This document shows, piece by piece, positions 1-64,000 of a stretch of DNA of 64,000 bases. How positions within the stretch are numbered: the stretch's first letter is position 1; each line of letters opens with the position of its first letter. Made by a program: the position numbers and the translations under genes. The notes below the pieces were generated by a model that did not search any database, was not told the origin of the DNA, and saw only the letters and a program-made list of their open reading frames with translations. The DNA comes from an uncultured Pseudomonadales bacterium (GTDB lineage: Bacteria; Pseudomonadota; Gammaproteobacteria; Pseudomonadales; UBA7434). The DNA lies in NCBI GenBank assembly GCA_943788835.1, contig CALSRU010000015.1, positions 1-64,000 of the forward strand. Reading direction: 5' to 3'.

Positions 1-2
1 TA

Positions 3-512
3 AATGTTTTTATTTTTGCGTTTATGTCTTTGGGCAGCCATTTACCCTCAGTGACCGGGGCAGCCGTGCCGCCCTGGCAGGTTTTGCAACTGGCTGAGTC
101 CATTAGCACCCCCACCGGCGCAACCATTAGTGGCAGCGTTGAGTTATTTCAGCTGCTTTATCAATGCACAGCCGGTGCGGTATTTGCCTCGATGATGGCT
201 TATGTAACGGCGCAATACGCCGATATAAAATTATTTCATTTTTGGAAAAAGCTGACGCACGGCAAACATTTATGGCTGCGCAATAATTTCAGCACACTGG
301 TCAGCCAAGGGGTCGATTCGTTTATGGTAGTCAGCATCACCTTTGGCGCTCTCTTTGTGGCCGGCGCCATGCAACTCAGTACTTTGTTACTACTTATGGG
401 CAGCAACTATCTATTTAAAATGACTGTAGCACTAGCCGACACGCTGCCCTTTTATTTCTTAGTCGGCAAGCTCAGTCGCTATTTACAAATAGACAACCAA
501 TCCGTCACCTGA
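3..512 (+). CDS. VUT family queuosine precursor transporter (YhhQ-like), 5' end cut by the window edge
   Basis: Frame is open from base 3 (NVFIFAFMSLGSHLPS...), so the listed Met at 24 is probably internal; ends with the family-like FSTLVSQGVDSFMVVSITFG segment and hydrophobic helices. Confidence 0.75.
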   Translation, partial: NVFIFAFMSLGSHLPSVTGAAVPPWQVLQLAESISTPTGATISGSVELFQLLYQCTAGAVFASMMAYVTAQYADIKLFHFWKKLTHGKHLWLRNNFSTLVSQGVDSFMVVSITFGALFVAGAMQLSTLLLLMGSNYLFKMTVALADTLPFYFLVGKLSRYLQIDNQSVT

Positions 513-647
513 TACCCAAGCACGCTACATTACATTTGGGCTATTTGTGTTTTTACACGATATGGACAGCCATGCGCATGATAAACTGACGCGGCGTCTA
601 AAGCGTATAAACTCTCAATAGCAATCCTTTGCGCTCGGAGCTAAACC

Positions 648-1925
648 TTGCCAGTCCCACCCAATGCTTCCCCAAAAAGCTCGCGACAAACCTTTTTAGC
701 GCTTCAAAATATCGAATTTAGATGGTTACTGGCCAGCAACGCGGCTTTCTTTTTGTCACTGCATGGGCAAATGCTTACGCGGAGCTATCTGGCGTGGAAC
801 ATGACTGGCCAGGAAATGTCACTGGCTTATATCAACGCAGCCTATGCCATCCCTATGATCCTTTGCTCGATTATTGGTGGCGCACTCACCGATCGCTTTG
901 AACGCCGCGGCCTTATTCAAATTGGCCAAGCCATCCTGCTGGTGAGCGAACTGGCCATACTGCTTTTACTGGTAATAGGGCAACTGGCTTTTTGGCATCT
1001 CATTATCGCTGGCATCATCGGTGGCATTGTTATTCCATTAATTATGCCCGCACGCACTGCAATGATCTTTAATATTGTTGGAGCCGCGCGCCTGGGCAAT
1101 GCCATGGCACTCTCGATGGCAGTGGTAAATATCACCCGCGTAATTGGGCCTGCCCTGATGGGCCTAGCGATCAGTCAATACTCAGTCACTGCAGCCTATA
1201 TCATTGCCAATATTTTGTTTCTGGCGGCTTACTTTTTTATGCTCAAGGTCGATAAAAAACCTATTGATCGAGTACAGCAAGGCAACGCCCATTTAAATCT
1301 GCTAGAGGATGTCGTTGCAGGGTTGCGCTATGTGCGCGCGTCCAAACCGGTACTAGCCTGCTTGGTGTTTGGTTTTTTACCCATGTGTTTAGCCATGCCC
1401 ATTCAAAACTTACTCATTTTGTACGCCGACAATGTTTGGGGTGTGGGCGAGGCAGGGCTGGGTATTTTAATGGCTGTGTCGGGCCTAGGCGGTGTACTGG
1501 GTTCACTGTGGCTAGCCATGCGCGGCGAGAACTCACAGCGTGCAAAGCTAATGGTCGCCAACGCACTGGGCTTCACCCTATGCTTGGCTATTTTTAGCTT
1601 AACCAGCAACTTTTACTTAGCGCTGGTGCCGTTATTACTGGCTAATTTGTGCGCCTCTGCGGCGCAAACGCTCAACAACACCACGGTGCAATTGTTGGTC
1701 GATGATCAGCAACGCGGCCGCGTGTCGGCGCTCATGATGATGGCGTTTGGTTTTACCCCACTGGGCGTAGTGCCGCTGGCTTGGGCCGCGCAGCACATTG
1801 GTATTGCCGCCACTACCACGGCGGCCAGTGCTCTGCTAGCGATGATCATTGGTGCTTTTTTCTTACTCAGTGCAACGCTCAGAACACTCGACACCGCGGT
1901 GCTGGCTGCACTTAAAAAACATTAG
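648..1925 (+). CDS. MFS transporter
   Basis: 425 aa, about 12 hydrophobic segments, GGALTDRFERRGLIQIGQ loop typical of MFS. Confidence 0.85.
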   Translation: MPVPPNASPKSSRQTFLALQNIEFRWLLASNAAFFLSLHGQMLTRSYLAWNMTGQEMSLAYINAAYAIPMILCSIIGGALTDRFERRGLIQIGQAILLVSELAILLLLVIGQLAFWHLIIAGIIGGIVIPLIMPARTAMIFNIVGAARLGNAMALSMAVVNITRVIGPALMGLAISQYSVTAAYIIANILFLAAYFFMLKVDKKPIDRVQQGNAHLNLLEDVVAGLRYVRASKPVLACLVFGFLPMCLAMPIQNLLILYADNVWGVGEAGLGILMAVSGLGGVLGSLWLAMRGENSQRAKLMVANALGFTLCLAIFSLTSNFYLALVPLLLANLCASAAQTLNNTTVQLLVDDQQRGRVSALMMMAFGFTPLGVVPLAWAAQHIGIAATTTAASALLAMIIGAFFLLSATLRTLDTAVLAALKKH

Positions 1926-1930
1926 TTTTA

Positions 1931-2638
1931 TTAATGTTCTATTTGCCCCAAGTTGGCATGCACTACAGCACCGTTTAACACCGGATTATTGGCCGCAAAG
2001 GCTATAGTGCGAGCGATTTCAATGGGCTCGATTAAACGGTTGAAGGCAACACCGCTGGCAATGGATTCTAAAATCTCGGTACTGCCGCCCACGTGGTTTT
2101 CAAGCATTTCGGTGGCCGTAAATCCGGGGCATACGCAGGCTGTATGAATACCGCTGCCCACTAAGTCTTGGCAGCTGGCCCGCATCAAACCTAGTAGCGC
2201 ATGCTTTGATGTGACATACGAACACGTATTGGCCACGCCTTTTTCCGACAAGGTTGAACCCAAATAAATAATCGACGAACCCGGCTGCATCAAAGGCAGC
2301 ACAATTTGATTGAGCTGCGCTGGTGCAACCACATTCACTTGCAACACCTCCTGCAAAGAATCCGCCGCCAACTCCCGAGTAGAGTCTTTGCGCAGTAGTC
2401 CTGCGTTGTGAACCATTACAATCTCATCACAGCCAGTCAACTGTGCTTGAATATCACCAGCGCAAGCATCAATAGTGGCCGAGCTGCTCATATCCAGAGG
2501 TATGTGCACAATCCCCGTCAAGGCCGGCTCACTGCGCGACAGGTTGACCACTTTGTAGCCGGCCTCAATAAAAAGCTGTGCCGTTGCGTAACCAATGCCG
2601 CGACTCGCGCCAGTAATGACTAATGCTTTGTTACTCAT
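1931..2638 (-). CDS. Short-chain dehydrogenase/reductase
   Basis: TGASRGIGYA nucleotide-binding motif, NAG, YVTSK catalytic motif. Confidence 0.85.
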   Translation of the reverse strand: MSNKALVITGASRGIGYATAQLFIEAGYKVVNLSRSEPALTGIVHIPLDMSSSATIDACAGDIQAQLTGCDEIVMVHNAGLLRKDSTRELAADSLQEVLQVNVVAPAQLNQIVLPLMQPGSSIIYLGSTLSEKGVANTCSYVTSKHALLGLMRASCQDLVGSGIHTACVCPGFTATEMLENHVGGSTEILESIASGVAFNRLIEPIEIARTIAFAANNPVLNGAVVHANLGQIEH

Positions 2639-2785
2639 AATTTGTTACTCATAAATAGAATGCCTTTATCGAACTAGGACGATGATAAATGGTGAATGGT
2701 GTTAGTTGGTTCAGTCAAATGGTATAAACAGCGCCGAATTGCACCTGCCGCTAATCTGTAGTGAACAACGGCAACGTCATCGCCG

Positions 2786-2825
2786 TTAATCGACTTTGCC
2801 TTAATCGACTGCGCATTAATCGACT
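2786..2825. repeat. Three TTAATCGACT 10-mers at exact 15-bp spacing
   Basis: TTAATCGACT at 2786, 2801 and 2816. Confidence 0.85.
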
Positions 2826-3016
2826 TAACGTCAGTAAACGTAAACTAAAGCAGACCCACATTAACACTTTAATCTACTGTCATTTGCCAAGCCGACAAGC
2901 TAGCATGTACGCCAGCAACGCATTGTACGGCCATCGGGCTCGCGAAGAAAACCACGGTTGCTTGAGCGTGCCGGCTGCAATGATTAATCCACTACCATTT
3001 CGCTCCACCAGCCATT

Positions 3017-3514
3017 ATGACTCAACGTCTCACTACGATTGAAATCAGCAAAGAAGATCTGAAATTTTCAGGCGCGCACTTTACTATTTTTAGCGCTACC
3101 GAGCGTGAACGCCTGCACGGACACAACTTTAAAGTCCGCGCTTCGGTGGTTGCTCCGGTTGATGAAAACGGTATGTGCTTTAACTATCAAGAGATCAAGT
3201 CGCGACTGCGCAAACTGTGCTCGTCACTCGATGAATACGTGCTACTGCCTGGCCAATCGCCGCATATGCATATTCACCAAGAAGGCTCCATGTACATTGC
3301 TCAGTTTAACGGCGAAAGCATGTCGTTTTTAACCAGCGATACCCAAGTGCTGAGTATACGCAACACAACGGTTGAAGAATTTTCGCACTATATTTTGCAA
3401 CAATTGGTCAGCGCCGATAATTTCTTTGCCGACAATGATGTGCACAGTATGACAATTTCGGTTTCATCGGGTGACGGCCAATGGGGCTCCACCCAATGGC
3501 ACTCAACACAGTAA
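3017..3514 (+). CDS. 6-pyruvoyl-tetrahydropterin synthase/QueD family protein, possibly PTPS-III-like
   Basis: FSGAHFTIF ... ERLHGHNFKVR zinc-binding His pattern; no Cys next to the HGH motif, Glu at -3 (ExxHGH). Confidence 0.8.
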   Translation: MTQRLTTIEISKEDLKFSGAHFTIFSATERERLHGHNFKVRASVVAPVDENGMCFNYQEIKSRLRKLCSSLDEYVLLPGQSPHMHIHQEGSMYIAQFNGESMSFLTSDTQVLSIRNTTVEEFSHYILQQLVSADNFFADNDVHSMTISVSSGDGQWGSTQWHSTQ

Positions 3515-3745
3515 AAATCACATTCCAATAAATATTACATATTCTTCATTGTGTACGCGCAAGTAACAAACGTAAGCGATGAGCCTCACTCAAGGTTATT
3601 GCAGGCCAGCCAACGCAACCAGTAAATTTAGTTAAGTAATTGATTTTTAGATATATTTTAGAAAATTACCCGTCATCTAATTAGCTCGCCGCGGCGCTCA
3701 CAATCAATCTAAAGTGGTGCGCACAGGGCCAGAGGCGCAACTAAG

Positions 3746-3770
3746 GGGACGTGGCGTCCCGTTTTTTTTT
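3746..3770 (+). terminator. Intrinsic terminator
   Basis: GGGACG-TGG-CGTCCC hairpin followed by G and T9. Confidence 0.8.
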
Positions 3771-3798
3771 GCCCGCTACTATGGTTTCATAAGCTCAT

Positions 3799-3839
3799 CT
3801 GATCAACCACGCAGGTTTGCGCTGATCAGGGACACGTTG
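3799..3839 (+). other. Structured intergenic element (candidate sRNA part)
   Basis: CTGATCA (3799-3805) pairs with TGATCAG (3833-3839), with a nested CGCA-GGTT-TGCG hairpin. Confidence 0.45.
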
Positions 3840-3928
3840 TACTGAAGTAGCGCACCTGTAGGAACGTATCGTTAACTCCGATGCCAACCACGTTGTAAAG
3901 TTTTAAGTTTTAACCTCATATTCAAACG

Positions 3929-3957
3929 CCGGCAGTTTTGTCGGCGTTTTTTTTTTG
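3929..3957 (+). terminator. Intrinsic terminator
   Basis: AACGCCG...CGGCGTT hairpin followed by a T-run. Confidence 0.75.
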
Positions 3958-4038
3958 CGCGCGATTTGAGGAGAAATAAACAAGCAGGCATCGCAAGCCC
4001 AGCTCGTCATAACGCGGACCTCACCAACATTGCTGTGG

Positions 4039-6483
4039 TTACTTGGCAGGCTTAGCGCGACCGGTTTTGCTTGCGCTCTTTTTGCGAGGACGTGATTTAG
4101 GCCGTGGCTTTTTAGCCTTGCCGGTAGCTTTTTTACGCGGCGGCGACTTACCCTTCGCTGATTTTTTTGTTCTACGATCGCCACTCCGCTCAGCGCCACC
4201 ACCGGCCAGCATCAAATCGACCTTACGCTGCTCCATGTCAACCGCTGCAACGGTTACTTGAATGGGGTCGCCCATCCGGTAGATCGTACCCGTTCGCTCG
4301 CCCACAAGCCGCTGCATAGCGGCGTCAAAGTGAAAGTAGTCTTTGCCTAAAGAGCTGATATGCACCATGCCCTCAACATACAAATCTTGCAGCTCGACAA
4401 ACATGCCAAAGCCGGTCACGCCGGTAATCACGCCGGCAAAGTCTTTGCCCACATGCTCCAACAAATATTCGCACTTTAAAAAAGCCATGACATCGCGCGT
4501 TGCATCATCGGCGCGGCGCTCGGTCATAGAGCAGTGCGCACCGGCGGCCAACACTTCGGCTTTGCCGTAGGGGTATATCACTTGCCGGTCGAGTAAACTG
4601 GCACCGCGTACTTTGCGCACATACTTAAACTTGTTGCGCCGCCGCACCATATGCTTAATGGCGCGATGCACCAACAAATCGGGGTAGCGACGAATAGGCG
4701 ACGTGAAGTGCGCATAAGCCTCGTAAGCCAAACCAAAATGGCCGTTATTCTCAGGGTCATAAACGGCCTGGCTCAGCGAACGCAACAGCATGACCTGAAT
4801 AAGACTCGCATCGGGTCTATCTTTAATTTTTAGCATCAGTGCTTGAAAGTGCTTAGGCGAAGGCTTGTCGCCACCGTCAAGCCACAAACCCATCTCACTC
4901 AAATACACGCGCAAATTTTCAAGCTTTGCCGGTTTAGGACCTTCGTGCACACGAAACAAAGCCTCTAGCTCAGACTTTTGTAAAAAATCTGCCGTAGCCA
5001 CATTAGCGCACAACATGCACTCTTCAATAATTTTATGTGCATCGTTGCGCGCCACAGGCACAATCGCATCGATTTTGCGTTTTTCGTTAAAAACCACTTG
5101 GGTTTCAACAGTTTCAAAATCAATAGCGCCGCGCTTGCTGCGACTTTTACGCAGCAGATGAAACAATTCGTTTAGGTCTTTTAAATGCGGTAAAACCGGT
5201 GCAACACGCTCCATTAAACCGGGCCGCGGCTCTCGCTCAATTAAACCTAACGCCTCAGCCACTTCTGTGTAGGTGAGACGCGCGTGTGAATGCATCACCC
5301 CTTCGTAAAATTCAAAGCCTGTGAGTTTGCCGGTGGCACTCAAGGTCATTTCGGCCACCATGCACAAGCGATCGACCTTCGGCTTGAGCGAACACAAACC
5401 GTTTGAAATAGCCTCGGGCAGCATCGGCACTACGCGACCCGGAAAATAAACCGAGTTACCGCGCGCAAACGCCTCGTTGTCTAGGGCAGAATTTACCGGC
5501 ACGTAATGCGCCACATCGGCAATGGCCACCCACAAGCGATAGCCGCCCCGCCAACCGCGCTCACAATAAACCGCATCGTCAAAATCGCGCGCATCTTCAC
5601 CGTCTATGGTCACTAGCGGTAATTGCCGCAAGTCCACCCGGTGTTTTTTATCTGCCTCTTCTGGCTCATCGGCTAACTTAGCTGCCTCGGCAACGACTTC
5701 ATCGGAGAACAAATAAGGAATGTCGTGACTGCGAATGGCAATATCAATTTCTAAACCCGGCGCCATCGGTGCACCCAACACTTCAGCCACCATGCCTTTG
5801 GCGCGCGTGCGTCGGTCAGGATATTCGGTAAGTTGTACCGTCACGTATTCACCCGGCTGGGCGCGCTGGCAATCGTTTTTATCAACCAAAATGTCGTGGG
5901 TAATGCGCGGGTTATCGGGCACCACAAAAAACACACCCGCCTCACTTTTTAGCCGCCCCACTACCCGCGTAGTATTGCGCGCAATAATCTCAACCAGCTT
6001 ACCCTCGGGCTGACCTCGGCGGTTTTCGCCCACCACACTCACTAACACTTCATCGCCATGAAACAGGCGGCGCATTTCGTTAGCGCTTAAATAAATATCG
6101 TCGCTACCCTCTTGCAAAACAAAGCCAAAGCCATCGCGGTGAGCCTCTACTCTACCGCCCAATAAATCCATTTTTTCGACCAACCCATACTCGTCAGCAC
6201 GGTTACAATGGATTTGACCGGCTCGCTGCATTGCCCCCAGCCGTTTTTGCAAAGCGTGGCGACTGTCTTGCCCTTTTATTTTTAAATGCTTGATTAGCTC
6301 ACGAAAACCCAGCGGGCCAAAAGCCTCAAGCTGCTCCAGAATGTATTCCCGGCTAGGAATGGGGTTTTCGTAATTAGAGGCTTCGCGTTTAGCGAAGGGA
6401 TCAGACGCGGCATCGCGCGCTGTTTGCTTGACTTTTTTTGGCACTAGAATTCCGTAGTAGCGATAGCGGCAGCAATAAAACAC
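4039..6483 (-). CDS. rnr: Ribonuclease R
   Basis: RNB-domain motifs (TIDGEDARDFDDAVYCE, AHFTSPIRRYPDLLVHR), S1 domain (FAGVITGVTGFGMFVEL), Lys-rich C-terminal tail. True start may be downstream of the listed Met. Confidence 0.95.
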   Translation of the reverse strand: MFYCCRYRYYGILVPKKVKQTARDAASDPFAKREASNYENPIPSREYILEQLEAFGPLGFRELIKHLKIKGQDSRHALQKRLGAMQRAGQIHCNRADEYGLVEKMDLLGGRVEAHRDGFGFVLQEGSDDIYLSANEMRRLFHGDEVLVSVVGENRRGQPEGKLVEIIARNTTRVVGRLKSEAGVFFVVPDNPRITHDILVDKNDCQRAQPGEYVTVQLTEYPDRRTRAKGMVAEVLGAPMAPGLEIDIAIRSHDIPYLFSDEVVAEAAKLADEPEEADKKHRVDLRQLPLVTIDGEDARDFDDAVYCERGWRGGYRLWVAIADVAHYVPVNSALDNEAFARGNSVYFPGRVVPMLPEAISNGLCSLKPKVDRLCMVAEMTLSATGKLTGFEFYEGVMHSHARLTYTEVAEALGLIEREPRPGLMERVAPVLPHLKDLNELFHLLRKSRSKRGAIDFETVETQVVFNEKRKIDAIVPVARNDAHKIIEECMLCANVATADFLQKSELEALFRVHEGPKPAKLENLRVYLSEMGLWLDGGDKPSPKHFQALMLKIKDRPDASLIQVMLLRSLSQAVYDPENNGHFGLAYEAYAHFTSPIRRYPDLLVHRAIKHMVRRRNKFKYVRKVRGASLLDRQVIYPYGKAEVLAAGAHCSMTERRADDATRDVMAFLKCEYLLEHVGKDFAGVITGVTGFGMFVELQDLYVEGMVHISSLGKDYFHFDAAMQRLVGERTGTIYRMGDPIQVTVAAVDMEQRKVDLMLAGGGAERSGDRRTKKSAKGKSPPRKKATGKAKKPRPKSRPRKKSASKTGRAKPAK

Positions 6484-6718
6484 AGCACTGTAAGGTATAA
6501 ACTGCCACAGGGATATTACATTCAGTATACAGCCGTTTGAGCCTGAAAAGTGTGCCGCCTAGTACCACTGTTCAAGCCAACAAAGTACAACCGACATTTG
6601 TTTGACAAGGATTTGCCATGTCAGTACAGTGCGCAGCCAATGTGGCGACCGCCAAGAGGCAGTAAACAGACTTCGCAGCCGCACCTAAACAGTTCGAAAA
6701 AACCCATCTATGTTCTAT

Positions 6719-6805
6719 GCCCAGGTGGTGAAATTGGTAGACACGCTAGCTTCAGGTGCTAGTCTTCGCAAGAAGGTGGAGGTTCAAGTCCTCTCCTGGG
6801 CACCA
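6719..6805 (+). tRNA. tRNA-Leu(CAG)
   Basis: Acceptor GCCCAGG/CCTGGGC, anticodon stem CTAGC-TTCAGGT-GCTAG, long variable arm, T-arm GGAGGTTCAAGTCCTCT, encoded CCA. Confidence 0.95.
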
Positions 6806-7123
6806 TTCACTTTGTTCATGCCAGCCCAAAAAACAGTCGGGACTCCCGGCACACAAGCAAAGCTTGTGCGCGTTCGGCTGCGCTTGAAGCGATGCTTCAA
6901 CAACGCTTACCTCACCCTCTCCTGGGCACCAATAGTTCTCCCTAACCGATTCGGCTGTAAAGCCTGTCATCGCAGACTAAATGCTGGTCCGGGACTTGAA
7001 CCGAAAGAGGTTCGCCAACTTGCACAGCAAGTTGCAACGAGCGGCACAGCAGCGAAGCCACCGCAGGTGGTCAAGATAGCCCCTAGGCTAGCTTGATTCA
7101 CCCTCTCCTGGGCACCATTCACT
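6790..7123 (+). repeat. Three copies of the tRNA-Leu 3' end
   Basis: CCTCTCCTGGGCACCA at 6790 (inside the tRNA), 6916 and 7102; copies 1 and 3 share 22 bp (CCTCTCCTGGGCACCATTCACT), copies 2 and 3 share 20 bp (TCACCCTCTCCTGGGCACCA). Confidence 0.9.
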
Positions 7124-7467
7124 ACGAGAGAATAAAACAGCGTTACACGGCTATGAACTCCCCGGCGGTGCTTGGTGGAAGTTTTCAAAGGCCCCCTAGA
7201 TTTCGTACCCGCAAAAACCACAAGCACGCAAAAAAGGTACTCCTGAGCGATTACAAGGCCGTGCGGCAGGCGCGCTTTTCCCGACTATTTTTGCTCAAAA
7301 AAGTCGCAGTGCTAACTTATTGTTTTAAATGGAATTTTATTGATCCGTCGCAATTGATGAATTGACTATTTATTATCCTTTTGATAGTTTCCGTGGTTAA
7401 ATCGACTTTGGCACTCCATCCTTCGTAACCTCTGCATGGATGAAGAAATAGCATACGGAACTTTGCG

Positions 7468-10420
7468 ATGATTAAGAAACAATTAGGATTGCTGGCTGGT
7501 TCACTGATGATGGCAGCCAGCTCAAGTGCTGAAATTCCGCTGAATAGCAATGTATTATTTGTCTTCAATAAAGTCGGTGCTGGAACTTACTATCAAAATT
7601 ACGGCTCGCCAGTTCAAAGCCTAGCTGACGGCTTTTCTATCGATGTAAGTGCCGCAAGTGCTGCGCTTGGCGGCTCTATTGATTCGTTCGCTATCTTAGC
7701 TTTATCAGCCGGAGCGTGCTCCCCCACTGGGTCAAATTCCTTTCCTTGTTACAACTATAATGAAGGGCTCTATGTTGAGTTAGGTGGCGGGTTAGTCTAC
7801 ACAGCTGACTCAGTTCAGGCGACGACTAACTTGTCGGCTCAGAACGCCATTTCAAACGTTCAAGACTTTCTTAGCGGAGCCGAGCTGGGCCTCAACGTCG
7901 AGGGTAGTGCCGGTGACTTTGACGCTAGTGCTTACGTTGGAGGCTACCTTATATCTAGCTGGCCCGGAAACTTTCTTCAATATGAGGGGCTGGAATGGTT
8001 CGACAACCTTGAGCTGCATCCGGACTACCCACTAGTGTTTAATAAACAAACGCTGAGCGTTTCTACGGAACCATGCGCAGTGCTGGGCTACGGCTCCTGC
8101 CTCGCATCACCCTTCCAAGACACGCCAGCGGTTATTACTGGCGCAAAAGGTAAAACCACGATACCAGGAGGAGGCCCTGCTTCCGGTGAGCTGTTTGCAA
8201 CCGATATCGATGGCCTCACAGATGGCGCATACTTCGCCGTAACGTCCCCGCCTGCTCACGGCCAAGCGCAAATTAACCCAGCAACGGGTTTGTGGACCTA
8301 CTCAGCCGATGCCTATTATTTAGGTACAGACCCCTTTACGGTAACGGTCACTGATGACTTGGGCGGCATCACTGAACAAGTTATTGGTATTTATCTTGTT
8401 ACTCAATTGGCTATTGAGCAAAAACTCACCGCCAGTGATGGTGCGCAGGCGGATTACTTTGGCAGGAGCGTCTCGATCTCGGGCGACACGGCGGTGATTG
8501 GTGCTTATGGTGATGCCAATAATGGCTCGGCTCTATGTGTATGTGCGCAGTAATGGCGTGTGGAGTGAGCAGCAAAAACTCACCGCCAGTGATGGTGCGT
8601 CGGGTGATGAGTTTGGCACTAGCGTCTCGATCTCGGGCGACACGGCGGTGATTGGTGCTTATGGTGATGACTTTTACTACAGGCTCGGCCTATGTGTATG
8701 TGCGCAGTAATGGCGTGTGGAGTGAGCAGCAAAAACTCACCGCCAGTGATGGGGCGGGGGAGGATTGGTTCGGCTCGAGCGTATCGATCTCGGACAACAC
8801 GGCGGTGATTGGTGCTCATACGGAGTACACTGATGACACGAACCCACCAGGCTCGGCCTATGTGTATGTGCGCAGTAATGGCGTGTGGAGTGAGCAGCAA
8901 AAACTCACCGCCAGTGATGGTGCGGGGCGGGATAACTTTGGCAGTAGCGTCTCGATCTCGGGCGACACGGCGGTGATTGGTGCTTATCTTGATGACGATA
9001 ATGGCTCGAGCTCAGGCTCGGCCTATGTGTATGTGCGCAGTAATGGCGTGTGGAGTGAGCAGCAAAAACTCACCGCCAGTGATGGTGCGGAGGATGATTA
9101 CTTTGGCTATGAACGTCTCGATCTCGGGCGACACGGCGGTGATCGGTGCTAGTAGTGATGACGATAATGGCTCGAACTCAGGCTCGGCCTATGTGTATGT
9201 ACGCAGTAATGGCGTGTGGAGTGAGCAGCAAAAACTCACCGCCAGTGATGGTGCGCAGGCATGATTACTTTGGCAGTAGCGTCTCGATCTCGGGCGACAC
9301 GGCGGTGATTGGTGCTAGCGGTGATGACGATAATGGCGATGCCTCAGGCTCGGCCTATGTGTATGTGCGCAGTAATGGCGTGTGGAGTGAGCAGCAAAAA
9401 CTCACCGCCAGTGATGGTGCGCAGGGGATTACTTTGGCAGTAGCGTCTCGATCTCGGGCGACACGGCGGTGATTGGTGCTCCGTATGATGACGATAATGG
9501 CTCGAACTCAGGCTCGGCCTATGTTTATGATTTTCCCAACACGCCAGCGATTATTACAGGCTCCTTAGAGGGCAGCACGACAAAAGGCGGGTTTACCTTC
9601 GGTACGCTGCAAGCACCGATGTAGATGGCCTGACCGATGGCACTTACTTTAGCGTCAGTGCCGCACCGCTTTATGGTCAAGCAATAATTAATCCCTCAAC
9701 AGGTTTGTGGACCTATTTAGCCGGGGCAGTTTATGCAGGTGCCGACCCTTTTACTGTAACCGTCACCGATGATTTAGGCGGCACCACCGAGCAGGTGATA
9801 GCCATTACCGCTATAGGCATTGATACCGACAGCGATACGATCTACGACTATCAAGATAACTGCCCGCTAATACCTAACACCAATCAGTCAGACTTTGACG
9901 GTGATAGCTTGGGTGATGTGTGTGACCCCGACATGGACGGTGATGGAACCGATAATGAATTCGATGCCTTCCCCTTAGACCCATCAGAAACCAGTGATAC
10001 TGATTCAGATACCGTAGGCGACAACAGTGACAACTGCGTTAACGATGCCAACACCAATCAGTCGAACATTGATGGCGATACCTTGGGTGATGTGTGTGAC
10101 CCCGACATGGACGGTGATGGCGTAGCCAATGCTATAGAACTTTATTTTGGTGGTGATGAAACCAATAGCGGTGATGCAGCAGTAAGCCAAGCGAATATTC
10201 TTGCACTAAGTGAAACCGCACAACAAGACGCAGACTACGACGGTGTGCCTGATGAATATGAAACGGCGGTATGGCGGTAATGCAACAAGCTCACCTATGG
10301 AGAGGTACTCAACACCTTAACCCTCATCGGCAAAAATGTTCCTGCGATGGGCGGTATAGGTTTGTTTGTGATGTTTTCATCGCTGATAGGCTTGGGATAT
10401 TTAAAGCGTAAAAAGAAGTA
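7468..10420 (+). pseudogene. Secreted FG-GAP-repeat / cadherin-like / thrombospondin-type-3-repeat surface protein, broken by multiple frameshifts
   Basis: Signal peptide at 7468; GLWTYSADAYYLGTDPFTVTVTDDLGG segments; repeats of [27 protein letters not shown]-rich calcium repeats (DTDSDTIYDYQDNCP); C-terminal VPAMGGIGLFVMFSSLIGLGYLKRKKK sorting-like tail in another frame ending at about 10420. Reading frame changes several times. Confidence 0.75.
8403..9540 (+). repeat. About seven near-identical tandem FG-GAP units of about 153-167 bp
   Basis: The segment cagcaaaaactcaccgccagtgatgg recurs near 8415, 8567, 8723, 8890, 9056, 9223 and 9386. Confidence 0.9.
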
Positions 10421-10811
10421 AATAAACTAACGGAAACGCGACTGTGGCCTCCGTTCTCACGCATAAAGACAACGCATCAATCCGGCAACACAAAGTAAAT
10501 AGATGTCTCCTAAGAGCGTGGTTGCGGATTCACCTTAGCACTGCCAATGAGCAGCCCTGCGATCGGGCGCGCAGTCTAGGGTGCCCTCGCCAGTCTGACA
10601 AAAGGATTATTGTTACCAGTACGCCATTGAATTGAAAGGCTAATAAATAGCCAGCTAGCGGGCAGCGGAAAACGTATAAAAACATATTAATTTCAATTGG
10701 TTAGCGCAATAATTCTTGTTTAGCAAGGACCGCTCGCACTCGATAGCTATACATAGTATTTTTATTAACCATCCTCTATAATGCCTACATAATAATCAAA
10801 TAGGGGGACTT

Positions 10812-11522
10812 ATGAACAAGCGTTCCATAAACCACTTTATTATTTTAAAACTACTGCTGGGAGCAGCTCTTTCGGCGGGCTCTGGGCACGCAGCAGCAGC
10901 CATAGTCTCGGTCGACTCCGCAGGCGCTAGTCACTCTAATGTTGGCGACTTTCTTTCGGTGAGTTCTTATACCGGTAGCTCCTCATCTCAAGGCGCTATC
11001 GAGCAAGTATGGTCGTCGAATCGCAGCTCAATCAGCGGAGACTTCTCAATTAGCTCCATTATTTCCTTTCTAGAGGGCAATAATGTCTCGGCAAGTCCGG
11101 GGCTGGTATTTGGCTTTTCTGCCAACGAAAGAAATAATTCGCCAGAACTTACAATTACCAGTATAAATCTTGGCTTTGAGAAAGAGGACGGCTCGCTAGT
11201 GAGTTTTTCGTTAGGCGACAATCAAATAAATATAAGTGACTTTCACTCCGGCAATAGTCATGCGGAAGCTCAGCTACAAATTGACCTTGGTTTCGATATG
11301 ATGCAGGAGTGGAGTAATACCACGTCTAAAAAGATGTCGTATTCCTTCAATATCTCGAACGGTAGTAATGGACCCGAAAAGTTTTTTATTTCTAACGTGT
11401 TTACCTCAGCGCCCCCAGTTAACTACATAACCAGCATGTCAACAATTCCGCTGCCAGCACCAGCTTGGCTATTCGGTTCAGCTTTGGCAGGTTTATTAAT
11501 GGCTAGGCGCACACAAAGATGA
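10812..11522 (+). CDS. VPLPA/PEP-CTERM sorting-domain secreted protein
   Basis: N-terminal signal; C-terminal IPLPAPAWLFGSALAGLLMARRTQR. Confidence 0.75.
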   Translation: MNKRSINHFIILKLLLGAALSAGSGHAAAAIVSVDSAGASHSNVGDFLSVSSYTGSSSSQGAIEQVWSSNRSSISGDFSISSIISFLEGNNVSASPGLVFGFSANERNNSPELTITSINLGFEKEDGSLVSFSLGDNQINISDFHSGNSHAEAQLQIDLGFDMMQEWSNTTSKKMSYSFNISNGSNGPEKFFISNVFTSAPPVNYITSMSTIPLPAPAWLFGSALAGLLMARRTQR

Positions 11523-11762
11523 CCGTTGGTTCAGTAACGCAAGCGGCTCTTTGGGGCCACTTTTTTGCACATCTTTTATTAAAGAAACATTAGCTGCTCA
11601 CTCGCCGAGGCTCGCTGCGCCTGCTAAATTGATAGTCACCACCCCACCTACAGTGAAACAAGGCTGCCTATTTGTGTATTTTCGCCACTTATATTGAAAG
11701 GCACTCTCTTATGGCGCTGCATTTGTTAGACTTGAGGCGAATTTCTTTTTATTGGATCACTA

Positions 11763-12230
11763 ATGACCAAACTAGCAACAAAAAGAACCCTTAAAAACGC
11801 TGACGCCCTGTGCCAAGAGTCAGGTGTACGGTTAACCGAAAAGCGCAGACGCGCTTTGACCATACTGCTTGATGCACCGGCGCCCATGTCGGCCTATGAG
11901 CTTAAAGACGAATACAAAAATGTGTATGACGAGTCGCTAACGGCCATGTCGGCCTACCGCATGCTCAATTTTTTAGTAGCAGAAACGTTGGCGCACAAAC
12001 TGCACTCTGTGAACAAATATGCGGCCTGTGAGCATATTAATTGTGCTCACTCGCATAAGGTGCCCCAATTTCTTATTTGCGACAACTGTGAAACGGTGAC
12101 AGAAGTTGGGATTAGCGCACAAACACTCAAAAGTTTAAAAAATGGTATTGCTGAAAGCGGATTTAAGCTCAATGAGCAACAGCTTGAGCTACATGGGCTA
12201 TGCAATAGCTGCTCAAACGACACCGAATAA
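11763..12230 (+). CDS. Fur-family transcriptional regulator, probably Zur-like
   Basis: Winged-helix region LTEKRRRALTILLDAPAPMSAYEL, metal-site region HINCAHSHKVPQFLICDNCETVTE and C-terminal GLCNSC. Confidence 0.8.
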   Translation: MTKLATKRTLKNADALCQESGVRLTEKRRRALTILLDAPAPMSAYELKDEYKNVYDESLTAMSAYRMLNFLVAETLAHKLHSVNKYAACEHINCAHSHKVPQFLICDNCETVTEVGISAQTLKSLKNGIAESGFKLNEQQLELHGLCNSCSNDTE

Positions 12231-12412
12231 AAAAGTTAACTACCCCCCACTGCCAGGTCTACCCGCCTTAACGAACGCCCCCTTGGCGTTCGCGATGCCA
12301 TCCATAACCCCCTCATAATCAGCTCATAATCCCCTTCATAATGCTCAGTGATTACCCAGTGAGCGAATTTTACGCTGACTAAAAAATATTCAAATCTCCT
12401 GTTGCGCTCTAT

Positions 12413-12433
12413 AAATGATATGTTGTATCATTT
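12413..12433. promoter_or_regulatory. Candidate Zur/Fur-type operator
   Basis: AAATGATA-TGTTG-TATCATTT perfect 8-bp inverted repeat, 50 bp upstream of the 12483 ATG. Confidence 0.5.
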
Positions 12434-12482
12434 GCTATATGATACGTTACAACGTACCATAAACTAACCTAGGAGTAGCAAC

Positions 12483-13217
12483 ATGATTAAGAAAATAGTT
12501 TTTGGCGGGCTCTTCGCAGTACTCGCTTCAACCGCAAGCGCACAGCATGCACACAGCGATGTCGATGCGTACATCGAGAACAGCCAATTTCTCTTCGAAG
12601 GGGCTAGCATCCTCGTCAACGGCTCTGGCTACCTGAGCACTAACATTGGCTCTGCACTATATGAAGCCGAATTTGGGGCAGAGTTTGGTGATGCCGCTAA
12701 CGAAACCGAAGACCCTGGGTTTGCCATCGATGATGGTAGCTTTAATGCAGGGGATTATTTGGCTTTTGAGGCAGTTAATACGCTGAGCTACTGGGATGGC
12801 AGCAACTGGTCAGCCTCCACAGTAGGCTCTGAGTCACTGTTCATAACCGATGTATCCGGCACTGCAACAACCACCGTGTCTGATAGCACAATCACCAACC
12901 CTATCGGGCTCATTGACCAGGCTGATGCCGAAGGCGGCGTTCATGCACACCTTGATTTCGAGATTGATTTAGCTGCAAGTCCTGGCGCTTATCTGCTTGA
13001 ATTGGTACTGCTTGGGTTTTCTGATTCAGCACTTACCAACGAAATCGTTCCTGCTTCAGATTCATTCTATATCGCTTTCAATTACGGCATGGATGACGCG
13101 CTGTTTGAAACAGGTATTGATGCGCTGGGCGTTTCAGAAGTTCCAGTACCGGGTGCATGGCTTTTCCTGACCTCAGGCATTGGTATGCTTTTGCTGGGTC
13201 GTCGCGTTAAAGCTTAG
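12483..13217 (+). CDS. PEP-CTERM secreted protein, All3515-like (paralog 1)
   Basis: Signal peptide, HAHSD near mature N-terminus, EDPGF...YWDGSNW, HAHLDFEID, C-terminal VPVPGAWLFLTSGIGMLLLGRRVKA. Confidence 0.75.
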   Translation: MIKKIVFGGLFAVLASTASAQHAHSDVDAYIENSQFLFEGASILVNGSGYLSTNIGSALYEAEFGAEFGDAANETEDPGFAIDDGSFNAGDYLAFEAVNTLSYWDGSNWSASTVGSESLFITDVSGTATTTVSDSTITNPIGLIDQADAEGGVHAHLDFEIDLAASPGAYLLELVLLGFSDSALTNEIVPASDSFYIAFNYGMDDALFETGIDALGVSEVPVPGAWLFLTSGIGMLLLGRRVKA

Positions 13218-13258
13218 CGTGCATACAAGGCACCCAAGTCATTGAGGTGCATCCATCG

Positions 13259-13294
13259 TAAAGCCCGAGATTTTTATCTTGGGCTTTACTGTTT
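13259..13294 (+). terminator. Intergenic hairpin, possible attenuator
   Basis: TAAAGCCCgAGATttttATCTtGGGCTTTA followed by ctgtttt. Confidence 0.6.
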
Positions 13295-13309
13295 TAGGTA
13301 ATTCATTAG

Positions 13310-14113
13310 TTGATCGCAATGCTCTCACTTTCAGGCCACACCGCACACCACTTGTTGACCATAACAATACTTTTAACTGGCTTCGTTTCACCACTGGTAA
13401 ATGCTCAGCACTCAGATATCTGGCTTGTGCTTGACGGCAATCAGACCGCTGTGTCGCCCATCGACCTCGAAACGCTATCTCCGGCAAAAGTAGATTGGGC
13501 TTCCGGTAACTTACTGTTCACAGGTGATTTTGACGATATTGGGCAGGGACCCACCGCTACCGATGACCCTGGTTTTCAGTCAGAACCGGGTACATTTAAT
13601 GCAGGCGCCATCTTAAACTTCCGTGCCGTTGAAGCGTTACAGTTTTGGAATGGTACTGCCTGGGGTAATACGGTTGCCGATCAGGAGCGCATTCAAATTG
13701 TAGATGCCCTGAGCAGCATCACCAGTATCAATACTGCGGGCATAATCAGCCCCGAGGGTGCAATCGACCAGATTGCAGGTGATGGTTCTGTCCATCAGCA
13801 CGTTGATTTTTCAATCGACAATGCCGCAGGCAGCGGCGCCATAGCATCTGGCGCTTATAGGATTGAGCTAGAATTATATTTAACTGATGGCGTCGGCGGA
13901 CCCATCGTGCATTCGACGTCCCAACCCGTTTCGCTCGTGTTTAACTATCAACTTACGGCCAGCGAATTTGCTAGTGCCATTAACCAGTTGACGCAACCCC
14001 AAGGCGTCAACGTTCCAATTCCTGGCATCATGCTGTTCTTCTTTGCCGGCTTGCTCGCCATCATTGCTGGATTTTCTCGCTCATTTAATCCACGTGATAA
14101 AGAGTTATCTTGA
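13310..14113 (+). CDS. All3515-like secreted protein with VPxPG tail (paralog 2)
   Basis: Aligns by eye with paralog 1: HSDIWLV, TDDPGF..GTFNAG..LNFRAVEALQFWNGTAW, VHQHVDFSID, C-terminal VPIPGIMLFFFAGLLAIIAGFSRSF. Confidence 0.7.
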   Translation: MIAMLSLSGHTAHHLLTITILLTGFVSPLVNAQHSDIWLVLDGNQTAVSPIDLETLSPAKVDWASGNLLFTGDFDDIGQGPTATDDPGFQSEPGTFNAGAILNFRAVEALQFWNGTAWGNTVADQERIQIVDALSSITSINTAGIISPEGAIDQIAGDGSVHQHVDFSIDNAAGSGAIASGAYRIELELYLTDGVGGPIVHSTSQPVSLVFNYQLTASEFASAINQLTQPQGVNVPIPGIMLFFFAGLLAIIAGFSRSFNPRDKELS

Positions 14114-15663
14114 TTTCTTATTTTATCAATAACACCTTGCTGTGGCCGGTAAAGTCAACCTGCAAATGGCTTTGTCTTGCTGTTGCGCTTGCAACATTGC
14201 ACGGCTGTGGCGGCAGTGCCAGTGGCGGCGAGCAAACTATTATTGCCTCGCCTATCGACCTGACAGGTGCAACGCTTCGGGTGAATAATGTTTCTGGCTC
14301 AGACCTAGCCGATGGCATCAATGATCCTTATCAAACTCTGCAGCACGCATTAGATCAACTGCGACCTGGCGACCTTTTAGTTATTGAAGATACTGGCCAG
14401 CCCTACAGTAGCACCGCTGTTATTGCACAAGAGCTTGATAGCAACGATAACCTCTTGCGGACCCTACGCGGCTATAAAGTGTCTGTTAGCGGCACGCAAA
14501 ATTCGCCCATTATTATTGAAGGACGTGGCTCAAATCGCCCCGAAATTAATCAACTGCAGTCAGGCAGTGTAGCCTCCAATGCCACGGTTGGCTTACTGCT
14601 CGACTGCGTTAGCCATATTGTGGTTCGTAATTTAGAGATACATAGCGCCAACGAAGCAGGCATTACCACGGCTACCGATGGAGCCTGTCAAACAAGTAAT
14701 ATCGTTATTGAAGGGAACCATATTCACAACATTTACGGTGAAAAGTACGTCGGTGGCATCCGTATGATGGGTGCGAGTGACGTGGTGATTAGCAATAACC
14801 ATATCCACGATATATTCAGCAACGAATCCGCCGAAAATAAGCCCCTAATTACGAAGGGTGCAGGCATACATAATATTATTGTAGAAAATAATCGCCTGGA
14901 ATTTATCGACACTGGCATCGCTATTAATGCTCAGGGAATTGGCAATAGCGTCTTCGGACTTGAGAACCCAGAGCCTGTGTCGGCAATACAAATAAAAAAC
15001 AACGTTTTTGATACAGTCGCCGATGCCCTAAGTTTCACCACTCATATATCGGACGCAGTCTCTGCTGATGAAACCAACACAGGTTTATTTGTCAATTTCG
15101 ATGTTGCTGGCAATACTTTCGAGCAAGTAGGCTCTGCCCTGCACCTGCGTGCCGATACAGCGCAAGATCAATCAGACAGTGCCTGCGTGTATAACAATTC
15201 CTTTATCAATACGGTGGGGCCAGCTCTGGATATTGCTGGTCTGACTAATTTAGAGCTGTTCAACAATATTTTTGTCATGCCACAAAGTGAAATATTGCTG
15301 ACCCATGCCCCTGATAACGCTGACTTGAGCAACAGTATTCTGTATAGCGATCACAATTTATTTTATGAATTTGTTTCACTGCGATGGCGCCTAGGTATTG
15401 GCGGACCGTCTGCAGCAATTTATGCCGACTTGCCTAATTGGCAGTTAGCCTCAAGTCATCCGGAACTTACCGCCAACCCAGATTTACTCGCGACGATTGA
15501 AGACCCTCAGTTCGTCGATGCGCTTAACGGGGACTATACGCTTGATATAGACTCTCCGGCGATTGCGGCTGGACGCTTTGGCATATCGATAGGTGCGAAT
15601 GATGGCCTCGTAGCGCCTGTCGATATGCCGGAGTTTCCTTGTGCTGCTCGGGAGGTAAACTAA
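14110..15663 (+). CDS. Right-handed parallel beta-helix lipoprotein (pectate-lyase-like fold)
   Basis: TTG start overlapping the upstream stop; lipobox-like LHGCGG; repeated IVIEGNHIHNI / VVISNNHIHDI / IIVENNRLEFI strands. Confidence 0.75.
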   Translation: MISYFINNTLLWPVKSTCKWLCLAVALATLHGCGGSASGGEQTIIASPIDLTGATLRVNNVSGSDLADGINDPYQTLQHALDQLRPGDLLVIEDTGQPYSSTAVIAQELDSNDNLLRTLRGYKVSVSGTQNSPIIIEGRGSNRPEINQLQSGSVASNATVGLLLDCVSHIVVRNLEIHSANEAGITTATDGACQTSNIVIEGNHIHNIYGEKYVGGIRMMGASDVVISNNHIHDIFSNESAENKPLITKGAGIHNIIVENNRLEFIDTGIAINAQGIGNSVFGLENPEPVSAIQIKNNVFDTVADALSFTTHISDAVSADETNTGLFVNFDVAGNTFEQVGSALHLRADTAQDQSDSACVYNNSFINTVGPALDIAGLTNLELFNNIFVMPQSEILLTHAPDNADLSNSILYSDHNLFYEFVSLRWRLGIGGPSAAIYADLPNWQLASSHPELTANPDLLATIEDPQFVDALNGDYTLDIDSPAIAAGRFGISIGANDGLVAPVDMPEFPCAAREVN

Positions 15664-15664
15664 T

Positions 15665-17974
15665 ATGCCCTCACCGTTTTTACCGGCCGAGCATGGCCTG
15701 CGTTACGCGCGGCAACCCTTTATATTGGTCGCCAAAAAGCTAGTGCCTGTTGCAGCAGCTGTGCTTTACCTATGCAGACCAACTGTTGTGGCGGCAGCAC
15801 AGGCTATCAGTGCAATACCGGCATTTGAAGAGGTTGTAGTAGAAGCTCAAAAAAACTTAGATAGAGCTGAGCTGGGGCTTAGCACCATAGAGATTTCAGA
15901 AGACGAACTCGTCACCAAGTTGGGGGCTACGCTGGGCGAGACGCTGGCGAATGAACCGGGTGTGCACAACGCCTCCTATGGGCCTGGGGTGGGCCTGCCC
16001 GTTTTGCGGGGTCTATCAGGGGTGCGCGTGCGCCTAAGCGAAGACGGCATTGGTGCCTGGGATGCTTCATCAATAAGCCCAGATCATGCCACCGCCATAG
16101 AGCCGGTGTTAGCAAAAAAGATCCAAATAGTGAAAGGGGCGGCGACCGTTATTCACGGCAACAATGCGATTGGTGGCATTGTTGAGGTCACCCATGGCCG
16201 CATTGCCGAGGCGTTAACTGGCCAGTCCGTGTCATCAGTTTTTGAGGCCCGTAAGGAGCTAGAGAATGATCATGAGCGAGAATCTTATGTTGGTAAGGTA
16301 AACACAGAGTTAGGCAAATTTGTTTTTCAGCTTGATGGGTTTACCCGCCACTCAAACGATATGAGTATTCCCGGTGTTGCTATTGAAGAAGCAGCCATAG
16401 AACAAATTTTTGGTATTTCCAACTCTGACAATACCTTTGGTACCGTACTGAACAGCGATGCGAATTCGCATAGCGGATCAGCCGCGCTTAGCTTTGTCGA
16501 TGACAATTTTTTTATCGGCGGCGCCTCCACAAAAATTAACAGCGAATACGGCCTGCCACCCGGTGCACACACAGAACCTCCCGACTCTCCTGGTCACAGC
16601 CACAGCCATCCCGTGGGTGACAACATTGCTGCTCAGGCGCGCGTGCGTGTCGATCTAAACCAAGATCGGCATCTGTTTAAACTCGGTGGAGTGCTAGGCT
16701 TACCCCAGCTTGAATCCTATCAGGTAACCGTCGGTAAAATTGAGTACACGCACCGAGAATTCGAGCTCGACCCGCTAACGGACAGAGTAGTTGGCGGCAC
16801 TCGCTTTTATAACGATGTGCTAGAGGCAAAAGCGGAAATCAATCACAGCTTGTTAAGCTTCGCCAATAAACAAAACAGTGGCCGCTTTGGCATGCAGTGG
16901 ATTGATAGAGAGTTTATGGCGACAAGTGAGCGTATCTTTGGCGGCGAGGATTATGTCCCTGCCACCGAGCAGCAAACTTTTGGTTTTTTCATGTACGAGC
17001 AATTTCCGTTGTCGCGGGGTAGTGCAGAAATAGGTGCTCGTTACGAATGGCAACAAATCTCTCAACGCGAATTGACGGCGCCGCTGCTACCCAACAACAC
17101 GCAATTTTTTCATCAGCCAATAACCTACCAAACCTATACATTATCTTCTGCCTTCTCGTTCGATATAACAGACCAGCAAAGTGTCATTGTAAACGTTAAT
17201 TCAGCACAACGAGCACCAGAGATACAAGAGCTTCTTTCTTTGGGCCCACATTTGGCCACCAGAAGCTACGACATAGGGCTACTGCTAGCTGAAAGAAAAG
17301 CTGGAGAAAAGCCACCTCAACCAGAAACCTTAAATAGCGCAGAAATACGCTGGCAATGGCAAAGCAAAATCGGCGAGCTAAATAGCGCTCTTTTCTACAC
17401 CCAAGCCGACGATTTTATTTATCAGCAACGACAAGAACTCGATGGTTTGTTCGATATCGCAGCACAACAGTTTAGGCCCGAGTGCACGCGGCTTGAGCAG
17501 TGCATAGCTGTATTTAGATATACTCAAGACGAAGTGACATTCGCCGGTTACGAATGGCAATGGCTGTTGCCTGCTGCCGAACTGTATAGAGGCGATGTTC
17601 AAATTGAATTTTTTGGTGATTTTGTGCGTGGAAAAATAACCAATGGTGGCGACCTGCCTCGCATGCCACCTAGGCGAAGTGGTATTGACTTAAAATGGAG
17701 CAGCCCAAGCTTAAACGCTGGTCTGCGCTACACGCGCGTTGCTGCGCAAAACAATCCAGGTAGCGACGAAGCAGCAACTGACGGCTATGTTCAGCTAGAT
17801 GCAAATCTTTCCTACACCCATCATTTTTCAAACGCTGATCATCAGGATGTGATGCTCTTTTTACAAATGAAAAATCTACTCAACGAAGACATTCGCAAGT
17901 CAACCTCGTTTTTGCGCAACTTCACCCCTGAGCCCGGCAGAGAGATTTCGCTTGGTTTGAGGTACCAGTTGTAG
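15665..17974 (+). CDS. TonB-dependent outer-membrane receptor, ZnuD-like
   Basis: Plug domain (GETLANEPGVHNASYGPGVGLPVLRGLSGVRVRLSEDGIGAWDASSISPDHA), His-rich loop PGHSHSHPVGDN, C-terminus NLLNEDIRKSTSFLRNFTPEPGREISLGLRYQL. Confidence 0.85.
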   Translation: MPSPFLPAEHGLRYARQPFILVAKKLVPVAAAVLYLCRPTVVAAAQAISAIPAFEEVVVEAQKNLDRAELGLSTIEISEDELVTKLGATLGETLANEPGVHNASYGPGVGLPVLRGLSGVRVRLSEDGIGAWDASSISPDHATAIEPVLAKKIQIVKGAATVIHGNNAIGGIVEVTHGRIAEALTGQSVSSVFEARKELENDHERESYVGKVNTELGKFVFQLDGFTRHSNDMSIPGVAIEEAAIEQIFGISNSDNTFGTVLNSDANSHSGSAALSFVDDNFFIGGASTKINSEYGLPPGAHTEPPDSPGHSHSHPVGDNIAAQARVRVDLNQDRHLFKLGGVLGLPQLESYQVTVGKIEYTHREFELDPLTDRVVGGTRFYNDVLEAKAEINHSLLSFANKQNSGRFGMQWIDREFMATSERIFGGEDYVPATEQQTFGFFMYEQFPLSRGSAEIGARYEWQQISQRELTAPLLPNNTQFFHQPITYQTYTLSSAFSFDITDQQSVIVNVNSAQRAPEIQELLSLGPHLATRSYDIGLLLAERKAGEKPPQPETLNSAEIRWQWQSKIGELNSALFYTQADDFIYQQRQELDGLFDIAAQQFRPECTRLEQCIAVFRYTQDEVTFAGYEWQWLLPAAELYRGDVQIEFFGDFVRGKITNGGDLPRMPPRRSGIDLKWSSPSLNAGLRYTRVAAQNNPGSDEAATDGYVQLDANLSYTHHFSNADHQDVMLFLQMKNLLNEDIRKSTSFLRNFTPEPGREISLGLRYQL

Positions 17975-17978
17975 TGTT

Positions 17979-18824
17979 ATGAAAAGTGATATGAAAAAAG
18001 TACTGCTCACATTACCGTTTTTTTTACTGATGCAACATCAAGTGGTCGGCGCTCAAATCATTAATACCTGTAATGATTTTGGGCATTTCGACCTGTTGAT
18101 CGATGTTGTGCCACCGGCCAGCGATGGCGCCTCGTTTGTTGTCGATTCGACAGGCGATTTCCCCGTAGAAGCCGGCACAGGTAACACCATTGTCCCAGCC
18201 GATCTGGGCGACTTCCCGGGAGGTATTCATAAAACTGATGACCCCGGCTGGCTCGTCGCAGCGGGAGATTTGGAAGACAACGAGATTCTTTGGTTCCGCG
18301 CTCTTGGGGCACTGCGCTACTGGGACAATGACACACAGGAGTGGTTGAACGCCCCGCCGGATGGTGAGCGAATCAGGTATTTTGGTGCGACTCCGCCTGC
18401 TGTTGTAATCAGCGGGACCCCGGAAGAGAAAGCATTTTATGCCGAGGGCACAATCTGGTCGTCTGAGGGTTTGAATGGTCCTATCGAAGCACCCATTGAG
18501 GCCTTTATTGGCGGCATTCACGCGCACCTTGATTTCTGTCTGGAAGCTAAAGATGGCGATTGTACGCAGCCGGGTTCCTCTGCCACAGGAACGCCCAGCA
18601 CAGGTGCCTATCTGATCGAGCTACAACTGTTCTCCAAAGCGGTATCAGACAATGGCCTACAGCAAAAGTATATTGATTCTAGCCCCGTCAGCGTCATATT
18701 GAATCACGGGCTTGTCGCCGACCAGTGCAGTGAGGCTATTGGTGCATTGGTATTTCCTGAAGCAGTTGTCGACGACTCTGCGCCGCTGCCAGCCGCTGGC
18801 ATCTTGATTATGACAGGGCCCTAG
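17979..18824 (+). CDS. All3515-like secreted protein (paralog 3), C-terminal tail apparently cut short
   Basis: FGHFDLLIDV, TDDPGW...LRYWDNDTQEW, IHAHLDF, then APLPAAGILIMTGP-stop. Confidence 0.65.
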   Translation: MKSDMKKVLLTLPFFLLMQHQVVGAQIINTCNDFGHFDLLIDVVPPASDGASFVVDSTGDFPVEAGTGNTIVPADLGDFPGGIHKTDDPGWLVAAGDLEDNEILWFRALGALRYWDNDTQEWLNAPPDGERIRYFGATPPAVVISGTPEEKAFYAEGTIWSSEGLNGPIEAPIEAFIGGIHAHLDFCLEAKDGDCTQPGSSATGTPSTGAYLIELQLFSKAVSDNGLQQKYIDSSPVSVILNHGLVADQCSEAIGALVFPEAVVDDSAPLPAAGILIMTGP

Positions 18825-18939
18825 GCTCAGCCGCCGCCCAACGTCCCGCCGCGCCCTTCGCCGCGCTAAAAGCATGGGCGTGTTTTTCCCGCCTGCCGAT
18901 GAGCAGGACTAACGCGCCAAATGAACCGCATGCGCCAAA

Positions 18940-19248
18940 TTAAACAGCCGTTTGCTTCGCAGCTGCCTGCAGTTTTAAAAGCCAAGAACTGCTGTTCTGC
19001 TCAGCATCGTAGAACACCGCAGCTGTGAAAAAAACCATAAAAACCAGTGCCATATGCCCGACGAAACTTGCGCCAATGAAAATAACGCTGCCCAGATAGA
19101 GCCCGAGCGCCGTACACCACATCCAGGCCAGCACGGTCATGATCCAAAAGCGTGAAGCAGGATCGGGAATGTGTCGGAGGGGGTTGTAGTCTGCATCCAT
19201 GACCGTTTTGTACATTTCGTAACATCGCAGTAGGCTTTTAGCTATCAT
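18940..19248 (-). CDS. Small membrane protein of unknown function
   Basis: 102 aa, two hydrophobic segments, no competing ORF. Confidence 0.5.
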   Translation of the reverse strand: MIAKSLLRCYEMYKTVMDADYNPLRHIPDPASRFWIMTVLAWMWCTALGLYLGSVIFIGASFVGHMALVFMVFFTAAVFYDAEQNSSSWLLKLQAAAKQTAV

Positions 19249-19498
19249 CAGATCTCACCTCTTTTGTGGTTGTATAGGTCTTTACGTCCCTTGTGAACCG
19301 GCGGATCTCTGTAAACACAATAAAACACTAAATTTTTATCACAAACACCAGAAAAATCGTTAACCCATGGTAAGAGCTGCCCTTAAAATAATCGGCGCCC
19401 ACTTAACACCTTGACCCAAGCGCCTGGCAAACTTGGCAAAACACGGTAGCTGGCATGAGTATAGGTTTTGTCTGGTAGTGCCATTAAATGCGCGAATT

Positions 19499-19543
19499 TT
19501 GCATAGCACCAGCTTGCATAGCACGAGCTTGCATAGTACGAGC
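19499..19543. repeat. 15-bp tandem repeat, three units
   Basis: TTGCATAGCACCAGC / TTGCATAGCACGAGC / TTGCATAGTACGAGC. Confidence 0.9.
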
Positions 19544-19656
19544 TTGCATGAACACGTTTGCAGCGTCCAATAGTCACCCTTTAAACTTATCGTTAGGATC
19601 TATTGCTTCACTGGCCACACTGTGTGGTTGCCTAAGGGTCCAAGAAACAAAATAAA

Positions 19657-20517
19657 TCAAGGCTTTTTAAACTTCAACGTCATCCGATCTGATTCGCCAA
19701 TAGTCTGCATCGCCTCTTTGTCTTCAGTCCTCAGTGAAGGCGGCAAGCGCCATACATAATCGTCTATTGTCGGCTGATCTTTCTGATTGGCATTAACTTC
19801 AGATGAGTCGATATACTCAAATCCTGCCGACTCAAACATATCAATGACTGCCGATGTTTTTAAATAACCATTTTGACCAGCGGCCCAATCATCATCAGCC
19901 TCCTCTGGCGCGCGATGCTGAACTACACCCACCATCCCACCCGGCTTCAACAGCTGATAAACATCGCTTAGCCCCCGGGTACGAGTACTCGCTTGATCCT
20001 CGAAGCGATTAAGGTTGTGCAGTGCACGAATCATTAATACAACGTCCACGGTGCCTTTTACTTCAGTAGGTATGCGACCAAGAGCAAAACCTTTAGCGAC
20101 TGGGGCCTGCTCACTCATAGCAGCCACTTTTTCATTAAACGTATTCATAGACGCGATGCGCTCAGCAATGACTGCCTGACTAAAAAAACCGAACATAACC
20201 CACATAGTGTCGTCGTAATTGACCCCATAGTAAGCCCCATCTGGGCCAACATAAGGCGCCGCAATTTCGGTATACCAGCCGGCTCCGGGCAACACTTCCG
20301 CCACGGTCATACCGGGCTTGAGACCAAAAAACTCTAACGTTTGTTGTGGGTTGCGTTGTCTATCACGAACCTTTTTCTCGTCGCTACGCGCATTAACAAT
20401 GGACGCTAAACGGGCAGCTGCAAGCTCATCACTCACACTGGCAGGCATGCTGTTGCAGGCCAACAAACCGACGAAAAAACCAGCCCCTATGCTTATTTTT
20501 AATAACCCTTTTATCAT
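19657..20517 (-). CDS. Secreted/lipoprotein SAM-methyltransferase-like protein
   Basis: LLACNS lipobox; FGLKPGMTVAEVLPGAGWYTEIAAPYVG motif. Start set at MIKGLLKIS rather than the upstream Met (20568). Confidence 0.75.
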   Translation of the reverse strand: MIKGLLKISIGAGFFVGLLACNSMPASVSDELAAARLASIVNARSDEKKVRDRQRNPQQTLEFFGLKPGMTVAEVLPGAGWYTEIAAPYVGPDGAYYGVNYDDTMWVMFGFFSQAVIAERIASMNTFNEKVAAMSEQAPVAKGFALGRIPTEVKGTVDVVLMIRALHNLNRFEDQASTRTRGLSDVYQLLKPGGMVGVVQHRAPEEADDDWAAGQNGYLKTSAVIDMFESAGFEYIDSSEVNANQKDQPTIDDYVWRLPPSLRTEDKEAMQTIGESDRMTLKFKKP

Positions 20518-20702
20518 CTCTATGCTGCCTCGTTTATGAATAAATGGCCCACTGTGGGCAGGTATCATTCAACTCATTTGCGATTGGATTTATTGCAACA
20601 ATTGCTTACTGCATTGATTCTGCAATCTGCGCGTTGAGGTTTCAATATTTGGCGGCTCTAAATCCCTATACCTAACGACAAAATGGCCTGCCACATCGCC
20701 CG

Positions 20703-20933
20703 CTAAAGCAGCGGCTTGATTTTCTCTAGTGCCTTGCGCATTGCTTTACTAGATGACTCAGCTACAACTTGAGACAATTCGTAATCACCGCCCTTTTCAG
20801 CTTTGGTCATTATAAATACGGTATCACTACCCTCTAGCATTACCTTAGCAGCACCGCCTGACTGTAAAACTCGCTCTAACGCTTCTTGTGTATCCGGCTC
20901 TACAGGAATTACCGTGCCTTTGACCCCTTTCAT
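20703..20933 (-). CDS. Hypothetical protein, 76 aa
   Basis: Isolated ORF, low-complexity-free composition, no family recognised. Confidence 0.4.
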   Translation of the reverse strand: MKGVKGTVIPVEPDTQEALERVLQSGGAAKVMLEGSDTVFIMTKAEKGGDYELSQVVAESSSKAMRKALEKIKPLL

Positions 20934-21204
20934 TCTCTCACCTTAAATGAACAACGCCTTAACCGCAGCATCAATAACGCATCAAAAAGCGGCTCAATCG
21001 CACGCAATGGAATTGTGAATGATAATTAATCTGCGCTGCGAATATCTTGACTAAAAAATTTGCAATGTGCCCGCCGTTTAATCCTTCGCAACACACCTGC
21101 CCAGCACACCTACCCAACACACCTACCCAACACAGAAAAACTGCTTTATATTGTCCTAGCGCAGTATCTCAAACACCACACTCTAACTATAAAGGAAATC
21201 GACT

Positions 21205-21582
21205 ATGCCAACCTCAATCTCTGCTCTAATCGTAGCCACCCTTGGATTAGCCCTCGTACAAATTTGGCTACTGCCCATGTTACTCAACCTTAAAAACACT
21301 GCCTACCTTTTGTCGAGCCGTGACGGGGCAGTCGCCACAAGCGTAATGTATGACCGAGTAGACCGAGCCGCAAAAAACCTTCAAGAAAGCCTACCGGCCT
21401 TTTTAGCCTTGTGCCTTGTGGCGCTTTATTCCAATACAGATGTTTTAGCTGCCGGAAGCTTGTGGTTAGGCTTTCGTATCCTCTACGTACCGCTGTATAT
21501 GTCAGCCCTGCCCTATTTGCGGTCATTGGTTTGGATAGCATCTATCGCTTGTATGATCTGGATGGCATTGCAAATAGTATAA
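21205..21582 (+). CDS. MAPEG family membrane protein
   Basis: DRVDRAAKNLQESLPAFLALCLVAL ... LWLGFRILYVPLYM pattern. Confidence 0.8.
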   Translation: MPTSISALIVATLGLALVQIWLLPMLLNLKNTAYLLSSRDGAVATSVMYDRVDRAAKNLQESLPAFLALCLVALYSNTDVLAAGSLWLGFRILYVPLYMSALPYLRSLVWIASIACMIWMALQIV

Positions 21583-21673
21583 CTAGGTGGGTCTCAGCAA
21601 ATTAACTACCAAGCCCTCAACCGAGGGCTTTTTTACATAGGGGCAGCGTAGGCTTTGCCGACGAGGATCATCG

Positions 21674-21979
21674 ATGAAAATGACCGTATCAAAATTAGCC
21701 AAGTTTTTCGTCGTAGAAAAACTCATATACCACTCGGTTGATTTAAGCCTGTACATCGTTTCGGCTGTTGTTGAAGGTGACGAGTATTACCTCACTGATG
21801 ATAAAGGCGCTTTTCTCAAAGCGCATACGCTTCTTGAGCTGCAAAAGGTATTAAAGGATGTATCGGCGCAAAAAACCGTGCTGCTGCACACCAGCCCCTA
21901 CGACGAAATGATTGGCGGGCCAGTTAAGACCCACTCTAATGCACTGGAAGTGCCGCTTGCCGACAATCAGCTGTATTAA
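21674..21979 (+). CDS. DUF6482-like protein
   Basis: 101 aa; SPYDEMIG C-terminal motif. Confidence 0.55.
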   Translation: MKMTVSKLAKFFVVEKLIYHSVDLSLYIVSAVVEGDEYYLTDDKGAFLKAHTLLELQKVLKDVSAQKTVLLHTSPYDEMIGGPVKTHSNALEVPLADNQLY

Positions 21980-22049
21980 CCCGCCCGGCACAACACAACA
22001 GCTCTGTACAAGCCTCGATTCAAAGTAACAGAGATAAGATTTGGGCAAA

Positions 22050-22080
22050 AAAAAACGGCACCGCTTGGGTACCGTTTTTT
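22050..22080. terminator. Bidirectional intrinsic terminator between convergent genes
   Basis: AAAAAACGGCACC-GCTTG-GGTACCGTTTTTT. Confidence 0.8.
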
Positions 22081-22095
22081 AACAAACTTCACCAA

Positions 22096-22758
22096 TTATT
22101 CAGTGGCGGCCGCTGTTGGTGGATAACCGTGTAGTGTCTTTTCAACAATTTCGGCAATCTTTGCATCACGCTCTTGAGCGGCCATTGTTTTTTTGTTGAT
22201 TGTGCTCTCTGCGGTGCCGCGCCAAATAAGCTTGCCGCTTTCCGCGTTGACAATATCAATCACAAAGGTGCCGACCTTATGGTAGACCAACTCCTGCTGA
22301 GTACCGGTTTTTACTACCGGATAGCTAGTGCTGTAATACCTGTAAGGCGAACCATAGCTGCCACGGTAATTATAAAAATTTCCATAGCCCCAAGCATTGT
22401 AGTCGGTACCGTAAGTATTGTAGGTTTTCACTTCTAGGTCTTCGCCAACGGTTACAGTGTAGTTCACATAAAAATCAGCATCGGCTTCAGCCGTTTTAGT
22501 AAAGCCCTTACTCAATAGTTGCGCATCAATATCATCACGAATACGCTGATCAACCAAATCACTAGCTAGATACTTTTGGGTGGCGTGGTTATGTTCGTTA
22601 GGCTCATGCCAGCTATACGTTTTGTAGCCGGCAAAATCCTCAGCTGTATTAAAGTCGTCTTGGTAGGTAATTTGATTGGCGCAGCCAGCTAATGCGAGCA
22701 ACAAACTCAGTAACAAACCGCGGCGAATAAGCACAAAAAACTGGAAAGAATTTAGCAT
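22096..22758 (-). CDS. DUF4136-type lipoprotein
   Basis: LALAGCANQ lipobox; YQDDFNTAEDFAGYKTYSWHEP; C-terminal IWRGTAES. Start set at MLNSFQFF. Confidence 0.75.
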   Translation of the reverse strand: MLNSFQFFVLIRRGLLLSLLLALAGCANQITYQDDFNTAEDFAGYKTYSWHEPNEHNHATQKYLASDLVDQRIRDDIDAQLLSKGFTKTAEADADFYVNYTVTVGEDLEVKTYNTYGTDYNAWGYGNFYNYRGSYGSPYRYYSTSYPVVKTGTQQELVYHKVGTFVIDIVNAESGKLIWRGTAESTINKKTMAAQERDAKIAEIVEKTLHGYPPTAAATE

Positions 22759-23242
22759 AGTAAAATAACCTTTGTTAATCGAGACCATTCATTATCGAAT
22801 ACATGAGCGAACTATTAGCTCCGTTAGGGCCGCTATGTAATACGCAAAGCCTACCACATTGACGTCGTAAACTTCATGCCCGGCTTTAGGTATTACTGGT
22901 TCGCTCAGGCAGGCCCCCATCAAGCTGCTTTAGGTGGCGTAGTAGCACCGAACTCATCGGCTGTTGGCGCCTAACTGATGGCTTTATTGCTCCGCTCACT
23001 ATACTCTTCGCACTTAGACCTTTTATACATTAACGTTACCCTACCCTGGCTAGCTATCCCAACAAACGTTTATTTCGGGCGCATTGTCCGACATGCCCAG
23101 CTAAATGCTTGAAATTACTTTCTGTTACTGAAAAGATTGGCGGCTGGAAAAATAATGCATTGCATGCGCTTTCCGCAAAGTTACAAACTGTTACAAAACC
23201 TAAATTTCGCCCTATCTTGCAAAGTTAGAGCTAACCAGAAGA

Positions 23243-24382
23243 ATGTTGTTCATGTTTAAACTACCCAAAATCGCCCACTGGGCTTTTATAGGCGCACTAA
23301 GCGTCCTCACAGCCTGCGCAAATATCGATGACGGCACAGGCAGAAATGCCAGCGCCAGTGTTTCGGCTTCGGCGATGCCTAAGGCTTCCGACACCCCGCT
23401 TTTGCAAGAACAAGAAAATGAGGTGACAGTACAGGGACGCCAAATTCTTGTAGGTGGCTCGCAGTACATCATCAAGGGTATTTGCTACCACCCAGTACCT
23501 CAGGGCAGCGACCAACGTGATTTCGCTACGCTGACCCAAGACTTAGCCATTATGAAAGAGGCTGGCGTTAACACAATTCGGGTATATGCTCCAATTGAAG
23601 AGAAAGCAGTACTAGACGAAATAGAAGCGGCCGGACTGAAGGTTATAATCGGTTTTGGTTACAACCAGGATGGCGATTACGATATTTTATCGGGTACTTT
23701 CATCGACTATGTCGAGCGATATAAAAATCACAGTGCCATACTATTGTGGGAGCTTGGCAACGAGTACAACTACCATCCAGAGTGGTTCGAAGGCGACCTG
23801 AGGAACTGGTACAACGCATTAAACGAAGCGGCCCAAATGATTCACGAAGTTGATCCAGCGCACCTAGTTTCAACCGCCCATGGCGAGCTGCCCGACTCAC
23901 TTGCACTTTCACTTAGCCCCAATGTTGACATATGGGGGCTCAATGTTTACCGCTGGGATCAACCGGGCACCATCGCCGCTGAGTGGGCCGCGATAAGCGA
24001 TAAACCTCTTTTTCTTTCCGAGGCTGGTGCAGATAGCTACATGGCAGTCAGCAAAGATCAATACAGCATAGGCGACAACCAACAGGCACAAGCTGATGCA
24101 ACCGAAAACATTTTGGATGAAGTTTTTGATAACGCCGACATTATTTCGGGCGTTGCCCTTTTTGCCTTTGTCGATGAATTTTGGAAAGCCGGAGACAAAG
24201 ATGTTCAGGATATTGGTACTGAGCGGCCTTTTAGCAGCGGTGTACCTTACGACGGCACAGCCAACGAGGAATATTGGGGCTTGCTAGAAATCGACAGAAC
24301 AAGGAAGCAAGCGTTTAACGTCGTCAAAGAAAAGTTCTTGAACGTGCCTCAGCGCGCCATTTCAGCCAATATCGCCTACTAA
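23243..24382 (+). CDS. Glycoside-hydrolase-like TIM-barrel lipoprotein
   Basis: LTACAN lipobox; IIKGICYHPVP; WELGNEYN acid-base motif; PLFLSEAGADSY nucleophile-like motif. Confidence 0.75.
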   Translation: MLFMFKLPKIAHWAFIGALSVLTACANIDDGTGRNASASVSASAMPKASDTPLLQEQENEVTVQGRQILVGGSQYIIKGICYHPVPQGSDQRDFATLTQDLAIMKEAGVNTIRVYAPIEEKAVLDEIEAAGLKVIIGFGYNQDGDYDILSGTFIDYVERYKNHSAILLWELGNEYNYHPEWFEGDLRNWYNALNEAAQMIHEVDPAHLVSTAHGELPDSLALSLSPNVDIWGLNVYRWDQPGTIAAEWAAISDKPLFLSEAGADSYMAVSKDQYSIGDNQQAQADATENILDEVFDNADIISGVALFAFVDEFWKAGDKDVQDIGTERPFSSGVPYDGTANEEYWGLLEIDRTRKQAFNVVKEKFLNVPQRAISANIAY

Positions 24383-24559
24383 GCCGACTTTCGACTGATT
24401 GCCACTTTATTGCTGCGCCGTAACCAACACGCAGCACTGCCCCGCTATTCTTGGCTAGCTCTTCAAATTAGCCTTACCCCTTGCGGCAGTATTCCTACTC
24501 TTTGATAGCCCTATTCGCTACTCAACCGCGGCGACACTGCAACAAGTTTTAAGCTATCA

Positions 24560-25240
24560 TTGGTCGTCCGGTTATTACCCACCATCAAGATAGGCGCCCA
24601 ATCCATGCTTGCAACCCTCGGCAATCAAGTTACCCGCACGATTTATCTGCTTTGCATAACGCTAATGTTATGCCCTTCAACCCTCTGGGCTGGCAACGCT
24701 AATGAAACTGACGCTTCTAGCAACACAGACGAGCAAGCCGGTTGCGCAGCCCTATTCGACCACAGCATGCGACAACTGCACTCTCAACAGCAAATAGACC
24801 TTTGCGCACTCACGCAAGGCAAGCCCGTGCTTGTGGTCAACACGGCCAGCCACTGTGGCTTTACGCCGCAGTTTAAAAGCCTTGAGGCGCTGCATAAAAG
24901 CTACCAAGAACGAGGCCTCGTGGTTATTGGTTTTGCCAGCGACGATTTCAATCAAGAGGCGAAAAATGAAAAAGCCGCGGCTAACATCTGCTATATCAAC
25001 TACGGAGTCAGCTTCATTATGCTGGCGCCGTCTTCGGTAAAAGGCAAGCAAGCTAACCCAACATTTAAAGTGTTAGGTGAAAAAAGCACCCCACCCAATT
25101 GGAACTTTAATAAGTACTTAGTGAGCGCGAGCGGCCAGACTATCAAGCATTTTGGTAGTAGCGTGGAACCCACTAGCAGTGAGATCATTGAGGCCATTCA
25201 CACAGCGCTCAACATCGAAAGCGCGGCGCTGTCCAACTAA
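24560..25240 (+). CDS. Glutathione peroxidase family protein
   Basis: NTASHCGFTPQFKSLEALHKSY and FASDDFNQE motifs. Confidence 0.85.
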   Translation: MVVRLLPTIKIGAQSMLATLGNQVTRTIYLLCITLMLCPSTLWAGNANETDASSNTDEQAGCAALFDHSMRQLHSQQQIDLCALTQGKPVLVVNTASHCGFTPQFKSLEALHKSYQERGLVVIGFASDDFNQEAKNEKAAANICYINYGVSFIMLAPSSVKGKQANPTFKVLGEKSTPPNWNFNKYLVSASGQTIKHFGSSVEPTSSEIIEAIHTALNIESAALSN

Positions 25241-25278
25241 AACTAACGCCCCAAGCCATCCCAAACTTTCAAAAGCTA

Positions 25279-26832
25279 TTACAAATCTTCTATATTTTCC
25301 AGATAATAGTCGGCCTTATCTAGCAGAGCCTGCTGCACTTTCTGGTCCATTTTCGCCCAACTTCGATAAGCCATGGCTGTGCGTGGATTACGTGCAAAAC
25401 GCTCCTTGTGGCGCTGCATAAAGTGCCAGTAAAGACTATTAAAGGGGCAGGCTTTATCGCCGTAACGCTCTTTCACGGTGTAGTAGCAGTCGCCACAATA
25501 GTCACTCATCTTGTTGATATAACTCCCGCTAGCGGCGTAAGGCTTGGTCGCAACAATGCCACCGTCAGCAAACTGGCTCATGCCCCGCGTGTTTGGCATT
25601 TCCACCCATTCAACCGCATCGATATAGATACCTAAATACCATTGATCCATGGCGTCGGGATCAATACCCGCCAGCATGGCAAAGTTACCGGTGATCATAA
25701 GCCGCTGTATATGGTGGGCATAGGCGTAGTCTAATGACTGGTCGACCGCTTGCTTTACGCAGGTCATGCGCGTCTCACCACTCCAGAAAAAATCAGGTAG
25801 CGCCCGATGAGCGTCCAATGCGTTGAGTGCAGCATAGTCGGGCATATTTACCCAATAAACCGCACGAATATATTCTCGCCAACCCAATATTTGGCGAACA
25901 AACCCTTCAATTTGCGCTAAATCAATGCCATTACTCTCATCAAAAAAGTAATCCAACGCCGTTTCAATAACCTCCATGGGGTGCAGTATTTTACTATTCA
26001 GGGCAAAGGAGATTCTTGCATGATAAAGGCTCCAGCGACTCTCGCCGTGGCGCGTCATCGCGTCTTGAAAGCGACCAAAAGAAGGCAAGCAATGCTGGCA
26101 AAAAAAATGTAGCAACTGCTGCGACTGCTCATGATTAATAGGCCAGAGCAAAGCCTCCGTGCTGTTGCCAATACACTGAACATTGTGGCGAGCTATGCGA
26201 GCCACAATGTTACTCACATCGTTACTGAATAGAAGTGGCTGCGGAATAGAATCAATATCGTTTGATTTTAATTTTTTTCGATTATCGCCATCAAAATTCC
26301 ATTGCCCACCTTGCGGCTGATCGTCATCCATTAGCACCACAAAGCGCTTGCGCATTTTTCGATAAAAAAACTCCATCCTATTGTGCTTACCGGCATTGAT
26401 ATAATCGGCTATTTCATCCTTGGGTAGTAAAAAATGTTCGGTATCACAGCACCTAACTGCTACATCGTTATCAAAATCAAGGCTGAGTAACTGCGCAGCC
26501 AAGCGATACTCATCTGGCTGCTGATACTCAAACGTCGTTATCGCATGAGCACTACACAGTGATTTAATGAGATCCGGCAAATCGTTGTAGGCAACGGAGT
26601 CATCGAGTGTTAAATGTTGAACGGCATGACCTTGGCTACTCAGCGTAGCGGCAAATTCTGCCATTGCCGCAAAGAATCCGCACATTTTTTGAATGTGATG
26701 ATTAACATACTGCGCTTCTTGCTTGAGTTCGGCTATGACATACAACACATCGTCATTTTTCTGTTCGTACCAAGAATGCTTAGCGTTGAGTTGATCGCCA
26801 AGAATAAGGCGCAATGTAGAATAAGGCTTCAC
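25279..26832 (-). CDS. Cryptochrome/deoxyribodipyrimidine photolyase-related protein (FeS-BCP type)
   Basis: LRLILGDQLN N-terminus; YCGDCYYTVKERYGDKACPFNSLYWHFMQRH C-terminal Cys-rich region. Confidence 0.9.
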   Translation of the reverse strand: MKPYSTLRLILGDQLNAKHSWYEQKNDDVLYVIAELKQEAQYVNHHIQKMCGFFAAMAEFAATLSSQGHAVQHLTLDDSVAYNDLPDLIKSLCSAHAITTFEYQQPDEYRLAAQLLSLDFDNDVAVRCCDTEHFLLPKDEIADYINAGKHNRMEFFYRKMRKRFVVLMDDDQPQGGQWNFDGDNRKKLKSNDIDSIPQPLLFSNDVSNIVARIARHNVQCIGNSTEALLWPINHEQSQQLLHFFCQHCLPSFGRFQDAMTRHGESRWSLYHARISFALNSKILHPMEVIETALDYFFDESNGIDLAQIEGFVRQILGWREYIRAVYWVNMPDYAALNALDAHRALPDFFWSGETRMTCVKQAVDQSLDYAYAHHIQRLMITGNFAMLAGIDPDAMDQWYLGIYIDAVEWVEMPNTRGMSQFADGGIVATKPYAASGSYINKMSDYCGDCYYTVKERYGDKACPFNSLYWHFMQRHKERFARNPRTAMAYRSWAKMDQKVQQALLDKADYYLENIEDL

Positions 26833-26921
26833 AAGTAGGTGCTCTATGATGGGGTTGCTGAAAGTTTTATAATTAGTGGCGTAATAGCGAGGAGCTTAAT
26901 CGCTCCCGGTTTAATATGGAT

Positions 26922-28235
26922 TTATTCGATGGGCCAGTCAGCCGCATCAACATGATCTAATGTTGCGTGACTAAAGTCACCCTGCCAGCGCGCTGTAAAG
27001 ACTCCGTCAGGGTCATAAGTTTTCGTCTGTTTTTCTAAATTGAAACGTCGATGGCCGCGCGGGTCTGCGCCCACACCGGCAAGATACTGCCAATTACCCC
27101 AGTTACACGCTACATCGTAGTCAACTAATTGCTGCTCCAGATAAGCAGCACCATAGCGCCAATCAATAGCTAACTCATGCACCAAACAACTGGCCACCCA
27201 TTGGCGCCCTCGATTAGACAAGTAGCCGGTGCTATTTAATTGCAGCATACAAGCGTTGACAATAGGATACGGCGTGGTACCGCAGCACCATTTTTTAAAC
27301 CGCTGCGGATAAAAACTGGTGATAGGACGCTGACCACTAATACCTGCAAAGGAGAATAAACGGCCACCGTATTTTTGTGCGTAACGATGAAAGTACTCTC
27401 GCCACAACAACTCAAAGTAGATCCAATAAGTTGAATCATTGCTTTCAACTCGCTGCTCATAACGGCGCAGTTCATGTATGGCGCGCCGCGGTGATAGACC
27501 TCCGTTAGCTAGCCACGGACTAAACTTAGTCGAGTAATCCATGCCGTCTAAGCCATTGCGCGTTTGCTTGTAGGTACTAGCCAACTCTTGCTCAAAATAA
27601 CGCGATACATGTGCGGCACCACTTTGCTCACCGCCTTTAAATAAAGCCGTCTTATTTTTTTCAAAGCTGGGGAAGTGTGCAAGCCATGTTTGCGGCGATG
27701 CTGGGCTAGGCGGCAGCGAAGCAAGTCGCAAAGCAGGCGATGGCACTGTTATCGATTCTACCGCGCGGCGAAATTTTGAAAAGCTGCTGGGTAAATCGCT
27801 GAGTTCGAATGGCAATTGCTCGAGGCTGAACAGTCGGTTGTTATCAATGGCGTGAAAACCAATCATTCGATAACGCTGGGCAAGTACTTGCCACTGCTGT
27901 TGCTCATAATAACCGGTGGGAGTGCTGCAAAAAACCTGTGTAATATTGTGCTGCGTGATCAGTTGTGCAATAGCCGACACCCCCGAATCATAGGTCACTA
28001 ACAAGTGTTGTTGGTACGATTTGAGGCTGCGGTCAAGGTCTTGCAGGCTTTCAAGTAAAAACTGCAGACGATGCCGCGACAATGCAGACGGCTCAGTAGA
28101 ATCAATGCCCTTGCTACTGGGTGGCAAGCAATATAGGCACAGTAGCTGGTCAACCTGAGCGGCCGCAAAGTTGAGCGCGATATTATCATCAATACGGAGA
28201 TCATGATTAAACCAAAAAAGACCGACCCGATGCAT
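26922..28235 (-). CDS. DASH-family cryptochrome
   Basis: LFWFNHDLRIDDN; WREYFHRYAQKYGGRLFSFAG; NWGNWQYLAGVGADPRGHRRFN. Confidence 0.9.
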   Translation of the reverse strand: MHRVGLFWFNHDLRIDDNIALNFAAAQVDQLLCLYCLPPSSKGIDSTEPSALSRHRLQFLLESLQDLDRSLKSYQQHLLVTYDSGVSAIAQLITQHNITQVFCSTPTGYYEQQQWQVLAQRYRMIGFHAIDNNRLFSLEQLPFELSDLPSSFSKFRRAVESITVPSPALRLASLPPSPASPQTWLAHFPSFEKNKTALFKGGEQSGAAHVSRYFEQELASTYKQTRNGLDGMDYSTKFSPWLANGGLSPRRAIHELRRYEQRVESNDSTYWIYFELLWREYFHRYAQKYGGRLFSFAGISGQRPITSFYPQRFKKWCCGTTPYPIVNACMLQLNSTGYLSNRGRQWVASCLVHELAIDWRYGAAYLEQQLVDYDVACNWGNWQYLAGVGADPRGHRRFNLEKQTKTYDPDGVFTARWQGDFSHATLDHVDAADWPIE

Positions 28236-28393
28236 GTTATATCCTTAGAATGAGCGAGTGATTCATACAATCAGGCACTCAATATGAGCTGTAAACGAAT
28301 CTCTGGCGTAATATACGTAAATCCATTCGCATTGGACTTGTATGCTCCCACTCGCACAAGGCCTCTACGAACCAATCTACTCTGGGATACTCA

Positions 28394-28789
28394 ATGGCAA
28401 ACGAACTTACCATTTTTTATGATGGCGGATGCCCGCTTTGCGTGGCAGAAATGCGACATCTACACCAAAGGAATGGTCAAAATAAAATCGCCTTCGAAGA
28501 TATTTATGCAGCCGACTTCGAAGAGCGCTTTCCTCATATCAATCAGCAAAAAGCTGACAGTATTTTGCACGGGCAAAGGGCTGATGGGCAAATTATTTTA
28601 GGGCTCGATGTCACCTATCAGGCTTGGACGCTCGTGGGTAAACGACATTGGGTTGCTGTACTGCGCTGGCCCATTATTAAACATGTTGCTGATGCCGTTT
28701 ATTTGCTGTTTGCACGCTATCGCAACACCATATCAAAACTTCTGACTGGAAAATCGCGCTGCGAAGCCTGCGCTATTGATAAGCACTAA
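28394..28789 (+). CDS. DCC-family thiol-disulfide oxidoreductase-like protein (DUF393)
   Basis: TIFYDGGCPLCVAEM motif. Confidence 0.85.
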   Translation: MANELTIFYDGGCPLCVAEMRHLHQRNGQNKIAFEDIYAADFEERFPHINQQKADSILHGQRADGQIILGLDVTYQAWTLVGKRHWVAVLRWPIIKHVADAVYLLFARYRNTISKLLTGKSRCEACAIDKH

Positions 28790-28926
28790 ACTCTCCGCTT
28801 CTCCCTCTCTCTCCCCGACACCGATGCAAACTTTTGCATGGGGGACATTCTAGACTCTAGTCTACCGCGATCTTCATCCACCCTCACACTCATAACGCCC
28901 GCAGGACTTGTCATAAAAAATATTAT

Positions 28927-28941
28927 GGCATATAGTATGCC
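28927..28941. promoter_or_regulatory. Inverted-repeat operator candidate (GGCAT-N5-ATGCC)
   Basis: GGCATATAGTATGCC, 37 bp upstream of the sulfatase ATG. Confidence 0.5.
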
Positions 28942-28977
28942 TAATTTTTTAATTACCACTATGGGCGCTCGCAGCTT

Positions 28978-30660
28978 ATGAAAAAAACAATCGTTATTGC
29001 ACTAGCATTGCTTACCATTGCTGGCGCCACAGCTTGGCTAAACCGCATTGAAATATTACTCGCGATCGTGCAATACAAAGCAAAAACTGAACGGACGATC
29101 GCTCCCCACCGTGCTGTTGAGTGGCAGCAAGGTCCGGCAACAGCAAGCAGTTCAGCCAACGCCCGACCACCCAACATTATCTTAATACTAGCCGATGACC
29201 TAGGTATCAATGATGTTTCAACGTTCGGGGGCGGCGTTGCCAGCGGCCGCGTAACCACCCCTAACATAGACCAATTAGCCGCACAGGGGGCTATTTTTAA
29301 TCAGGCTTATGCCGGCGCCGCAACCTGCGCACCGTCGCGGGCAATGATCATGACAGGGCGCTACCCCACGCGAACGGGCTATGAATTCACACCCACTCCC
29401 TCGGGCATGGGTCCTATGATTAGCATCATAGCCAACAGCATCGAGCGAAACCTGCCTCCCGCCCTATTCAACGAAGAAGCAGCCAACGCTGCGGCCGCTT
29501 ACGAAGATCAAGGCTTACCCGGTTCAGAAATCACCATTGCAGAGATACTAAAAGAGCGCGGCTATCACACTGCGCACATTGGCAAGTGGCATTTGGGTCG
29601 CAGCGTGGGCATGACGCCCAACGACCAAGGCTTTGATGAAAGTTTGTTTATGACTAGCGGCCTCTTCCTTCCGGAGGATGACCCTAATGTGGTGAATGCC
29701 AAGTTAGCTTTTGACCCTATCGATAGATTTTTATGGGCACGTTTAACGTACGCCGCCGCTTTCAACAATACCGACCTCGAAGCTTTCCGACCCGGCGGCT
29801 ACCTTACCGATTACTGGACCGACGAATCGATTAAGGTCATTGAAGCGAATAAAAATCAGCCATTTTTTCTTTATCTAGCCCACTGGGGCGTGCATACCCC
29901 TTTGCAAGCCACCCGCGCAGATTATGAAGCCGTGGGTGATATAAAACCGCATCGGCTGCGTGTTTATGCCGCCATGCTGCGCGCCCTGGATCGCAGTGTA
30001 GGGCGTATTATGCAAAGCCTAGAAGAGCAAGGCTTAGCTGAAAATACCATCGTCATGTTTTCCAGCGATAACGGCGGGGCTGGCTATATAGGCCTTAAAG
30101 ATATCAACGCCCCCTACCGCGGCTGGAAAATGACCCAATTTGAAGGCGGTCTTCGCGCACCCACTTTTATGAAATGGCCCGCCAAAATTGCGCCGGGAAC
30201 GATGGTAGACGAACCCGTAACACACATCGACTTTATGCCCACGCTGACTGCAGCGGCTCAAGGAACAATCCCTGAAGGCCTTGCCATTGACGGCGAGAAT
30301 TTGTTGCCTCTGGTGATTGAGCCCGGCCAAGGGCAGGCCCAAGAACCTTGGTCTCGTGAAACTTTATTTTGGCAAAGCGGTTATTATCGAGCGGTGCGGC
30401 ATGGCGATTGGAAGCTACAAATCTCCGAGAGACCTAAAATGAGCTGGCTCTACAACCTTGAGGACGACCCTACCGAGCAAAACAACCTAGCCGACGTGCG
30501 CATCGATAAACTCAATGAGCTCAATGCGCTATTAAATGCACATCAGGAAGCCGCTCGCAAACCCCTCGAGCCCTATGTAATGGAGGGACCTATTGCTGTT
30601 GACAAATCATTGGTAGAACCGTTTACTCAAGGCGACGAATATATTTACTGGCCAAACTGA
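28978..30660 (+). CDS. Type I sulfatase
   Basis: PNIILILADDLG; CAPSRAMIMTGRYPTRTGY formylglycine motif; HIGKWHLG. Confidence 0.92.
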   Translation: MKKTIVIALALLTIAGATAWLNRIEILLAIVQYKAKTERTIAPHRAVEWQQGPATASSSANARPPNIILILADDLGINDVSTFGGGVASGRVTTPNIDQLAAQGAIFNQAYAGAATCAPSRAMIMTGRYPTRTGYEFTPTPSGMGPMISIIANSIERNLPPALFNEEAANAAAAYEDQGLPGSEITIAEILKERGYHTAHIGKWHLGRSVGMTPNDQGFDESLFMTSGLFLPEDDPNVVNAKLAFDPIDRFLWARLTYAAAFNNTDLEAFRPGGYLTDYWTDESIKVIEANKNQPFFLYLAHWGVHTPLQATRADYEAVGDIKPHRLRVYAAMLRALDRSVGRIMQSLEEQGLAENTIVMFSSDNGGAGYIGLKDINAPYRGWKMTQFEGGLRAPTFMKWPAKIAPGTMVDEPVTHIDFMPTLTAAAQGTIPEGLAIDGENLLPLVIEPGQGQAQEPWSRETLFWQSGYYRAVRHGDWKLQISERPKMSWLYNLEDDPTEQNNLADVRIDKLNELNALLNAHQEAARKPLEPYVMEGPIAVDKSLVEPFTQGDEYIYWPN

Positions 30661-30752
30661 TCCAGTCACTGCCCTCTCACTGCCTAGCTATTACGTGGAT
30701 CACTTTTAGCCGAACGACTTCTAAGCATGAGGGACTGAGCGCGAGAATACTC

Positions 30753-31868
30753 ATGTCTTCAAGCACCGACCTATCACCACCGGATGTAAAGCTCTATGGG
30801 TCAAATATTTCCTACTTTACCGGTAAGTTAGAAAACTATTTTCGCCTCAAAAGCATACCCTATACGCTTTGCTCGATGCAGTTTCCGCGTGATGCTCAAC
30901 GTATAAAAGCACAGGTTGGCGTTTCGCAAATGCCCGCTGTGAGGCTAGCCGATGGTCGCTGGATGACTGACTCCACTAAAATCATTCAGTGGTTTGAAGC
31001 GCAGCCCACGTCCACTTCCATTATGCCAACCGATCCTTTACAAGCATTCTTATGCTTATTGCTCGAAGACTACGCTGACGAATGGCTGTGGCGGCCAGCC
31101 ATGCATTACCGCTGGCACTACGCTGAGGGAGCGCATTTTGCGAGCCGACATCTAGCCGACGAACTGACCCGCAACATCCGCTTGCCTGGCGCTGTTAAGC
31201 GCTGGCAGCTGCGCTGGCGACAACGCCAAGGTTATACGATAGGCGACGGCATTACTGGAGACAACATTGCCGGTATTGAAAAAATTTACAGCCGTACTTT
31301 GCAGCATTTGCAAACTATTTTCTGCAAGCGGCCTTTTATTATGGGCCAAAGGCCGAGCCTTGCTGATATCGGTTTTGCTGGTCCATTTTTTCGTCATTTC
31401 GGTCTCGACCCTGTGCCGCTAGAAATTATGCGTCAGCATGCACCGGCAGTACTCGAGTGGATTGCCCGACTGTGGAATACACGAATAGAAAATTGCTCGG
31501 CCGCTTGGCCCACAACCCTACCCGATCATTTGGGGCCACTGTTAGACGAAATAGGCCAACATTATTTGCCGTATCTGTGCGCCAATGCCGACGCCGTAAC
31601 GAAGGGCCAAAAACGTTTTAATACACAGATCGGTGGCATTGCTTACCAAAAGGCTCGCTATTCGCGCTACAGGGTAGGATGCTTGCAGGAACTGCGCTTG
31701 CACTATGAAGCCCTACCCAACGAGGTAAAGGCGGCTGCCGAAACCTTGCTAAAAAATCATCATTGCTGGGAGCCACTATGGCAAAATACCGATTTGCCGC
31801 TGCTGCCAGATCAAGATCAAGGTTTGCCCTTTAGCGGCTCCACTAAAATGATTGGCGTAAATGAATAA
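30753..31868 (+). CDS. GST-fold protein, long AMHYRW-motif type
   Basis: LYGSNISYFTGKLENYFRLKSIPYTL N-domain; PAMHYRWHYAE. Confidence 0.75.
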   Translation: MSSSTDLSPPDVKLYGSNISYFTGKLENYFRLKSIPYTLCSMQFPRDAQRIKAQVGVSQMPAVRLADGRWMTDSTKIIQWFEAQPTSTSIMPTDPLQAFLCLLLEDYADEWLWRPAMHYRWHYAEGAHFASRHLADELTRNIRLPGAVKRWQLRWRQRQGYTIGDGITGDNIAGIEKIYSRTLQHLQTIFCKRPFIMGQRPSLADIGFAGPFFRHFGLDPVPLEIMRQHAPAVLEWIARLWNTRIENCSAAWPTTLPDHLGPLLDEIGQHYLPYLCANADAVTKGQKRFNTQIGGIAYQKARYSRYRVGCLQELRLHYEALPNEVKAAAETLLKNHHCWEPLWQNTDLPLLPDQDQGLPFSGSTKMIGVNE

Positions 31869-31931
31869 CGATTTTTTTATGTTGCGTGTCTTTTAAATAA
31901 AATATCAGTATTTTTTACCGGAGAATATAAC

Positions 31932-32711
31932 GTGGAATTAAGAAATAAAATAGTCGTTATCACTGGCGGCGGAAGTGGCATTGGCAAAGCACTGGCCACA
32001 CGCTTTAAAGCCGAGGGCACACAACAAATTGTAGTGGTTGATATCAATGTGGATAACGTTGCTGCTGTAGCCAAACAGCTCGATTGCATTGCCATGACCG
32101 CCGATGTCTCTAAAGAGGAAGATATTCGGCGCGTGATTGAAGATACCGAAGCGAATGTCGGTCCGATTGACCTCTTTTGCTCTAACGCTGGCGTGGCGCT
32201 AGGACCAAGCATTGACTCACCTAGTCAGGAATGGCAGTCAAGCTGGGATATCAATGTAATGCCCCATGTTTATGCTGCGCGGCACTTAGTCCCGCGGATG
32301 GTGGCGCGCGGCGGCGGCTATTTTTTAAATACCGCGTCAGCCGCAGGGTTGCTCAATCAAATTGGCGGGGCTGCCTATGCGGTAACGAAGCATGCGGCTG
32401 TTGGCTTTGCAGAATGGCTAGCTATTCATCATGCCCATGAGGGCATCAAAGTATCGCTGCTGTGTCCTCAAGCAGTACGAACCGCTATGACCACCACCGA
32501 TCTCGATAATACCAGTGTCTCGGCTGCCAGCGTAGATGGCATGATGGAACCGGAACTCTTAGCGGAGGTTGTCGTCAATCAATTACAAAAGGAAAGCTTT
32601 CTCATCTTACCGCATGAAGATGTATTAACTTACATGCAGCGCAAAACGAGTAACTATGACCGCTGGATTAATGGCATGAATCGACTCATGCAAAAACTTA
32701 CAGGAGGTTGA
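31932..32711 (+). CDS. Short-chain dehydrogenase/reductase
   Basis: TGGGSGIGKALA; YAVTKHA catalytic motif. Confidence 0.9.
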   Translation: MELRNKIVVITGGGSGIGKALATRFKAEGTQQIVVVDINVDNVAAVAKQLDCIAMTADVSKEEDIRRVIEDTEANVGPIDLFCSNAGVALGPSIDSPSQEWQSSWDINVMPHVYAARHLVPRMVARGGGYFLNTASAAGLLNQIGGAAYAVTKHAAVGFAEWLAIHHAHEGIKVSLLCPQAVRTAMTTTDLDNTSVSAASVDGMMEPELLAEVVVNQLQKESFLILPHEDVLTYMQRKTSNYDRWINGMNRLMQKLTGG

Positions 32712-32716
32712 GGCGC

Positions 32717-33301
32717 CTACTGCAATTGGCCGAGCACTAAATTAGCGATCAGCTCAATACTCGCATTCCTACTCATCTTTTGGTGAACAGTCAGTCGCTC
32801 CCAAAAATCAAATGATGTGATGGCGTCAACGGCTTCACGTGTTTCAGGAGACACGCTGGCCAGCTCGGGCAACCAAACATTCATGTCTTTGCGAATGCGC
32901 TGTGCACCCTCTAGGTAGTTTTGCTTGACCTGCGGAGATCGCCACAACAAGAGCTGTACTGCTCGCATAACCCCCGCCAACTCAGTATAGGCTCCAGCAT
33001 GAGACTCCACAGCACGTGTGACGCGTTCTTCAAGCGTTCCGCTCCGATCGCTCTGAGAAAATAGCTCGGCATACCACGGCCTCATAGTCTGATCGATTTC
33101 AGCATAGAGTTTCTCCATTTCTGAAAAATGGCGAAACACCGTACGAATGGCCACCCCGGCTTTATCAGCTACTTGCTGAGCCGTCGGAATCATATGGCCT
33201 TCGTTAATCAAATCGACCACAGCATCGACAATTAATTGTCGACTGCGTTCACTGCGCTGTATGCGCCCGTCAGGCTTATTATTTTTTTCGATTTTTTTCA
33301 A
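32717..33301 (-). CDS. TetR-family regulator
   Basis: N-terminal HTH: RQLIVDAVVDLINEGHMIPTAQQVADKAGVAIRTVFRHF. Confidence 0.85.
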   Translation of the reverse strand: MKKIEKNNKPDGRIQRSERSRQLIVDAVVDLINEGHMIPTAQQVADKAGVAIRTVFRHFSEMEKLYAEIDQTMRPWYAELFSQSDRSGTLEERVTRAVESHAGAYTELAGVMRAVQLLLWRSPQVKQNYLEGAQRIRKDMNVWLPELASVSPETREAVDAITSFDFWERLTVHQKMSRNASIELIANLVLGQLQ

Positions 33302-33521
33302 TACGACCTTTCATCCCAAACGAGCTCAACGCAAACGATCTACTCCATAACCCGGTTATCGCTGTTGTTGTTATCACTGATGTTATTACTAACGCTAACC
33401 GTGCGTTATTATTCGGAGGACGCTGACTTATTCTCTCGCTCATGAGCCTGCCCTAGCATGCGTGTAAAACTGCAACAAATTAAGTATGACAGCAAAGTTA
33501 AAGTAGCCACACCTAAATATT

Positions 33522-33535
33522 GGCATAATTGTGCC
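33522..33535. promoter_or_regulatory. Inverted-repeat operator candidate
   Basis: GGCATAATTGTGCC within TATTGGCATAATTGTGCCATAA. Confidence 0.4.
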
Positions 33536-33649
33536 ATAAAATGGCAGTCTCAGCGAATGGCCTCAGTGCAGGCACTATTAGCCGCTCCTGATGCTCTACT
33601 CTGCATATGAAAGTCCCTTCTTTGTTCTTGCCGATAGATTGTGTTTTTT

Positions 33650-33676
33650 TATTTTGGCATATAAGATGTCAAAATA
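33650..33676. promoter_or_regulatory. 27-bp imperfect palindrome, operator candidate
   Basis: TATTTTGGCATATAAGATGTCAAAATA, in the divergent region between the TetR gene and the 33804 CDS. Confidence 0.55.
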
Positions 33677-33803
33677 AAGCTAAAATGTTTTAATAAGCGT
33701 CGTATAGCCGGCGGGAATAACAATGCAACGTCCTTGCACGGGCAATGGGCCACGTCAATACGCCACTAAAACATGGCGCTAACGCAGTATTTAAGGAGTT
33801 TTC

Positions 33804-34892
33804 ATGTCCCAACTTACAGAATTATGGGTCGATCGAACTGATATAAGGATCACCAAAATTGTCCATAGCGCAATGCCCAACTTGGCCGATGGCGAAGTTT
33901 TGGTAACCATTGATAAATTTGGTCTTACCGCAAACAATGTCAGCTATGCTGTGTCGGGCGACTTCATCGGCTACTGGAAATACTATCCTGCTGAAGATAA
34001 TTGGGGCAAAGTCCCTGTATGGGGCTGTGCTAATGTGGTCGAATCTAAGTGCCCTGATGTCCCTGTTGGTGAGCGTCTTTGGGGCTTTTTCCCAATGGCA
34101 AACAGTACTGTGCTTAAACCGGGCAAGGTCACCGATAAAAACTTTATCGATGTTACTGACCATCGCACGGAACTGCCCGCTCTTTATAATATTTATAGTC
34201 GCACCAAGGCAGAGCCCGAAGTTTTACAAACAATGGAAAATGAGCGCTGCTTGCTTTTTCCATTGTTTGCAACCTCCTATATCTTATACGACTACCTTCT
34301 CGATAATAATCTTTTTGGCGCCGACCAAATACTCATTGGGTCAGCCTCATCAAAAACTGGCTTTGGGCTAGCCTATCTTTTGCAGCAAGACAAAAGCGTC
34401 AGTGCGAAAGTGGTGGGGATCACATCTAAAAGCAATACTGATTTTGTTAAACGTTTAAACTGCTGCGATGAAATTGTGATCTATGGCGATGAAGACTCGA
34501 TTGACCGCAATGTGCCAGCTGCCTATATTGATATGTCTGGAGACTTACGCTTAACTAAGGCACTGCATACGCGACTAGAAGACAATCTAGTAGAGAGTGC
34601 TATGGTGGGAGCAAGCCATTGGGAAGACGGCGGCAAGGCTGGCATTTTACCCGGTGCGAAACCGAAGTTCTTTTTTGCCCCAGGCCAAATTGCCAAACGC
34701 GACCAAGAGTGGGGCCCGGGCGTGATGTGGCAAAAAGCCATGATGGCCAGCGCTGGCGTTGCACAAGCTGCTAAGGATGAAATGACCTTGGATTGGACAA
34801 CTAATGTAGACGATTTAGCCAGGCTTTGGCTCCAACTGCTCGACAACCAAATCCCAGCAAGCCGCGGCCTAATGGTATCGCTCATCCATTAG
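33804..34892 (+). CDS. DUF2855-family protein
   Basis: GEVLVTIDKFGLTANNVSYAVSGD and YWKYYPAEDNWGKVPVWGCANV pattern. Confidence 0.8.
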   Translation: MSQLTELWVDRTDIRITKIVHSAMPNLADGEVLVTIDKFGLTANNVSYAVSGDFIGYWKYYPAEDNWGKVPVWGCANVVESKCPDVPVGERLWGFFPMANSTVLKPGKVTDKNFIDVTDHRTELPALYNIYSRTKAEPEVLQTMENERCLLFPLFATSYILYDYLLDNNLFGADQILIGSASSKTGFGLAYLLQQDKSVSAKVVGITSKSNTDFVKRLNCCDEIVIYGDEDSIDRNVPAAYIDMSGDLRLTKALHTRLEDNLVESAMVGASHWEDGGKAGILPGAKPKFFFAPGQIAKRDQEWGPGVMWQKAMMASAGVAQAAKDEMTLDWTTNVDDLARLWLQLLDNQIPASRGLMVSLIH

Positions 34893-34942
34893 TTCAGCAA
34901 TCAACCTATCGAATAAAGCGCATAACATGCCGCTGGGCTGGA

Positions 34943-34989
34943 GTTAGGCAAAGCGAAATTCATACCCTATGAAGTTCGATTCGCCTAAC
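34943..34989. repeat. 47-bp inverted repeat (22-bp arms, 19/22 matched, CCC loop)
   Basis: GTTAGGCAAAGCGAAATTCATA-CCC-TATGAAGTTCGATTCGCCTAAC. Confidence 0.9.
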
Positions 34990-35086
34990 ATACTGGTTGC
35001 AACATAAAGTAGCTGCAACACTCACTCACCATTGCATCCAGTATGGCTCGCCCACTATACAATAACGACAATAAAGGGAGTGCCCA

Positions 35087-36430
35087 TTATGCGCTTTCAA
35101 GTGCAAACGTAAGTCCAGCATTATTTTGCAAACGATCAATCAGCAAGCTACCCATAGCCGATGCCGGCGTCCAGATACCGCCTGAGGCTGCATCAGGATT
35201 TTCTAGCAAACAAACGGCACTCTCGGCAATCATTTTACTGGTAGATCCATAGCCAGGATCCATATCGCCTTTCACGCTAGCTTTAATAACTTGCCCATCG
35301 GCGTTTTGCCCGACCAACAAAATGTCATAGAAACCCGCTTCGCGCTCTTCGGGAGTTGGTCCTTCGCCTGGCTGAGTGGCATCAGTAGCCATCGACTTGT
35401 CGCTGGCTACTGCTTTGGCCATAGCCTCGCCTTTTTCACCAGGCCCCGTCATAAACATTTCATCATAAGCAAAGTCTTCGCCGTACATCTTACCTAACAA
35501 TAAATTCGAGCGGTGAATGTTCTTGGTGTTAATCGACGCCATAACAAAGGGCGCCACCCAGCTTTCAATCACATCATCATACATAGGCTTGTGCCCCGGA
35601 GGCTGATCTACACCAGAAAAATCCTGCGTTAGCGCAAATGGATTCATCAAGGTTGCCACCAAACCAGGGTCTTTAGCGGCCGCGGCCATAGTTTCCCTAA
35701 AGCTTGCAAGCGTGCCACCCGACCAAGTGCCTTTCATGCCGCGTACACGGCCCCTTACTCGCGGCACTACAGCTCCGAGCTGCTCGATTGCAGCTTGCTG
35801 CACAAAGTACACGCCTAAATCAAACGGAATAGAATCAAAACCGCAAGAAAATACAATTCGCGCCCCGCTCGCTTTAGCCTGCTCACCATGCGCGTCAATC
35901 ATCTGCTTCATCCAAGCAGGCTCGCCACATAAATCGACGTAGTCAGTACCCAATTCCGCACAGGTGGCGACCAGTTCATTGCCGTATAATTGATAAGGTC
36001 CCACTGTAGTTAGCACAACATGCGCGCGCTCAACCATGCTTTTAATTGAAGTAATGTCGCTTGAATCAGCCACTACCAAAGGCACATCAGCATCAATGCT
36101 GAGCTCATCGCGCACTGCTTCAAGTTTGGCAAGGCTGCGACCAGCCATGGCCCAAGACACCGAGCCATTAACACCGTATTGTTGATTGAGATAGGTTGCG
36201 ACCAGTTTTCCGGTGTAGCCGGTAGCGCCATATACGACAATGCCTAAGTCTCTATTTTTACTCATTTTTTGCTTCCTAAGTTTGGATTGCGAGTTCGGGG
36301 AGTCATTATCAACGCCTCTAGAAATAATTAACAGTTGAAAATACTTAATTGACTGATTATTTACGGCGATCCATCCGGCTAAAGCGCAAGCAACCTTAAC
36401 TTTCCCCTTTAACGCTTGTGCATTACGCAA
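35087..36430 (-). CDS. Saccharopine dehydrogenase-like / trans-acting enoyl reductase family protein
   Basis: VVYGATGYTGKLVATYL; DYVDLCGEPAW; FSCGFDSIPFDLG. Probable start at MSKNRDLG (36264). Confidence 0.85.
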   Translation of the reverse strand: MRNAQALKGKVKVACALAGWIAVNNQSIKYFQLLIISRGVDNDSPNSQSKLRKQKMSKNRDLGIVVYGATGYTGKLVATYLNQQYGVNGSVSWAMAGRSLAKLEAVRDELSIDADVPLVVADSSDITSIKSMVERAHVVLTTVGPYQLYGNELVATCAELGTDYVDLCGEPAWMKQMIDAHGEQAKASGARIVFSCGFDSIPFDLGVYFVQQAAIEQLGAVVPRVRGRVRGMKGTWSGGTLASFRETMAAAAKDPGLVATLMNPFALTQDFSGVDQPPGHKPMYDDVIESWVAPFVMASINTKNIHRSNLLLGKMYGEDFAYDEMFMTGPGEKGEAMAKAVASDKSMATDATQPGEGPTPEEREAGFYDILLVGQNADGQVIKASVKGDMDPGYGSTSKMIAESAVCLLENPDAASGGIWTPASAMGSLLIDRLQNNAGLTFALESA

Positions 36431-36986
36431 TGTTAATCATGGATCCCATGCATACGGTACCCGCAACCTGTTTAGTGTCGCTATGATCTGAAAGCTCGGT
36501 ATTCCAATAAGAAATTGACCTCACGCCCACAACTTCACCACTGACAAGCCTAAATTTTACGCCCCTTGATGAAGTGACTGGGAAAGACACTGCGCAGTTT
36601 CAAATCAAAGCCGTATAGACCCATTAGCGGCACGCATTTCTCATCACATAACCGACCTGTGCACAACCCCTTTAAAATATCGTTAGAATCATCACTGCAC
36701 TTTGGTGACCTTGGCGGTCGAGTGGGACCATTGATACGCATACTAGAAGAAACTGCCGCATTCCTAGAGGCTTTCAGGCATTTCCAACTCGCCGCTTCAC
36801 GGCAAGTTTTTCTATGGATCAAATGAGGCTGCAGATTTTGCAGATGTTGCAGATTCGAGCAAACTGGAGGCCTGATACGGCGCAGTGAAATCGCTTAATA
36901 ACTGCTTGAGTGCTCGAAGTGTCTGAGATCAAGCTGCAAAGCCGGGCAACAATAGGAGATTTCTATCATTTCCTAGCCTTTCATGG

Positions 36987-37853
36987 TTATTGCGTTACAA
37001 GTAGTTTGGCTGCCCTGCTTAACAAAAACTCTTTGAATACTTTCACACGCGCATTGTCGAGTAAATCGGGGTGAGTTAATAACCAAATATTAGAACCAAA
37101 ACTAAATCTTTCTGGCGCAAGTGCCTGCAAAGTATGGCTCGGAGGCAAGCGCAACGGCGATAAAAAACCAACTCCTACGCCGCTGCAAATGGCCTCATAG
37201 ACCTCATTGTAGCTACTGGTGCGCATAACGATTTTGGTGTCGGGGTAGTGAGCCAGGAGATCAGCCTCGGAATCAATCTGCACCTTCGGGCCGTGCTGTA
37301 TGACCCAAGGGTAATCTTCAGGAGACTGACTATTGACCTGTTTGATTAATTCGCTGCTGCCATAAATATACATCGGCATGAAACCTAGCTTGTCCGCCAC
37401 TAAACCTTCAGGTGCTGTTTCGACAAATCTAATTGCCACATCAGCTTCTAGACGACTCAAATCGGAAAACTGAGAGACCGCGTCAATATGCAAATCAATC
37501 TCAGGATATTGCCGCAAAAAGTCAGCAAAAATTGGCTGTAAATTTAGCGCCCCGCTACTGGGCTTGGTGACACGCAATGACCCATTTAACTCTGAGTCGT
37601 GGCTTTTAAAAACTCGTTGAATTTGGTTAATTTGATCTTCAACAGCAACCGCCTGTTGCTGTAACTTAAACCCATACTCTGTCAATTGGTAACCATTACT
37701 AAGACGATGAAATAGTATCGAGCCCAACTGCTGCTCAAGCTTTTCTAAACGCCGCGCAACGGTTGAATGATTAACGCCAAGCTGCTTAGCTGCACCGCTT
37801 AAGGAGCCTGTGCGCGCAACCGCTAAAAAGTATTCAAGATGATCCCAGTTCAT
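36987..37853 (-). CDS. LysR-family regulator
   Basis: MNWDHLEYFLAVARTGSLSGAAKQLGVNHSTVARRLEKLE. Confidence 0.92.
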   Translation of the reverse strand: MNWDHLEYFLAVARTGSLSGAAKQLGVNHSTVARRLEKLEQQLGSILFHRLSNGYQLTEYGFKLQQQAVAVEDQINQIQRVFKSHDSELNGSLRVTKPSSGALNLQPIFADFLRQYPEIDLHIDAVSQFSDLSRLEADVAIRFVETAPEGLVADKLGFMPMYIYGSSELIKQVNSQSPEDYPWVIQHGPKVQIDSEADLLAHYPDTKIVMRTSSYNEVYEAICSGVGVGFLSPLRLPPSHTLQALAPERFSFGSNIWLLTHPDLLDNARVKVFKEFLLSRAAKLLVTQ

Positions 37854-38041
37854 CTCTGCATTGTTGCACGACGGATTGGCAAATGTCTAGCATTTACGCA
37901 CAGCTTGAGAAATACTATACTCGGCAACGATGACAATATTATTGCACGATTCTTGAAGATGAAGACCGTGAGCAGTCCCCAAAAGCCGTCATCTGTACAA
38001 CCCAATTAAACGTCAAAATTTATGAGGCCAAAAGACAAGTT

Positions 38042-38914
38042 ATGACCAATACTACTAGATACATTCTCACGGGGCTTGGTATAACCGTTGCTGCTATCGC
38101 TTTATTTTTGATGGCACTACCTACTATTTTGCACAGTGCCGGCTTACATCCGAAATACGAAGGCGAGACCGTTGCCTTACCAGGCAAGCGAGCATTGGTT
38201 ATCACCACGAGTCACTCCATGCTAAACCTACCGGGTGAAGCCACGGGAAAACCAACCGGGGTTATGGCTTCAGAAATGACTCACCCCTATTACAATTTTC
38301 TTGATGCTGGTATGCAAGTAGACGTGGCAAGTATTAAAGGCGGCGCTATTCCCGTTGATCCGCAAACACTACTTTTTATGATCAAAACGCCAGAGGATGA
38401 CCGCTTTTTACAAGACCCCACGTTCCAAGCCAAAGTAAAAAATTCTATGCGCATTGATGATGTTGACTTCACTCAGTACGATATTATTTTTATGTCTGGT
38501 GGCTGGGGGGCAGCCTATGACTTAGGTTACTCAGACGTGCTAGCCAAAAAAATCAGTGAGGCCTACTATGCACAAACGCCCATAATTGGCGGGGTTTGTC
38601 ACGGCGTGCTTGGTTTAATTAACGCCAAAGACCGTGATGGCAATTTGTTAATTGCTAACCGTAAAATGACAGGTGTAAGCGACAAACAGATTAAAGAACT
38701 AGGTATATCCATTACACCTCAGCACCCAGAGGCGGAGTTGCGCAAAGCTGGCGCACTCTATGAAAGCAACTCAGCTTTTCGTGATTTTTTTGCCACACAT
38801 GTAGTGGTTGATGACGAGCAGCGCTTTGTAACAGGTCAAAACCAGAATTCGGGCCACGCCACCGCGCAGGCAATGATGGCAGTGGTAAAAAACCAAACCA
38901 ACAATAACCAGTGA
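38042..38914 (+). CDS. DJ-1/PfpI-type glutamine amidotransferase-domain protein, membrane anchored
   Basis: N-terminal TM; MSGGWGAAYDLG; IIGGVCHGVLGL nucleophile elbow. Confidence 0.8.
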   Translation: MTNTTRYILTGLGITVAAIALFLMALPTILHSAGLHPKYEGETVALPGKRALVITTSHSMLNLPGEATGKPTGVMASEMTHPYYNFLDAGMQVDVASIKGGAIPVDPQTLLFMIKTPEDDRFLQDPTFQAKVKNSMRIDDVDFTQYDIIFMSGGWGAAYDLGYSDVLAKKISEAYYAQTPIIGGVCHGVLGLINAKDRDGNLLIANRKMTGVSDKQIKELGISITPQHPEAELRKAGALYESNSAFRDFFATHVVVDDEQRFVTGQNQNSGHATAQAMMAVVKNQTNNNQ

Positions 38915-38936
38915 ACAAAAAATAGAGAAGTACCCC

Positions 38937-39314
38937 ATGAAAAAAGTACTCAGCATTGTCATCGCGCTACCAGCGCTGATGTTTATAATGACTGGCCTGC
39001 GCTGGTTGGTTGATCCGGCGACCGCAGCAGCTCAATTTGGCATGCCGCTGCTTGATGGCGTTGGCCTCAGTACACAAATCGGAGATCTGGCCGCATTTTT
39101 TATCGCAGGGGGTATGTTCGTTTTTATCGCGCTCATAACTAGCAAACGCAGCTGGTACTATCCGCCCATCATGCTAGTGGGCTTCACCGCACTATTTCGC
39201 ATCTTAGCTTGGTTGCTACACGATGCCACCTTGGCCGTGCAAATGATCGTCCCCGAAATCGTGATAGCGGTATTATTGTTAACTGCATCTCGGATAATAC
39301 CGGAGCATGAGTAA
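38937..39314 (+). CDS. Small membrane protein of unknown function
   Basis: 125 aa, four hydrophobic segments; ends just before the sulfatase start. Confidence 0.6.
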   Translation: MKKVLSIVIALPALMFIMTGLRWLVDPATAAAQFGMPLLDGVGLSTQIGDLAAFFIAGGMFVFIALITSKRSWYYPPIMLVGFTALFRILAWLLHDATLAVQMIVPEIVIAVLLLTASRIIPEHE

Positions 39315-41141
39315 TTGACATCGGCAAGCACTCAAGGCTCCAGTTGGCCACGACTACTCTCGCTCGCCATAGTGATGCCGCTCTTGGTAAGCAGCTTGCC
39401 CACGCTGGCTGCGTCCATGCCAACATCGGTATCTACTGAAGGCTCGGAGCGACCCAATGTTGTTCTCATTCTCGCTGATGACCTTGGTTTCACCGACCTC
39501 GCTTCCTATGGTAGTGAAATCAGCACCCCCAACCTATCAACGCTTGCCCAAAATGGGCTAAGTTTCACCAATTACCATACTGCCGCTAGCTGCGCACCGA
39601 CACGGGCAATGCTACTGACTGGGGTTAACAATCACCGTGCGGGTGTGCCCAATATCCCCGAGATGATCCCACCCCGACAACGACGCCATGCCCATTATCA
39701 AGGCACGCTTGGGCGCAATGTGGTCACTGTCGCTTCCCTACTACAAGACAGCGGCTACCACACCTACATGGCAGGAAAATGGCACTTGGGTATGAAGCCA
39801 GACTTACTTCCGAGTCAACGTGGATTTGAACGAACCATAACGTTAGCTGACTCAGGAGCTGACAATTGGGAGCAAAAACCCTACTTACCAATATACGAAA
39901 AAGCTAATTGGTTCGCTGATGGCGAAGAGATCACGCTGCCAGAGGACTTTTACTCGTCACGTTTTTTGGTTGATAAGGCCATTGAATTTATTGACAGTAA
40001 TCACGCCGATGGCAAACCATTCTTCACTTATCTACCCTTTCAAGCGGTGCATATGCCGGTACAGGCACCCCAAGCATTTATTGATCATTACATGGGTGTT
40101 TATGATGCTGGCCCTCAGGCATTGCGCGAACAGCGCCATGCTAAAGCTACGGCATTAGGAATTGTGCCCGCCAATAGCCCCATGGTAACTATGGCAACTA
40201 CCGATGATTGGCTGGCAATGTCCGCTGAAAAACAGCGCTATGAAGCCAAGCGCATGGCTGTGTATGCAGCAATGGTCGAAGCGATGGATTACCACATCGG
40301 CCGCCTTATTGAATATCTAAAAGAAACGGACCAATACAAGAATACGATCTTTATATTCGCCTCAGACAATGGCAGTGAGGCTAGTGGCCTCCCCAATCAG
40401 AATAGTTCACTCAACCAACGGGTCTTGCGCGCACAAAACTATAACGTCGATTATGCAACGCTAGGGCTACAAGGTAGCTTCAATGCCATTAGCCCGAGTT
40501 TTGCCAGCGCTAGCGCCTCTCCACTGGCCTACTACAAATTTTATGTTGGTGAGGGTGGTATGCGTGTGCCGCTGATTATCGCCGGCGAATCAATTCCTAT
40601 AAAAAATCAGCTTTCTAACGCCTTTAGTTTTGTCACCGACATTACCCCAACCATTTTAGCGCTCACACAAACAGCGAAGCCAAAGGAGCATTACGGCGGA
40701 AGAAAAGTTGAAGCCATCTTGGGGCGCAACCTCCTACCTTTACTTAACGGGCACACTGAGCGCGTCTATGCCGAGCAGGATTCCGTGGGCTACGAACTTG
40801 CCGGGCATTCCGCCCTATTCCAAGGTGACTTCAAAATCTCACTCAACCGCGCACCGCTTGGTGATAATGAATGGCATCTCTACAATATTGTGACCGACCC
40901 TGGTGAAAGCAAAGACCTCAGCTCAATGATGCCTGCTAGGCTGCAAAATATGCTTGGCTTGTACCATCAATTTGCTATTGATAATAAAGTTCTTCCAGTT
41001 GCTGCTAACTATCATGCACAGCGTCAAGTCGCCTTAAACGGCTTACAACAACGATTTGGTTCACAGATACTGCTCGTCATCTTGACCATGTTAGTTGTTT
41101 TGCCGTTTTACGTAGTCTATCGGCTAACTCACAGACAATAA
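39315..41141 (+). CDS. Type I sulfatase (TTG start as listed)
   Basis: PNVVLILADDLGF; CAPTRAMLLTG; MAGKWHLG. Confidence 0.9.
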   Translation: MTSASTQGSSWPRLLSLAIVMPLLVSSLPTLAASMPTSVSTEGSERPNVVLILADDLGFTDLASYGSEISTPNLSTLAQNGLSFTNYHTAASCAPTRAMLLTGVNNHRAGVPNIPEMIPPRQRRHAHYQGTLGRNVVTVASLLQDSGYHTYMAGKWHLGMKPDLLPSQRGFERTITLADSGADNWEQKPYLPIYEKANWFADGEEITLPEDFYSSRFLVDKAIEFIDSNHADGKPFFTYLPFQAVHMPVQAPQAFIDHYMGVYDAGPQALREQRHAKATALGIVPANSPMVTMATTDDWLAMSAEKQRYEAKRMAVYAAMVEAMDYHIGRLIEYLKETDQYKNTIFIFASDNGSEASGLPNQNSSLNQRVLRAQNYNVDYATLGLQGSFNAISPSFASASASPLAYYKFYVGEGGMRVPLIIAGESIPIKNQLSNAFSFVTDITPTILALTQTAKPKEHYGGRKVEAILGRNLLPLLNGHTERVYAEQDSVGYELAGHSALFQGDFKISLNRAPLGDNEWHLYNIVTDPGESKDLSSMMPARLQNMLGLYHQFAIDNKVLPVAANYHAQRQVALNGLQQRFGSQILLVILTMLVVLPFYVVYRLTHRQ

Positions 41142-41389
41142 ATAAAGCTCTTGAGGTCGACGTCCGCCCCTAGTGTTTCGTTAACTTCTCGTCACTCGCC
41201 AATCATTGCCCCAGATCCAATAGCTCGCTAACATTATTAGCCAGCAGCTACTGGATACAATATTGAATTAGGCCCTTGCAAAGTTCAATGCATGCTCAAA
41301 TACTTAATTAGAAAAAAAGATACCCACATACCGTTCTGTATTAATTTGATTGAGATTACGTCCACCCATCTTTGATAGCGAGGTATTTT

Positions 41390-42280
41390 ATGCAACTTAT
41401 AAACACAGCGTTCAGCACGCTAAACTGTGAAATCAGCGATTTCATTCTAACATTAACACTCAATCGCCCCAATCATATGAATGCCTTCACGGTACAGATG
41501 GCAAAAGAACTCATTACCGTGTTTGATCAAGCTAGTGTTGATGACAATATTCGGGCCATTGTGGTAACCGGTGCTGGCAAAGCATTTTGTGCAGGCATGG
41601 ATTTGTCGAGCGAAAACAATGTTTTTGGCCTGAATGAAAACCTTCGACCAACACTCGATGACATGGAAAATCGCTTAGACGACCCCGATATTGCCGAGGG
41701 AGTGCGCGACACGGGTGGCCAAGTTACGCTGGCCATTTACCGTTGCAACAAACCGGTAATCGCTGCCATTAATGGCGCAGCGGTGGGCATCGGTGCCACA
41801 ATGACTTGCGCCATGGACATACGCCTAGCCTCAGAACATGCGCGTATTGGTTTTGTTTTTAATAAAATCGGCATAACCCCAGAGGCCTGCTCAACCTGGT
41901 TTTTACCGCGGATTGTGGGCATATCCCGCGCACTTGAGTGGTGCTACACCGGCGACATTCTCAAACCGGAAGAAGCATTTGAAGCCAACTACATCAAAGC
42001 TATAGTGCCAGCAGACCAACTGCTCGAGGAGGCCTATAAAATTGCACAAAAAATTGCTCGACACAGCCCAGTAGCCATCGCGCTAACTCGGCAAATGATG
42101 TATCGCAACTCTGCGCAGCCTCATCCACTTGAAGCACACAAGGTTGATTCTTTAGCCATCTTTTATCAAAGTTTGAGCGATGGCAAAGAAGGTGTGCAAT
42201 CATTTTTAGAAAAACGCGCACCGGTATTTACTAGCAAAAGCTCTACCGACATGCCTGATTTTTTTCCATGGCAGAGCTAG
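41390..42280 (+). CDS. Enoyl-CoA hydratase/isomerase family protein
   Basis: GKAFCAGMDLSSE; KPVIAAINGAAVGIGATM. Start moved to MQLINTAF, preceded by gcgagg. Confidence 0.9.
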   Translation: MQLINTAFSTLNCEISDFILTLTLNRPNHMNAFTVQMAKELITVFDQASVDDNIRAIVVTGAGKAFCAGMDLSSENNVFGLNENLRPTLDDMENRLDDPDIAEGVRDTGGQVTLAIYRCNKPVIAAINGAAVGIGATMTCAMDIRLASEHARIGFVFNKIGITPEACSTWFLPRIVGISRALEWCYTGDILKPEEAFEANYIKAIVPADQLLEEAYKIAQKIARHSPVAIALTRQMMYRNSAQPHPLEAHKVDSLAIFYQSLSDGKEGVQSFLEKRAPVFTSKSSTDMPDFFPWQS

Positions 42281-42449
42281 CCCGCGCTGCCATACCCCAA
42301 CGCCTATATTGTAATGTGACGGCAGCTCATACACTATTTATGGTGTCCTTACCCTTGATCCAATAACAAATAGTCAATCGAGCCATTTTTAGCTGACCTT
42401 AGCAGCACCGGTAAAACATGTTTAACTTAGAACTCAACCAGAGGTATTC

Positions 42450-42698
42450 ATGCAAAACTTTATTCTTATTAATAAAATATTATTATTAGCGTTTTGGGCA
42501 GTATTTATTGTTGATTTCATATGGCCCGTCCATATCGCAATCCTGCCTCTAGGCTTACTCATGGGCGTGATTCATGCTGTGGAGTTTTTTTGGCAGCGCA
42601 AGGCTCTCAAAGATACTGGCGAATCGGATATACAAGCGCTGGTGCAAACATTACTCTTTGGCGTACTGTATTGGCGCCCTTTAGTCAAACGAGGCTAG
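42450..42698 (+). CDS. DUF1145-family small membrane protein
   Basis: 82 aa, ILPLGLLMGVIHAVEFF. Confidence 0.65.
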   Translation: MQNFILINKILLLAFWAVFIVDFIWPVHIAILPLGLLMGVIHAVEFFWQRKALKDTGESDIQALVQTLLFGVLYWRPLVKRG

Positions 42699-43719
42699 CT
42701 TGACCAGCACTAGCTGACAGCCTCATGCCCTCTTGACGAAGAGCTGAGGGTGTCGTGTTTGTCCAGCGCTTGAACGAACGCCTAAAATTAGCTGCATCGC
42801 TAAAGCCTAGCAAATAAGCCACCTCAGACACAGGCAAGGTCGTCGTAATCAAGTATTCACTCGCTAAGCGGCTGCGAACCTGATCGAGCAGTTGCTGAAA
42901 GCGACAACCTTCTTTGGATAAACGCCGCTGCAGCGTACTCTCACTTATATTCAATTTTTTCGCCACAGAGCTACTGTTAGGAAACTCAGATCCAGCTTTT
43001 AGTAATACTTGCTGAACACGTTCGCTGACACTACCGACAGTATTTTCAAACGATAGCAACCGATCGCATTCACGGCGAAAAATCTCTTGCGCAACAGGGT
43101 TCGCAGTAGATATTGCAGTACGAATACTCGGCGTATCAAAGCTAAGTACGCGGCGCTCACAGTTAAAATGAATGCTAGAGCCAAATACCCGATGGTATGA
43201 GGCTGAATCATAAGGCGCCTCATAATCGAGCTCGAGCTTAAATCGAATCAATTGCTTGCCAACTAATATGCTTCCACTTTTAATGATAGCCGCATAAAGT
43301 ATTTCACAATAAAAACGCTCTAATTCATAAGGTAATTGAGGTGCACGCACGCTGATTTCAAAGCTGCCCGCGTTTGGAATCAGCTCAATGCGTATGCTGG
43401 GAAGTATGGCGCGGTTGTAGCGAACCAATAATTTTAGCGCATCACCTATTGTTGAGCTGCTCAATAAGGCATAGCCAAAAATTCCTTGCGATGCAATATC
43501 AATGCGTGAACCAAGCTTGAGGCCTAGTTGTCGATCGTGAGTCAACTCTATAGCTGCACTGCACATACTGTCCATTTGAGATGCAAGATCAGCTGTGGTT
43601 ACGCTGGCCGCTCTGCTTAGTGGGCGCGACCGCGACCGTGCCTTGGCAAGCAGCTGATTCTCGCTGACCCCTAACTCTATTAAAATCTCAAGGAGGGTAG
43701 ATTGATAATAAAATTGCAT
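42685..43719 (-). CDS. AraC-family regulator (Arabinose_bd-domain type)
   Basis: C-terminal HTH: VSEVAYLLGFSDAANFRRSFKRWTNTTPSALR. Confidence 0.9.
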   Translation of the reverse strand: MQFYYQSTLLEILIELGVSENQLLAKARSRSRPLSRAASVTTADLASQMDSMCSAAIELTHDRQLGLKLGSRIDIASQGIFGYALLSSSTIGDALKLLVRYNRAILPSIRIELIPNAGSFEISVRAPQLPYELERFYCEILYAAIIKSGSILVGKQLIRFKLELDYEAPYDSASYHRVFGSSIHFNCERRVLSFDTPSIRTAISTANPVAQEIFRRECDRLLSFENTVGSVSERVQQVLLKAGSEFPNSSSVAKKLNISESTLQRRLSKEGCRFQQLLDQVRSRLASEYLITTTLPVSEVAYLLGFSDAANFRRSFKRWTNTTPSALRQEGMRLSASAGQASLV

Positions 43720-43917
43720 TTCGGGCCCATAGATTCAAACGGCTGTTGACGGTAATTAACTCCCTTAACGACCGTATTTAACCCCCTTTTACCACGCACT
43801 GTCAACTAAACTCATTGCATCGCGCGATACGAATCCGCAAACTCAGCGACGTATGCCGACAGCAAGACGTCACTTGCCATCATTCCACTCCACTACAATG
43901 CTATTGAAGGTTTACCT

Positions 43918-45741
43918 ATGCCATCTTACAAAGTGCCCCTGCGGGACATGCGATTTTTAATCAACGACGTGCTTGATTACTCCGAGCATTATTCTACGCT
44001 TGCCAATGGCGAGGAAGCCTCACCCGATATGGTTGACGCCATACTTGAAGGCGCGGCTACCCTTTGCGAAGAAGTATTAGCGCCTATTGACCTATCCGGC
44101 GATGCACAGGGTTGCCGTTTCGACAACGGCACTGTGACAACGCCCGACGGCTTTAAAGAGGCCTATCGGCAATTTGCGGAAGGCGGCTGGCAAAGCCTAT
44201 CATTCCCAGAAGAGTTCGGCGGGCAAAATCTACCTGCATCGATCAGCCTGTTTAAAACAGACATGGTTGGCACCGCCAATTGGGCTTTCAGTATGTATCC
44301 AGGCTTAAGTATGGGGTGCATCAACACGCTTTTAGAGTACGGTTCCGATGCTCAGAAAAAGCAATATTTACCCTCACTAGTAGCAGGCGAGTGGACCGGC
44401 ACCATGTGCCTAACAGAGCCACACTGCGGCACTGATTTAGCACAGACAAAGACCACAGCCGAGCCACAGGATGACGGGACCTACAAACTCACTGGAACTA
44501 AAATATTTATCTCGGCCGGCGAGCATGACCTCACCAGCAACATAGTGCATCTAGTACTGGCGCGACTGCCTGACGCACCCAAAGGAACGCGTGGCATATC
44601 ATTATTCATCGTGCCTAAATTTTTGGTTGATGCCGACGGCACTATCGGCGATCGCAATACAGTCAATTGTGGATCAATCGAGCACAAAATGGGCATTAAA
44701 GCATCGGCGACAGCCGTATTGAACTTTGATGCCGCCACTGCTTATTTGATTGCGGAGCCTAATCAAGGCCTCGAAGCGATGTTCACCTTTATGAACGTTG
44801 CTCGCCTAGGCACTGCTATTCAAGGTATTTGTCATGCAGAAAGGTCTTTTCAAGGTGCTCTAGCCTACGCTCAAGAACGGCGCTCTATGCGAGCGCTATC
44901 GGGCACTAAGGATCCTGAATTCGGTGCCGATGCTCTCATTTGGCATCCCGATGTACGGCGTATGGTATTGACTCAAAAAGCTATCGCCGAGGGCGGACGG
45001 GCCATGATCTACAGCGTGGCAAAAATAGCCGACCACGTGGCAGAAGCCACGCTTGAGGGCGATACGGTTAAAAAAGAAAAGTATGAAAATGAGCTAGGAT
45101 TTTTCACCCCCATTCTCAAAGGATTTCTTACCGAGACCGGCCTTGACGCGGCCAACCTCGGCATACAGGTATTCGGGGGTCACGGCTATATTCACGACCA
45201 CGGTATGGAGCAAATTGCTCGCGATGCCAGAATTGCAACGTTATATGAAGGTACCACTGGCATCCAGGCACTGGATCTTTTAGGCCGCAAAGTATTACTC
45301 GCTACAAAGGGCAAGTGTGTTCGCGACTTTACAAAAGTCATGTTTGACTTTGCGAAGCAGCATGCGCTTGCTGGCACGCCGCTAGGCAAAATGTCTCGAT
45401 CACTACTCAAACGCGCGCTCGAGTGGAATGTTCTAACCACACGTATTATGTTGCGCGCCAAGAGCGATAGAGAATTGGTTGGCTCAGCATCGGTCGATTA
45501 CTTGATGTATTCCGGGTATGTCATGATGGCTTATTTTTGGGCATTGCAAGCCGAAAAAGCGGCCGAACTGCTTGCCAATGGCAAGGGCAAAGAAGCCGAT
45601 GCCTTTTACCAAGCTAAAATTCAAACCGCTGAATTTTATTTTGCTCGACTCCTGCCGCGCGCCAATGCCCACAGAACCTGTGCGGTAGCGCCTACCAAAG
45701 CGGTTATGCAAATGGATAACAACCACTTCACTTTAGAATGA
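43918..45741 (+). CDS. Acyl-CoA dehydrogenase family protein
   Basis: MCLTEPHCGTDLAQTKTTAEP; FGGHGYIHDHGMEQIARDARIATLYEGTTGIQALDLLGRK. Confidence 0.93.
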   Translation: MPSYKVPLRDMRFLINDVLDYSEHYSTLANGEEASPDMVDAILEGAATLCEEVLAPIDLSGDAQGCRFDNGTVTTPDGFKEAYRQFAEGGWQSLSFPEEFGGQNLPASISLFKTDMVGTANWAFSMYPGLSMGCINTLLEYGSDAQKKQYLPSLVAGEWTGTMCLTEPHCGTDLAQTKTTAEPQDDGTYKLTGTKIFISAGEHDLTSNIVHLVLARLPDAPKGTRGISLFIVPKFLVDADGTIGDRNTVNCGSIEHKMGIKASATAVLNFDAATAYLIAEPNQGLEAMFTFMNVARLGTAIQGICHAERSFQGALAYAQERRSMRALSGTKDPEFGADALIWHPDVRRMVLTQKAIAEGGRAMIYSVAKIADHVAEATLEGDTVKKEKYENELGFFTPILKGFLTETGLDAANLGIQVFGGHGYIHDHGMEQIARDARIATLYEGTTGIQALDLLGRKVLLATKGKCVRDFTKVMFDFAKQHALAGTPLGKMSRSLLKRALEWNVLTTRIMLRAKSDRELVGSASVDYLMYSGYVMMAYFWALQAEKAAELLANGKGKEADAFYQAKIQTAEFYFARLLPRANAHRTCAVAPTKAVMQMDNNHFTLE

Positions 45742-45796
45742 AATGTGAAACTTTAGTTGGCAACGCCTCTTTTATTTGTGCCGGTGCGGCCTATCG

Positions 45797-47281
45797 ATGA
45801 ATGAAGAGTCATTGATCCAAAGCGAAGCCTGCCACCACCATGAAGTTATCGTGGTAGGGGCCGGTTTCGCTGGTATTGGCGCGGCCATTAAACTGCACCA
45901 AGCCGGTATGGACTTTTTAGTTTTAGAGAAAGCGTCTGAAATTGGCGGCGTATGGCGTGAAAACACTTACCCCGACTGCGGCTGTGACGTTCCCTCACCC
46001 TTGTATTCGTATTCTTTTGCCCCCAACCCCAACTGGCAACACTTATTTGCCAAGCAGCATGAAATTAAAAACTACACTCTCGATACCGCCAAAAAATTTG
46101 GCGTTATGGGAGCGATCAAGTGCCATCATGAAATGCTCAAAGCCATTTGGTGCACCGAGAGGAAAATATGGTATTTACATACCAGTCAAGGACTCTACAG
46201 CAGCCGCTTTGTCATCATGGCCTGTGGCCCTATGCACAAGCCAACAGTACCAAAGATTGAAGGCCTCGAGACATTTACTGGCACAAGCTTTCATTCGGCG
46301 CAGTGGCAGCATGACTACGACCTAAAAAATAAGCGTGTTGCCGTTATTGGCACCGGCGCATCAGCCATCCAATTTGTACCTGCCATAGTAGACCAAATAA
46401 AACAGCTCACATTATTTCAACGCACGCCACCCTGGGTGTTGCCTAAAATGGATTGGCGTATTCCATCACGTTGGCAAAAGCGATTTAAACGTTTCCCATT
46501 TATTTTAGCCTTGCTGAGAAAAGTCATTTATTTGCAGCTTGAATTTTTAAATTCTAGCCTCAACTGGCCCAAACTGCGTTTGCGCCTGCAAAACGGCGCG
46601 CTTAAAAATATCCATCGCAGCATCAAAGATGACGATCTGCGCGCCAAGCTCACGCCTAATTTCGCTATTGGCTGCAAACGCATACTCATGTCTAACACTT
46701 GGTATCAAGCGTTAAGTCAAAAAAAAGTGCTCGTGACCCATGGCGTTCAAAAAATTCGAGGTAACTCGATAATCGCCAGTGATGGCACTTCAGCAGAGGT
46801 CGATGCTATTATTTTTGCTACGGGCTTTGAGGTCGCTAACCCCCCTATTGCGGAAAGAATTTTTGGTAGTGGAGGAATTTCACTGACCGAGCAATGGCAA
46901 GGTAGCCCCGAGGTCTATTTAGGCACCACCACCAAAGACTGCCCCAATCTTTTTCTTACTTTTGGGCCAAATCTTTATACCTTTTCATCGGCCTTCGTCA
47001 TTATTGAAGCACAACTTAAGTACATCATGGGCGCTTTGCTGAAAGTGCATTCAAAAAATATTAATAGCTTACAACTCAACGAAGAAAAATCGACTCAATA
47101 CAATAATAAAGTACAGCAAGCATTGCAGAGCACAATTTGGAACAGTGGCGGCTGCACTAGTTATTTTATTGATAAGACCGGTCGCAACAGTACGAACTGG
47201 CCATGGACTACATTCACTCTGCGCAGACGGCTAAGACGATTTAATTTGAAAGATTACAATATTGAAAAAGTGAGCCCATAG
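45797..47281 (+). CDS. Flavin-containing monooxygenase, Baeyer-Villiger type
   Basis: GAGFAGIGAAIKL; FTGTSFHSAQW (FxGxxxHxxxW fingerprint); VIGTGASAIQFVP. Start set at MNEESL. Confidence 0.88.
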   Translation: MNEESLIQSEACHHHEVIVVGAGFAGIGAAIKLHQAGMDFLVLEKASEIGGVWRENTYPDCGCDVPSPLYSYSFAPNPNWQHLFAKQHEIKNYTLDTAKKFGVMGAIKCHHEMLKAIWCTERKIWYLHTSQGLYSSRFVIMACGPMHKPTVPKIEGLETFTGTSFHSAQWQHDYDLKNKRVAVIGTGASAIQFVPAIVDQIKQLTLFQRTPPWVLPKMDWRIPSRWQKRFKRFPFILALLRKVIYLQLEFLNSSLNWPKLRLRLQNGALKNIHRSIKDDDLRAKLTPNFAIGCKRILMSNTWYQALSQKKVLVTHGVQKIRGNSIIASDGTSAEVDAIIFATGFEVANPPIAERIFGSGGISLTEQWQGSPEVYLGTTTKDCPNLFLTFGPNLYTFSSAFVIIEAQLKYIMGALLKVHSKNINSLQLNEEKSTQYNNKVQQALQSTIWNSGGCTSYFIDKTGRNSTNWPWTTFTLRRRLRRFNLKDYNIEKVSP

Positions 47282-47361
47282 TAGCTGACTAAAAAAATCT
47301 TTTGGTATATGCTGTTGATTCGAAAGAAAATTATAAGTAACTGATAACAAGGGAGAATATT

Positions 47362-49239
47362 ATGACCCTCAGCGCAAAAACATTAGGTGTTGTAAGCTTT
47401 TTTATCTCTCTTGCAGCACACGCTGCCACTGGAAATGCCACTCAACTTTTGTGGGGAGATACCCACGTACACTCCACCTACTCGTTTGATGCTTTTCTAA
47501 ATCAAAATCAAAGTGCCGACCCTGACACAGCCTACCGCTGGGCCAAAGGCTTGCCCGTAATTCACCCTTACAATCGCACTCGCGTACAAATCAACACGCC
47601 ACTAGATTTTTTAGTGGTATCCGACCATGCAGAGTTAATGGGCGTCATAAGGGCCATTGATAACGACACAGCCGTATTCGACAACGAAGGATTAATAGCC
47701 GGACTGCTCCGCCGTTTCAGAAGTTATGTTTTACTCGATGCTATTGAGAAACAAGCCGGGCGAGAATTTTTCAATCGATTGTTGCCCGTGGCGGTAGAAA
47801 GCCCAGATCAGGACCCGGTGTTAGCCGACGGCATCAGTAATCCATTTGGCGACACATCGACTACTCAAAAAACCGCGTGGCACGAAATTGTCGACGCCGC
47901 AGAGCGTCACAACAACCCAGGTAAATTCACCAGTTTAATTGGCTGGGAGTGGAGCTCAATACCATCGGGCGTTAATCTGCATCGGGTCGTTATCACGCCT
48001 GAAAATGGCGAAACGGCCAAACAATTTCAACCTTATGGGTCAGATCAAAGCCAGTACCCTGAAGACCTTTGGCAATGGCTTGAGGCCACGCAACAAGAAA
48101 CAGGCGCTCGCTTTCTAGCTATCCCTCATAACCCGAATATCTCAAAGGGTTATATGTTTGCTGAAACCACATTACGCGATGTACCCATTACTGCCGAATA
48201 TGCACGTCGACGCATGGAATGGGAGCCAGTGGCCGAAGTCACGCAGCTAAAGGGCGACTCCGAAACTCACCCCGCACTTTCACCCAATGACGAATTCGCC
48301 GATTTTGAAACCTATCAGTTTTATATCCAACAGCAGTGGGAACCCTACCAAGCCAAAGCGGGCGACTACATCAGGCCAGCACTACTCAAGGGCTTAGCTA
48401 TCGAGCAGAGTGTTGGCGTCAACCCTTTTAAGTTTGGCTTGATTGGCTCGACCGACGCGCATACTGGGTTGGCTTCAGCCGAAGAAAATAATTTTTGGGG
48501 GAAAATGGCCAGAGACTCTATCCCGGAAAATAAAAGAGCCGACATCAACACCTACGACTCTAAAAACACCAGCGGTTGGAACATGGGCGCACAAGGATTG
48601 GCAGCGGTATGGGCCGAAGAAAATTCACGAGACGCCATTTTTTCAGCTTTTCAACGCAAAGAAGTTTATGCCACCACCGGCCCACGCATCGCTGTTAGAT
48701 TTTTTGCAGGCTGGAACTTCACTGAAAATGATGCCCAAGCAGAGAACATTGCCGAACTAGGTTATGCCAACGGCGTACCTATGGGTGGCGATCTAATCCA
48801 ACCTACCGTCAGTACCGACATACCCAAATTTTTAATTCGTGCGGTCAAAGACCCCAAAGGCGCCAATCTAGATCGTGTGCAGGTCATTAAAGGCTGGGTC
48901 GATGCCGATGGAAAAACGTACGAAAAGATATATAACGCGGCTTGGTCTGCTGAACGCAAGCTCGATGCAAACGGTCAATTACCTGCCGTAGCCAACACCG
49001 TTGACATCAGCGCTGCTAGTTATACTAACGACGTAGGCAGTGCAGAATTCTCTATTCTTTGGAGCGACCCCGATTTTAATGCGCAGCAAAAAGCATTTTA
49101 CTATGTGCGCGTACTGCAAATTCCTACGCCACGCCACTCGCTTTATGATGCCGTCGCTCTACAAACTGAGGCTCCTCAAGAGGCGCCAGCGACCATTCAG
49201 GAGCGTGCCTACACATCACCTATTTGGTACACCCCTTAG
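47362..49239 (+). CDS. DUF3604-domain secreted protein
   Basis: Signal peptide; LLWGDTHVHSTYSFDAF; GLIGSTDAHTGLASAEE. Confidence 0.85.
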   Translation: MTLSAKTLGVVSFFISLAAHAATGNATQLLWGDTHVHSTYSFDAFLNQNQSADPDTAYRWAKGLPVIHPYNRTRVQINTPLDFLVVSDHAELMGVIRAIDNDTAVFDNEGLIAGLLRRFRSYVLLDAIEKQAGREFFNRLLPVAVESPDQDPVLADGISNPFGDTSTTQKTAWHEIVDAAERHNNPGKFTSLIGWEWSSIPSGVNLHRVVITPENGETAKQFQPYGSDQSQYPEDLWQWLEATQQETGARFLAIPHNPNISKGYMFAETTLRDVPITAEYARRRMEWEPVAEVTQLKGDSETHPALSPNDEFADFETYQFYIQQQWEPYQAKAGDYIRPALLKGLAIEQSVGVNPFKFGLIGSTDAHTGLASAEENNFWGKMARDSIPENKRADINTYDSKNTSGWNMGAQGLAAVWAEENSRDAIFSAFQRKEVYATTGPRIAVRFFAGWNFTENDAQAENIAELGYANGVPMGGDLIQPTVSTDIPKFLIRAVKDPKGANLDRVQVIKGWVDADGKTYEKIYNAAWSAERKLDANGQLPAVANTVDISAASYTNDVGSAEFSILWSDPDFNAQQKAFYYVRVLQIPTPRHSLYDAVALQTEAPQEAPATIQERAYTSPIWYTP

Positions 49240-49306
49240 TACATACCTAGTCCATATGTAGTAATAACCCGCCACTGAGACTAGCTTAGCCACCCTGCCA
49301 GCAAGG

Positions 49307-50815
49307 CTAAGCCAAGCTAGATTTTTTTCGGCCCTTTCTTGCCGGCTTTTTATTTGTCGGTTTTTCAATTGCCGATGCGCTTGATTTTTTTACAGGCCGA
49401 GCTTGGTTGTTCAGTAACCCTGCCGCATCTTCAAGCTCCGTCAAGGCCTGCTCCATATAGTCAATTAGGCGCTGCGCCTGCGGCATGGTGCGGCGGCAAG
49501 CGGTAATACCAAAGTCGACATTTTTATCGTAAGTTACCATAGTGATATTGAGCGCAATGCCTTCGGTAACAATCGATGCTGGATACACCCCCTCAAGCCT
49601 AGCGCCATTCCAAAACATGGGTTCACGCGGGCCGGGCACATTAGAGATAATTGTATTGAATGGCGGCAACCGGCTCATCAAACCTAACGGAATCATCAAC
49701 AACCCCGGCATTTGAATCATCATACTGACTAATTGCGCCTCAGCAGGGGACATCTCTTTAAAGTAATCTTTACCGGCAACAGTAGATGCCTGAATTGCGA
49801 CCATCCGTTGACCGGCATCGCTAATATCGGTGGCCAAATCAGCGATCATAGTGCCTACAGCATTCGATGAATCCAAATCTCCGTCACGACGCAGCGAAAT
49901 AGGCACCATCGCTTTAAGAGATTTTTCCGGCAGCTTGGAATGATTGCGTAAGTACAGCCGTAGTGCACCGGCACACATCGCCAACACCGCATCATTAAAG
50001 GTGCCGTCGAACGCCCTACCCACGGCACGAATACGCTCGAAAGACCACGACTGAGCAACAAAGCGTCGCGCGCCGTCCACCGGCGTATTAATTGATGAGC
50101 GGGGTACGTTGAGAAATGGCATCATCAAAGGGCCGCCTTGCCCCATCCACGCCCCTGTAAAACGCTTCAGCGCGCCGAATAAATGTACGCCACTATCGAA
50201 CGTCGATTTCAATACCTCACTGACATTGCGTAACTCGGCATCACTAAAAGCCGGCGGCTCACGATGATCCAGTGATGCACGATATTGCTCACCGGCCTCG
50301 CGCGACAGGGGTGAAACATGAATACGATGGTGCGGATCTTGAGAGAGCATGCTGCGGCCAAGATGAATCGCTCGAGAACCATCAACGGCCGCATGATGAT
50401 ACTTGGAATACACAGCAAGCTGGCGATCTTGCAAACCCTCTATCAAGTGCATTTCCCAAAGCGGACGATTGCGATCGAGTAAGGTACTGTGTAGGCGCGA
50501 AACCAAATTAAACAGCTCGCGATAACGCCCCGGCTTAGGTAGTGCCGAGTGGCGAATATGATAGTCCAAATCAAGCGACTCATCCTCTTGCCAATAACTT
50601 GGGCCAGCAGGACCAAGCAGACCCGTTTTCAATCGGTCGGCGAATGGCCGCTGAAATTCATTGGCACTGCGCAGCCCATCGGCAAGACCATGCAAAAATT
50701 CTTGCTCGTCAACTCCTTCAGGTAAGGTAAAAAGATTCACCCCGCCTACATGCATCGGCGTCTCACGACTTTCCGAGAGCAAAAATGCAGTATCTAAAAA
50801 ACTCAATCGCTTCAT
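49307..50815 (-). CDS. Wax ester synthase/diacylglycerol acyltransferase
   Basis: YHHAAVDG catalytic motif; NVPGPREPMFWNGARLEGVYP. Confidence 0.92.
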   Translation of the reverse strand: MKRLSFLDTAFLLSESRETPMHVGGVNLFTLPEGVDEQEFLHGLADGLRSANEFQRPFADRLKTGLLGPAGPSYWQEDESLDLDYHIRHSALPKPGRYRELFNLVSRLHSTLLDRNRPLWEMHLIEGLQDRQLAVYSKYHHAAVDGSRAIHLGRSMLSQDPHHRIHVSPLSREAGEQYRASLDHREPPAFSDAELRNVSEVLKSTFDSGVHLFGALKRFTGAWMGQGGPLMMPFLNVPRSSINTPVDGARRFVAQSWSFERIRAVGRAFDGTFNDAVLAMCAGALRLYLRNHSKLPEKSLKAMVPISLRRDGDLDSSNAVGTMIADLATDISDAGQRMVAIQASTVAGKDYFKEMSPAEAQLVSMMIQMPGLLMIPLGLMSRLPPFNTIISNVPGPREPMFWNGARLEGVYPASIVTEGIALNITMVTYDKNVDFGITACRRTMPQAQRLIDYMEQALTELEDAAGLLNNQARPVKKSSASAIEKPTNKKPARKGRKKSSLA

Positions 50816-50898
50816 GAAATCACCTTCTGTACGGCTCTTTTGGCTAGTCGTTTTTAACCAGCTACTTTCTTCTTGCTCAAACTATTTGTAACTTTTTG

Positions 50899-52383
50899 CT
50901 AAGCATTTATTTTCTTTTTTCGAGAGATCTTTGTTTTACTTACATATTCCTCTTCATAATTTATCAATATTTCATCTAACACTTTGCTTATGCGAGTTTG
51001 CATGCGAATCATTTCAATCTTTCGCCAACTCGAGTGCTCGCCAGAAGCCACTAACTCCATGGCCTCCTCTGATGAAATACGCATCAACATTTTAAAGGGG
51101 TTGTGAAAGCGGCTGCGAGGCAGAATGTTAATGTCACCAATATAATCCTGATTGACTACGGATATAAAGGTATTGGCCGCGCGTGCCCAGGCCGTGTCCC
51201 GATTTAGCGGTTTTTGCCAAATAGCCGCAGTCGCATTCAACCATTCGCGAGTCGTTTGTCTGGCTGTACTAGTCAAAATAGCCCGGACGCCACGTTGATG
51301 CTTACTGTCGGTAATAAACGGTAGAACGGCTGGATTCGCCTGACTCACAATATAGTGATTGACACCATAAAGCCGCGCCAGACGCTTACTGGGAAGATCA
51401 TCGCTCACCGAACCATCCACCCACTTGCGAGAGGGCAAATAGGGCTGACGCTCGCCCTGCTTATTACGTGCCTCCAGCATCACCGGCGGAAAAATACCCG
51501 GCACTGCAGTTGAAGCCAGCACTGCATTTCGAATCAATACATTAGGAGAAGTAATTGCATTTAAAAGGCGGGAAGTTTGGTGCGTCTCGGCTGCAGCTAC
51601 CGAGATATTCAGCATTCTGCCGGTATGCTCAAAAGCCTCTTGAAACGTCATGTCTGGAATCATACGAGCAATGGACGCTTCAACTTCAGCAGAGCGCAAC
51701 ATACTAGATTCTGAGCCACCTTGCAGAATGGCAAGCTCGGCTTCGCGAGCAAGCTCATCCCTAAGATAATCATAGCTCAGCTTTTGCGTTAACTCCTCAT
51801 CAGTATGCGTGCACAGTAGCGCACCAACTAGTGATCCACCACTTGCGCCAGACATAATATTGGGCAGTAAACGCTGCTCCCATAGGGCTTTAGCCACACC
51901 GATATGAAAATACAGCAACATGCCCGAACCGCTCATCATGAGCGCCGAGCGACCAAAACAATGATGTGCTCGGCGGAAGAAATCGAGTTTTTCCTCAAAG
52001 CTAATATCATCGATGTCGGGGCTGGCTAGCAATTCTAGCGCTGAGGCAATCTCTTCAACATAATCAACAATGAGTTGCTTGGTACCGAATAACGCCGGCT
52101 CATACAGCGACGACTTGCCCATACCCCCCATATTGCCGTGAATCCCCTCGTTAAGCGTAAACAGTAACCCAGGGTAGTCGTGTCGTGCACGCTGCGACTG
52201 CAATCGATCTAAGCGAATACGAATGGATACATGATCGTACTGGCTGGAAACGTCATTACTACGCCACTGATCCAGCCCTCGCTCCTTATCACAGGCCAAG
52301 GCAAGCTCTTTCCATTCATCATAGCTTGCAGCCTCATTGAGGGCCCTTTCAAGCCTGCGATTTTTGAACATCATAGGTCGCAC
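50899..52383 (-). CDS. Patatin-like phospholipase (DUF3336 type)
   Basis: MSGASGGSLVGALLCT; DGSVSDDLPSKRLARLYGVNHYIVSQ. Confidence 0.9.
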   Translation of the reverse strand: MRPMMFKNRRLERALNEAASYDEWKELALACDKERGLDQWRSNDVSSQYDHVSIRIRLDRLQSQRARHDYPGLLFTLNEGIHGNMGGMGKSSLYEPALFGTKQLIVDYVEEIASALELLASPDIDDISFEEKLDFFRRAHHCFGRSALMMSGSGMLLYFHIGVAKALWEQRLLPNIMSGASGGSLVGALLCTHTDEELTQKLSYDYLRDELAREAELAILQGGSESSMLRSAEVEASIARMIPDMTFQEAFEHTGRMLNISVAAAETHQTSRLLNAITSPNVLIRNAVLASTAVPGIFPPVMLEARNKQGERQPYLPSRKWVDGSVSDDLPSKRLARLYGVNHYIVSQANPAVLPFITDSKHQRGVRAILTSTARQTTREWLNATAAIWQKPLNRDTAWARAANTFISVVNQDYIGDINILPRSRFHNPFKMLMRISSEEAMELVASGEHSSWRKIEMIRMQTRISKVLDEILINYEEEYVSKTKISRKKKINA

Positions 52384-52688
52384 TTCCTAGTATCAAATCG
52401 CACCAGTCTTTACTAGCGCTTGCACAGCAGCCAAAAAACCCACAGCCGGCTACCGCATATTTTCTATTCTAGCCGACAAGGTAAAGGTTTATATTCGCCG
52501 TTGCAAATAGCATCTTGTGTAACGAAGCCACACTCAACATTGATGGCGTCGCCAACCAATAAACTAGGAGCTAAAGCGACGTAGGGCTACACCAACACGC
52601 GACTAAACTGTACGCTTTGTATAAGTTTTATGGGCATTTCTTCTAGCCAAATTACGCAGCCGATTTTCAGGCATGAACTAATGTTCAT

Positions 52689-53372
52689 TCACCGCTGCAG
52701 TGACTTTTGAGCATTTTTTGCGAACCTTTCCGTCTCTTTTTTATCATTTAACAAATTGCCCAATTTGAATGGCACTTCAACCCCTTTGCTCATACCCGGC
52801 TGCTCCTTCATAACACTCATCCATCGATCTAAGTTCTCAAGGCCATCTCGTGATACTCCCGACCATTTATAAGTACGCACCCAGCACCAATTAGCAATAT
52901 CGGCAATGGAGTAATCATCGGCTAACCATTCACTTTGACCCAGACGTACATCTAACACTTCAAATAAGCGTCGACACTCATTTTGATAGCGATCAATCGC
53001 TGGCTGAATTTTTTCAGGGAAATACCGATAAAAAACATTGGCTTGACCCATCATCGGACCCACTCCCCCCATTTGAAACATCAGCCATTGAATAACCTTA
53101 GAGCGCCCTTGCACGTCAGTGGGCATAAGTCGACCCGTTTTTTCCGCAAGATAAATCATAATGGCACCCGTTTCAAAAATCGGGAACCCACCTACCTCGT
53201 TATCTACAATAGCGGGGATACGTCCATTGGGGCTTATGGCAAGAAACTCGGGGACTTTTTGCTCTCCTTCTGAAATATTGACGAAATGAGTCTTATAATC
53301 GAGCTCTAACGCCTCAAGAGTGCAAGATGCCTTGTGCCCATTAGGCGTGGGAGCTGTGTACAGATCAATCAT
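52689..53372 (-). CDS. Glutathione S-transferase family protein
   Basis: [30 protein letters not shown]. Confidence 0.9.
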
Positions 53373-53419
53373 ATTTATGATTTCCTTTGCGCTATAGATT
53401 ATCGACTTTAACTCTACAA

Positions 53420-55249
53420 TTAATAACCGGACTGACCACTAATAATCTGCTGATAAAAGGCGTCATCCAACAACTCGTAAGTCGTTGATCTAGGCTTAAG
53501 TACATAAATCGGATCATCGGTTTGACCAAGATGGTAAGCTTCATTGCGCAACTTTCCTTTAAACAGCTTAAAAGTCACTGTGGTGTCAGCCTCTTTTTGA
53601 ATGCGCACAAAGACCGGTCGTGAGAAGTTCGATAACTCTCGCTGCGCGAACTCAGAGAATGCTGTTACGTCTAATGTTTGTTCAGGCTGAAGCGTTAAAG
53701 CCGCCATACCAGCCTTGCCTTCGATGCCCGGTATTTCGACACCGTAAATGTTTGCCATGTCTACCTGATCATAAGCATTAATCACTTCAGCGACTTCATT
53801 GGTCGATACATTTTCTGCACGCCAACGAAAGGTGTCACCGACCCGATCAACAAACTGGAAATGTGGCAGCCCCATGGCAAACCCCACATCGATTTGCCGC
53901 ACTAAATCACCCGTATTAAACCAGCTATCGCCTTTTTTACGCACGCTTCGCATAATTTTACTCTCTGAAGCTTCCTTGTTCTTGTATCCATCGAACTGAT
54001 ACTTTTTATCAATGGCAGCAAGCAGCAGGCCGGCCTGACCTTTTTCTGCTTCGACTAAACGGCCCTGCTCATCGCGTATCATTTCATCAGCATCAACATC
54101 ATATTTAACCAACAAAATATCAGCCGAACTTGTGCCTATCGTGCGATCTTTGTTGAGCGCATTGATAAAGGTGACGTTACCTTCACTAGAGCCATAAATC
54201 TCACTAATGCGCTCCACGTTGAAACGCTCACGAAAAGCATCCCAAACATCTGGCCGCAAACCATTACCCAACATAGTATTTAGTGGGTTATTTTTTTCTT
54301 CATCACACTCTGGCTGCATGGCCAAATAGCGACACAGCTCACCCACATAAACAAACAAATTAGTCTGATGGGCTTGCACCTCTTTCCAAAATTGACTGGC
54401 TGAAAAACGGCGCCGCAAAAATATCGAAGCGCCAGAAAAGAAACTAGAACCCACACCCGGCCCCAGACCAGTAAAATGATACAGAGGAAGACAAATATAG
54501 ATACGATCACTTGGCTTTGCACGAAAGCCAATACGGCTATACGGAGTCGCTGCTGATAGATAGCGACGATGATAAATTACAGCTGCCTTAGGGAGCCCAG
54601 TAGTGCCAGACGTAAAGATATACAAAGCTTTCTCACCGGCACAGATCTCTTTTGTTTCAGGCAAATTATCCGCAGACATCTGCGCCAGTTCGCCAGTTAG
54701 ATCTTGCATCCAACTCGGCGCACTGTCGCCACCGTTATCACAAGCAATGTCCCTTACCCATAGGTAGTCACTATCGCTAAGTGGCAAATCGGCTTTTACC
54801 TCCAACACTGGGTCGAGGAGTTCCTGCCCAACAATGCACTTTCTGGCGTCAGTAGTGGTAATACAGTGAACCAGCGGTTTACCCGTGAGACTGGTGTTAA
54901 TTAACCCCGTTACGGCACCAAGCTTGGCTAACGCCACAATACACGCCAGCATCTCGATGCGATTTTCCATGAGCAAAGCCACCGCGTCACCTCGCGCCAC
55001 ACCCTGCTTTTTTAAGGCATGAGCAAATTGGTTGGCCAGCCTATTGAACTCACCCCAGGTAAGCTCTCTGCCTTCGAAGATGATTGCCGAGTCATGCTGA
55101 CAACGTGCCGCAGTTTCCTCAAACATTCGCCCCAATGATTCCTTACTGTCATCTTTGGGCGGCTTATACAGCCCAACTACCGGCAGCATGTATAGAAAAT
55201 CCTGTAATACTGTGCGATATTCTTTAAGCTTCATTTTCATTGGCCCCAC
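53420..55249 (-). CDS. Long-chain acyl-CoA synthetase
   Basis: [21 protein letters not shown]-binding motif; [10 protein letters not shown]. Confidence 0.92.
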
Positions 55250-55291
55250 AAATTCCTGAGTGATGTTTTTTACAATTTTTGCACTTGCTAC

Positions 55292-56476
55292 CTAATCTGA
55301 CACCCTTAAGTCAGGACCCCACACTTCTAAATGATTGACACGCTCAACGCGGCGGTATGTTTTCAGATCAAAAATTTCTAAAAGGCCGGTTTCCGAAAAT
55401 AAATCAGCTATCGCACGCTGCTCTGCTGGAGATACTTTCATCACGCTATCTTGTAACCTTTGCAGTAAATAAAACCGATACGGCATGACACTGATTTTCA
55501 GGCTGATACCCCGCCAGTCAAACTCAGCGCTACCCATAACTCGCGAACTCGGTTTTTTCAAGCCGTTCGTCCCCGTTTTAAGCTGTGGGTTTTTATCGAT
55601 CCACTCATTAGCAAATTGAACCTGCGCCTTTAACTCTGGCAAATACTCTTGTGCTACATAGCGCATAAGGTTTTTTAGCGTAGCCGGCATAGCATCGTCT
55701 GAAAATAAACTTTCGCCCGCCGAGAAGCCGTCGGTTAGGACTTGCTCGGGCGCATTCATTCGTTCTACGTAGCGAAAAACCTCAGGCGCATACTCTCGCA
55801 TTTGCAAAGATGGATAAGGATCACGCGCAAGATGCGCGAATAACGGTGCAATCAATCCATAATCACCAATAGTCGGCCTGCCACCCAACAAATAGGGCGC
55901 CGACTTTAAATGCGTAGAAAATAGATCAAGAAACTCAGCGTAGCTTTGTTCAATTAAGGGAATTGATTCTGGCGTGACGCCAAAAGCCACCGCTGCTGCT
56001 CGCATCCGCTGGCTAGCAAAATCAAACACTTTTTCAGCTGTCTCAACATCGGCAGCAGGAAACAAGCTCGCCACAAAGTCGTTTTTAAGGAAGGATAAAT
56101 TGGTCTCATCAAAATTCCACCGGTAGTGCATAGCCGGCCGTAACATGCCCTCACCACCAAACAATTCAAATAAATAAGCTACGGCGCTTGCCACGCCTGT
56201 TGATGGGTATGCTGGCAATCTCATCGACTCATTATTAGTGGCGGCCTGCTGCTCAAAAAAATCAATGATATCGGCGCCATCTTGAATCAACGTGCCATTT
56301 GGAGTCTCAAGGATGGGCATAATCATACGCCCCATTACCGGCACAATTTTTTCTGCAAAATACGGATCGCCACCAACACGCTCGACAAAGGGAATATGCT
56401 GCTTGCGCAAATAACTGCGCACTTTACCCATATAAAGCGAGGCAGACATTCCATAGAGTTGATAAACCTCAGGCAT
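55292..56476 (-). CDS. GST-fold protein, long AMHYRW-motif type
   Basis: LYGMSASLYMGKVRSYLRKQHIPFVE; PAMHYRWNFDE; YRRVERVNHLEVWG C-terminus. Confidence 0.8.
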   Translation of the reverse strand: MPEVYQLYGMSASLYMGKVRSYLRKQHIPFVERVGGDPYFAEKIVPVMGRMIMPILETPNGTLIQDGADIIDFFEQQAATNNESMRLPAYPSTGVASAVAYLFELFGGEGMLRPAMHYRWNFDETNLSFLKNDFVASLFPAADVETAEKVFDFASQRMRAAAVAFGVTPESIPLIEQSYAEFLDLFSTHLKSAPYLLGGRPTIGDYGLIAPLFAHLARDPYPSLQMREYAPEVFRYVERMNAPEQVLTDGFSAGESLFSDDAMPATLKNLMRYVAQEYLPELKAQVQFANEWIDKNPQLKTGTNGLKKPSSRVMGSAEFDWRGISLKISVMPYRFYLLQRLQDSVMKVSPAEQRAIADLFSETGLLEIFDLKTYRRVERVNHLEVWGPDLRVSD

Positions 56477-56656
56477 TTAACGTCCTCAAACCACCGTTTT
56501 AGGTGGTACAAATGAATTTACACTAATTATGCCATAAGATTTGTAAGGAGTGCACTATCTCGATTTGGCGAGGTTATTGGCAACCCAAGAACAGTCCTGC
56601 TAGGCAAGTGAACAACCCTGCTAGCTCGGTGAAAATACCCGCCACCTAATTATTAT

Positions 56657-56671
56657 GGCATGGCTTATGCC
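56657..56671. promoter_or_regulatory. Inverted-repeat operator candidate (GGCAT-N5-ATGCC)
   Basis: GGCATGGCTTATGCC between the divergent GST genes. Confidence 0.45.
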
Positions 56672-56811
56672 GACATGTTAAGCTTTCAAGACATCTGTGC
56701 TGCGTAGCTTAAAGCATTCGCCCTACTACAATGCTTCACGATCAATGCTTCACGATCGATGCTCCACTATCACGTCTATCCAAAGCTTTCATAGATCACT
56801 GGGTCATTTAT

Positions 56812-57456
56812 ATGATTACACTTTATGGGGCATCCGCCTCGCCCTTCGTTCGCAAGGTCCTCGCAGTGTTAGCAATTAAACAGCTGCCTTTTGAGCATAT
56901 TCAGCAAATGCCATTTGCCAATGATGCCGAATTCAAAAAAATCAGCCCTCTGGGGAAGATTCCCGCGCTTAAAGATGGCGACATAACCGTCTGCGACTCA
57001 ACGGTGATTTGCGAATACCTCGAAGACAACTATCCTGATCAACCTGTTTATCCCGCTGGCCCTGCCAGTAAGGCCCAGGCGCGCTGGCTTGAAGACCTAG
57101 GCGATACACGAGTAGCCGAGCTAGCTTCGGGTATTTTCTTTCAGCGATTCATGCGCCCGATGGTACTGCAACAAGCCACAGATGAGGCGTTAGTGGAAAA
57201 GATTATTACGAAGCAACTGCCTCCTTGTTTAGATTATATAGAGACCCAAGTGCCCTCCGAAGGTTTCCTGTTTGAAGATTTTGGTGCAGCCGATATCGGT
57301 CTAATTAGTTCATTCATCAATGCAAGTTATGCCGGCTATGAAGTCGACGCCACGCGCTGGCCACTGCTTGCGAGCTTTATTCAGCGGGTTAAATCCCATC
57401 CTACTATCAGCCCGCTGTTGACAGCTGAAGCGCAAATGCTAGGGCTTGCTCAATAA
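56812..57456 (+). CDS. Glutathione S-transferase family protein
   Basis: MITLYGASASPFVRKVLAVL; SPLGKIPALKDGDITVCDSTVICEYLE. Upstream Met (56731) less likely. Confidence 0.88.
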   Translation: MITLYGASASPFVRKVLAVLAIKQLPFEHIQQMPFANDAEFKKISPLGKIPALKDGDITVCDSTVICEYLEDNYPDQPVYPAGPASKAQARWLEDLGDTRVAELASGIFFQRFMRPMVLQQATDEALVEKIITKQLPPCLDYIETQVPSEGFLFEDFGAADIGLISSFINASYAGYEVDATRWPLLASFIQRVKSHPTISPLLTAEAQMLGLAQ

Positions 57457-57544
57457 AACTTTGGGCGTGCCACTGAAAATATAACCAAGCTTGGCGTGCG
57501 CACAAGCGGCAACTGAAAAAATCCTATTGATTTAAGGAACCCCC

Positions 57545-58429
57545 ATGATCAGCGCTGATATGCCTTACACAAAAAAGACCCGACTGGTTGAGGGAAAAAA
57601 GATTGCTTTCATTGAAGAAGGTGAAGGCGATCCAATTGTGTTGTTGCATGGCAACCCTACCTCATCGTATCTGTGGCGCAATGTGATACCTGAGCTCAGT
57701 GGCAAGGGCCGCATTATTGCTCCTGACCTGATTGGCCATGGCGACTCGGAAAAACTGCCTGCTCATGAAGGCCCTGAGCGCTACTCGTTTTTAAGCACTT
57801 ATCGTTATTTGGCGGGACTGCTGCAGGAACTTGGCGCTGAGAAAAATGTTAATTTTGTGATTCACGATTGGGGCAGCGCGTTGGGCTTTTACTGGGCCGA
57901 GCAGCATCCAGAGGCCGTCCGCAGCATTGCTTATATGGAAGGTATCGTCTGCCCGCTAAGCTGGGACAACTGGCCCGAGAGCGCACGCGGGATTTTTAAG
58001 GGCTTTCGATCGGAAAAAGGTGAAGAGCTGGTATTACAACGCAATCTATTTATTGAAGCGGTACTGCCCAGCTCAGTGCTACGCAGCTTAAGCGACGCAG
58101 AAATGCAACATTATCGCGCTCCTTTCTCGTCGACAGATGATCGCCAACCCACGCTCAACTGGCCACGCCAAATCCCCCTTGATGGCGAACCCGCCAATAT
58201 GGTCGATTTAGTGTCAAGCTATGGACAATGGCTAAGTAATAATGAAAAATTGCCCAAGTTATTTATTAATGCTGAGCCTGGCTCAATTTTAGTGGGGGCC
58301 GCACGTGAATTTTGCCGAAGCTGGCCAAACCAAACCGAAATCACAGTTAACGGCAGCCATTTTATGCAAGAGGATTCACCTGTAGAAATTGGTCAGGGCA
58401 TTGCTCTCTGGCTCGACACCATCAACTAA
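57545..58429 (+). CDS. Haloalkane dehalogenase-like alpha/beta hydrolase (HLD-II-like)
   Basis: LLHGNPTSSYLWRNV; VIHDWGSALGFYWAEQHPEAVRSIAYMEGIVCP; GSHFMQEDSP. Confidence 0.85.
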   Translation: MISADMPYTKKTRLVEGKKIAFIEEGEGDPIVLLHGNPTSSYLWRNVIPELSGKGRIIAPDLIGHGDSEKLPAHEGPERYSFLSTYRYLAGLLQELGAEKNVNFVIHDWGSALGFYWAEQHPEAVRSIAYMEGIVCPLSWDNWPESARGIFKGFRSEKGEELVLQRNLFIEAVLPSSVLRSLSDAEMQHYRAPFSSTDDRQPTLNWPRQIPLDGEPANMVDLVSSYGQWLSNNEKLPKLFINAEPGSILVGAAREFCRSWPNQTEITVNGSHFMQEDSPVEIGQGIALWLDTIN

Positions 58430-58468
58430 CCAGTACTTAAACCATTCAACACCCTCATAGGAAAAATT

Positions 58469-58783
58469 ATGGCCGACATCCCTGTTTATATTGTCGTCAA
58501 TCTAGCTATCACCGATGCGCCAGAATACCGTATTTATGAAAAAGGCTTTTTTGGATTATTGAAAAAGCACGGCGGTAGTTTTATCACCTTTGATGACAAC
58601 CCCATCACTTTAGAAGGTGATACACCCCGTGAAGACCGCATGATTATCTTCAGCTTTCCGTCAGAGAGTATCGCTAATGCTTGGTATGCTGATCCCGAAT
58701 ATCAAGCGCTATCAGAACATCGCAGAGCTGGGACTAAGCTTGATTTTTTGACCATGGTGCATGGCCTGCCACCGCGCGATTAA
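58469..58783 (+). CDS. DUF1330-family protein
   Basis: IVVNLAITDAPEYRIYEKGFFGLLKKHGGSF; RMIIFSFPS. Confidence 0.8.
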   Translation: MADIPVYIVVNLAITDAPEYRIYEKGFFGLLKKHGGSFITFDDNPITLEGDTPREDRMIIFSFPSESIANAWYADPEYQALSEHRRAGTKLDFLTMVHGLPPRD

Positions 58784-58847
58784 ATGCAATAAACAAAGGG
58801 CTTTTAGTTAACTGGCGAATAGTGAGCGCAACCGTGAGTAATTAAAG

Positions 58848-59591
58848 ATGAGTCATCGTGGTAAAACGGCACTGATTGTTGGTGCGGGAGATTATATTGG
58901 CTCTGCCATTGCGCGGCGATTTGCTAGCGAGGGCTATATTGTTCATGCTGGGCGACGCAACGGTGACAAACTGCAACCGCTGGTTGAAGAAATCGCCCTT
59001 GACGGCGGTGTTTGCCGAGCCAAAACATTGGATGCCCGCGACGAGCAAGGCATTGCCAATTTTTTTGCCGATGCTGAAGCCGAAGCGCCCATTGACGTAG
59101 TGGTATTTAATGTCGGGGGCAATGTCTCTTACCCGATCCTAGAGACGACCGAACGAGTCTTTAGGAAAGTTTGGGAGCTCTCATGTTACGCGGGTTTTTT
59201 AGCCGGGCGTGAAGCCGCCCGTTATATGGTGCCGCGCGAGCAGGGCAGCATTTTTTTTACTGGGGCTACCGCAAGCGTAAGAGGTGGCAACTGCTACAGT
59301 GCATTTGCAGCAGCCAAACACGGTTTGCGCGGCCATGCGCAGGCAATGGCTCGCGAGCTAGGCCCTAAAAATATTCATGTAGCGCACTTGGTTATTGACG
59401 CCGCGGTAGATACCACCTGGGTGCGCGAAAGAATACGTGATGCCCGAGGGGACGACGCAGTGAATAACCTACCGCCCGACGGCTTAATGAATCCCGACTC
59501 GATTGCTTCGACATACTGGTATTTGCACACGCAACCGCGCGATGCATGGACGTTCGAGCTCGATGTTAGGCCCTATGTCGAAAAGTGGTAG
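58848..59591 (+). CDS. SDR-family protein with FAAAK in place of YxxxK
   Basis: LIVGAGDYIGSAIARRFASEG; FTGATASVRGGNCYSAFAAAKHGLRGHAQAMAREL. Confidence 0.85.
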   Translation: MSHRGKTALIVGAGDYIGSAIARRFASEGYIVHAGRRNGDKLQPLVEEIALDGGVCRAKTLDARDEQGIANFFADAEAEAPIDVVVFNVGGNVSYPILETTERVFRKVWELSCYAGFLAGREAARYMVPREQGSIFFTGATASVRGGNCYSAFAAAKHGLRGHAQAMARELGPKNIHVAHLVIDAAVDTTWVRERIRDARGDDAVNNLPPDGLMNPDSIASTYWYLHTQPRDAWTFELDVRPYVEKW

Positions 59592-59697
59592 ATCCCAAAT
59601 AAGAACCCCACTCGCTGGGTGTTATTCTAAGTAGAGTTTAACCGGCCGTTGCAAAGAATATCCGCTAAGGCACGTTCTATTGTTGATGATGAACTCA

Positions 59698-60606
59698 TCA
59701 TCTCACATCCAAAAAGGGTATGATTTCTGCTATCAACTCTTCAGGGGCATCCTCTTGTATAAAATGCCCCGCACCAGCAATAATCTTATGATTCTGACCC
59801 TGAGCACCGGGCACAACTTTTTTAAAACGTCTTTCTCCGCGATAGCTCACGCGGTCTTTTTCACCAAATAACGTTAAAAACGGCTTATCAAATTTTTTTA
59901 ACTTTTCCCAAATCGCTCGATTAAGTGGCACACCAGGATTGTCAGGTAGTATTGCAATCAATTGCGGAAATTGGCGAATACCAGCCTGATATTTTCTTTG
60001 GGGAAACGGTGCCTTTTGATAAGCTAAAAACTCCGCATCACTAAATTGCGGCCGCAGCACTGCTTCTCTAAACCCCATTTTAAAAGGAAAAATAGGTAGT
60101 ATTTTCATAATTTTTAACCACCAACGCAGCCATTTATTACCGCCCTCACCCGCCGGTATTCCTGTATTGGAAGCGATGATGCGATCAAACCGCTCGGGAA
60201 ACTCCGACACAAGATATAAACCAATGGTGCCACCCCAATCTTGACAAAAAAGCGTGATATTGCTGAGCTCGTTGGCCAGCAACCACTTCGACATCCACTC
60301 ATAATGCCTGGCTAGCGTGTAATATTTTTTCTTGGCCGGCTTATCACTGCGACCACAGCCCACTAAGTCCACGGCGATCACTCGCCGCCCAGTGGCGACT
60401 AGCGCCGGAATCATATGTCGGTATAAATAGGCCCAAGAAGGGTTGCCGTGCATCAGCAAAATAGGCTCGGCATCTCTTGGACCTTCATCAACACTGTGAA
60501 TGCGTATTTCACTGCCATCGCTATCGGTGATAGTGGTGTAGTGCGGCTCAAAGTTATAGCCCGGTAAATTGTCAAAGCAACTATCGGGTGTGCGCAACAT
60601 TTTCAT
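59698..60606 (-). CDS. Haloalkane dehalogenase-like alpha/beta hydrolase (HLD-I-like)
   Basis: LMHGNPSWAYLYRHM; LFCQDWGGTIGLYLVSEFP; GAGHFIQEDAPEEL. Confidence 0.82.
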   Translation of the reverse strand: MKMLRTPDSCFDNLPGYNFEPHYTTITDSDGSEIRIHSVDEGPRDAEPILLMHGNPSWAYLYRHMIPALVATGRRVIAVDLVGCGRSDKPAKKKYYTLARHYEWMSKWLLANELSNITLFCQDWGGTIGLYLVSEFPERFDRIIASNTGIPAGEGGNKWLRWWLKIMKILPIFPFKMGFREAVLRPQFSDAEFLAYQKAPFPQRKYQAGIRQFPQLIAILPDNPGVPLNRAIWEKLKKFDKPFLTLFGEKDRVSYRGERRFKKVVPGAQGQNHKIIAGAGHFIQEDAPEELIAEIIPFLDVR

Positions 60607-60657
60607 TTATGTATTCCATTTATGTTAGGCTTTGACGCAGGTGGAGGCGGTAAAAAT

Positions 60658-61842
60658 TTAGGGATGGCGCTGATAGTGGCTCTCACCCCAAACTTCAATA
60701 TGACCTGCACGCTCAACCCTTCGCTGGGCTTTCATAGTCAACAATTCAGTCAAACCCAAACCATCAAAAAATTCAGCTAAGTCTTTTTGCACATCGGCTG
60801 AGAGCTCGGCAAATGTATCGGTAATACGCTGCAGCATATACAACCGATAAGGCATGACCATACCGGTCATGGTGACACCGCGAAAACAATAGTCCATTGG
60901 CATTAGGCTTTTAATGCGCGGCTTCGCCGTCACGCAACTGCCAACTTCTAGCTGCGGATTTTGCCCGAGCCATGCATCAATACTCAGCACCGTCTGGCGT
61001 ATTTCAGGCATAAAATCGCGGCCTATCAACGCCAAAAGGGCTTGTAAGCTACTCGGTATTTCATCGTCAGGAAAATAAGCAGCGTCATAGCTGCCATATT
61101 CAGGTATGTCAGCATTGGCTGCGTTCATTCGCTCTGTCCAACGATAAACACGCTGCGCGCTTTGCTTCATAAGCATACCGGGATGCGGGTCACGCGATAA
61201 GTGGGCATACAGCGGCGCAAAAAAACCGTAGTCGGCAACGCTAGGCAACCCGCCCAACAAATAAGGGTGCTCAGAAAAGTGCGCGTTGAGCAGCGATAGC
61301 AACTCAAGGTACTGATCTTCTATTGCAGATATTGTGTCTGAATTAATACCTAGCAACGGCAAGTATGCCTGCATGGGTGTCATGACTTTTTCAGCTACTT
61401 GGGCAACGATGCCCGGTTTAGCTCCAGGGACGGCATGGTCACCAAACTCATAACGAATAAAGCCCTCGTTAACATCAAGATAATTCCACCGATAGTGCAT
61501 GGCAACTTTAAACAGGCCCTCACTACCAAAGAGATCAAGTATTAATGCTGTAAGGCGTTGTTTTGGCTCAGGTGGATAAACCGAAAATTTACCCAGGTTA
61601 TGATTTTCAAAGTGATCAATGATATCGACAGTATCCTGCACTACACGACCGTCGGCGAGCTCTAAAACCGGCACAATACCGCGCTTAACTTGCGGATAGA
61701 TCTTCTCTCGAAAGCGCTGATCACCCGGCATCACTTCTTGAAAGGCTATGCCGTGCTTACGTAAATACGCACGCACCTTGCCCGAATACATTGACATGGG
61801 CGCGCCATATAAAGTGAAGTCGGGGAGCGTGGGATTGATCAT
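60658..61842 (-). CDS. GST-fold protein, long AMHYRW-motif type
   Basis: LYGAPMSMYSGKVRAYLRKHGIAFQE; VAMHYRWNYLDV; RRVERAGHIEVWG. Confidence 0.8.
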   Translation of the reverse strand: MINPTLPDFTLYGAPMSMYSGKVRAYLRKHGIAFQEVMPGDQRFREKIYPQVKRGIVPVLELADGRVVQDTVDIIDHFENHNLGKFSVYPPEPKQRLTALILDLFGSEGLFKVAMHYRWNYLDVNEGFIRYEFGDHAVPGAKPGIVAQVAEKVMTPMQAYLPLLGINSDTISAIEDQYLELLSLLNAHFSEHPYLLGGLPSVADYGFFAPLYAHLSRDPHPGMLMKQSAQRVYRWTERMNAANADIPEYGSYDAAYFPDDEIPSSLQALLALIGRDFMPEIRQTVLSIDAWLGQNPQLEVGSCVTAKPRIKSLMPMDYCFRGVTMTGMVMPYRLYMLQRITDTFAELSADVQKDLAEFFDGLGLTELLTMKAQRRVERAGHIEVWGESHYQRHP

Positions 61843-62861
61843 CAGGCCTCTGGCTCGCTAATCAATTGCAGCATTAATTTACCTTGGTTTTCTCCCTGAA
61901 AAATCATCTCAACAGCTCGAGGAAACTGATCAATACCATGAATAATGTGCTCTCGGAATTCTATTTTCCCTTCGTTCTGCCAAGTCAGTAAATCAACAAA
62001 AGCCTCAGATATGCGATGCATATAATCGCGCATTGTGAAACCCTGCATCCGTCCACTTTGGGTAATCAGCTGAAAATAATTTCCAGGACCTTCAGGCTTC
62101 ATGAGGTTTTCATATTGTGAGATGGCGCCGCAAAGAACAATGCGTGCAAGACGATTAATTTGCATAAGTACCGCATCGAGCATGTCGCCACCGACGCCAT
62201 CAAAATAAACATCAATGCCGTTTGGCGCGGCCTTTTTAAGAGCACCGACTATCTCTTCATTACGATAATCGATCACCGCATCGACACCTAAGTCTTTACT
62301 CAAGTAACGGCATTTTTCAGGCCCACCAGCAATGGCCACAACACGACAGCCTTTAAGCTTTGCAATTTGACACACAATGTGACCAACCGCTCCGGCAGCT
62401 GATGACACCACAACTGTCTCGCCTGCTTGCGGCTGACCCACGTCTAGCAAGCCAAAATAGGCTGTAAAACCTGGCATGCCTAAGCCACCCATTAAACTGC
62501 TCATTGGCGCTACGTTAGCGTCGACTTTGCGTAAATGGCGGCTATTAAAAGTGCCATGGGTTTGTATACCGGTGAAACCGGTGCAAAAGTCACCGACCTG
62601 ATAGTAATCCGATCGTGAGGCCGTCACTTCAGCCACACCAAAGCCGCGCATTACTTCGCCAATTTTAACCGGTCGAATGTAACTCCGCTTGTTGGTGATC
62701 CAACCCTTCATGGCAGGGTCTACGGAAAGAAAATGCATCTTCACCGATATCTCGCCCTCTTCTGGCTGCGGTATCGGATCGTGGGTAAACTGCCAATTTT
62801 CAGCGGTAGGTATACCGTTCGCCTCTTGTGCAAAGCGCACTTGCGTGACTCGGTCGCTCAT
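61842..62861 (-). CDS. NADP-dependent MDR-family oxidoreductase (CurA-like)
   Basis: MGGLGMPGFTAYFGLLDVGQPQAGETVVVSSAAGAVGHIVCQIAKLKG. Confidence 0.9.
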   Translation of the reverse strand: MSDRVTQVRFAQEANGIPTAENWQFTHDPIPQPEEGEISVKMHFLSVDPAMKGWITNKRSYIRPVKIGEVMRGFGVAEVTASRSDYYQVGDFCTGFTGIQTHGTFNSRHLRKVDANVAPMSSLMGGLGMPGFTAYFGLLDVGQPQAGETVVVSSAAGAVGHIVCQIAKLKGCRVVAIAGGPEKCRYLSKDLGVDAVIDYRNEEIVGALKKAAPNGIDVYFDGVGGDMLDAVLMQINRLARIVLCGAISQYENLMKPEGPGNYFQLITQSGRMQGFTMRDYMHRISEAFVDLLTWQNEGKIEFREHIIHGIDQFPRAVEMIFQGENQGKLMLQLISEPEA

Positions 62862-62934
62862 TTACTCTCCCAACCTTTTTGTCGACCAGTGTGTCGAATG
62901 CACTAAGGCCTAAAAGTTCTCATTATTAACTACC

Positions 62935-62949
62935 GGCACAATTTATGTC
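62935..62949. promoter_or_regulatory. Inverted-repeat operator candidate, degenerate copy
   Basis: GGCACAATTTATGTC upstream of the 62861 minus-strand start. Confidence 0.35.
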
Positions 62950-63044
62950 AATAATTATAAGGGCATTACTGTTTGCCTGTGCTCTCGTGTAAACTTGCCT
63001 CTTTAATCATAGATCCTGCACATATTTTAACGGTGTAAATTTAA

Positions 63045-63980
63045 ATGCACACAGTTTCCCCTTTGATGACCTCCATAGAAGACATTCAGCGTGGCTTTGA
63101 CGCGCAAGGGTATATCTGTAATACACAAATCGCTACGGCAATATATTTAGCATGGCATTTACATAAGCCAATATTAGTTGAAGGGCCACCCGGTGTTGGT
63201 AAAACAGAACTAGCCAAAACGGTCGCGCACTATTTGAGCCTGCCGCTTATTCGCTTGCAATGTTACGAAGGGCTAGATGAAAGCAAGGCATTATATGAGT
63301 GGAAATACGGCAAACAATTGCTTTATACCCAAGTGTTAAAAGAAAAGTTGGGAGATATTCTTAACGGAGCTCAGGGTTTAAAAGAGTCGATGTCCCGGTT
63401 ACACAATTTTGGCGACGTGTTCTACTCTCCCGAGTTTATCGAACCTAGGCCACTACTCAAAGCTATGCAAGAGCCTAACGGCTCAGTACTGTTGATTGAT
63501 GAGCTTGACAAAGCCGATTATGAATTTGAATCGCTGCTCTTAGAAATTTTGTCGGACTACCAAATTTCAGTGCCTGAAATTGGCACGATAGTCGCGCAAA
63601 AAAAACCGATCGTTATACTCACCAGCAACAATACACGAGAGATTAGTGATGCACTCAAACGTCGCTGCCTGCATTTATACATTCCGTTCCCGGATGCAGC
63701 ACTTGAGCAGCGTATTATCGAGTCGCGCGTACCAGAGCTGGGAATTCAACTGCGCGAACAGCTGGTTGATTTTATTCAGCAGATTCGACAGCGCGACCTT
63801 AAAAAGCTGCCTGCCGTGAGTGAAACAATCGACTGGGCTCGCACCTTATTGTTATTGCATGCTGACACACTCGATCGAGATATTGTTCATAACACGCTCA
63901 ATGTCATTCTTAAATTTCAAGATGACATAGAAAATATCGAAGCTGAACTGCCTTCACTACTGGCAAAAAAACGCCCATAA
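63045..63980 (+). CDS. MoxR-family AAA ATPase
   Basis: EGPPGVGKTELAKTVA Walker A; VLLIDELDKADYEFE Walker B. Confidence 0.92.
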   Translation: MHTVSPLMTSIEDIQRGFDAQGYICNTQIATAIYLAWHLHKPILVEGPPGVGKTELAKTVAHYLSLPLIRLQCYEGLDESKALYEWKYGKQLLYTQVLKEKLGDILNGAQGLKESMSRLHNFGDVFYSPEFIEPRPLLKAMQEPNGSVLLIDELDKADYEFESLLLEILSDYQISVPEIGTIVAQKKPIVILTSNNTREISDALKRRCLHLYIPFPDAALEQRIIESRVPELGIQLREQLVDFIQQIRQRDLKKLPAVSETIDWARTLLLLHADTLDRDIVHNTLNVILKFQDDIENIEAELPSLLAKKRP

Positions 63981-64000
63981 ATATTCTCTCTCTATGCTAA

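Follow-up and report, generated by a model that had tools for sequence, protein, structure and literature searches.

A Zur-linked gene module that pairs a ZnuD-like receptor with candidate extracellular zinc-binding proteins

In the TbpA/TbpB system, a TonB-dependent outer-membrane receptor is paired with a surface-exposed partner, TbpB, a lipoprotein that binds a host protein. To our knowledge, the neisserial zinc receptor ZnuD has no dedicated secreted partners of its own. ZnuD was initially taken for a haem receptor, and its zinc ligands are Asp99, His100, Glu340, and His499 (PMC4557270). The Anabaena zinc-binding exoprotein ZepA (All3515; NCBIfam model NF040463), which has the zinc motif H-x2-9-H-[FY]-H, is exported and feeds zinc to the cell; the study of this protein identified no receptor and did not settle the hand-off, and it reports unnamed PEP-CTERM proteins, as well as TonB receptors, close to zepA (PMC10957091). 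Here we describe a locus in which a ZnuD-like receptor gene lies among the genes for three predicted exported paralogs, named A, B, and C.

Gene order and conservation of the module

The locus lies in a 64,000-nucleotide stretch of DNA from an uncultured Pseudomonadales bacterium, called the window below. The sequence-only reading had proposed six forward-strand open reading frames; all six are present, and the last four are packed as it described (13310-14113, 14110-15663, 15665-17974, and 17979-18824), with the lipoprotein gene overlapping the gene for B by 4 bp (14110 versus 14113). The features are:

11763..12230, + strand: zur, predicted Fur-family zinc-responsive repressor (Pfam FUR; NF008646 the top NCBIfam match)
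12413..12433, no strand assigned: Zur box AAATGATATGTTGTATCATTT, a near-perfect palindrome with a recurring core at 12416-12430
12483..13217, + strand: protein A (31- and 35-sequence alignments; AlphaFold2)
12552..12560, + strand: codons H24-S-D26 of A, the H-x-D motif (35-sequence alignment)
12942..12950, + strand: codons H154-A-H156 of A, the H-x-H motif (35-sequence alignment)
13258..13289, + strand: terminator-like hairpin of 32 nt between A and B, with counterparts in relatives
13310..14113, + strand: protein B, paralog of A (tblastn; tree), ATG 13319 being the likelier start
14110..15663, + strand: right-handed beta-helix lipoprotein with lipobox Cys33 (Pfam PF13229; seven-way alignment; AlphaFold2; Foldseek)
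15665..17974, + strand: ZnuD-like TonB-dependent receptor (NCBIfam ZnuD; PDB 4rdr; tree)
16082..16087, + strand: receptor D140-H141, equivalent to ZnuD Asp99-His100 (alignment to ZnuD)
16589..16624, + strand: extracellular His-rich loop of the receptor, PGHSHSHPVGDN, at the place of the ZnuD loop 3 clusters (sequence)
16757..16759, + strand: receptor E365, equivalent to ZnuD Glu340 (alignment to ZnuD)
17249..17251, + strand: receptor H529, equivalent to ZnuD His499 (alignment to ZnuD)
17979..18824, + strand: protein C, exported paralog (35-sequence alignment; C clade in the tree)

The genome to which the window belongs measures 2.76 Mb, and a plasmid search gave no match. The gene set is conserved in relatives: the full order zur, A, B, helix lipoprotein, receptor, C occurs in G007, G002, G001, and G005 with differing flanks, and fragments of it lie at contig ends in G006, G008, and G011. 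Some members of the genus lack the module. Outside the genus, a reduced core composed of an A-like gene, the receptor, and a C-like gene is found, including in Burkholderiales, and the three co-occur in all of the complete distant loci that were examined (Microbulbifer, Marinibactrum halimedae, G176, G256/G127, G305, and the Burkholderiales genomes G759, G816, G820, G802 with two loci, and G954). The Microbulbifer module has no B and a divergent helix gene, the Marinibactrum module adjoins ZigA (692 bits, cutoff 600), and in one G802 locus (L108) the A-like gene has no receptor next to it. The module is rare: among other genomes, it was found in 5 of 368 from Gammaproteobacteria, a weak tail match being the sole ground for one of the five, and in 2 of 398 from across the phylum.

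Zur boxes and the ZnuD-like receptor

Control by Zur, as claimed earlier, is well supported by boxes at the module and by a regulator that scores best as Zur. The zur product matches Pfam FUR (38.3 bits, cutoff 23.1), its top NCBIfam match is Zur NF008646 (E 9e-25; 87.3 bits, below the cutoff of 167), and the Fur model scores 38 bits versus 87 for Zur; the protein carries the C-x2-C pairs CDNC and CNSC. Only two Fur-family genes are present in the genome, and we take the second (C3:4435, 142 bits) for Fur. The 21-bp palindrome AAATGATATGTTGTATCATTT lies approximately 50 bp upstream of A, and on the minus strand it fits the P. aeruginosa Zur consensus GWWAYWNNNTWHCR (PMC10393844). Its core, TGATAYGTTRTATCA, has 3 copies in the genome compared to 0.027 expected, located upstream of A, of a TonB receptor gene, and of ZigA (about 32 bp). 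The ZigA gene is truncated by the contig end, and contig C12 ends with the matching remainder, followed by DUF1826, znuC, znuB, znuA, and a cobW gene. Because the ZigA remainder adjoins znuCBA on C12, this box most likely heads a zigA/znuCBA operon across a putative contig join.

The same core was seen upstream of A in 6 of 6 genus loci having that region. Distant modules have TGTTATGTTATAACATAACA or close forms before A instead, with TGTTAT(GTT)ATAACA-type boxes in G024, G176, and Marinibactrum, where the box lies between A and a divergent helix gene. Zur boxes accompany the module in nine loci: the window core is present in six of them and the TGTTAT type in three; a search of the Burkholderiales MAG locus L071 found none. 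We consider it very likely that the module imports zinc under the control of Zur.

The hairpin between A and B has the same sequence in G007 as in the window, and hairpins of unrelated sequence occupy the same position in G001 and G005. Differing sequences in the same place suggest that selection maintains the hairpin and that A is produced in excess, and A is probably more abundant than the remaining operon products. A single simple transcript of A and B is weakened as a model because the hairpin separates the two genes.

The receptor had been described as ZnuD-like with a His-rich loop; the loop is present, and the structural match and the ligands agree on ZnuD. A PDB search at E 1e-5 returned ZnuD 4rdr as the single match (E 2.6e-38). 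Against the NCBIfam ZnuD model NF038289 the receptor scores 202.6 bits, below a cutoff of 950 that none of 185 gammaproteobacterial genomes passes. Residues D140, H141, E365, and H529 align with ZnuD Asp99, His100, Glu340, and His499, and these four positions are invariant in 41 receptors, 14 from modules and 27 other ZnuD-like proteins. Judged by its ligands and relatives, the receptor is predicted to be a zinc importer of the ZnuD type.

Module receptors form their own clade (97/96), sister to a receptor of G193 that has no A/B/C gene within approximately 8 kb, and a second ZnuD-like receptor in the genome of the window also has no such partners nearby. Stand-alone ZnuD-like receptors, with no gene for A, B, or C nearby (flanks checked within approximately 1.5 kb, and in two cases within approximately 6-8 kb), keep the four ligands, which argues that these proteins would be dispensable for zinc transport as such.

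Proteins A, B, and C and the beta-helix lipoprotein

The proposed paralogy of A, B, and C agrees both with tblastn of A against its own genome, which recovered B at E 1.2e-25 and C at E 1.1e-6, and with the DPG, W, and HxH blocks kept in alignments of 20, 31, and 35 relatives. Repeated HxH motifs had also been reported; only one HxH is common to the three proteins, whereas the N-terminal motif is H-x-D. Residues D38, P89, G90, H181, H183, G209, A210, and S234 (C numbering) are invariant in 35 sequences, and the position of C H36 is nearly so, with His in at least 90% of them. The candidate metal set is H36, D38, H181, and H183 in C, and H24, D26, H154, and H156 in A, giving three His and one Asp, with His at the H154 and H156 positions in 35/35 aligned sequences and the D26 position likewise invariant. 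AlphaFold2 predicts a beta-sandwich for A (pLDDT 85.5, pTM 0.78), and in this model both motif pairs, spaced i, i+2, lie on or beside a strand; the four candidate ligands are likely to meet in space. A PDB fold search with A gave only weak immunoglobulin-like or pilin-type matches (TM <0.42), and none of the NCBIfam or Pfam models matched A, B, or C. As far as sequence can tell, A, B, and C are a separate family, marked by a nearly invariant combination of H-x-D and H-x-H. The literature search returned no paper describing this family; the unnamed zepA-adjacent PEP-CTERM proteins of PMC10957091 may include it. Of the 34 proteins placed in a tree, those of type C make up one clade (100/99) and those of types A and B the other, with B branching within the A clade.

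Anchoring by the tail or export had been suggested for all three proteins. The export signals and the tails of A and B are in line with this view, whereas C has no hydrophobic or basic tail. A has a signal peptide and a VPLPA/PEP-CTERM-like tail, and B has a hydrophobic C-terminal tail. For B, ATG 13319 is a more likely start than TTG 13310 because the B of G007 begins there, without the TTG. No PEP-CTERM model reaches the window tails (VPVPGAW... and VPIPGIM... in A and B, respectively); Burkholderiales relatives pass the PEP-CTERM model TIGR02595, and the genome of the window encodes an XrtD-like exosortase (376.8 bits, cutoff 400). C terminates in a short conserved end, ...LPAAGILIMTGP (PAAGILIMTGP), and no hidden frameshifted tail was found for it. 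The A-like protein of G305 has a C-terminal run of His-Asp repeats. In G256, an autotransporter (PF03797) carries the C domain as its passenger, and a 2134-aa open reading frame of G802 contains, in this order, a C domain, passenger repeats, an apparent autotransporter barrel, and a ZnuD-like receptor. These architectures are consistent with surface display of the C domain in G256 and, apparently, in G802.

The All3515-like label given earlier to A, B, and C is rejected at the family level by model and motif. The three proteins had no match to NF040463 (cutoff 75 bits) even at E 10, with L071 ZepA scoring 272.8 bits as the positive control, and their translations contain no HFH or HYH (nor HxxHFH), whereas four ZepA open reading frames carry the ZepA motif. 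Comparison of the A/B/C and ZepA profiles gave an hhalign probability of 29% over 39 columns at the C-terminal end only. Matches of the A5 HMM to ZepA (E ~1e-4) are ascribed mainly to signal and tail because the mature domain alone falls to E 0.06 or worse.

The bona fide ZepA of L071, a Burkholderiales MAG, is encoded next to a C gene. A 14-kb stretch of G802 contains ZepA, TonB, ExbB, ExbD, receptor, C, A, a COG0523 GTPase, and a Fur-family gene. The zinc reading of A, B, and C gains because true ZepA genes adjoin the module in two Burkholderiales genomes. Among 249 Burkholderiales genomes, ZepA was found in 5, A/C in 6, and both in 4 (P = 4.8e-7; by genus P = 5.7e-5, the safer value because two of the four shared genomes are of one genus). 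A search of genus members found no ZepA; control genomes gave no match in the same search, and the model matched elsewhere (Burkholderiales).

The remaining product is a beta-helix lipoprotein, as proposed, with a PF13229 match, an invariant lipobox Cys33 in the seven-way alignment, and an AlphaFold2 pTM of 0.77. Its top Foldseek matches are GH136, alginate and pectate lyases, and similar folds, and it is found in Pseudomonadales modules only.

A predicted zinc hand-off and its comparison with known systems

When cell zinc is low, Zur would leave the box at 12413-12433, leading to expression of the operon that starts at A. A and B would be exported via their N-terminal signals, and their exosortase-type tails would probably serve for retention or processing at the surface; C would be exported with its different end. 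Each of the three probably holds Zn(II) at the H-x-D plus H-x-H set; together they would collect zinc outside the outer membrane and hand it to the ZnuD-like receptor. There, the His-rich loop and the buried D-H-E-H site would take the metal in with TonB energy, with ZnuABC and ZigA-type chaperones acting further in. Gene linkage, the Zur boxes, the receptor ligands, the paralogy, and the surface display of C in relatives are all read from the sequences themselves, and they make it fairly probable that this is a Zur-repressed module whose surface proteins bind zinc and relay it to the receptor. It seems reasonably probable that A, B, and C themselves bind zinc and hand it on, a step for which binding, receptor contact, and direction of transfer are all presumed. 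The lack of an obvious anchor in the C proteins of this clade counts against the reading, as do the stand-alone receptors with the same four ligands, the lone A-like gene of L108, and the L071 locus with no Zur box.

The main rival, which we regard as unlikely, holds that A, B, and C sit beside the receptor as TbpB-like co-receptors that strip zinc from other carriers, such as ZepA, organic ligands, or polysaccharide. The outer-membrane tethering of the C passenger in G256 and apparently G802, the ZepA genes beside the module in G802 and G954, and the keeping together of A and C as separate old lineages would all fit this role, which is harder to reconcile with the searched genus members without ZepA, with a tail of A that appears to be of exosortase type rather than a lipid anchor, and with invariant residues of metal-ligand types rather than a protein-binding surface. 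We find improbable a reading in which A, B, and C, made under zinc starvation, belong to the surface or biofilm matrix and have no part in transport, with the helix protein processing surface polysaccharide. Beyond Pseudomonadales, the conserved unit comprises A, receptor, and C but no helix protein, the module receptors are one clade tracking A and C, and HxD and HxH are invariant, which outweighs the PEP-CTERM-type tails and the polysaccharide-lyase-like fold of the helix protein. Least probable is a Zur-regulated module for another ligand (haem, nickel, or a metallophore) bound by A, B, and C, since the second rank of haem-receptor models on the receptor (89 bits) and the past mistaking of ZnuD for a haem receptor (PMC4557270) are countered by the four conserved zinc ligands, acidic D and E included, by a ZnuD score more than twice that of the haem models, and by the neighbours ZigA, COG0523, ZrgA, and ZepA.

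If zinc is handed over as we propose, the module offers a candidate receptor for this step, a ZnuD-like clade always accompanied by A/C-type proteins and in two genomes by ZepA, and extracellular zinc delivery becomes testable in cultured Marinibactrum halimedae. The predicted zinc-scarcity gene set of a marine bacterium thereby pairs a ZnuD-type receptor with a previously unnamed family of exported proteins that probably bind zinc, and it may reveal how some bacteria supply such a receptor with zinc from outside the cell.

Among known systems, ZepA/All3515 resembles A, B, and C in its link to Zur, signal peptide, beta-sandwich, His motif, and proximity to TonB receptors, and its exosortase-type tail has putative counterparts in A and B; it shares the locus of the module in G802 and G954. 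In contrast, A, B, and C lack a match to its model, have H-x-D plus H-x-H instead, and occur as A/C pairs with a dedicated receptor. ZrgA (PF10986), encoded beside the module in G305, is likewise a Zur-linked exported zinc protein, yet A, B, and C have no Pfam match to it. TbpA/TbpB also combines a receptor with a surface partner; A, B, and C would presumably bind metal. Neisseria ZnuD (4rdr, NF038289) shares with the module receptor the fold family, the four high-affinity zinc ligands, and a His-rich loop after YGLP, whereas the module receptor, at 202.6 bits, lies below the 950-bit cutoff and groups in a clade of its own that goes with A and C. Compared to these systems, the chances appear even that A, B, and C define a new extracellular zinc-binding family with a dedicated, co-inherited ZnuD-type receptor clade, in which A-type and C-type subunits would serve one receptor and ZepA may also deliver.

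Third Zur box and sulfatase genes

Besides the boxes before A and ZigA, the genome carries one more, located on contig C10.

G000:C10:9204 (L056:5205 in locus coordinates): perfect Zur box, the third in this genome; it lies upstream of a TonB receptor other than that of the module
28978-30660 and 39315-41141: two sulfatase genes in the window

ABC-2 type membrane proteins (DUF3526) are encoded after the receptor downstream of the C10 box, and the region is a putative further Zur-linked locus.

Genes upstream of zur

7468-10280: FG-GAP/Big_9 repeat protein, with a tandem array at 8417-9529
10812-11522: exported protein ending in a VPLPA-CTERM-like tail, directly upstream of zur

The exported protein has a counterpart with 98.7% identity in the related genome G007. 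Because the period of the tandem array is 166 bp, its reading frame shifts with each successive unit, which splits the ORF into pieces; the broken ORF could represent either real decay or an assembly error.

Protein C and a fused frame

L106:2223-8627 (Burkholderiales genome): open frame of 2134 aa, in which a C domain and a ZnuD-like receptor flank an autotransporter-like passenger and barrel
18785-18824, + strand: conserved terminal peptide of C, [LV]PAAG[IV]LIM[TS]GP

The single fused frame thus holds two outer-membrane barrels, one autotransporter-like and one of the ZnuD-like receptor. A search for a hidden frame extending C past its terminal peptide found none. In sequence, this peptide resembles an exosortase signal truncated ahead of the membrane and Arg parts.
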